Source of the DNA: Candidatus Woesearchaeota archaeon
Lineage (GTDB): Archaea > Nanobdellota > Nanobdellia > SCGC-AAA011-G17 > ARS1403
DNA: 34,492 nucleotides
NCBI GenBank assembly: GCA_016181275.1
Contig: JACOZQ010000013.1
Span: 1 to 34,492 of the forward strand
Direction: 5' to 3'
How positions within the stretch are numbered: the first letter of the stretch is position 1; each line of letters opens with the position of its first letter. Below the pieces are notes generated by a model. That model did not search any database. It was not told where the DNA came from and was given only the letters and a program-made list of their open reading frames with translations. This document shows, piece after piece, positions 1 to 34,492 of this stretch. The position numbers and the translations under genes are program-made.

Positions 1-54
1 ACCATTATTTAACCTTTTTAAGGTCTCAAGAAGTTTAGATTTATTTAGTTTCAT
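1..54 (-). CDS. 5' end of a truncated ORF (MKLNKSKLLETLKRLNNG...), product unknown
   Basis: Reverse complement of 1-54 is an open frame from ATG running off the window edge; too short to assign. Confidence 0.3.
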   Translation of the reverse strand, partial: MKLNKSKLLETLKRLNNG

Positions 55-150
55 AAAGCTAATTAAATCAGCCTTATGAAATAGTTTCGGGATAACACAA
101 AGCCTGATAATTAACATAACTTTATAAATTTCTTTTTACTTCTTTTTTTT

Positions 151-1347
151 ATGAGAATAAAATCCGTTAAAGCTAGAAAAATTTTTGATACTCAAGGAAA
201 AGAAACCATTGAGATCGAAATAAATGCCGATGATAAAATTGCGAGGAATGCCTGCGATAATGAATCAAATAAAAATAGATTTTCAGTAAACCAGCATCCA
301 AGACAAGGAATAAATTACTTAATTGACTTATTTAATAAAAGAATTTCTAATCAATTAAAAGGCGTCGGCATTGAAAAATTTTCTGACCTTAAAAAAATAG
401 AAGACATATTCAGGGTTTATGACATCACTGAAAACTTTGAAGACATCGGCGGCAACATAATTCTTGCAACCGAGTATGCTGTGCTTAGAGCTTCCTTACA
501 AGAGGATATATCTAAACTTCTAGATAATGAAACTAAAAAATTTCCAGGAATCATGTTTAATATAATCTCTGGAGGGGAAAATGTTATCGGAAGAAGGAAT
601 GATATTCAAGAATTTTTAATTATTCCCAAAACAAAAGATTTTTATGAATGCTCGAGAGCTGCTGCTTCTTTTTATGAAAAAACGAAAAATGAACTGATAA
701 AAAGAGACCAGGATTTTACTTTGATGAAAAATTTTAATTCAATATTAAACAGTGGGATGATTAATCTTGAAGTTCTTGATATGCTTTCTAAAATAGCTGA
801 TGAAATCGAAAAGGAAAGCAAGATAAAAATTGATCTCGGAGTCGATATTGGTGGAAGTTCTCTTTGGAATGGAAGGAATTATGAATATAAAATGTTTTCT
901 AAGAAAAACAGCAAAAGAAACCTATCTGAAAATGAGCAGATCGAATTCGTAAAGAAATTGATCAATAATTACAACCTGACATATGTTGAGGACCCTTTTC
1001 ATAATGATGACTTTGATTCTTTTCGCGAGCTGAACAAAGGTTTTGGAGTTATCTCTGGAGATGACTTAATTTCTACCCGAACTGAGAGGTTGAAACTAGG
1101 GATAAAAAAAATAAGTTCTGTTGTAATAAATCCTTCACAAGTCGCGAGCTTGCTAAAAGTAAAAGAAACAATAGATTTTGCATTTGACAATAAAATAGCT
1201 CCTGTTTTTCCCTCCAATTCTTTTAAATGTTCGAATGAATTATTTTCTTATTTGGTTTTGGGATGGAAAATACCCCGAATAAAAATACAATTTAATGACA
1301 TCGAAAGAATAAATAATTTGATTAGGATAAAAGAAAAATCTTTTTAG
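151..1347 (+). CDS. Divergent enolase-like protein, probably catalytically inactive
   Basis: Enolase landmarks present: ARKIFDTQGKETIEIEI, GIMFNIISGG..DIQEFLIIP, GVDIGG, YVEDPFHNDDFDSF, ISGDDLISTRTERLKLGI. Catalytic Lys/Glu motifs missing (see findings). Confidence 0.85.
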   Translation: MRIKSVKARKIFDTQGKETIEIEINADDKIARNACDNESNKNRFSVNQHPRQGINYLIDLFNKRISNQLKGVGIEKFSDLKKIEDIFRVYDITENFEDIGGNIILATEYAVLRASLQEDISKLLDNETKKFPGIMFNIISGGENVIGRRNDIQEFLIIPKTKDFYECSRAAASFYEKTKNELIKRDQDFTLMKNFNSILNSGMINLEVLDMLSKIADEIEKESKIKIDLGVDIGGSSLWNGRNYEYKMFSKKNSKRNLSENEQIEFVKKLINNYNLTYVEDPFHNDDFDSFRELNKGFGVISGDDLISTRTERLKLGIKKISSVVINPSQVASLLKVKETIDFAFDNKIAPVFPSNSFKCSNELFSYLVLGWKIPRIKIQFNDIERINNLIRIKEKSF

Positions 1348-1395
1348 AAAAATATATAAACCGTCATGCATATTTTATTTATGAGGTGAAATAAG

Positions 1396-2064
1396 TTGGC
1401 AAATGTCTTGGAAACAATTGTTGCAATAAGGAGTCCTTTTGAAGCTTTATGGGTTGGTTTCATAAAGTTTTTTCCTGACTTGATTGCTGTTATTTTACTT
1501 CTCGCAATAGGCTATTTTTTTGGCTTCATTTTAGGAAGTGCATTAAAAACTATTTTGCAAAAAATTGGACTTGACAAATCTATTGAAAAAGCAGCACTCA
1601 GCAAAGCGATTGGAAAAATAAATGTCTCTTCCCTTCTCGGTGAGATTTTAAAATGGTATGTCTTTATTATATTTTTACAAGCAGCAGTTGATAAAATAGA
1701 TCTTGGGAGTCTGAGCGGTGTTTTGAATGCATTTGTGTTGTGGCTTCCAGACCTGATTTTAGGGATTATAATGATCTTGTTTGGAATTGTATTTGCCCAT
1801 TATATTGAATTGAAGATAAATGAGCATAGCAAAGTTAGAGGCATGAATCTCTTAAGCAAAATAGTTAAATGGCTGATTTTGTTCATAATCATTTTAAGCG
1901 CTTTCAGACAAATTGGGATCCAAGTAGATTTGATAGAAAAATTGTTTTTGATTGTCGTCGGTGCTTTGGCTGTTGGAATTTCCTTGGCTTTAGGAATTGC
2001 ACTTGGATTGGGATTGAAGAAAGATGCTGAAAGGATAATACAAGATTTTTTGAAGAAGTTTTAA
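1396..2064 (+). CDS. Multi-TM membrane protein resembling the conserved TM-helix part of small mechanosensitive-channel-like proteins
   Basis: Hydrophobic helices and Gly-rich C-terminal helix (VVGALAVGISLALGIALGLGLKKDAERIIQDFLKKF); TTG start with GAGGTG upstream. Confidence 0.6.
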   Translation: MANVLETIVAIRSPFEALWVGFIKFFPDLIAVILLLAIGYFFGFILGSALKTILQKIGLDKSIEKAALSKAIGKINVSSLLGEILKWYVFIIFLQAAVDKIDLGSLSGVLNAFVLWLPDLILGIIMILFGIVFAHYIELKINEHSKVRGMNLLSKIVKWLILFIIILSAFRQIGIQVDLIEKLFLIVVGALAVGISLALGIALGLGLKKDAERIIQDFLKKF

Positions 2065-2131
2065 ATTTGGTTTTTTATTTTCACTAAAATTCGTCGCAAT
2101 CTTTATAAACCATTATTTTTTCAGATAGAGA

Positions 2132-2725
2132 ATGGTTGAAGAAGAATTTTTAGTACCATTGGAGCAATATCTTAAGTCTGGATTGCATATTGGAACCAAA
2201 TATAGAACCAAATACATGGAGCCTTTTATCTATAAAATTAGGCCTGATGGACTTGCTATTTTAAACATACAAGAAATAAATAACAGGATAAAAGTACTTG
2301 CTAAATTCCTTTCATTATATGAACCCGAGGAGATATTAATTGTCGGTAGAAGGGAGAATAGTTGGAAGGCAGCAAGGATGTTTGCAAATTCTACGGGCAT
2401 AAGAGCTTTTACAGGAAGATATCCTCCCGGTGCTTTGCTGAATCCTGACTTGGATGCTTTTCTAGAAATTAAATTGTTGTTCGTTGTCGATCCATTTCCT
2501 GACAAAAATGTGGTTGATGATGCCTTAAAACTTGGGATTCCTGTTATTGCTTTATGTGATACAAATAACACAGCAAATGATATTGATTTGGTAGTTCCAT
2601 GCAATAACAAAGGGAGAAAAAGCTTGGGACTTATATTTTATATTCTTGCAAGGGAATATCTGAAACTGAGAAACCTTGGAGAATTAAAACTAAAGCCCGA
2701 GGACTTTGGGACTGAAGAAGATTAG
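2132..2725 (+). CDS. rps2: 30S ribosomal protein S2 (uS2)
   Basis: SGLHIGTKYRTKYMEPFIYKIRPDGLAILNIQEINNRIKVLAKFL, TGIRAFTGRYPPGALLNPDL and IPVIALCDTNN are archaeal uS2 signatures. Confidence 0.97.
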   Translation: MVEEEFLVPLEQYLKSGLHIGTKYRTKYMEPFIYKIRPDGLAILNIQEINNRIKVLAKFLSLYEPEEILIVGRRENSWKAARMFANSTGIRAFTGRYPPGALLNPDLDAFLEIKLLFVVDPFPDKNVVDDALKLGIPVIALCDTNNTANDIDLVVPCNNKGRKSLGLIFYILAREYLKLRNLGELKLKPEDFGTEED

Positions 2726-2729
2726 TTGC

Positions 2730-4838
2730 TCATTTGTTTTTCTTTTTTCTTTTAGACTTTGATTTTGTTTTGTATCTCGGTTTCTCGCTTTTTTCATTGA
2801 TTCTTACTATAATATATGCAACAATCAAAATAACTGTCAAGATAATTAAACTTTGATTTATTTTTCCATTAGATAAAATTTTTGTAATCCTGATTGCATG
2901 CCCTGTTAAAGTCTGCTCTTTTTCATTTTTTGTTACTATAACTTCTGCCTGATTTGATATCTCTTCTTGCACTTCTTCTTTCGCTTGCTCTTTTTGAGCG
3001 GGTTGTGACCCGATTATTACCTCCTTTTGCAGGTTTGGGGATGCTATTTCTGACGAGCTTTTTTTATTTCCACCCGAAGACTCTCCTGATCCGCTTGATT
3101 CAGAATTTCCACTTGAAGATGGGCTGCTGCTTTGACTTTCTTCTTCACCAGAATTTTCTTCTCCAAATATTCCATAAATGCTAAAATGCTCTATGTCTGC
3201 CTCGATAAAATTTTGATTTGTGTTTACTATCGAGCCTCTTTCCTGCCAGCTTTGTGTTGCTTCATTGAAATAATATATTTTCAACGTGGATTCATTTATA
3301 CCTTTTATTTCTTCATCTGTGTAATACATTTTTATAGTTGCATTATATAGATTATTATTTAACTTTGGAGCCGTTATTTCAACTTCTTTAAACCTTGACA
3401 GAGAGGAGGAGTGATTTTCGCCTGCATGAGCTATCATGAGCTCTACATTATCTAATGTTGTCGATGGCAGCAAGATCAATTCTGTTTTTATGCCTGAAGA
3501 ATTTATTACTATATCTATATTTTCTCTTATTGATATTTCCAGCTGGCCTGTTGTATTTGTCTCAAAATAGCTTTGAACATCACTTGTTGTGTAAGTTAAA
3601 TTCATCAACAATAATTCAGGAGTTGCTGTTGTGCTGCTGCCTAAAATAGCTTTTATTCTTATTTTTGTTGAATTAACTTCTGAGAGATTTTTATCTTGTG
3701 GAATTTCTGTCCAGCTTTCTCCTGAATCTACCGAGTATTCGTAGAAAATATTTTGTCCATTCAATATTTCGTTTGTAATTAAGATATCCCAAGATTTTAG
3801 GCCTGTAATTGAAAAATCCTGCGTTGTTATTTCTGCTGATGTGGGATATATTATATTTGTTTCTGAGTGATTTGTTTCTGTAATTCGTATTGCTTCAATG
3901 AAATCAATCTTTATTTTTTCATCTGAATTAAGATTAAAAACTTTATTTTGTGAATTTAAATTCTGCACCGTGAGGTTATAGTATCCATCTTGATTTGGGA
4001 AATAAAATGATCCTAAATTCGATGATGTGCATTCTTCTCCTGCCGTGCAAAGATAAATATTTGTTGCATCTTCCTGCTTAAGATATAATTGTATAATATC
4101 ATTGTCCTGTAATTCCTGATTGAAAACTATGTCAAGAATTTTGCTATCACCTGCTTCCAATGTTGTGTTATCATACACATTTACTTTTGATGTCTTGTCT
4201 TTATGATCATACCAGAATTTTGTTATATTCGTGCTTGTTGAGTTTATGAAATCAATTTCTATGTCATCATCTGAATTTAAATTGAAAATTTTTTTGGGAT
4301 TATTTAAATTTTGTATTGTGATTTGGTAATAGCCGGCCTGATCTGGAAAATTAAGCTGGCCGAGATTTGATGATGTGCATTCATCATATGCATTGCATAA
4401 ATAAACATTGGTTGCTCCTTCATCTTTCAGATATAAATTGACAAGGTCTCCATTGCTTAAATCTGAGCTGAAAATAAAACTCGTTATCTTGCTTGTGGCT
4501 ATTTCTTGGTTGTTGTTATCCTGTCCTGTTATCTTAGATGTTTTGTCATCTGGCTCATAATATGCTTTTGTTATTGAGAATATTTCTTCCGAGTATGTCG
4601 TCCAATCTACCGAGCTGATATTTGCTTTTAATCTTATTACTCCATCAATTATTTCTATTTCATTTTCATTATAATTAAAATTTGAGCTGTTTTCTATATT
4701 CCAACTATTTCCTTCGAATACCGAGTAGCCAATAAATGAAGGCTGGACAAAATAATAAACTAAGATTATAAAAAATATTGCTATAAATATTATCCAAATA
4801 TTGGTTTTAACATCTTTTTTCATACCTCTTTTTTTCAT
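2730..4838 (-). CDS. Large cell-surface protein: N-terminal TM, two internal repeats, Ser/Gly linker, C-terminal TM and basic tail
   Basis: Two ~80-aa repeats (NLYLKDEGATNVYLCNAYDECTSSNLGQLNFPDQAGYYQITIQNLNNPKKIFNLNSDDDIEIDF and QLYLKQEDATNIYLCTAGEECTSSNLGSFYFPNQDGYYNLTVQNLNSQNKVFNLNSDEKIKIDF); hydrophobic segments at both ends. Confidence 0.8.
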   Translation of the reverse strand: MKKRGMKKDVKTNIWIIFIAIFFIILVYYFVQPSFIGYSVFEGNSWNIENSSNFNYNENEIEIIDGVIRLKANISSVDWTTYSEEIFSITKAYYEPDDKTSKITGQDNNNQEIATSKITSFIFSSDLSNGDLVNLYLKDEGATNVYLCNAYDECTSSNLGQLNFPDQAGYYQITIQNLNNPKKIFNLNSDDDIEIDFINSTSTNITKFWYDHKDKTSKVNVYDNTTLEAGDSKILDIVFNQELQDNDIIQLYLKQEDATNIYLCTAGEECTSSNLGSFYFPNQDGYYNLTVQNLNSQNKVFNLNSDEKIKIDFIEAIRITETNHSETNIIYPTSAEITTQDFSITGLKSWDILITNEILNGQNIFYEYSVDSGESWTEIPQDKNLSEVNSTKIRIKAILGSSTTATPELLLMNLTYTTSDVQSYFETNTTGQLEISIRENIDIVINSSGIKTELILLPSTTLDNVELMIAHAGENHSSSLSRFKEVEITAPKLNNNLYNATIKMYYTDEEIKGINESTLKIYYFNEATQSWQERGSIVNTNQNFIEADIEHFSIYGIFGEENSGEEESQSSSPSSSGNSESSGSGESSGGNKKSSSEIASPNLQKEVIIGSQPAQKEQAKEEVQEEISNQAEVIVTKNEKEQTLTGHAIRITKILSNGKINQSLIILTVILIVAYIIVRINEKSEKPRYKTKSKSKRKKKNK

Positions 4839-4850
4839 TGTTTATCCTAA

Positions 4851-7409
4851 TTAATTTTTCTTTATTAATTTTTTTACTTCAAAAAATATAAATCCCGTTG
4901 AACTTGCTGAAGTTATTAGAATCCAGTCTTTTATTCCTAATGGAGTGAACTCAAAAATCGAATTTATTGGAGTATATATTATCACTATTTGCAATATAAC
5001 CGTAAGTAAAACTGCTCCTAGAAGATACCTGTTTGAGAAAAGATTTATTTCTTTTATTGAGTGCTCTGACCTGCATGAGAAAACAAAAAACATCTGGTAC
5101 ATAACGGAAGTTGTTACAACAATGGTCCTTGCTTTTTCAAGATTGTTTGTTGCTGACAATTCAAAAATAAATAGAACAAGCATTGCAATAAAAGACAGAA
5201 ACCCCCCAATCATAATATAATCTCCCATACCTTTTAGAATATGCTCTTTTGGATTTCTTGGAGGACGATGCATTATAGATTTGTCTCCAGTTTCCTTGCT
5301 TAATGCCAATGCTGGAAGGGCATCTGTCGCCAGATTAATCCAGAGAATTTGCAATGGAAGAAATGGAATCGGGAGTTTTGCGAATAATGTAACGAGAACT
5401 ACAAACAACTCGCTGAAGTTTACAGATAATAAATACTTAAGGAATTTTTTTATATTGTCATACACAATTCTTCCTTCTCTTATTGCTTTTACTATTGAGC
5501 TGAAATTATCATCAATCAAGATTATATCAGAAGATTCTCTTGCTATATCTGTCCCCTTTATGTTCATTGCTATTCCTATATCTGCCTTCTTTAAAGCCGG
5601 GGCGTCATTCACTCCATCTCCTGTCATTGCTACGATTTCTTTATTTTCCTGCAATGCCTGCAAGATTTTTGACTTATGCTCCGGAGTTGTTCTTGCGAAT
5701 ATAAAATTCTCCTTCACAGTTTTTTTCATTTGTTCATTTGATAATCTCTCCAAGTCTTTACCTTCAATTGCATTCCCCTGCATCCCGAGCTGGGCTGCTA
5801 TTGCTTTTGCTGTCTCTATATGGTCCCCTGTAATCATGAAGACCTTTATTCCAGCCAGCTTGCAGAGGTCGATTGCTTTTTTTGCCTCCTTTCTCGGCGG
5901 ATCGATCATTCCTTGTAGCCCTACAAAAATCGTCCTGCTGTCTTGCTTGTAAGCCATTCCTAAAACTCTCAAAGCTCTTGATGCCATCTCTTGATTTTGT
6001 TTTAGAATTAATTCCCGGTATTCTTTTGACAATCTTTTTTCTGAATTATTTATCAATATGCAATCTGACATCTCTAAAAGTTTTTCAGTAGCTCCTTTTA
6101 TGTAGACTATTTTTTTATTATCGATTAAATGCGTAGTTGACATATATTTCTCAGTTGCATTGAAGGGTATTTCCGCTATCCTCTTTTTGGGAGATAGATT
6201 TGCTTTTGCTGCTGAAACCAGTAGAGCGAGCTCAGTTGGATCTCCTACTTTTGGCAGCTCAGCATTATTGCACGAGCTCCCTATTTCCAATAAAATTTTG
6301 AACTCATCTGGATTTACACTTTTTTTATTGTAAAGAAAAGTTCCTTTTGTATCATAACCACTTCCCGTAACCTGTATATTTTTATTATTTACAAAAAGCT
6401 CTGTAACTGTCATTTCATTCTTTGTCAATGTTCCTGTCTTATCACTTGCTATTACTGTTATTGAGCCCAATGTTTCGACTGCCTTCAACTTTCTTACTAG
6501 CGCTTTTCTCTTATACATTACTTGGACTGACAATGCCAATGCTAATGTCATGATAACTGGAAGACCTTCTGGTATTGCTGATATTGCCAGGCTTATTGAG
6601 ATCAAGAACATGTCATATACCGGGAGCTTTAAGATTATCCCTGACATGAAAATCACGAATGCCAATGAGAGAATTATAACTGCCAGGGATTTTCCAAATT
6701 TTTTCATATTTTTCTGCAATGGTGTTTCAGCTTCAACTGTTTCCTGGACTAAGTGAGCTATTTTTCCAATTTCTGTATTCATGCCCGTTGATGTAACAAC
6801 TGCTTTTGCTGTCCCTTCTTTCGCTATTGTTCCTGAGAAGATCATATTTTTTTGATCTGCTACCTGTGCGTCTTTTTTAACTATCGAGATTATCTTTTCT
6901 ATTGTTGTTGATTCTCCTGTTAATGAGGACTCATCAACTTTCAAATTATTTACTTCTAACAATCGTGCATCAGCAGGAATCTTGTCACCTGCTTCTATTA
7001 CAATTATATCTCCTGGAACAAGATTTTTCGAATCAATCTCCTGCTTTTTCCCATTTCTTATTACAATTGTTCTTTGTGGGCTCAATTTTTTCAGCAACTC
7101 AATTTCTTTTTCAGCTTTGTACTCCTGCGAGAAACCTATTACTGCATTTATTACTACAATTGAAAGTATTGCTATTGCATCTTTGTTTTCACTTATTATA
7201 AAAGAGATTACTACAGCTCCTATCAAAATTAAAACCAATGGATCTATGAACTGCTCAATAATTAATTTAGAAATCGAAATTTTTTTTATTTTTTTTAATT
7301 CATTCAATCCTATTCTTGACAATCTGTTTATTATTTCTTGCTCTGCTAATCCATCTCGTGAAGATTTTAATTCCTTTAATACTTGCTCTGTTGTTTTATC
7401 ATGGTACAT
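4851..7409 (-). CDS. P-type cation (Ca2+-type) transporting ATPase
   Basis: SAIPEGLP, SDKTGTLTKNEMT, MITGDHIETAKAIA, MTGDGVNDAPALKKADIGIAM. Confidence 0.95.
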   Translation of the reverse strand: MYHDKTTEQVLKELKSSRDGLAEQEIINRLSRIGLNELKKIKKISISKLIIEQFIDPLVLILIGAVVISFIISENKDAIAILSIVVINAVIGFSQEYKAEKEIELLKKLSPQRTIVIRNGKKQEIDSKNLVPGDIIVIEAGDKIPADARLLEVNNLKVDESSLTGESTTIEKIISIVKKDAQVADQKNMIFSGTIAKEGTAKAVVTSTGMNTEIGKIAHLVQETVEAETPLQKNMKKFGKSLAVIILSLAFVIFMSGIILKLPVYDMFLISISLAISAIPEGLPVIMTLALALSVQVMYKRKALVRKLKAVETLGSITVIASDKTGTLTKNEMTVTELFVNNKNIQVTGSGYDTKGTFLYNKKSVNPDEFKILLEIGSSCNNAELPKVGDPTELALLVSAAKANLSPKKRIAEIPFNATEKYMSTTHLIDNKKIVYIKGATEKLLEMSDCILINNSEKRLSKEYRELILKQNQEMASRALRVLGMAYKQDSRTIFVGLQGMIDPPRKEAKKAIDLCKLAGIKVFMITGDHIETAKAIAAQLGMQGNAIEGKDLERLSNEQMKKTVKENFIFARTTPEHKSKILQALQENKEIVAMTGDGVNDAPALKKADIGIAMNIKGTDIARESSDIILIDDNFSSIVKAIREGRIVYDNIKKFLKYLLSVNFSELFVVLVTLFAKLPIPFLPLQILWINLATDALPALALSKETGDKSIMHRPPRNPKEHILKGMGDYIMIGGFLSFIAMLVLFIFELSATNNLEKARTIVVTTSVMYQMFFVFSCRSEHSIKEINLFSNRYLLGAVLLTVILQIVIIYTPINSIFEFTPLGIKDWILITSASSTGFIFFEVKKLIKKN

Positions 7410-7410
7410 T

Positions 7411-7953
7411 TTATAATAATTTTCCGATTATCAGAATTGTAAATATTCCTGCTGTGTTAAGCAGATATGAAGTGATTACAAATGACTTTGCTGTTATATC
7501 CCTGTAAGTTGCTGCCAATGCAACACCGATCTCATCTGGCAATGGAGATGCTATTATTATATAAGCTAAAAATGGAACTATCTTATTTAATGCCGAATAT
7601 TTTTTGAGAAATTTCCTAAATTTTTTTATATACTTTGTTTTTGCAAGGAGATTTAGCTCATCATTGAAAGACCTTCTTATGAAACGGAATATTATCAAGT
7701 CTCCAATCAATGCACCTAATCCTGCAATGATTCCAGTTATGATTATATTCTGCTGATTAGCTATTATTAACAATCCGCCTGTCGCTAATGCAGCTGTGAA
7801 GCCATATGCATATAGGACACCCAAAGTAAATGAGGAAAGATAATTTTCTATTATCACAAAACTTTCTTTAGTCACCAAATTTTGGTTGTTAAAAATGAGT
7901 ACTGCTATTACTATTGTAAGAAATAATGCAAAGAACTTTGGATATTTCATCAA
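7411..7953 (-). CDS. Small multi-TM membrane protein
   Basis: Several hydrophobic helices; ORF ends next to the ATPase start. Family not confidently recognised. Confidence 0.6.
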   Translation of the reverse strand: MMKYPKFFALFLTIVIAVLIFNNQNLVTKESFVIIENYLSSFTLGVLYAYGFTAALATGGLLIIANQQNIIITGIIAGLGALIGDLIIFRFIRRSFNDELNLLAKTKYIKKFRKFLKKYSALNKIVPFLAYIIIASPLPDEIGVALAATYRDITAKSFVITSYLLNTAGIFTILIIGKLL

Positions 7954-7982
7954 TTAACAGAACTATTTAATATTAATAAAAG

Positions 7983-8180
7983 TTAGCTTTTCTTGAATCT
8001 TGCGATTGTTTCCAATAAATCAACATGACTTAAAAATAATGATCTACAGCAGTATCTTTCCAATCCTAATTTTGTCAAAACATCTTTTGGCGATTTTCCT
8101 TTCTCTACTTCTTTCTTGTACTCTTCCTGTAGATGAGCTACTGGCTTGCCACAGCCAAAACAACGAATTGGAATTATCAT
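7983..8180 (-). CDS. rpoN: DNA-directed RNA polymerase subunit N
   Basis: MIIPIRCFGCGKPVAHL...GLERYCCRSLFLSHVDLL: archaeal RpoN Zn motif and C-terminal signature. Confidence 0.98.
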   Translation of the reverse strand: MIIPIRCFGCGKPVAHLQEEYKKEVEKGKSPKDVLTKLGLERYCCRSLFLSHVDLLETIARFKKS

Positions 8181-8235
8181 TTTCTAATCCTTACTAAAAT
8201 CTTTCCTTTTAAAACTTTGCAATTTTATTTTCTAA

Positions 8236-8640
8236 TTAACGGTAAGACTTCTGCCTTTTTTTCCTTGGCTTTCCTGAATCGTTCGGCTTGCACGCTTCAT
8301 TTCTTCTTGTGTCTGCTATAAGCAAATGCCTGTCGTAATTCAGAAAATCTTTTTTCAGCTTGTCTGATTTTGTATATATGATTAAAGCGCGTGCAATTGC
8401 CAATCTTACTGCTTCTGTCTGTGCCTGCCATCCTCCACCAATAACATCAATGTCTAAATTAACTTTCTGGACTGTTTCCATCCCTGCTATTTTCAATGGC
8501 TCGTTTATCCTTTCTCTTGCCAGCTTGTTGCTGAAATGAGCTAACAGCTGGTTGTTAATCCTAACCGTACCTTCTCCCTCTTTTAATATTGCGCGAGCAA
8601 TTGCGCTCTTTCTCTTTCCCGAGATCTGGATCGGTTTCAT
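8236..8640 (-). CDS. rps9: 30S ribosomal protein S9 (uS9)
   Basis: SGKRKSAIARAILKEGEGTVRINNQLL ... GGGWQAQTEAVRLAIARALI ... RRNEACKPNDSGKPRKKRQKSYR. Confidence 0.97.
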   Translation of the reverse strand: MKPIQISGKRKSAIARAILKEGEGTVRINNQLLAHFSNKLARERINEPLKIAGMETVQKVNLDIDVIGGGWQAQTEAVRLAIARALIIYTKSDKLKKDFLNYDRHLLIADTRRNEACKPNDSGKPRKKRQKSYR

Positions 8641-9054
8641 TTATTTTCCCCCCAAATGTTTGCAGACTTCCTGCACTCTTATAAAATTAATATTATCTGT
8701 TTTGTGAACATTAATCTTATCTAAACTTATTGTTTCCTTGTTTTTAAGACTCTCTGGAATTAATTTATAACACCTAATGCGTTTCAATGCTTCTCTTCCT
8801 TTATTTCTATCTCTTGGAAGCATTCCTCTTATTACTCTTTTTACAAACCTCTCTGTTGTTCTCGGAATAAACGGCCCCTTTCTTGGGGTTTTTCTTTCTG
8901 AATCTTTTTTATACTCACTCAAAATATTTTTTCTAGAGCCTATTATCACTGCATTATTGCAATTAATTATTTTTATTTCATTTCCAATTAGAGATTCCTT
9001 AGCTGCGAATGATGCTAATCTTCCCAAAATTAAATTCTCTGCGTTGATTATCAT
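8641..9054 (-). CDS. rpl13: 50S ribosomal protein L13 (uL13)
   Basis: NAENLILGRLASFAAKESLIGNEIKIINCNNAVIIG ... RTTERFVKRVIRGMLPRDRNKGREALKRIRCY. Confidence 0.97.
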   Translation of the reverse strand: MIINAENLILGRLASFAAKESLIGNEIKIINCNNAVIIGSRKNILSEYKKDSERKTPRKGPFIPRTTERFVKRVIRGMLPRDRNKGREALKRIRCYKLIPESLKNKETISLDKINVHKTDNINFIRVQEVCKHLGGK

Positions 9055-9614
9055 TTTGGAATTACCACCCCACCAATATAATCTTGTGTGAATAATCTAT
9101 TAAGAAATGAAAATTCATGTAATTCTTCATCTGGACCTATTGCTTCACATCCTTTAAATCTTGTGATATCTCCTTCTGTTCTTGCTACATATAAAAAACC
9201 ATCTGCTTTGAATGTTGGTTCGGGTCCTCTAAATGGTCTTTCTATACTAACTTTGGATAATGCTTTTTTTAAGAATGCAAATGTATCTTTTGCTGTTCTT
9301 CTATTTCCCCAGAACTTTGTTTCCATTCCTCCAGAATAACTCATTTGCCAAATCCTTTGACCTTTATTATTTCCCCATCTTACAATTTCTGTTCCTGGTG
9401 CATGATAGAATCCAGAATAATTATCTTCATAAAATAATCTTCCATCATCAAATCTTAATTTTTTTGAACCGTCTTCCATTACTTCTTCTTCACCTTCTCC
9501 AGCATAGCATGTTCTTTTGGCGTCAACCAAGAACCTTGCTAGTTGCTCTAAATCAAATTGTAGACTTCCAGCTTGAATTATTTTCGCGTATTCTATCTCT
9601 GCCATTTTAACCAA
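9051..9614 (-). CDS. DUF5680-like protein of unknown function inserted between rpl13 and rpl18e
   Basis: ORF overlaps both ribosomal neighbours; motifs FLVDAKRTCYAGEGEE, LRFDDGRLFYEDNYSGFYHAPGTEIVRWGN, IWQMSYSGGM. Family assignment from memory. Confidence 0.65.
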   Translation of the reverse strand: MVKMAEIEYAKIIQAGSLQFDLEQLARFLVDAKRTCYAGEGEEEVMEDGSKKLRFDDGRLFYEDNYSGFYHAPGTEIVRWGNNKGQRIWQMSYSGGMETKFWGNRRTAKDTFAFLKKALSKVSIERPFRGPEPTFKADGFLYVARTEGDITRFKGCEAIGPDEELHEFSFLNRLFTQDYIGGVVIPK

Positions 9615-9972
9615 TTATCCTCACTTTTTTTCCAGCTGGATTTTTTTCCATTAATTCCTGGATTGTTAAAAATTTTGAGCCTGCTTTCTTTATTTTCTCC
9701 TTTGCTGAATCTGAAGCTTGATATGCTGAAATCTCAACTTTCTTTGTTAAATCTCCTATTGACAATAATTTTCCCGGGATTAAAGCTGTCTCTCCATTTT
9801 TCAAATATTTTTCAACTTTATGGAGATTAACTGCCCTCCTAATTCTAGTTGGTCTTAATAAATCCTTTGCAACCCTTTTCCAAATAGCTGCGTTTTTTTC
9901 ATTAGAAATTCTCTTTAAATCTGCTATTAATCCTTTTAAAATAGGATTTGTTGGGCCGGTTCTTTTTACCAT
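9607..9972 (-). CDS. rpl18e: 50S ribosomal protein L18e (eL18)
   Basis: KRTGPTNPILKGLIADLKR ... VNLHKVEKYLKNGETALIPGKLLSIGDLTKKVEISAYQASDSAKEKI. Confidence 0.97.
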   Translation of the reverse strand: MVKRTGPTNPILKGLIADLKRISNEKNAAIWKRVAKDLLRPTRIRRAVNLHKVEKYLKNGETALIPGKLLSIGDLTKKVEISAYQASDSAKEKIKKAGSKFLTIQELMEKNPAGKKVRIIG

Positions 9973-10062
9973 GATAAAAAAGCCTAAAACATGCTTTATA
10001 AAAGTTGCGGAGACTGGCAGTAGATCGCAAAGTAAATAAAAGCTTTCCTTCCTAAGATAATT

Positions 10063-10533
10063 ATGACATATTTAATTGAGATTGAAGTAGAATATGATTC
10101 TGGAAAAAGCCCAAGGAAGAGTATAGATTTGTATAATAAGCTTCAAGAAATAGGCATAAATCCCTCTAAATTGGAAGAAACCTATACGGCAAGTTATGTT
10201 CCAAGTACTAATAATGGTCCCAAGGATGGAATTAATCAGCAATATTCATGGGCGAGTGGAGGACAGATATTTGGTACTCAGCCAATAGTGCATAATACCC
10301 AGATAAAAGTAAAAAAGACTTCTTTTAATATTATTTTAAGGTTTGATGATAAAGAAAAGATGTGGAATATTGATCTTGTGGTTCATATTGATGATCCTAA
10401 TGCAGACATTAATGAGAAGAGATTAATTAAGAGGCATATTAATGGGATACATAAAATTCCAGACAGCAAAAATATCAAAGTTAATTGGCGGCTTAATGGA
10501 ATTCAACAAAATTCTGTTACTTCATCAAAATAA
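10063..10533 (+). CDS. Hypothetical protein
   Basis: 156-aa ORF, no recognisable domain; at the rpl18e end of the accessory island. Confidence 0.5.
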   Translation: MTYLIEIEVEYDSGKSPRKSIDLYNKLQEIGINPSKLEETYTASYVPSTNNGPKDGINQQYSWASGGQIFGTQPIVHNTQIKVKKTSFNIILRFDDKEKMWNIDLVVHIDDPNADINEKRLIKRHINGIHKIPDSKNIKVNWRLNGIQQNSVTSSK

Positions 10534-10549
10534 CAGAGCTCACGCTAAG

Positions 10550-11700
10550 TTAAGTTATTCCTCTTGGTGTAGATGAGTAAAGAACTGCCCCGAATAATTT
10601 AGCAGTAACTAATGGTTTCTTCAAATCAATATTAAAGATTAATGCTACGACTAAACTTACTAAAACCCAGAGATTATACAAGCAGACAGACCACATGAAA
10701 TAAAATAGTCTTACTGAATAATATTTTGATGTTGTTCTTGCCTTGAAATCTCCTTTAACTCTGTAAGAGGTTTCAATACCCCATCTTTTAGAATACCACC
10801 CAAAATACTTTTGTGTTAAATCCTCTGGGACTAAAATATTTGTTGCAAATACTCTTTTAGTTCTTGTTTATCATCCACAAACACAAGCTTAAACTCTGCT
10901 CTGTTATATTTTCTATAGCCCATATCGTAATCAATAATTTTAGATTGTATCTCTTCATATTCTTTCATAAATCTCTGTATTTTCACATTTCTAATAGCAG
11001 GCATGAGAAATTTAATTCTTAATTCTTTCAGAAGATTAATTATTTCAGAATTGAAAAATCCTCTGTCAAGATAAACATGCCTTATCTTAATTTTAGATTT
11101 GGCATAAGTTATCAGTTTTCTTACAACTTTTGCTTTTGTTGTAAATTTGTGCATTGGCAGAGCAAGTAAAGTAAATCTCTTTCCATTTTCAACAACATTT
11201 ATTGTTATATACCTAAAGCAGTGAGAAGTTCCGTCTTTTGGTTTTGTCTCACAGACCATGTAATCATTTTTATCTCCATAATACATCTGTTCTGTTATAT
11301 CTATTGCTAGATCAACTCTTTCTCTGAATGGTTTGTAATTTGTTGCTATTTTGATTAATCTATCAAAAGTTTTCATGAATAATTTTTCAACATATTCAGA
11401 ATCAAGCTTTTTGATGTGATGAATAACTGTGTTTGATGCAGGAGTGTTTTCTTTCAACAACTCAAAGGTTTTACTTCCATTGTTTGTAAAATCGTGATTC
11501 ATTGCAACATAAGTTAATAAATCAAGAAAATCATCTTCAGAATACTTAGAGTTATGGTGCATTTTAAGATTGATTAAATGATAAACTTTCTTTTTGAGCA
11601 GTTTTGTAATTCCCTTTATCTCTTTAGACTTCAGACTAGGGGAAGATTTATTAAATTCCTTTGTCTTACTTTTGTTTGTGGGGTTCATTCCGGACTCCAT
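10550..11700 (-). mobile_element. ISH3-like DDE transposase gene split by a frameshift near 10855
   Basis: ORF 10831-11700 holds DITEQMYYG (first D) and HVYLDRGFFNSEI (second D). The continuation is in another frame to 10550: VFATNILVPEDLTQKYFGWYSKRWGIETSYRVKGDFKART..., with the W-x-I-E-x-x-Y-R catalytic Glu motif. Confidence 0.85.
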
Positions 11701-11753
11701 AGCCAGAGGAGATGTTGCCTTGAAAACTACGTCTTCTCTGGTTTATCTTATTT

Positions 11754-11783
11754 AGTTAATATATATACTATAAGGTTAACTAA
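11754..11783. repeat. 8-bp inverted repeat TTAGTTAA...TTAACTAA (possible operator or IS end)
   Basis: Seen directly; lies between the transposase start and the promoter of the 11849 HTH gene. Confidence 0.4.
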
Positions 11784-11811
11784 TATATAAACATTATTGC
11801 AGTAGAGTATA

Positions 11812-11826
11812 GAAAAGCTTATATAT
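11812..11826 (+). promoter_or_regulatory. BRE/TATA promoter (GAAAAGCTTATATAT) for ORF 11849
   Basis: Archaeal BRE/TATA-like element roughly 25-30 nt upstream of the ATG. Confidence 0.65.
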
Positions 11827-11848
11827 CCTTAATAGATTTATTAACCAA

Positions 11849-12100
11849 ATGGGTAATATAATATCTCCTCTTCCAAAATGGATTATGAAACATTATTCTA
11901 AACTATGGTCTAAATTCAAGGATAAGCAGTTTACTCATCAACAGGCAGAAGATTTGCTTAAAATAACAAATACAAGCATTGTTCTCTCAAGGCTTAAAAA
12001 ATTCGGATGGTTGGATTTAACATTAGATCCTGAAGACTCAAGAAAAAGATTATATAAATTAAAAGATCCTGCTGAAGCTGTGAAGGAGATGGGGAAATGA
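11849..12100 (+). CDS. Small winged-helix/HTH protein (putative regulator of the R-M operon)
   Basis: TNTSIVLSRLKKFGWLDLTLDPEDSRKRLYKL resembles a wHTH recognition helix plus wing. Confidence 0.6.
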   Translation: MGNIISPLPKWIMKHYSKLWSKFKDKQFTHQQAEDLLKITNTSIVLSRLKKFGWLDLTLDPEDSRKRLYKLKDPAEAVKEMGK

Positions 12101-12147
12101 TAGAAAAATTAAATAAGTATACTATTATTTATAATTAAGAGGGTCAA

Positions 12148-13512
12148 ATGGAATTAGAAATGAAGGAGGAAACAAAAAAGCTTAATGATGTAATAAACTC
12201 TAATAATTTTAGAGATTTAGTTAAAGTTTTAGATAGATTGGGAAGGCTTAGTTCTAAATTTGATAAAAAACCATTGATTAAACTCCTAAATCACGAAAAT
12301 GATAAAATAAGGGCTTTATCTGTAAAAAATTTGGCAAAATTAGAAGATATAACTTTGCTTGAAAATTTTGTAAATCTTATTAATAAGGATCGTAGTTCTG
12401 ATGTTAGAAGAGAATCTGTCTCGGCAATAGGAAGAATGAGAAATCCAATAAATAAAGAAATTTTAATTAAATATTTAGATGATTCTGATCCTGAGGTCAT
12501 ATTACAAGCAGTAAGAGGGTTATTAGTTTTCAAAGATGATCAAAAAGTAAAAAACTCATTGACTAAATTATCTAACCATCCCAATGAAATGGTGCAAGAG
12601 GTTATAAAAAAAGAATTTTATGGAAATGGTACAAATGGTTTTGATCCCAATCATACTTTGTCTCCAGATTTTATGAAAAATGTTACAGTGCAAGGAGATG
12701 TTAGAGATATATTAAAGTTTACTCCAGATGAATCAGTTCATTTAACTTTTACTTCTCCTCCTTATTATAACGCAAGAGACTATTCTATTTATGCAAGCTA
12801 TAAAGAATATCTAGATTTTTTAGAAGAGGTTTTTCAAGAAGTTTATAGAGTTACAAAGGAAGGAAGATTTTTTGTTTTAAATACCTCCCCAATAATAATT
12901 CCTCGTGCAGGAAGGCAATATTCAAGTAAAAGGTATCCAATACCTTATGATACCCATTCAATATTAATAAAAATGGGCTGGGAATTTATTGATGATATTG
13001 TTTGGTTAAAACCTGAGGCCAGTGTTAAAAATAGAAATGCTGGATTTTTGCAACACAGGAAACCATTAGCATATAAACCTAACGCATGCACTGAATGTGT
13101 TATGGTGTACAGAAAGAAAACAGACAAATTAATAGATTGGAACATTAAACAATACGATAAAAATATTGTAGAAGAAAGTAAGATTAATGGGGATTTTGAA
13201 TCTTCTAACCTCTGGAAAATTGATCCTACATTTGATAAAACACATAGTGCAGTTTTTCCATTGGAGCTTTGCAACAAGGTTATTAAGTTTTATTCTTTCA
13301 AAGGAGATTTAGTCTTTGATCCATTTGCTGGTAGTGGAACATTAGGTAAAGCGGCAATAAATTTGGATAGACATTTCTTTTTAACTGAAAAAGAGAAAAA
13401 ATATATAGAAAGAATAAAGGAAAACGTTAGTCAATCAAAGATATTTTCTCAAAATAAATTTTTACCTAAATTTTTAAATGTTAATAATTTTAAGGAAGTA
13501 GTTAAAAAATGA
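12148..13512 (+). CDS. HEAT-repeat fused to a DNA methyltransferase (TSPPY class, probably N4-cytosine)
   Basis: N-terminal HEAT-like repeats (LIKLLNHENDKIRALSVKNLAKLED..., LIKYLDDSDPEVILQAVRGL); C-terminal MTase motifs TFTSPPYYNARDY and DLVFDPFAGSGTLGKAAI. Confidence 0.9.
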   Translation: MELEMKEETKKLNDVINSNNFRDLVKVLDRLGRLSSKFDKKPLIKLLNHENDKIRALSVKNLAKLEDITLLENFVNLINKDRSSDVRRESVSAIGRMRNPINKEILIKYLDDSDPEVILQAVRGLLVFKDDQKVKNSLTKLSNHPNEMVQEVIKKEFYGNGTNGFDPNHTLSPDFMKNVTVQGDVRDILKFTPDESVHLTFTSPPYYNARDYSIYASYKEYLDFLEEVFQEVYRVTKEGRFFVLNTSPIIIPRAGRQYSSKRYPIPYDTHSILIKMGWEFIDDIVWLKPEASVKNRNAGFLQHRKPLAYKPNACTECVMVYRKKTDKLIDWNIKQYDKNIVEESKINGDFESSNLWKIDPTFDKTHSAVFPLELCNKVIKFYSFKGDLVFDPFAGSGTLGKAAINLDRHFFLTEKEKKYIERIKENVSQSKIFSQNKFLPKFLNVNNFKEVVKK

Positions 13513-14429
13513 CAATTACATTAACAGAACAAGTTGCAAAAAAGATAATTCAAAAACTCATTCAAGGAGAAGATTATCGTATTGAAGTAGTTGCATTGAT
13601 AAATGCTCAGTTTCTACAGTATACTATAGATTTTTTCAAGAAAATTGTTGATGCTAAACTAAAAAATAAGGATATTACTGTTGATTGGTACAAAAAAGAA
13701 TTTCTTAATGAAAATCTTTCTGCAAATGAAATAGCAATTAACTCTGGATTAAATAAGAAAACAATCTCAAATATGTATAACTCTGCTACAAAGGAGATAG
13801 TTATTGAGGCTTCAAAGGAACATTATGAAGAACTTTATCAAGCTATACAAAGTCTTGTTGACGGAGAAAATGATTTAGATGTAACCTTGACACTCAAATT
13901 GAAAGGCGTAAGTGTTGATTTAAATGTTAGTGAAAGTTTAATTGTAATAAATACATTAGCTGTTAAAAGGGCGGCCTTAAGAGGTGGTTTGTGGAGTACT
14001 GCTGGAAAAAGAGTTGAAAAACCATTAATGTTAACTTTGTGTAAACTATATTCCGTACCAGAACAGCATTATAGTGTTAGAATAAAAGGATCTCCAATAA
14101 GCGAAGTAGATTTTGAAAGAGAAATCGATTTTTACCTCATTAATGGAAAACAGCAACATAAGTGTGAAGTTAAACTAATGGGCAAGGGAAATCCTGAAGG
14201 TGCTGATGCCGTTATTGCCAGAGACAGCAAGGTTTTTGTTGCTGATAAGTTATCTGATACCAACAAAAAACAGTTGAATAGTCTTAAAGTTGAATGGGTT
14301 GAAATGAGAGATCATGAAGGCTATAAGAGATTCAAGAAAATTTTAGAAAATTTGAAAATTCCTCATAAAGATATTGAGGGTAAGATTGATAAAAAACTAG
14401 AGGCCATTTTCAAAGAGATTTTTAGATGA
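13509..14429 (+). CDS. Probable type II restriction endonuclease, CfrBI-like
   Basis: Overlaps the MTase stop; RGGLWSTAGKRVEKPLMLTLCKLY and PD-(D/E)XK-like EIDFYLINGKQQHKCEVKLMGKG. Family recalled, not searched. Confidence 0.7.
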   Translation: MTITLTEQVAKKIIQKLIQGEDYRIEVVALINAQFLQYTIDFFKKIVDAKLKNKDITVDWYKKEFLNENLSANEIAINSGLNKKTISNMYNSATKEIVIEASKEHYEELYQAIQSLVDGENDLDVTLTLKLKGVSVDLNVSESLIVINTLAVKRAALRGGLWSTAGKRVEKPLMLTLCKLYSVPEQHYSVRIKGSPISEVDFEREIDFYLINGKQQHKCEVKLMGKGNPEGADAVIARDSKVFVADKLSDTNKKQLNSLKVEWVEMRDHEGYKRFKKILENLKIPHKDIEGKIDKKLEAIFKEIFR

Positions 14430-14524
14430 TTAAACCAGAGGTAGAAAAATATTAGATTACCAAAATTGCTAAAAAGGCAAAAATCAAGCGTAAAAAAGCT
14501 CATTTTTAATTCTAAAACCCTATA

Positions 14525-14540
14525 GAAAAGTTTATATATT
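14525..14540 (+). promoter_or_regulatory. BRE/TATA promoter (GAAAAGTTTATATATT) of the small-HTH/HEPN operon
   Basis: Archaeal TATA-like element ~25-30 nt before the ATG at 14562, consistent with a near-leaderless first gene. Confidence 0.7.
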
Positions 14541-14561
14541 ACCTACTTTTTAATTTTCTAT

Positions 14562-14774
14562 ATGGCAAAGAGAGAATTTGAAGATCAGGTCCTTAAAAGA
14601 CTGGACGCTATGATATCTTTGATGCTCGAACCTAAAGCAAAAGACTTAGCAATTAAAGAAAAGGTAGAAATATTATATAATATTGGGCTGGATTACAATC
14701 AGATTGCTGGAATACTCAATAAGACGCCCGGCAATATAGCAGTAATAATAAATTCCTTAAAAAAGAAAAAATGA
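14562..14774 (+). CDS. Small coiled-coil + HTH protein, tandem family member 1
   Basis: LKRLDAMISLM helix, then LYNIGLDYNQIAGILNKTPGNIAVIINSLKKKK (sigma-r4/HTH-like). Confidence 0.75.
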   Translation: MAKREFEDQVLKRLDAMISLMLEPKAKDLAIKEKVEILYNIGLDYNQIAGILNKTPGNIAVIINSLKKKK

Positions 14775-14989
14775 GCGAAACAGAAAAAGATATACTAAAG
14801 AGAATTGACTCCAAACTAGGAGCATTAATAGCTCTTGAGATGGTAGAGGATAAACCAAACACTAATAGAGAGAAAATAAAATTACTTTCAGATTTAGGTT
14901 TAAGCTACAATGAAATAGCATCAATACTTAATGTAAAACCCGGATATGTATCAAAGGAGAAAGCACTACTGAAAAAGAAAAATGGATAA
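14771..14989 (+). CDS. Small coiled-coil + HTH protein, tandem family member 2
   Basis: ATGA overlap with member 1; LKRIDSKLGALIAL ... LLSDLGLSYNEIASILNVKPGYVSKEKALLKKK. Confidence 0.75.
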   Translation: MSETEKDILKRIDSKLGALIALEMVEDKPNTNREKIKLLSDLGLSYNEIASILNVKPGYVSKEKALLKKKNG

Positions 14990-15179
14990 AAAACAATTTG
15001 AAACTATATGTAAGAAGTTAGATAAGATTTCTATAGCTATTGCGGTCCAAAGTATTGAAAATAAGGATGATAAAATTTATGCTTTAAAGAAAGCAGGCAT
15101 GACTTCCTCAGAAGTGGCTATGTTGGTTGGAATGACCGAAAGCGGGGTTCGAGATAATAAAGGATGGAAAAGAAAATGA
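14982..15179 (+). CDS. Small coiled-coil + HTH protein, tandem family member 3
   Basis: Overlaps member 2; CKKLDKISIAIAV ... LKKAGMTSSEVAMLVGMTESGVRDNKGWKRK. Confidence 0.75.
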   Translation: MDKKQFETICKKLDKISIAIAVQSIENKDDKIYALKKAGMTSSEVAMLVGMTESGVRDNKGWKRK

Positions 15180-15394
15180 CTGGAAAAATTGAAAAGAAAT
15201 TGGATATCTTAATAAAATTGGTGGCCTCTAATATGATCAAGGAAGATTCTACTCAAACAGAATCAATTCTCCGGCTAAATAAGCTAGGAATTAGAAACAA
15301 GGATATAGCAGAAATTCTGAATTCAACTGAGAATTATGTTAATCTGATTATATCTAAGAGTAAAAAGAAAGATGATAAAAAACAAAGAAAATAA
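15176..15394 (+). CDS. Small coiled-coil + HTH protein, tandem family member 4
   Basis: ATG at 15176 gives an ATGA overlap with member 3 (ORF track starts at 15164); IEKKLDILIKLVA ... LNKLGIRNKDIAEILNSTENYVNLIISKSKKK. Confidence 0.75.
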   Translation: MTGKIEKKLDILIKLVASNMIKEDSTQTESILRLNKLGIRNKDIAEILNSTENYVNLIISKSKKKDDKKQRK

Positions 15395-15602
15395 TAATAT
15401 AGGAAAAGCTTTAGAAGAAATGAACAAGAAATTAGATGCTCTCATAATTCTTCAGTGTGTTGAAAATTTATCCGGTAATGAGAGATTGAATATTTTAAAA
15501 CATTCAGTAGGTATTAAACCTACAGCAAGGATACTTGAAAAAGATAAAAGTTATTTTAAGAAAAAATTAAAAAGTGGTGTCAAAAATGCCGAAAAAGAAT
15601 AA
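15372..15602 (+). CDS. Small coiled-coil + HTH protein, tandem family member 5
   Basis: Overlaps member 4; MNKKLDALIILQCV ... ILKHSVGIKPTARILEKDKSYFKKKLK. Confidence 0.7.
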   Translation: MIKNKENNNIGKALEEMNKKLDALIILQCVENLSGNERLNILKHSVGIKPTARILEKDKSYFKKKLKSGVKNAEKE

Positions 15603-15762
15603 GGAATTAGAAGATAGGTTAAAAACTATTGAGTATTTATTGGCTGGTCTTTTACTAAAAAAAGAGCCAAATATCAAGCAGGTTGCTAAGATTATTGGTT
15701 GTTCTGATAAAGTTTTGACAAAATTATATCCTTCTAAAGAGATTAAGAAAAATGACAAGTAG
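15586..15762 (+). CDS. Small coiled-coil + HTH protein, tandem family member 6
   Basis: ATG at 15586 (ORF track begins at GTG 15574); LEDRLKTIEYLLAGLLL ... IKQVAKIIGCSDKVLTKLYPSKEIKK. Confidence 0.7.
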   Translation: MPKKNKELEDRLKTIEYLLAGLLLKKEPNIKQVAKIIGCSDKVLTKLYPSKEIKKNDK

Positions 15763-16507
15763 TGGTCTTTCCAAAGAAATAGTCAATGAATTTATTAAAA
15801 GAGGTCATTTTACTAGTGAGCAATCGGTAAAAAATCTTATTTCAAAAATAAAAACAGACGAGGGTTTAAGTTGTAGTCAAAATGCGGTTGCTCAAGTTGT
15901 TGCTAAAATTAAAGGATTTAGCGTCGCAAGAAGATTGAAGAAGGAAGATAAAGTTCCCCCTAATATTTCTGAAATTGTGGCAAAATATGCAAGAAATAAT
16001 AGAGGAAATAATTCTAAACCTAAATCTGCTCCAGATTTCAAAAGAAAAATAAGCAATTCCCAAGATCCGATGGAAAAAGAGGCTTATACAAATGCTTCCA
16101 TATATCCTTATGTTTTTTTGCTTGAGAATAAATTGCGTAATGTTATATTTAATAAATTCAAATCTAATAGCAATTGGTGGACTGACACAAAAATAGTGAA
16201 AAAAGATATTCAAGAATATGCAGAAAAGATTCAGAAGGCAGAGCAAAAATATAAGTGGGTGGATGCAAGAGGAGAACACCCAATTTATTATGTAAATCTA
16301 GAACATTTATTCAAGATAATTGAAAAAAACTGGAATGAATTTAAAAATATATTTAACGACTTGGGGCACTTAAGGACATGGATTGCTGAATGTATACCTG
16401 TTAGAAATTTGATTGCTCATAATATAAAGACAAAAAAACCTGAAAGAGATGATATTATTAAGAGTTCCCGAAAAATTTGTACATTGATAGAAAAAAATAA
16501 AAATTAA
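15752..16507 (+). CDS. HEPN-domain protein (Swt1-like HEPN type), putative ribonuclease effector
   Basis: C-terminal VRNLIAHN matches the HEPN R-X4-H motif; upstream ENKLRNVIFNKF and LGHLRTWIAECIPVRNLIAHN; overlaps member 6 of the tandem array. Confidence 0.75.
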   Translation: MTSSGLSKEIVNEFIKRGHFTSEQSVKNLISKIKTDEGLSCSQNAVAQVVAKIKGFSVARRLKKEDKVPPNISEIVAKYARNNRGNNSKPKSAPDFKRKISNSQDPMEKEAYTNASIYPYVFLLENKLRNVIFNKFKSNSNWWTDTKIVKKDIQEYAEKIQKAEQKYKWVDARGEHPIYYVNLEHLFKIIEKNWNEFKNIFNDLGHLRTWIAECIPVRNLIAHNIKTKKPERDDIIKSSRKICTLIEKNKN

Positions 16508-16541
16508 TAATCTCTCACAGCTTCTCAAGAACCATATAAAA

Positions 16542-18314
16542 TCAACAAAACAACTTTAATGCTTCATCAATCAATATTCTAGTTCTTTTTTCTATATCCT
16601 CAATAACCCATTCTTTTTTATTATGTAGAGGGTAGATTTTTCCATTTAGAAATAAATTATTTTTATAACCTATATTTTTACCTTTTTTGTCTTTTCTATC
16701 TCTTTTTTTATCAAATGAAAGGTTTGATAGATTAGAATTGTATGCGGTCATAGTAAGATTTCCTAATTTATGCACGAATTGTTCCTGTAATTTTTTAGCT
16801 TCTTCCTTATCTCCATTTGCGATCATATTTACCCATTCTTTTGGAAGTCTTTCTCCTTCTGGAAGTATATGTTCTATCGTAAATACATATTTTTCTTTTT
16901 CTCTCCTCCAGAGATCTATTTCACTTTCTTTTGTAAAATTTTCTTCCTCTATCTTACAAAGGATATATCTCGCTGCCTCGCTATTAATTTCGTAAATATT
17001 ACTTTCTAACTTTTCCCTAAAAATATCATCACTAGCATATCTCTCTGGATTTGTTAAGAAATTTCTTATTATTTCAAGACTAATATTTTTCTTATTTTTC
17101 TCACATTCTTCTACTAATCCTACAAATATGTTGTCCAAATTTCTTGTAGCAGGATAATCTGTTAAACTTCTTCTAACAAAATATTTGCTTAAAAAAGAAA
17201 TAGCTTCTTTTAACAATTCTTTATTATTTTTGAATTCAGTAAGCAAATAAAGAAGAAATATATAAGATGGTGCTCCGCTAATATGAAGTAAATCTATAAA
17301 CTCTTTACATAGTTCATCATTTTCTTCTGGATTAATAAATCTACCAAATGTATATGATTTACTTTTAAGATCGTTAAGCAATGAAAGAGCATCTTTTTTT
17401 ATTAATTGCTCATAAATGTTAATTAAATTTGATTTTGTTGCCTTCCCTTCTTTGATTTTTACTTTAATATTATCATTATGCTTAAATGCATTATAATAAT
17501 GCCTTAAAAATCTCTCTTGAATTTTTGGGTCTTCTGTTAAGTTATCAATAACTATTTTCCATTCTTCAAAAGCATCATCCATCGTTCTTGATTTGTTTTT
17601 TTCAAGATTTGAAAGTAAGCTATTTTTTATTAAATCTATAGCAGATAAAGGTACTCCTCTATTATTTATACTTTCAAATAGATTAAAAGCATCAGAATTG
17701 GTGTTTACTTCTATTTTTATTATATGAGAAGAATTAATTTTATCCAATAGTTTTCTAACTTCATTAAAGGGGTATGATTCCAACTTTGTTGAAAAGAAAG
17801 AATAAGCTTTGTATAATCTTCTATTCCCCAAGTTTTTTGGTTTCCCGTCTTTTACATCTAATATCCCAGATTCTTCTAAAATTTCTTTATAATCTTCAAA
17901 ATTATTATTTTGGTAAGAAAGTTCCAGTTTTGTTTCTTTAGGTTTTTTCTTTTGAACTAATCTGTATTTCAAATTTATTAATTCTGATTTGAATTCATCA
18001 TCATCTTTTTTCTCTATAGATAATCTTGCATGAATAGCTGCATACAATAAAGAAAGAGTGGTTAATCTTTGTTGCCCATCAATTATTTCTAATATTGGAC
18101 TGAGAACTGTTTCAGTAGTTTTATTAACACAGATTATTGATCCTAAAAAAGGCCCTTCTTCAGAACCATTTTCTCCCATGATATCATTAAACAGATCATC
18201 CCAATTTTCTTTTCTCCACGTGTATTCTCTTTGATATTTAGGAATAACATATTTTATAGCTAATTCTGGTGAGAATAACTCATGGATTGGGATATCTTTC
18301 GCAGATTGGATCAT
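16542..18314 (-). CDS. DUF262 + DUF1524 (HNH) protein, GmrSD-like type IV restriction
   Basis: YVIPKYQREYTWRKENWDDLFNDI, EIIDGQQRLTTLSLLYAAI, INNRGVPLSAIDLIKN (DUF262); FTIEHILPEGERLPKEW...HKLGNLTMTAYNSNLSNLSFDKKR (DUF1524). Confidence 0.92.
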   Translation of the reverse strand: MIQSAKDIPIHELFSPELAIKYVIPKYQREYTWRKENWDDLFNDIMGENGSEEGPFLGSIICVNKTTETVLSPILEIIDGQQRLTTLSLLYAAIHARLSIEKKDDDEFKSELINLKYRLVQKKKPKETKLELSYQNNNFEDYKEILEESGILDVKDGKPKNLGNRRLYKAYSFFSTKLESYPFNEVRKLLDKINSSHIIKIEVNTNSDAFNLFESINNRGVPLSAIDLIKNSLLSNLEKNKSRTMDDAFEEWKIVIDNLTEDPKIQERFLRHYYNAFKHNDNIKVKIKEGKATKSNLINIYEQLIKKDALSLLNDLKSKSYTFGRFINPEENDELCKEFIDLLHISGAPSYIFLLYLLTEFKNNKELLKEAISFLSKYFVRRSLTDYPATRNLDNIFVGLVEECEKNKKNISLEIIRNFLTNPERYASDDIFREKLESNIYEINSEAARYILCKIEEENFTKESEIDLWRREKEKYVFTIEHILPEGERLPKEWVNMIANGDKEEAKKLQEQFVHKLGNLTMTAYNSNLSNLSFDKKRDRKDKKGKNIGYKNNLFLNGKIYPLHNKKEWVIEDIEKRTRILIDEALKLFC

Positions 18315-18339
18315 TTTTTTATTAAAATAAATCTTCTAT

Positions 18340-19797
18340 TTAAGATTTACCTTTACCCCCTATTCTTTCAAGCTCATTCACAATCAAAACCTCTGCCAAA
18401 GTATCCAACTCACAATATTTCAATAATGCTTTTCTAACATCTTTCTCATTATTATAAGCCATATTATAAAATTCAACCGAAGCAGTTCCACCGTCTCCAA
18501 TCTCCAGATTTTCATAACTTTCACCACATAAAGCAGGAAGAACCTTCTTTATTGAAGCACTACCTTGTTGTTTAGGATTATAATAGCTAAATTCTCTGAA
18601 GGGAATAAGCAAATCAATAATTCTTTTCAGGACATTTTCAATCCATTTCTTATGCTCTGGAAAAGCTTCTGCTAACTCTTTTAATCTTCCAATTTCAAAA
18701 CTCTGATTATAAACAACAACACTTCCTTTATCTCCAATTACTTTTTTTAAAGCCAAAATAAACTCCTCTCTTGGATCTTTATTTCCATTATAAAGAAATT
18801 CGTAATGCTTTGGCTTTTCTCCTTCCTTCTCAACAACATGCAAAGAAAACTGAAAACAAACCTGGGAGTAAGGCTTTAATCCGTCAAACATGGGACAGGC
18901 AGTGGAAAAAGTCTCAAAATCAAGATAATAAAGAGGATATTGCAGTTTCTTCATAAAATCTTTAATTCCTTTTTTATCAACATAAATCTTTCCATTAGTC
19001 TCGCAATCTCTTTGAATCTTCTGTTTCCCATTCAACTTAATATCTTCTGGAATGTCCTTTATTTTTTCAACTCCATTCTCAAATAATTTACAGCTTAATT
19101 TTCCACCACGATAAAGACAAAATACATGATTTTCTGGCAAATCAACACAACCTTCAGCAAAACAATCATGAAAACCATCTTTGAATATTTTAACCAAAGA
19201 AAGTCCTGCTTTTGGAGGAGCTTTCAAAGAAACAAAATCAAATAATTCCTTAATTCTGTTTTCAATACCTTTAATGGCTTTCTCAACATCATCGGTTATT
19301 TCTTCTTTCTCAAATAATTTGTTAACGTCAACTCCTCCATTTCTTACAAAATCCTTGTTTATATGAAGAAGAAAGCATTTTCTTATCTTTAAGCCATTGC
19401 CCTCATAAACATATTTCTGAAAAGAGACATCATGAACATTAATATCCTTGACTTTGGTGCCTGATTTTATTTCTATAATATCCCACTTATCTCCAACAGG
19501 AACTAAAATATCAGCTCTTGAGAAGCAGTTATTAAACTCAAATCCTGCTTCAAATAAAGGCTTTTTCTTCCTCAAAGCCTCTTTACTTTCCTTGATATTC
19601 TCTTTGTAGTCTGTGGGCAAATCTATGCCTTCTCGAAAGAGCATTTTAGCCATTTGACCTACCTTATCTCCTTCCTTGAACTTGAACTCTTCAGCCAGAG
19701 TAGCTTTCCTTATCTTCTCAGGCTGGTTAAAAACAATCCATAAATATCTTGGACATTCCAGACCAACAAGATAATTTGACTTTGTTAAGGCTCTCAT
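18340..19797 (-). CDS. DUF2779-family protein with Cas4/RecB-like nuclease and RNase H-like regions
   Basis: SNYLVGLECPRYLWI N-terminus, WDIIEIKSGTKVKD (PD-(D/E)XK EIKSG), PLYYLDFETFSTACPMFDGLKPYSQVCFQFSLH (DUF2779). Confidence 0.88.
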   Translation of the reverse strand: MRALTKSNYLVGLECPRYLWIVFNQPEKIRKATLAEEFKFKEGDKVGQMAKMLFREGIDLPTDYKENIKESKEALRKKKPLFEAGFEFNNCFSRADILVPVGDKWDIIEIKSGTKVKDINVHDVSFQKYVYEGNGLKIRKCFLLHINKDFVRNGGVDVNKLFEKEEITDDVEKAIKGIENRIKELFDFVSLKAPPKAGLSLVKIFKDGFHDCFAEGCVDLPENHVFCLYRGGKLSCKLFENGVEKIKDIPEDIKLNGKQKIQRDCETNGKIYVDKKGIKDFMKKLQYPLYYLDFETFSTACPMFDGLKPYSQVCFQFSLHVVEKEGEKPKHYEFLYNGNKDPREEFILALKKVIGDKGSVVVYNQSFEIGRLKELAEAFPEHKKWIENVLKRIIDLLIPFREFSYYNPKQQGSASIKKVLPALCGESYENLEIGDGGTASVEFYNMAYNNEKDVRKALLKYCELDTLAEVLIVNELERIGGKGKS

Positions 19798-19850
19798 TAC
19801 AGAATAAAGAGGAAAGACATTATTTATAAATATTGCAGAATTAACCTTCT

Positions 19851-20095
19851 AAGTTACTTTTTTAATATTTAATTGATAGGCATTTCCGTGTTTTGTTTTT
19901 CCATAAAAAATAATTAATTCCTCTTTTATCAAGTCTTTTAAAACATCCTCAACATAGCCTTTCAAATGTGAGGGTATGCTCGTTGTTAATCTTTCATGCA
20001 ATAAATGTCCTTTGCTAAATGCTTTTTTAGAATATAATTTTTTTCTTTAGTTTATCATAGTCTGCTTCTGACAGTTTTACACTTATAAGATGAAT
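19851..20095 (-). pseudogene. Frameshifted small gene remnant
   Basis: Reverse complement reads ...SVKLSEADYDKLKKKIIF* then, in a shifted frame, SKKAFSKGHLLHERLTTSIPSHLKGYVEDVLKDLIKEELIIFYGKTKHGNAYQLNIKKVT*; no good start codon. Confidence 0.5.
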
Positions 20096-20193
20096 ATTAA
20101 TATAAGGGTATTTAATTATTCTTATTAATATTTATAGCCTATATCAGCTAATAATAGAAATATTTAAATACTAATTATTATTGCTATTTTCCT

Positions 20194-20517
20194 ATGAAAG
20201 ATACGATTTTTTTGGAAACATTTGGAGACAGTTCTATTAACAGAGTATTGGATTTCTTAGTAGTTAATGAAGATTTTGATTATAGCATGACAGATATCGC
20301 TGCTCAATCTGGCGTCGGATACTCTACCTTAAAATTGTTTTGGAATAAATTGGAAAAAAATCGAATAGTTATGCAAACCAGGGTTGTTGGAAGAGCCAAG
20401 ATGTATAGAATTTGTTTAGAAAACCCTGTTGTTAAAAAATTTAGGGATTTTTACTGGGAAACTACGAAACAAAAAATTAGAAGTGAGATAAATAAAGAAG
20501 AAGTAATTACTGTTTGA
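20194..20517 (+). CDS. Winged-helix/HTH transcriptional regulator
   Basis: INRVLDFLVVNEDFDYSMTDIAAQSGVGYSTLKLFWNKLEKNRIVMQTRVVGRAKMYRI; TATA-like sequence upstream. Confidence 0.75.
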   Translation: MKDTIFLETFGDSSINRVLDFLVVNEDFDYSMTDIAAQSGVGYSTLKLFWNKLEKNRIVMQTRVVGRAKMYRICLENPVVKKFRDFYWETTKQKIRSEINKEEVITV

Positions 20518-20531
20518 TTTTTGATTAAAAT

Positions 20532-20615
20532 TGCGAGAGACAGGATTCGAACCTGCGCACCCACTAAGGGACTGGCACCTCAAGCCAGCACATTTGACCA
20601 CTCTGTCACTCCCGC
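20532..20615 (-). tRNA. tRNA-Leu (anticodon GAG)
   Basis: GCGGGAGTGACAGAGTGGTCAAATGTGCTGGCTTGAGGTGCCAGTCCCTTAGTGGGTGCGCAGGTTCGAATCCTGTCTCTCGCA: 7-bp acceptor, CTGGC/GCCAG anticodon stem with TTGAGGT loop, long variable arm, GGTTCGAATCC T-arm. Confidence 0.96.
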
Positions 20616-20654
20616 ACTAAACTAAAAAACATTCATTAGAAAGAGATTATAAAT

Positions 20655-21419
20655 TTATTTTATTTGCTTATCCAGGTCTTTTAATTTATCTTCCATAATT
20701 TTTAATGCCAAACTCGAAATTTTTTTAATGTCTAATTGGCCCCAAGATTCCAAAGTAAAAATAAAATCTGAATTGCTGTACTCTATTTGGATATTATTTC
20801 TCTCGCAGATCTGCTCGTCTGCCTCTGTCCATGAAGAAATATCTTTTATCTCCAATTTATTTCCACTAATTGCTAAATTATTTGACTGCTGAGCTGCTTC
20901 CTTTATTTTTGAATCCTTATTTGCTTTCAATGATGGAAATTGAGAATAATATGCTAATCCTGGAGAGAATTTTGAATGGTTTTTTCCTTTTCCCAATGTT
21001 GCTATTGCCTCTAACTCGAGATTTTGGCCTTTTAACAAAATGGTTATTGGCATCTCGGGATAGATTGGCTTGATCTTGCTGTCTTTTGATTTTATATCTT
21101 TTGCAAAAACAGTACAAGGCCCTTTTGCTTGGAGCATCATTTTTACCTGGCATGAAGAGCAGCCCTTACCCTTGCATTTGCATTCTTCTTTCAAATTATA
21201 TCCCTGCAGATCCGTCGATAAAGGCAACAATCCTAATCTGTGAGCTATCATCTCATCGTATAATGCAGAATTATTTTTGCTGAAAGTTACTTCATCTATC
21301 GCCATCACAGGAACTTCTTCCATGATTAATCTTCTTAGGGCATTTACCAATGATGTTTCTGTGTCTGCAATCAAATAAATGATTTTGTCTTCTGTTTGTT
21401 TTAATATTTTGATATTCAT
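20655..21419 (-). CDS. rpoD: DNA-directed RNA polymerase subunit D
   Basis: LVNALRRLIMEEVPVMAIDEVTFSKNNSALYDEMIAHRLGLLPL; CKCKGKGCSSC cysteine motif. Confidence 0.97.
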   Translation of the reverse strand: MNIKILKQTEDKIIYLIADTETSLVNALRRLIMEEVPVMAIDEVTFSKNNSALYDEMIAHRLGLLPLSTDLQGYNLKEECKCKGKGCSSCQVKMMLQAKGPCTVFAKDIKSKDSKIKPIYPEMPITILLKGQNLELEAIATLGKGKNHSKFSPGLAYYSQFPSLKANKDSKIKEAAQQSNNLAISGNKLEIKDISSWTEADEQICERNNIQIEYSNSDFIFTLESWGQLDIKKISSLALKIMEDKLKDLDKQIK

Positions 21420-21592
21420 TTTCTGACGTAATCTCTGGATTTTAAGCTTCTTAAATTTATGTTTTCATTTATTATATCTCTTATTAATTTATCATCTAAT
21501 AGTTCTGGCTCTCCTAAAGTTAATGTTGCGTAAAGATCGCTTAATTGATTTTTAAATAATGCTAATCTTTCAGCGGTATAATATTCTCTCAT
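21416..21592 (-). CDS. Small 58-aa ORF between rps11 and rpoD (below ORF-track size)
   Basis: Reverse complement: [58 protein letters not shown]; start overlaps the rps11 stop (TAATG), stop overlaps the rpoD start (ATGA). Confidence 0.65.
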   Translation of the reverse strand: MREYYTAERLALFKNQLSDLYATLTLGEPELLDDKLIRDIINENINLRSLKSRDYVRK

Positions 21593-22030
21593 TATACTCT
21601 CCTCCCCCTTTTCCCGCCCGATTTCTTGCAGCCACCATGAGCTACTGGAGTTACATCCTCTATTGTACCAATCTTGAATCCAGACCTTGACAAAGCTCGA
21701 ATTGCTGCCTGAGCTCCCGGACCTGCTGTCATCGGACCTTCATGGCCGCCAGGCGCCCTGACTCGAATCATTAAAGCATTTATTCCTTTTTCTTTGCACT
21801 GCTCTGCCACAATTTTTGCTGCTGTCATTGCAGCTGTCGGCGAACTTTCCATTCTATGAGCTTTTACAACCATTCCGCCAGATGCTTTTGCCAATGTTTC
21901 TGAGCCAGTTATATCCGTAATCCACTTATTCTAATCGCAACTAGAACAATACATGGAGTATAGTATTATTATAACTGGCAAAGATATGGGCAATTCCCCA
22001 TCTTAATTTTCTCTCTCTCTGTTCTACCAT
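21592..22030 (-). CDS. rps11: 30S ribosomal protein S11 (uS11), split by a 31-nt BHB intron; join(complement 22030..21951, 21919..21592)
   Basis: Exon 1 [27 protein letters not shown] and exon 2 [35 protein letters not shown]...RRGRRV; spliced CDS is 408 nt (135 aa). The ORF track shows only exon 2 from an internal TTG. Confidence 0.93.
21920..21950 (-). other. Archaeal BHB-type intron in rps11 mRNA (31 nt)
   Basis: AUUGUUCUAGUUGCGAUUAGAAUAAGUGGAU: UUGUUCUAGU/AUUAGAAUAA 10-bp stem (UGCG loop), bulge GU^A, CCAU/GUGG 4-bp central helix, bulge AU^U. Confidence 0.88.
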
Positions 22031-22034
22031 TAAT

Positions 22035-23456
22035 TCATTTTCCTCCGATAATATTATTTAACCTTTCAAAATCTTGATTTATAAATATATCGTCTATTGC
22101 TATTGTTTGCTCTTTTACAAATTTCTTTATTCTATATTCTAATTGTAAATTGATAGGCATTTCGATGGCTATATAGGTTAATATCTTTGGGAATCTTTTC
22201 TTAATTTTTATAAACCTATAGTCTAAAAGAAATATTTTTTGTTTCCAGTTATTGCCGAATTTTCTGCTTTCAGTATCATGAAATTTTGTCGCTTCTATTA
22301 TTATTATTAAATTGTCTTTATCTTCTATTAATAAGTCAACATTGACGATTCCATTTTTAGTCTCTATGTTTTCATGAATTTTTATCTTTTCCGAAATACT
22401 TTTTTGTTTCTGTAAAAATCTAATAATTTTTTCTTCCTGTTCATTTGGCAACATTTTTTTTAAATTATTTAATGCCCCCTTTCTATAAGAAAACATTGAT
22501 TCTTTTGTGTGCAAAAATTTGTTTATGGCTTCTTCTTCGGATATATTTTTTATTTCTTTATTAAAAAATTCTGAGAATATTTCTGCATTACCTCTGCTTA
22601 ACGAATAAATCAAATTTTCATAATTATATATTTTTGCTTTGCTTATTGAACTAATTTTTCTTTCTAGTTCTCTTTGAGTTAATCCTGCCAATATTCTAAA
22701 GATCATAATTGCTTGCGGATTGTTTTGCAAGATTTCCGGAGTTATTTTTGTGAATTGGCTTGTTTCTTTTTTTATGATTTGAAAATATTTCAAGAAATCT
22801 TCGGCTTTCATTTCTTTGATTCTTTTCCAATTTAATACATTTGTTGGCTTTATTTTTCTTGTATTCTTCCATTTTTGCCATCTATTTTTTAGCTCTTCTG
22901 AATCTATTTCTTTGTAATCTTTCCTGATTATTTTTTCTATTTTTTCTGAATATCTTCTTGCAGTTGCTCTCCATCTTAACTTTCTGTATCCATTTTCTAA
23001 TTCTTCTGCTGTCATTTTTGCTATCTTTGCTTTATTCGCAAATTCTTTCTGTGTCAATCCCAAAATTATTCTTAAAGGCAATATTACTCTACTATCTTGC
23101 AATAATAAGGAGGAAGGAAAATAATTGAAGTTTTTAGTATCCCCTTTTATCTTTTCATACAAATCTTTAAATTCATCAAAACCTTTATTTGATAATTTCT
23201 CAATATGATTTGTTAGATCTGATTCTATCTTGATATTATTTAAGCTGTTATAATTTAATATGAATTCTTTTTCAGTTACTTTGCCTAACAGATTTAGCCT
23301 ATTGAAAAGCTTGAATGTTTTATCGGCGATGTTTTTTGCACCCTTTTCTCCTATTTTTGACTTTTTATGCTCTAAATTATAAATCCATGGATAAGCAATA
23401 TTCAATTCACTTGCAAATTTATTTGTAGTATATCCCGCAATTGTCTTAAATATCAC
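22035..23456 (-). CDS. Three tandem HTH-like repeats + C-terminal nuclease-like domain, inserted between rps4 and rps11
   Basis: Repeats: IVIFKTIAGYTTNKFASELN / ILPLRIILGLTQKEFANKAK / IMIFRILAGLTQRELERKIS; C-terminus GIVNVDLLIEDKDNLIIIIEATKFHD resembles a PD-(D/E)XK core. Confidence 0.7.
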   Translation of the reverse strand: MIFKTIAGYTTNKFASELNIAYPWIYNLEHKKSKIGEKGAKNIADKTFKLFNRLNLLGKVTEKEFILNYNSLNNIKIESDLTNHIEKLSNKGFDEFKDLYEKIKGDTKNFNYFPSSLLLQDSRVILPLRIILGLTQKEFANKAKIAKMTAEELENGYRKLRWRATARRYSEKIEKIIRKDYKEIDSEELKNRWQKWKNTRKIKPTNVLNWKRIKEMKAEDFLKYFQIIKKETSQFTKITPEILQNNPQAIMIFRILAGLTQRELERKISSISKAKIYNYENLIYSLSRGNAEIFSEFFNKEIKNISEEEAINKFLHTKESMFSYRKGALNNLKKMLPNEQEEKIIRFLQKQKSISEKIKIHENIETKNGIVNVDLLIEDKDNLIIIIEATKFHDTESRKFGNNWKQKIFLLDYRFIKIKKRFPKILTYIAIEMPINLQLEYRIKKFVKEQTIAIDDIFINQDFERLNNIIGGK

Positions 23457-23648
23457 TATTGATGAGCTATCTTTAAGAAATATTTCATAAGGAAAATTAG
23501 TGAAATTATCTGTTTCTTTTTTTAATCTTCTAAATATTATTATTGTCTTTTTATATGTTATATTTATAATTGTATTACTATATCTTTAGTATTTATATAA
23601 TCTGCTATTATTCTTTTTAAGAAATAATTAATATCGGTTTTAAGAATT

Positions 23649-24368
23649 TTATTTTTCTTTATGTGTTTTTCTTTCTTCTGGAACTGCTTCCTCTAGTTTT
23701 TCCTCTTTGGATAAATCCTGCTCCTTAACCTGTTCTGGCTGGACTTTCTTAATTTCTTTTTCTTTGACCTCTTTAGCTTTTGTTTCTTTTTTTTGCTTTG
23801 GTTTTGCTTCTTTTGGCTTTACTTCTTCCAAGATTTCAGCTTCAACTTTCTGCCGCTCCTGCGGCCTTTCTGCGTGCATCTCATTTGCTAAAGGCGAGCT
23901 CGGAATGAATGTAACAAAAGACTCTTCAGATAATTTAACCATGTATGATGGTGTGTTGATAACTTGCTCCTTTATTGAAACATGATTGTGGGTTATAAAT
24001 TGCCTGGCTTGCTTTATCGTCTTCGACATTCCTCTTTTGAAAACTATTGTCTGTAATCTTCTATTTAATAAATCTTTTAATGTTAAAGATAAAATATCGT
24101 CTAGGTTTGCTTCTTTTTGTATTAAATTTAACGAGCTCAATTTATTTTTCAGCTGAGCTGCTTCTATATTTGATTGAGGTGAGGGATTTGCCAATAAATT
24201 TTTAGCTTGATCATGTATTGATGCCAGCTTTGATTCTGCCTTCCATATCTCTTTTTTATTTACCAAACCAAATTCTTTTATCAGGTCTTTATCGCGCGCT
24301 ATTCTTTCTTCATTCCAAACCATCAGCGGCCTTCTATATTTTTTCTTTGGTTTTTTTGGATCGCCCAT
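23649..24368 (-). CDS. rps4: 30S ribosomal protein S4 (uS4) with a Lys/Glu-rich C-terminal extension
   Basis: DPKKPKKKYRRPLMVWNEERIARDKDLIKEFGLVNKKEIWKAES ... LNRRLQTIVFKRGMSKTIKQARQFITHNHVSI. Confidence 0.97.
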   Translation of the reverse strand: MGDPKKPKKKYRRPLMVWNEERIARDKDLIKEFGLVNKKEIWKAESKLASIHDQAKNLLANPSPQSNIEAAQLKNKLSSLNLIQKEANLDDILSLTLKDLLNRRLQTIVFKRGMSKTIKQARQFITHNHVSIKEQVINTPSYMVKLSEESFVTFIPSSPLANEMHAERPQERQKVEAEILEEVKPKEAKPKQKKETKAKEVKEKEIKKVQPEQVKEQDLSKEEKLEEAVPEERKTHKEK

Positions 24369-24369
24369 T

Positions 24370-24831
24370 TTACTTCTTTCCTGATGCGGTCTTTACTGAT
24401 TTCTTTTTTACGCCAACGGTTTTTCCTTTCCTGAAATTGCTTCTTGTCCTCTGGCCGCGCACAGGAAGACCAAGAGAATGCCTAATGCCGCGATAGCATC
24501 TTATCTTTCTTAAATGCTTTATATCTAATTCTTTTTGAAACTTTAAATCTGTTGAAACCAAATGCAAATCCTTTCCTGAATCCATATCTTTTCTTCTATT
24601 TTTCAACCAAGTTGGGAAAGCATCCTGCTTAATTACTGATTCTATTTTTTTTAATTCTTCATTAGAAAGAGAACCTATTTTTTCATTCTTGTTTAATTTC
24701 AAGACATTGCAGATTGCATTCGACAACATGAAACTTATGCCGTGGATTTTTGTTAATGCATTATAGGTCTGCATCTCTCCTTTTATATCTGCTCCCATTA
24801 TCCTTATTATCTGCTTGAATTCTTCTGCCAT
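24370..24831 (-). CDS. rps13: 30S ribosomal protein S13 (uS13)
   Basis: IIRIMGADIKGEMQTYNALTKIHGISFMLSNAIC ... LRKIRCYRGIRHSLGLPVRGQRTRSNFRKGKTVGVKKK. Confidence 0.97.
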   Translation of the reverse strand: MAEEFKQIIRIMGADIKGEMQTYNALTKIHGISFMLSNAICNVLKLNKNEKIGSLSNEELKKIESVIKQDAFPTWLKNRRKDMDSGKDLHLVSTDLKFQKELDIKHLRKIRCYRGIRHSLGLPVRGQRTRSNFRKGKTVGVKKKSVKTASGKK

Positions 24832-24885
24832 TTTTAAAATTCTTGTTATGAAAAGGCTTTTTAAAGTTTGCTGATTTTGACTTTC

Positions 24886-25449
24886 TCAGCTTCCTACAAA
24901 TAATTTGTACTTGTCCTCGTTATTCAGCTCTGCAAGAATTCTTTTCAATATCAATTTTTCTGGATCTGGTATTAGTTTAACTCGAGATTTTATATCCTGA
25001 AAGCTTTCAAAAGGCTTGTTTTCTCTCGCCTCTAGGATTTCCCACATGTGCTTTTTTCCTATTCCTGGAAGCAATTCTATTTGATGCCTTCTTGTATTTA
25101 TCGGACTAGCTTTATTAAAAAATTCCACAAATTTATTTTCCCTTTCTTTAATTTGGATTGTTAAAATTGAATTCAACTGGCTTTTTGCTGTCTCTGTCAA
25201 TTTATCTAAGGCTAAACGCCCTGAGATGTGATGTATCTTCTCCCTTTTCCCGTCGCCAATGTATACTTCTTCCTCTGGCTGGAGATGGATTCCTTTTTTC
25301 GGGACTAATTCAAGCAGAGAAAAATGGTTTTTGCCAATTGCCTGGACTATTGGAGTCTTCTGGTGCATAGGTCTTGAGTCGAATGGATAGCCATGAGGCA
25401 AAAAATCCAAGACTATTGCTGTCTCTTCTTTCATTATTTGCTTTAACAT
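24886..25449 (-). CDS. DUF655 family protein
   Basis: AIVLDFLPHGYPFDSRPMHQKTPIVQAIGKNHFSLLELVPKKG and HhH-like HQIELLPGIGKKHMWEILEAR. Confidence 0.9.
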   Translation of the reverse strand: MLKQIMKEETAIVLDFLPHGYPFDSRPMHQKTPIVQAIGKNHFSLLELVPKKGIHLQPEEEVYIGDGKREKIHHISGRLALDKLTETAKSQLNSILTIQIKERENKFVEFFNKASPINTRRHQIELLPGIGKKHMWEILEARENKPFESFQDIKSRVKLIPDPEKLILKRILAELNNEDKYKLFVGS

Positions 25450-25524
25450 CTTTATCTCCTATAGCTTTAAACATCTAAATTTTACTAAGAAAAAGCAGTA
25501 TAAAAATGTTGCTGTTCGGTTTAA

Positions 25525-26595
25525 CTAGGCATGGCTTAATTGTCTTTTTTCTTCTTTGGAAAGATTTTTAGCAAGTTTATTAATCCCCTCATACATTCTT
25601 CTTCTATAATCTCTGGCTTGCTGACTTCTTACTGGTTTTCCTTTTGTTCCTGAAAATCCATACATATCTTTGCCATACATAACACCTATAATATTTGAAT
25701 CATCCCTCCAATCCGTAATACCTGTAAATCCTGAATTATGAGTATAATCTCCAGAAACATCTGCTCCATTGCCCACTAAAACTCCAAACTTTGTTTTTAT
25801 CCTTCCCTTACTTAATTTATCAAATACTTGCTGAGCTAATCTTTTTGTGCTTCCTGAACAAATCCAGTCATCTATTATTAATACTGTTGGTCTTTTTTTA
25901 TATGCCAGCATTTCATCCACCAATGGTCTTAAATGCTGCTCAGTCTCTTCTTGTGTATTGCTTTTGCTGAATCTTCTAAACCTCAAAGTTCCGTCGGCAG
26001 TCGGAAAGGTTCCATGTAACTCTCTATACAATTTGAATACTGCTAATCCTAATAATCTTGCTCCCCTGTCACTAGCTATGACATAATCTGGTTGGGTTTG
26101 ATGTATATATTCAACAATTGGCAATGCAAACTCTCCGATGTTGTCTGCTGTAATTGATGCTGACTCTGTTAATTTTAAATTAATACCGAATGAAGATTGG
26201 ATTAGACCAGTAAGACTATTTGTTAAATTAGGAATCTTTATTTTATTTTTATTAATATATTTATTCTTTATTAATCCCTCATCTATTATACTATCGTTAT
26301 TTGAATAATTATTCTTAATTATCTCCTCCTTGGGAGTACTTTTTTTTAAAATTTTTTCTAGACTTATTATTGATTCTTCTAGATTTCCAGAAAAATTTGA
26401 GCTAATTATTGGAATTTTAGTATTATAAAGACCATATTCCTCAAGAGGTTTCGATGGATCTTTTGAACTTTGTGAAAATATTGATAGCGAATGCCTTCCT
26501 AATCCCTGTAAATCTATTCCTTCAATAAGAGATTCTACTGAATATTCATTTTTCTTCTTTTTTCTTTCTTCTGATGAGGACGATTCTGGTTTCAT
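25525..26595 (-). CDS. Phosphoribosyltransferase-fold protein with a long N-terminal extension
   Basis: PRPP-binding-type motif TVLIIDDWICSGSTKRLAQQVF; DYVIASDRGARLLGLAVFKLYREL. Confidence 0.8.
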   Translation of the reverse strand: MKPESSSSEERKKKKNEYSVESLIEGIDLQGLGRHSLSIFSQSSKDPSKPLEEYGLYNTKIPIISSNFSGNLEESIISLEKILKKSTPKEEIIKNNYSNNDSIIDEGLIKNKYINKNKIKIPNLTNSLTGLIQSSFGINLKLTESASITADNIGEFALPIVEYIHQTQPDYVIASDRGARLLGLAVFKLYRELHGTFPTADGTLRFRRFSKSNTQEETEQHLRPLVDEMLAYKKRPTVLIIDDWICSGSTKRLAQQVFDKLSKGRIKTKFGVLVGNGADVSGDYTHNSGFTGITDWRDDSNIIGVMYGKDMYGFSGTKGKPVRSQQARDYRRRMYEGINKLAKNLSKEEKRQLSHA

Positions 26596-26601
26596 TTTTA
26601 A

Positions 26602-27213
26602 TTATTTACTCTCTCTTTCATTTGATAAATAGTTAATTATCTCTGTTATTGAGTCAAATGGCTTGATTAAATCTGTATCAACTTCTAATGGGATTTTTGC
26701 TTCTCCTTTTTTTAATTTTGAAAGAGCTTCTGCAGCCCCTCCTGAATTTTGCAAACAAATTACTGGCTTTTCTAACAATAAACCCTTTAAAGCTTCATCA
26801 ATTGTTCCTGTCGAGCCGTTAACAACGATTAAATAATCAGCAACACCACCAATATAAACTCTTCTTTCTTCCATATCTTTTCCTGCCTTTTCCATTCTTA
26901 AAATTCCGTTCTTTGTTTTTTCAGCTAATTTAAAATATTCTTCTGGCGGAGCTAATTCAAAATCAGGAAACAAAATAAAGAATTTATCTCCTACATTTTT
27001 TTCCAAGCAATAATCAACTATCCCACTATAAATATCAACTCCAACACCTTGCACTCCTCCTGTAAACAAGCTTCCTTTTTCTTCTACAAATTCCCTAAGA
27101 TCATAGCCTAATCTAAAAGCATCATCACTATCATAATCTGGCAGAGGAGATGTTGCTCCAATTATTCCAATTATCGGATGTTCATATCTTTGAGTTATTT
27201 CCTCTAATTTCAT
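26602..27213 (-). CDS. SLOG/LOG-family protein (TIGR00725-like)
   Basis: PIIGIIGATS, SLFTGGVQGVGVDIYSGIVDYCLE, DYLIVVNGSTGTIDEALKGLLLEKPVICL (Rossmann fold, G-T-x-D-E loop). Confidence 0.8.
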   Translation of the reverse strand: MKLEEITQRYEHPIIGIIGATSPLPDYDSDDAFRLGYDLREFVEEKGSLFTGGVQGVGVDIYSGIVDYCLEKNVGDKFFILFPDFELAPPEEYFKLAEKTKNGILRMEKAGKDMEERRVYIGGVADYLIVVNGSTGTIDEALKGLLLEKPVICLQNSGGAAEALSKLKKGEAKIPLEVDTDLIKPFDSITEIINYLSNERESK

Positions 27214-27434
27214 GTTTGAACAACTCCTTCTAATCTTTTTATAACTCTTCTTGATGGGATGTTTTGAACATTTTTGTCACTGTCAAATCTGGAAATTACA
27301 TTATTTCGATTGTTATATGGTGCGTATTTTATTTGAGATGTTGGGCCATAAAGACCTATTGCCCTTGCTCTGGTCGCATCCCCTATTCCTCTTGGTGGAG
27401 CATACAATCCTTTTTTAACTTCTTTGCTCTTCAT
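27210..27434 (-). CDS. Small 74-aa hypothetical protein, coupled to the SLOG gene
   Basis: 4-nt overlap with the SLOG start; MKSKEVKKGLYAPPRGIGDATRARAIGLYGPTSQIKYAPYNN... Confidence 0.55.
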   Translation of the reverse strand: MKSKEVKKGLYAPPRGIGDATRARAIGLYGPTSQIKYAPYNNRNNVISRFDSDKNVQNIPSRRVIKRLEGVVQT

Positions 27435-27457
27435 TTTGCACTGGCACCTCCAAAATT

Positions 27458-27805
27458 TTAATATTGACTTCTACAATTTGCTTCTATTATTTTTTCCATG
27501 TTTTCCTGGGTTATTGTAGTTGTCTCGCCTGTGAAAACTGCCCTTAAATCGTCGAGGTTTTCAGGAAGAATATCTATAATCTTTGTTATCTGCCTGTCTT
27601 TTATTCTTGGTATGTCCAATGACTCTATTTTTGCCTTCAACTCTAAAGATTTTTTTGAATCTAATTTTACTAATTTATTTACATAATCACGAACTTTATT
27701 CCCGCGAAAAGTTAACTCTTTGTTCCTTGATTCTATCGACTCTAATTTCTCTTTTAACTCCGGCAGAGAGATCGGTCTTTCCTGTACTAATTTTATGCTT
27801 GCCAT
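27458..27805 (-). CDS. rpoF: RNA polymerase Rpb4/RpoF-like subunit
   Basis: RPISLPELKEKLESIESRNKELTFRGNKVRDYVNKL..IKDRQITKIIDILPENLDDLRAVFTGE; follows rpl21e as in archaea. Confidence 0.88.
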   Translation of the reverse strand: MASIKLVQERPISLPELKEKLESIESRNKELTFRGNKVRDYVNKLVKLDSKKSLELKAKIESLDIPRIKDRQITKIIDILPENLDDLRAVFTGETTTITQENMEKIIEANCRSQY

Positions 27806-28089
27806 TTTTTTAAGTGAACTGGATGTATTAATAGTATTTTGGGTTTTTTAAAGTCTTTTATTTTGACTTTGTAACAGTCTCCCTGCTTTCCTTTTACAAT
27901 TCCAACTTTTCCATGGAATCTTGGAAAGTACATACCTGTCTGGACTGCTGGCTCTGCCTTTAGAATAACTCGCTCTTCTGCTTTAAATTCTTGAAGATAA
28001 TTCCTGATGCTGATTTTTCCTTTCTGCTTGTAATGCTTTTTTAATTTATCCCTGGTTTTCCTTCTCGATCTTCCAATTCTTTGAGCCAT
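27793..28089 (-). CDS. rpl21e: 50S ribosomal protein L21e (eL21)
   Basis: GRSRRKTRDKLKKHYKQKGKISIRNYLQEFKAEERVILKAEPAVQTGMYFPRFHGKVGIVKGKQGDCYKV. Confidence 0.97.
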   Translation of the reverse strand: MAQRIGRSRRKTRDKLKKHYKQKGKISIRNYLQEFKAEERVILKAEPAVQTGMYFPRFHGKVGIVKGKQGDCYKVKIKDFKKPKILLIHPVHLKKWQA

Positions 28090-28286
28090 GAAATTAAACG
28101 AAGATTTTTGATTTAAAAGTCTTTCTATAAAAAAATTTTAACCGCTGACGCTGCACACTTTTCTTTCAAAAAGAAAATCGTGTCCAAAAGAAATGATTTA
28201 GGCTTTGCTTGTTTTAAAAAAGAATGAATTTTTCCTATGATTTAAATAAATAATTCTTTATAAACTGCAAAATATTTAAAAATAAT

Positions 28287-28805
28287 ATGGAGCAAAGGGT
28301 AATATTCGATACAAGTATTTTTGGTTTATTAATAAAAGAAAAAAACATTGAAAATATCCAGATTGAAATAAAAGAAGATACAGCATTTAAAGTTTTAGGG
28401 ATAAACGCAATAAGAAGAGAAATTAAAAATGTTGAGTGGAGTCCTACAGAAATTAAATCTTCAATATTAAAACTCTATGAATTCTTAATAGAAAAAGAAT
28501 ACGCGATTGATAAAAAAATAGAAGAATTTGCGGAAAAATATTATAATTATTACAAGGAATCTGGTGGTAAGAAATTGTATAAAGAGTTGAGAACAGATTT
28601 ATTGATTGTAGCTACAGCAACGGTAAAGAATGTTGATATCTTGGTGAGTATTGATAGGGAGACTATGTCAATGAGTAGTAAATATGGGGAGATATTTAGA
28701 AAAACTTATCACCACATCAATGTAGGAGAAGGCTTTAGAGATCCTAATTTTTGGCAGTATAAAGACTTAAAGTTAAAATTCAAGTTTTTTACGAAACGGC
28801 CTTAA
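28287..28805 (+). CDS. PIN-domain-like protein (VapC-type candidate)
   Basis: VIFDTSIFGLLI N-terminal Asp motif; KELRTDLLIVATATVKNVDILVSIDRETM. Confidence 0.75.
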   Translation: MEQRVIFDTSIFGLLIKEKNIENIQIEIKEDTAFKVLGINAIRREIKNVEWSPTEIKSSILKLYEFLIEKEYAIDKKIEEFAEKYYNYYKESGGKKLYKELRTDLLIVATATVKNVDILVSIDRETMSMSSKYGEIFRKTYHHINVGEGFRDPNFWQYKDLKLKFKFFTKRP

Positions 28806-28917
28806 TAAATTTGTTTATCTCTTTATTAAAATCAGGTCTTTTCTTTAATTCGATGATTTCTCTAGCAATCTCTCTAGCTTCTTCATATACATGTTTTGGC
28901 AATTTTCTTCTTACCAT
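28789..28917 (-). CDS. 42-aa convergent small ORF overlapping the PIN gene end; candidate antitoxin
   Basis: Reverse complement: MVRRKLPKHVYEEAREIAREIIELKKRPDFNKEINKFIKAVS*; shares 17 nt with the PIN ORF. Absent from the ORF track (too short). Confidence 0.5.
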   Translation of the reverse strand: MVRRKLPKHVYEEAREIAREIIELKKRPDFNKEINKFIKAVS

Positions 28918-28957
28918 GATTTGTTAGCAACATAATTGTTATTTAAACCTTTCCTTG

Positions 28958-29257
28958 CTATTTTAATTCTCTTTCAACCTGGCTCCTCAAGCTTTCTAGA
29001 ACTTCATTGATTGCGAAAAACAAGTTGAAATTCGTAGTTTCTGCTTCATAATGCTTTTCATCCAATTCTAATTGCGCATTGATCTGGAATTTCTGCGATT
29101 TCTCTTTTTTATGGACATTTTTCAAATGAATGTGCAATTTTGTAAACTCATGAAATTTATTTGCGTGATTGCCTATCATCTTTTTTAGAATTGTCAATTC
29201 TCCTGGCTCTAAACTGTCAAAGTCTTTCAACTCAATTCTTTCGCCTAGCTGTATCAT
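28958..29257 (-). CDS. HPF/RaiA-like ribosome-associated protein (tentative)
   Basis: FHEFTKLHIHLKNVHKKEKSQKFQINAQLELDEKHYEAETTNFNLFFAINEVLESLRSQVER resembles the HPF pattern. Confidence 0.6.
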   Translation of the reverse strand: MIQLGERIELKDFDSLEPGELTILKKMIGNHANKFHEFTKLHIHLKNVHKKEKSQKFQINAQLELDEKHYEAETTNFNLFFAINEVLESLRSQVERELK

Positions 29258-29296
29258 GAAAATAATGAATATTTATGTGTTAATATATTTTTCTGT

Positions 29297-29312
29297 GAAA
29301 AAGCTTATATAT
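29297..29312 (+). promoter_or_regulatory. BRE/TATA promoter (GAAAAAGCTTATATAT) of the RDD-sppA operon
   Basis: Matches the same element found before ORFs 11849 and 14562; ATG at 29334. Confidence 0.65.
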
Positions 29313-29333
29313 CTCAGACTATTGGATTAATTT

Positions 29334-29768
29334 ATGAAAGCTGCTGGCAACTGGAAAAGATTTTTTGCATTCCTTGTTGATCTTGCTATTGTTGAATTCA
29401 TAATAACAAAACCATTGAATAAAATAATAACAAATTCAATTTATGATTTTGATTTCTCTCTTGTCGAGCTCAGCTCATTTTCATTCAAGATTATTTTCGT
29501 ATCTTTGTCAATAGGAATTATTGGAATACTATACTGGGCGGTACTCGAATATAAAATTGGGCAGACACTTGGAGCTTTGATTTTCAATTTGAGAGCTAGA
29601 AGTGAGAAAGGAAGCTTGAGTTTTGGAAAATCTTTTTTAAGAAATTTGAGCAAGGTAAGCATCGCCTTTCTTTTGATAGATTCAATAAATATATTTTTTA
29701 ATGAGAAGAAGCAGAGATTTTTAGAAAGATATAGCGGCACAATAACGGTTCAAGGGGAGAAAACATGA
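29334..29768 (+). CDS. RDD-family membrane protein
   Basis: AAGNWKRFFAFLVDLAIVEFII ... YWAVLEYKIGQTLGALIFNLRARSEKG. Confidence 0.85.
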   Translation: MKAAGNWKRFFAFLVDLAIVEFIITKPLNKIITNSIYDFDFSLVELSSFSFKIIFVSLSIGIIGILYWAVLEYKIGQTLGALIFNLRARSEKGSLSFGKSFLRNLSKVSIAFLLIDSINIFFNEKKQRFLERYSGTITVQGEKT

Positions 29769-30670
29769 AAAAAATAAAAACCATAATTACGACAATAGTA
29801 ATGCTGTGGCTGCTGTCTTATTTTCTCAGTTTTGGAATTGGAAATGAAAAAGTGATAGATGAAGGGGTTGCTATAATTCCTATAAAGGGAGCTATTCTTC
29901 CAGAAGATTCAAATGATATTTTTGGAGCTAGCGGAATGGGGAGTGATACTATAATGAGCAGCTTGAAAAGGGCAATGGACAATGATGGGATAAAAGCTGT
30001 AGTTCTTGAAATAAATTCTCCAGGCGGGACCGTTGTCGCCTCTAGAGAGGTTGCTAATTTTGTTAAAGCATTAAGCGAAGAGAAGCCTGTTGTTGCATGG
30101 ATAAGAGAAGTTGGAGCTTCTGGAGCTTATTGGATTGCATCTTCATCCGATTATATAATTGCAGATGAGCTGAGCATAACTGGCAGCGTCGGAGTTATTT
30201 CCAGCTACTTGGAATTTTCTGAGCTGCTTGAGAAATATGGAGTAAGATATGAAAGACTTGTAGCAGGCGAGTTGAAAGACGTTGGGAGCCCATACAGAGA
30301 CTTGAATGATGCTGAGAGAAAACTGATGGAAAGCAAGCTGAAAAAAATTCAAGATGTTTTCTTGAAAGAGGTTTCTGAAAATAGAAAATTAACACCAAGT
30401 CAGGTAGATGAAATCAGGTCAGGATTTTTTTATCTTGGAATTGAGGCAAAAGAGCTTGGACTTGTTGATGATCTTGGTGGAAGAGAATTAGCTATTGAAA
30501 AAGCAAAAGATCTAGGAAAAATCGAAGATGGAAACATTGTCGAGTACAAACCCAAAAAAAGCTTGATTGAGTTGATTGAGAAATTCACGAACAAAGCATT
30601 TTTTAATTTAGGAAGAGGAATATGGGCTGACCTGGCAATTGAGAACAAGCTTGAAATTCTTGCTATGTAA
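29765..30670 (+). CDS. sppA: Signal peptide peptidase SppA (S49 family)
   Basis: AVVLEINSPGGTVVASREVANFVKAL, ASGAYWIASSSDYIIADELSITGSVGVISSYLEF, VDDLGGRELAIEKA; overlaps the RDD gene. Confidence 0.95.
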   Translation: MKKIKTIITTIVMLWLLSYFLSFGIGNEKVIDEGVAIIPIKGAILPEDSNDIFGASGMGSDTIMSSLKRAMDNDGIKAVVLEINSPGGTVVASREVANFVKALSEEKPVVAWIREVGASGAYWIASSSDYIIADELSITGSVGVISSYLEFSELLEKYGVRYERLVAGELKDVGSPYRDLNDAERKLMESKLKKIQDVFLKEVSENRKLTPSQVDEIRSGFFYLGIEAKELGLVDDLGGRELAIEKAKDLGKIEDGNIVEYKPKKSLIELIEKFTNKAFFNLGRGIWADLAIENKLEILAM

Positions 30671-30760
30671 TTTTTGAATGTTGTTCTTTATTATAGAAAT
30701 TGTTATATATGATGAAGTTTTTTCAATTTCTAAGACTTAGAACTTTTTAGGAGGTGTAAA

Positions 30761-30901
30761 ATGAGTTTTGAGAAATTTTTTGACGAACAAAGTCAAGGCG
30801 GAGAAGGAGCAGGAAGTGAAGGAAGCGGAGCAGGAAGTGAAGGAGGAGATGATCCTTCTGGTGCTGGCGGAGATGCTGGTAGCGACGGCGGAGATAGCTA
30901 A
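30761..30901 (+). CDS. 46-aa acidic Gly/Ser-rich small protein
   Basis: MSFEKFFDEQSQGGEGAGSEGSGAGSEGGDDPSGAGGDAGSDGGDS* with strong SD (AGGAGGTG) directly upstream. Confidence 0.65.
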   Translation: MSFEKFFDEQSQGGEGAGSEGSGAGSEGGDDPSGAGGDAGSDGGDS

Positions 30902-31037
30902 TTGACTGGTTTTGTGTTGACATTGTTTTGTTTTTTTGCATGGGATGTCAGCACATTTTTCTAATAATTTTTTTTGGTCTTGTCGAAGTATTGCTGTAAT
31001 AAAAACATTTAAAAGTTTGATAATCTTCTTGATTATA

Positions 31038-31307
31038 GATGGACTAGGCCGGGAAGTCAGCTCTATCCTGTAACTGCAAATGAGCTTCATGGCAGGGCCG
31101 AAGCTTTAGTGAGGTAGTGAAAATAAATATTAGTCTTGGCTTGGACTGGGAAGCTTTGTCCTGCGGGGTTGGTAATTGTAAGAATCCTGTCAGGCTGGGA
31201 ACAGAGCAGCAGTTATTATAATTATTGGCGCTCGCAGTCAACAAGGTGGAGAAAGAGTCAAGGGTGCTAATAGCTATGACCATTATCGAAGCTAAGGCAT
31301 GTCCATC
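31038..31307 (+). ncRNA. SRP (7S) RNA
   Basis: Termini pair GATGGAC/GTCCATC; Alu-domain GGCCGGGAAGTCAGCTC..CCTGTAACTGCAAATGAGC..GGCAGGGCCGAAGC; S-domain GTCAGGCTGGGAACAGAGCAGCAG. Confidence 0.93.
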
Positions 31308-31367
31308 ACTTTATTTTCTTTAATCTTTGTAGTAAAGTATTTATATGAGAAAATCTCTTTTAAATCA

Positions 31368-31931
31368 ATGGATAAAAATAATTTTGCTATTTTTGGATTT
31401 GTGATTGTGGGCATTCTTGCTCTTGTCATTCTGCAAAATTCGCAATTAACTGGAGAAGCGAGCAGAAATTTCCAGACGACTATTGAGCTTGATCCTGATG
31501 AGTATCTTTTTAGAATCGGAGAGAGAAAAATAATTGATGATGCTGCAATAATGCTTGTGAGAATTGCTGACAGCGATGAAGTTATTATCGATATAGGTGG
31601 TGTTAGAAAGAGCGTGAACAAATATGGAATTAGAATAATTAATGGAGTGCAGATCGAGAGTATTTCTGTTTCTGAAAATTCAGCAATATTAAAAGTTCTA
31701 AACCTGGAGAAAAAACAAACAACTTGCGTAGATTCTGATTCTGGCGATATTTATTTGAAGGGAAGATGCGATGATAGATTTTATCCTAATGGCGTTGATG
31801 ACTTTTGCGACTTCGATACCTTGAAAGAATACAACTGCGGATATGACCAATATGTAGATGAAGTTCATTGCTTGAAACATGTTGTCGAATGCTCTGATGG
31901 CTGTAGTACTGGTGCCTGTACTGTAAAATAA
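31368..31931 (+). CDS. Membrane-anchored hypothetical protein with Cys-rich C-terminus
   Basis: ATG at 31368 gives MDKNNFAIFGFVIVGILALVILQNSQLTGEASRNF; the 31299 start in the track would overlap the SRP RNA 3' end. Confidence 0.7.
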   Translation: MDKNNFAIFGFVIVGILALVILQNSQLTGEASRNFQTTIELDPDEYLFRIGERKIIDDAAIMLVRIADSDEVIIDIGGVRKSVNKYGIRIINGVQIESISVSENSAILKVLNLEKKQTTCVDSDSGDIYLKGRCDDRFYPNGVDDFCDFDTLKEYNCGYDQYVDEVHCLKHVVECSDGCSTGACTVK

Positions 31932-32072
31932 AAATTAATTTTAAACGCTTCACCGATGGACAACAAGTTTTCCATTTGCCTTTCTTTTTAGTTAAGCTTT
32001 TAAATTTTTCTTCGTTAATATTCATTAATATGCCATTTTTTTTACAAGGTTAATAGCAGCGATAGGAAAAGA

Positions 32073-32384
32073 ATGAATTTTAATCCTGAAGAAGCTTCTT
32101 TTTTAAGAGATAATCTAAATAAATTCACTGTTGGATATTATACTTCAGGATTGCAAGCAAGTGTTATGGACTCTGATGAAACAACTCTTGCTGTTCTTTT
32201 ACTGCCAATTAATGTTGGAATGGATTCCAACTTTTATAGGGATGATGGCATAGCTTACTGGGAGAATCCTAGGGGTAGTACCTATATTAAGCTGACAAAA
32301 ATTGGTGGAACATTAAAACACATTGATTCTGAGGATGCTAATAAAAAAAGAATTGAAGTGCAATTTATATACGTGGATTCTTGA
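32073..32384 (+). CDS. Hypothetical protein
   Basis: 103-aa ORF, no recognised domain. Confidence 0.5.
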   Translation: MNFNPEEASFLRDNLNKFTVGYYTSGLQASVMDSDETTLAVLLLPINVGMDSNFYRDDGIAYWENPRGSTYIKLTKIGGTLKHIDSEDANKKRIEVQFIYVDS

Positions 32385-32386
32385 TT

Positions 32387-32851
32387 TTATAATTTTCTTT
32401 CTATTTCATCTAAAACAGTTGACATGTCTTTTACAACCAAGTTATACAATTTTTTTACAACTATGTCATACATTGCTTCTTTTAATGGGCCCGAGCAGTA
32501 ATCCAAATTCCCGCCCATGGCTTCAAACTTCATCCTGCTGAACTCGTTCCTTGGGATTTTACAGAGCATAAATTTTCCTTCAAACTGCCTCCTTGTTGTT
32601 GCTGAAAAATCGCTTGAGACTTCTTTGACTTCAACTTTTAAAATACAGTCTTCATCATCTTTTCCTTTTATTGTATATTCTGAAATTGTTTTTCCAGCAT
32701 CGTCTGCAAGGATTTTTGCTTTTTTGCATTCAGCTGCTGCCTGCTCAAAACATCCTGCTGTGTCGCATGCTTTCGGCTTGAAAACTAAATATAAAGGAGA
32801 TAATAATATTAAAACTCCAATAAAAATAAATAAGTAACCTCTTTTTTTCAT
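32387..32851 (-). CDS. N-terminally anchored/secreted hypothetical protein
   Basis: MKKRGYLFIFIGVLILLSPLYLVFKPKACDTAGCFEQAAAECKKAKI: one N-terminal TM, then Cys-containing ectodomain. Confidence 0.65.
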   Translation of the reverse strand: MKKRGYLFIFIGVLILLSPLYLVFKPKACDTAGCFEQAAAECKKAKILADDAGKTISEYTIKGKDDEDCILKVEVKEVSSDFSATTRRQFEGKFMLCKIPRNEFSRMKFEAMGGNLDYCSGPLKEAMYDIVVKKLYNLVVKDMSTVLDEIERKL

Positions 32852-32887
32852 TGCACTCTATTAATGGAATTTTGTTAATAAAGTTTT

Positions 32888-34123
32888 CTACAGCTGCTTT
32901 TGCGTCAACAAGCTTATTCTTGAGTGATCAACTCTGGAATCCTTGCCTACAAGATACTGTACTTTTATTTTTTCTGCTATGCTCGCGATGTCCCTCGTTA
33001 TTGTACCATCAAGCACTACTGCAAAAACTCCTGTTCTTAAACTATTCAATGTTGTTGCCAGCTCGGTTACAGGAACCTTTCCTAAAATGTTCAAATTGCC
33101 ATCGAGGATGTAAGCTCCCCTTGTCCCTACTAATTCTTCAAGCATTCTTTTAAAGTCCTGGGATTTTTCAATGTCCTGCTTTTTTTCCTGTGCTTTGTTT
33201 TGATATCTTTCCTTGTAGTCGTTTTGAAGATGCCTGTTATTTCTTTGTTGCGAGCTGGAATTTGAAACTGCTTCCTGATGCATCTGCTGCGGTTTTTCTT
33301 CCAACTTAATCTGCTCAACTGTTACTTTGCTGCGAAGCGCTTTATGAATCTCTTTTTTTGTAATCTCTTCAACTTCTTTTCCATCCGGAGCCTTGCATAC
33401 GAAATCAATTTCAGCAACTGCTGTAACTTCCTTAATTATTAGATCTCCTCCCCTGTCGCCGTCGACGAAAAGGATTATATTTTTCTTCCCGCTCAATTCC
33501 TTTATTGTTTCAGGGACCGAAGTTCCATTTAAGCCAATAGCGTTTTTTATTCCATGCTTCAGCAAGTTTAGAACATCGGCTCTTCCCTCAACAACTATTA
33601 TTTCTTCGGATTCGTTAATTAATGGACCCGCTGGCAACCTGTCTTTTCCATATTCAGATACTTCCATCATCCTTACTGACTCTGCTACTTTATCAGTTAA
33701 TTCTTGAGAATCTGGCATAAACTTTTCTGTCAACTCATGAAGAAGCTCTTTCGCCCTTTCAATAATATAATTTCTTTTACTAACGCGAACGTCTTCAATA
33801 TTTAAAATTTTTACCTTTGCATTGCAAGGACCAATTCTTTGTATTGTCTCTATTGCAGCTGCTATTATCGCTGTCTCTGCCTTGTCTAAAGAACTTGGTA
33901 TTATAATCTCTCCTGCTGCTTTTCCTGATTTTACATCTGTTTTGACATCTATCCTTCCAATCCTTCCTGATCTTTGAAGCTCCCTTAATTCTAAATCATT
34001 TCCTAGTAGGCCTTCTGTCTGGCCAAAGATTGCACCAATAACATCAGGACGCTCGACAACGCCTTCTATTTCTATGCTAGCTTGAACTATGTATTTAGCT
34101 GATACAGGGCTAATTTTTCCCAT
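32888..34123 (-). CDS. dnaG: Archaeal DnaG-type primase
   Basis: SPVSAKYIVQASIEIEGVVERPDVIGAIFGQTEGLLG, GRIGRIDV, EIIVVEGRADVLNLLKHGIKNAIGLNGT, NIILFVDGDRGGDLIIKE (Toprim). Confidence 0.97.
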   Translation of the reverse strand: MGKISPVSAKYIVQASIEIEGVVERPDVIGAIFGQTEGLLGNDLELRELQRSGRIGRIDVKTDVKSGKAAGEIIIPSSLDKAETAIIAAAIETIQRIGPCNAKVKILNIEDVRVSKRNYIIERAKELLHELTEKFMPDSQELTDKVAESVRMMEVSEYGKDRLPAGPLINESEEIIVVEGRADVLNLLKHGIKNAIGLNGTSVPETIKELSGKKNIILFVDGDRGGDLIIKEVTAVAEIDFVCKAPDGKEVEEITKKEIHKALRSKVTVEQIKLEEKPQQMHQEAVSNSSSQQRNNRHLQNDYKERYQNKAQEKKQDIEKSQDFKRMLEELVGTRGAYILDGNLNILGKVPVTELATTLNSLRTGVFAVVLDGTITRDIASIAEKIKVQYLVGKDSRVDHSRISLLTQKQL

Positions 34124-34252
34124 TTTACAACCCCCGATTGTATTCTTATTTTTTTATTCTAGAACAAGTCTATCTCAACTAATACTAAAACGAAATTATG
34201 AATGTGAACTTGTCCTTTGATTTTTTGACTTAATTTTAATTTGTTAATTTAT

Positions 34253-34349
34253 GATCATTGTCGCCCGCGACACTAACTCCCAATGTCATTGTTTGGACCT
34301 CGCCGTGAACTCTTATTGAGTATCTCTCGTGGCGGGCACCCTTTCGGGC
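34253..34349 (-). ncRNA. Candidate structured RNA upstream of dnaG
   Basis: GC-rich segment in an AT-rich background; GCCC-GAAA-GGGU GNRA hairpin, GCCCGC/GCGGGC complementarity, TGTCG/CGACA hairpin; TATA-like ATTTAAATAC at 34371-34380 about 25 nt upstream. Confidence 0.35.
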
Positions 34350-34445
34350 ATAATTACCTATAATTCCAATGTATTTAAATCTTTGCTTCTGGGGTAACCG
34401 TTTAGCTAACCGAAAATAACAAATAGTAGTTCTGAGTATTAATTC

Positions 34446-34482
34446 TTGGGGGTTAGAGTGAGAAACGAATGAAAACCCCCAA
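34446..34482. repeat. Perfect 9-bp inverted repeat TTGGGGGTT-N19-AACCCCCAA
   Basis: Seen directly near the window edge; function unknown. Confidence 0.5.
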
Positions 34483-34492
34483 TGAAATATGT

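Follow-up and report, generated by a model that had tools for sequence, protein, structure and literature searches.

How can a ribosomal protein be made from a gene whose reading frame is broken by 31 nucleotides, and how did the interruption come to be there? This question is raised by rps11, the gene for uS11, in a window of 34,492 nt (contig JACOZQ010000013.1 of a Candidatus Woesearchaeota archaeon). It touches an older problem. Among archaeal mRNAs, splicing is best documented for cbf5, whose pre-mRNA introns in Desulfurococcales and Sulfolobales measure 16-44 bp and are, in the published account, too short for a nuclease gene (PMC2738675). The origin and spread of such very short mRNA introns have been open since then, because they leave no room for the gene of a mobility enzyme (PMC2738675). 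One suggestion given there is deletion from nuclease-bearing introns; the same account mentions putative introns of 12 bp in the genome of an archaeal virus, inserted by an unknown mechanism (PMC2738675).

Left unspliced, the insert brings an in-frame UAG, and uS11 homology resumes in another frame as TDITGSETL. Its removal (Table 1) gives CAU-GUU-ACG (H-V-T) and a 135-aa uS11, and the joined exon sequence around the site is exactly that of intron-less relatives. The first-pass annotation had placed a 31-nt insert in rps11, with the same start codon and a 135-aa product, and its coordinates are exact. It had also considered an intact second rps11 elsewhere: a PF00411 search of the 942-kb assembly gave one copy and no other. 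The PF00411 alignment of this copy starts at profile position 15.

Table 1 Features of the rps11 locus and of the related nuclease genes
Feature	Location	Strand	Remarks
rps11 (uS11) exon 1	21951..22030	(-)	80 nt; ATG at 22030
rps11 intron, BHB type	21920..21950	(-)	31 nt; 10-bp stem, UGCG loop
rps11 (uS11) exon 2 including stop codon	21592..21919	(-)	PF00411 match 21607-21924, E 9.2e-33
516-codon ORF, HTH repeats and nuclease domain	22035..23585	(-)	between uS4 and rps11
TATA-box-like TTATATAAATA	23590..23600	(-)	~25-30 nt before the position of the start codon in the relatives
uS4 gene	23649..24368	(-)	flanks the inserted nuclease gene on its 5' side
nuclease homologue, G093	L095 1471-2649	(+)	
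nuclease homologue, G067	L096 1435-2661	(-)	

We recomputed the fold of the interrupted region, and it agrees with the bulge-helix-bulge (BHB) architecture proposed at first: a central helix of 4 bp (CCAU/GUGG), flanked by the 3-nt bulges GU^A and AU^U, and an intron stem of 10 bp with the UGCG loop at its end. Exon 1 ends in CCAUGU, which contributes the 5' strand of the central helix along with two of the bulge bases; cleavage behind the second base of each bulge would restore uS11. Among the 25 registers tested around the site, the uS11-restoring one is the sole register that joins four central pairs to a long intron stem; in shuffled introns, 4 central bp together with a stem of 6 bp or more occur in ~1e-4 of cases. 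The MFE of the whole 76-nt region is ordinary (z -0.55), so the evidence lies in the geometry, the reading-frame coincidence and the conservation, not in raw stability. The outer exon helix, already described as weak in the first-pass annotation, has only 1-2 contiguous pairs, and the stable outer helix of a strict hBHBh' motif is lacking. Since most cbf5 introns, as described, have a relaxed outer helix as well (PMC2738675), only the strict BHB subtype is excluded. Relaxed BHB motifs are known, according to the same source, mainly as substrates of hetero-oligomeric EndA (PMC2738675); these genomes have one EndA apiece (with none found in the window's own), which counts against relaxed-BHB cleavage. 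A group I or group II intron was rejected, as its catalytic RNA core takes hundreds of nucleotides and the inserts described here have 29-31.

The insert is not confined to the window's MAG (G000). A family search over 117 relatives revealed two further genomes in which the uS11 match sets in at the same position: G044 (Ca. Woesearchaeota RIFCSPHIGHO2_01_FULL_29_27) and G049 (Nanoarchaeota MM_PC_MetaG.mb.87). Both have homologous inserts at the identical codon and phase, 29 nt in G044 and 31 nt in G049, where the site reads CAU-AU^...^A-ACN; in-frame stops and the BHB layout are found again. In all three genomes, and in the very register that restores uS11, a central helix of 4 bp lies between 3-nt bulges on opposite strands; the contiguous pairs of central helix, intron stem and outer helix number 4/6/1 in G044 and 4/9/2 in G049. 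Across the three carriers, stem pair 3 is G-U, G-C and A-U, and stem pair 6 is C-G, U-A and U-A: two stem pairs are changed on both sides, several others on one side. The exon half of the central helix, CCAT, is present in 3/3 carriers and in 2/36 intron-less genes (p 0.001). The BHB reading first put forward for the window, with presence or absence in relatives as one of its checks, is thus borne out by the same codon in two other families, by compensatory changes in the stem and by the uninterrupted exon sequence of the intron-less genes. The interruption is best explained as a minimal BHB intron, and we hold with high confidence that the intron is real; from this evidence in the sequence we strongly infer splicing in vivo.

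A pattern scan for uS11 with a 15-45 nt insert at the site, over 84,980 species with one genome each, gave G044 and G049 as the only real matches. Contigs of Bacteroidales, Bacteroidota and Bermanella that fit the pattern do not translate into uS11 and are chance matches. Within the order (103 genomes) and a sample of the class (378), only the three carriers match. The rps11 of G022 (L033, minus strand) was considered as a further case and rejected: it has an N-terminal deletion and no BHB. Some 15 conserved N-terminal codons (the WGIAHIYAS region) are missing from it, be it by deletion, an assembly fault or another oddity.

Splicing of this kind calls for an endonuclease and a ligase. The ligase RtcB is present in G000 (E 9.9e-159). 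As for EndA, the endonuclease that the intron reading leads one to expect, it is present in both other carriers, and none was found in G000. EndA occurs in 109 of the 117 relatives, among them all seven genomes of the window's family. In family f1 the gene adjoins RNase Z, with a ~300-aa (309-aa) gene next to it in some genomes, and both RNase Z and this neighbour are likewise absent from G000; the same RNase Z query matched in 10/10 control genomes. Because the conserved neighbours of EndA are missing too, its absence is probably an assembly gap: G000 is a draft MAG of 50 contigs, 92.8% complete, and one gap that took all three genes is the simplest reading.

The first-pass annotation rightly saw the intron but passed over the gene immediately upstream, which is found at this position only together with the intron. 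In the intron-less relatives inspected, uS11 directly follows uS4; in the carriers, a gene of 516-521 codons stands in between (3/3). Its 3' end lies within a few bases of the rps11 start codon or overlaps it. In the window the gene ends in GGAGGA with its stop just before the rps11 ATG, and GGAGG occurs in the last codons of all three genes; it supplies rps11 with its ribosome-binding site. A similar TATA-like stretch precedes the nuclease gene in 3/3 carriers and would be a candidate promoter element. Elsewhere in the window, positions 10831-19797 hold a defence and mobile island inside the ribosomal-protein region, with a DDE transposase-like gene, a HEAT-repeat-fused N6/N4 DNA methylase with a CfrBI-type restriction enzyme, a Swt1-like HEPN protein, a GmrSD type IV enzyme and a DUF2779/RNase H-like protein.

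The protein encoded upstream of rps11 has three tandem repeats similar to HTH_3 and the phage 434 repressor, followed by a C-terminal domain modelled as helix, three strands, helix and strand (pLDDT 84, pTM 0.81). In the PDB structure comparison of this domain no match reached E 1e-3 (best E 1.6e-3), and the leading ones are mostly PD-(D/E)XK nucleases: Can2, AF1548, BbvCI, R2 retrotransposon endonuclease, EcoO109I, BsoBI and XisH. The core fold is thus predicted to be PD-(D/E)XK-like. An E in the N-terminal helix, a D and a further E are invariant, as are an R and a K downstream. The last motif is mostly E-x-T and not the family's usual E-x-K, which means that the usual lysine is absent or displaced. 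The proteins of G044 and G049 are 42-46% identical to that of the window, so any transfer must be old. Where these two relatives have their ATG, the window has ATA (23567-23565, minus strand), and its first standard start is GTG 23456; a start there would drop part of the first HTH repeat. The window copy may therefore be decaying, or it may use a non-standard start; decay may also fit what is expected of homing genes after fixation.

Homologues of the nuclease were looked for in IMG/VR viral contigs, plasmids and phages, and none was found; searches against PHROGs, PADLOC, NCBIfam and Pfam gave hardly anything but HTH matches (repressor/antitoxin type). A phylum-wide search (five sequences) gave only short weak matches, apparently HTH-type, with E 2.5e-5 to 9e-4. 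By profile search of 378 genomes of the class, including all 103 of the order, the full-length gene is present in the three carriers only. With about 100 genomes having rps11, the one-sided exact probability of such co-occurrence of intron and upstream gene is ~6e-6, a value that ignores shared descent.

The only other clear homologues of the full architecture are diverged proteins of 393 and 409 aa from G093 and G067, respectively, both of family f16. Their genes stand tail to tail with rps11, at its 3' end, that of G067 overlapping it, and rps11 there is intact and intron-less. That these homologues adjoin rps11 as well indicates that the gene family is tied to rps11; they are possibly intron-less homing elements with another target in the same gene. 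A gene without the intron nevertheless counts against the homing module that we propose below. G004, a genome of the window's family, encodes a 495-aa protein (L097 1462-2946, plus strand) whose N-terminus is related and which has two PD-(D/E)XK-like segments; it has no Pfam match and lies beside a FEN1-like gene, not at rps11.

We compared this distribution with a host tree built from uS13, uS4 and uS11 exon 2, in which some genomes have missing proteins. The carriers belong to three families and each stands beside intron-less genomes: G000 with G001, G006 and G002, G049 with G039, and G044 with its intron-less congener G017. The distribution is sporadic against the tree, and carriers scattered in this way imply several joint gains or losses of intron and gene. 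Farther from the insertion site, the exon sequence follows the host lineage, exon 1 included. All carriers share the same first codons behind the site, GAT ATA ACT GG, and ATA ACT appears in 4/36 of the others (p 0.004); a pairing constraint would fit this sharing, as would co-conversion over a short stretch. We searched for a long co-conversion tract as well and found none: exon 1 resembles the lineage of each host.

We now propose an account of the locus as a whole, in which a minimal BHB intron and a free-standing nuclease of homing type form a mobile module. It is the best explanation we have, and we consider it likely. EndA would cleave the rps11 transcript in both 3-nt bulges, each time behind the second base, and RtcB would ligate the exons into the message of a normal uS11. 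Together with the adjoining upstream gene, the intron would make up one mobile unit: the nuclease probably recognises, through its HTH repeats, an intact and highly conserved stretch of rps11 (coding for NNTI(I/L)H(V/I)TDITG) and would cut uninterrupted rps11 DNA, and the intron, by splitting the target, would protect the carrier. When a cut intron-less rps11 is then repaired on a carrier template, the nuclease gene, the intron and the 80 nt of exon 1 between them would be copied as one block. The arrangement in G093 and G067 could be an intron-less form of the element, comparable to the 'intronless homing' described in PMC6083498. We infer DNA cleavage, protection by the intron and homing. 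We are somewhat inclined to go further and to see here a two-part mobile element new to Archaea, namely a tiny EndA-spliced intron, devoid of genes and lodged in the gene of an essential ribosomal protein, that is spread by a separate nuclease next to it. This nuclease would belong to a new family of homing endonucleases, with triple HTH and a PD-(D/E)XK-like domain; we lean to the same modest degree towards G093 and G067 as its intron-less version at the other end of rps11.

The most serious alternative grants the splicing and denies that the HTH-nuclease gene encodes a homing enzyme: it could be, for instance, a domesticated regulator or defence gene, present along with the intron in an ancestor of the order and since lost in most lineages. 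Vertical descent would agree with a nuclease identity of 42-46%, near the 53% of uS13; the replaced E-x-K lysine and a 3' end that supplies the ribosome-binding site of rps11 also speak for this reading. Such descent would, however, demand repeated joint loss of both elements in some 20 families, and the intron-less homologues of G093 and G067, placed on the other flank of rps11, look like target-site-linked insertion and not like descent of an operon. We judge this reading unlikely, though it deserves to be kept in mind.

Two further readings are far less probable. The PD-(D/E)XK-like protein might be a maturase-like RNA nuclease that aids rps11 splicing and not a DNA cutter. The catalytic domain of EndA has a nuclease fold of the same general class as PD-(D/E)XK, and the strict co-occurrence with the intron, on its 5' side, also speaks for this reading. 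Homologues nonetheless exist in the intron-less G093 and G067, three HTH repeats of phage-repressor type point to duplex DNA, and EndA with RtcB suffices in known archaea, all of which leaves this reading very improbable. Equally slight is the chance that ribosomes bypass the 31 nt by programme, as in T4 gene 60 or the yeast mitochondrial 'byp' elements, even if the hairpin, the stop codon soon after the take-off point and the short length are reminiscent of it. Take-off and landing triplets are mismatched in all carriers (GTA/ATT; ATA/TTA; ATA/TTA), and what is conserved instead is the BHB central helix with its 3-nt bulges, the compensatory changes and the exon-side CCAT constraint; the homologous insert in two other families strongly disfavours bypassing as well.

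That rps11 is simply broken in this draft MAG, whose 50 contigs and 92.8% completeness could invite such a suspicion, is the least credible reading of all: the same site, structure and flanking gene in two other assemblies, from different families and projects, largely rule it out, exon 2 matches PF00411 well, and the genome has no other rps11.

We return to the mobile module. A minimal BHB intron tied to a nuclease gene in three families makes the question of origin and spread testable, with one protein and two DNA substrates. It also shows that in DPANN archaea a core ribosomal-protein gene can bear an intron, and gene callers will truncate uS11 there. If the proposal is true, it carries collaborative homing over from the group I introns of phages to archaeal introns spliced by proteins, and it offers a general way for minimal mRNA introns of archaea to arise and to move; the protein suggests a new homing-endonuclease architecture. 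Within the scope of our literature search (titles, abstracts and term matches in open journals), no intron in an archaeal ribosomal-protein gene and no free-standing nuclease partner of a BHB intron was reported.

With I-Ssp6803I-type PD-(D/E)XK homing endonucleases, the rps11-linked protein shares the general, predicted fold class; it differs in its multi-HTH architecture and in E-x-T in place of E-x-K, and no sequence relation was found. In archaeal rRNA introns that encode LAGLIDADG homing endonucleases, the nuclease gene is located inside the intron. At rps11, in contrast, it is outside and upstream, and the intron is one of 31 nt in an mRNA. The 16S rRNA introns of Thermoproteales, described as encoding LAGLIDADG homing endonucleases, resemble the rps11 intron, as we read it, in combining BHB with homing potential (PMC4496867). 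The cbf5 introns, as far as they are described in PMC2738675, are alike in being minimal BHB introns of a protein gene, placed at a highly conserved codon, patchily present and of relaxed motif; here the gene is uS11 and the phylum DPANN, and that account of cbf5 has no neighbouring nuclease gene (PMC2738675).

The closest precedent in logic is F-CphI with the psbA group I intron of cyanophage S-PM2, reported as collaborative homing (PMC6083498, citing Zeng et al. 2009). There too a free-standing nuclease gene adjoins a conserved gene that bears an intron, and the intron interrupts and protects the nuclease site, as we propose for rps11 (PMC6083498). That system is described as a phage one, with a group I intron, a nuclease of Endo VII type and demonstrated cleavage (PMC6083498). 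At rps11 the intron is of EndA type, the host gene encodes a cellular ribosomal protein and the partner is a PD-(D/E)XK-like triple-HTH protein predicted from sequence. What the locus combines is nevertheless known in kind: a BHB mRNA intron and, as proposed here, collaborative homing.
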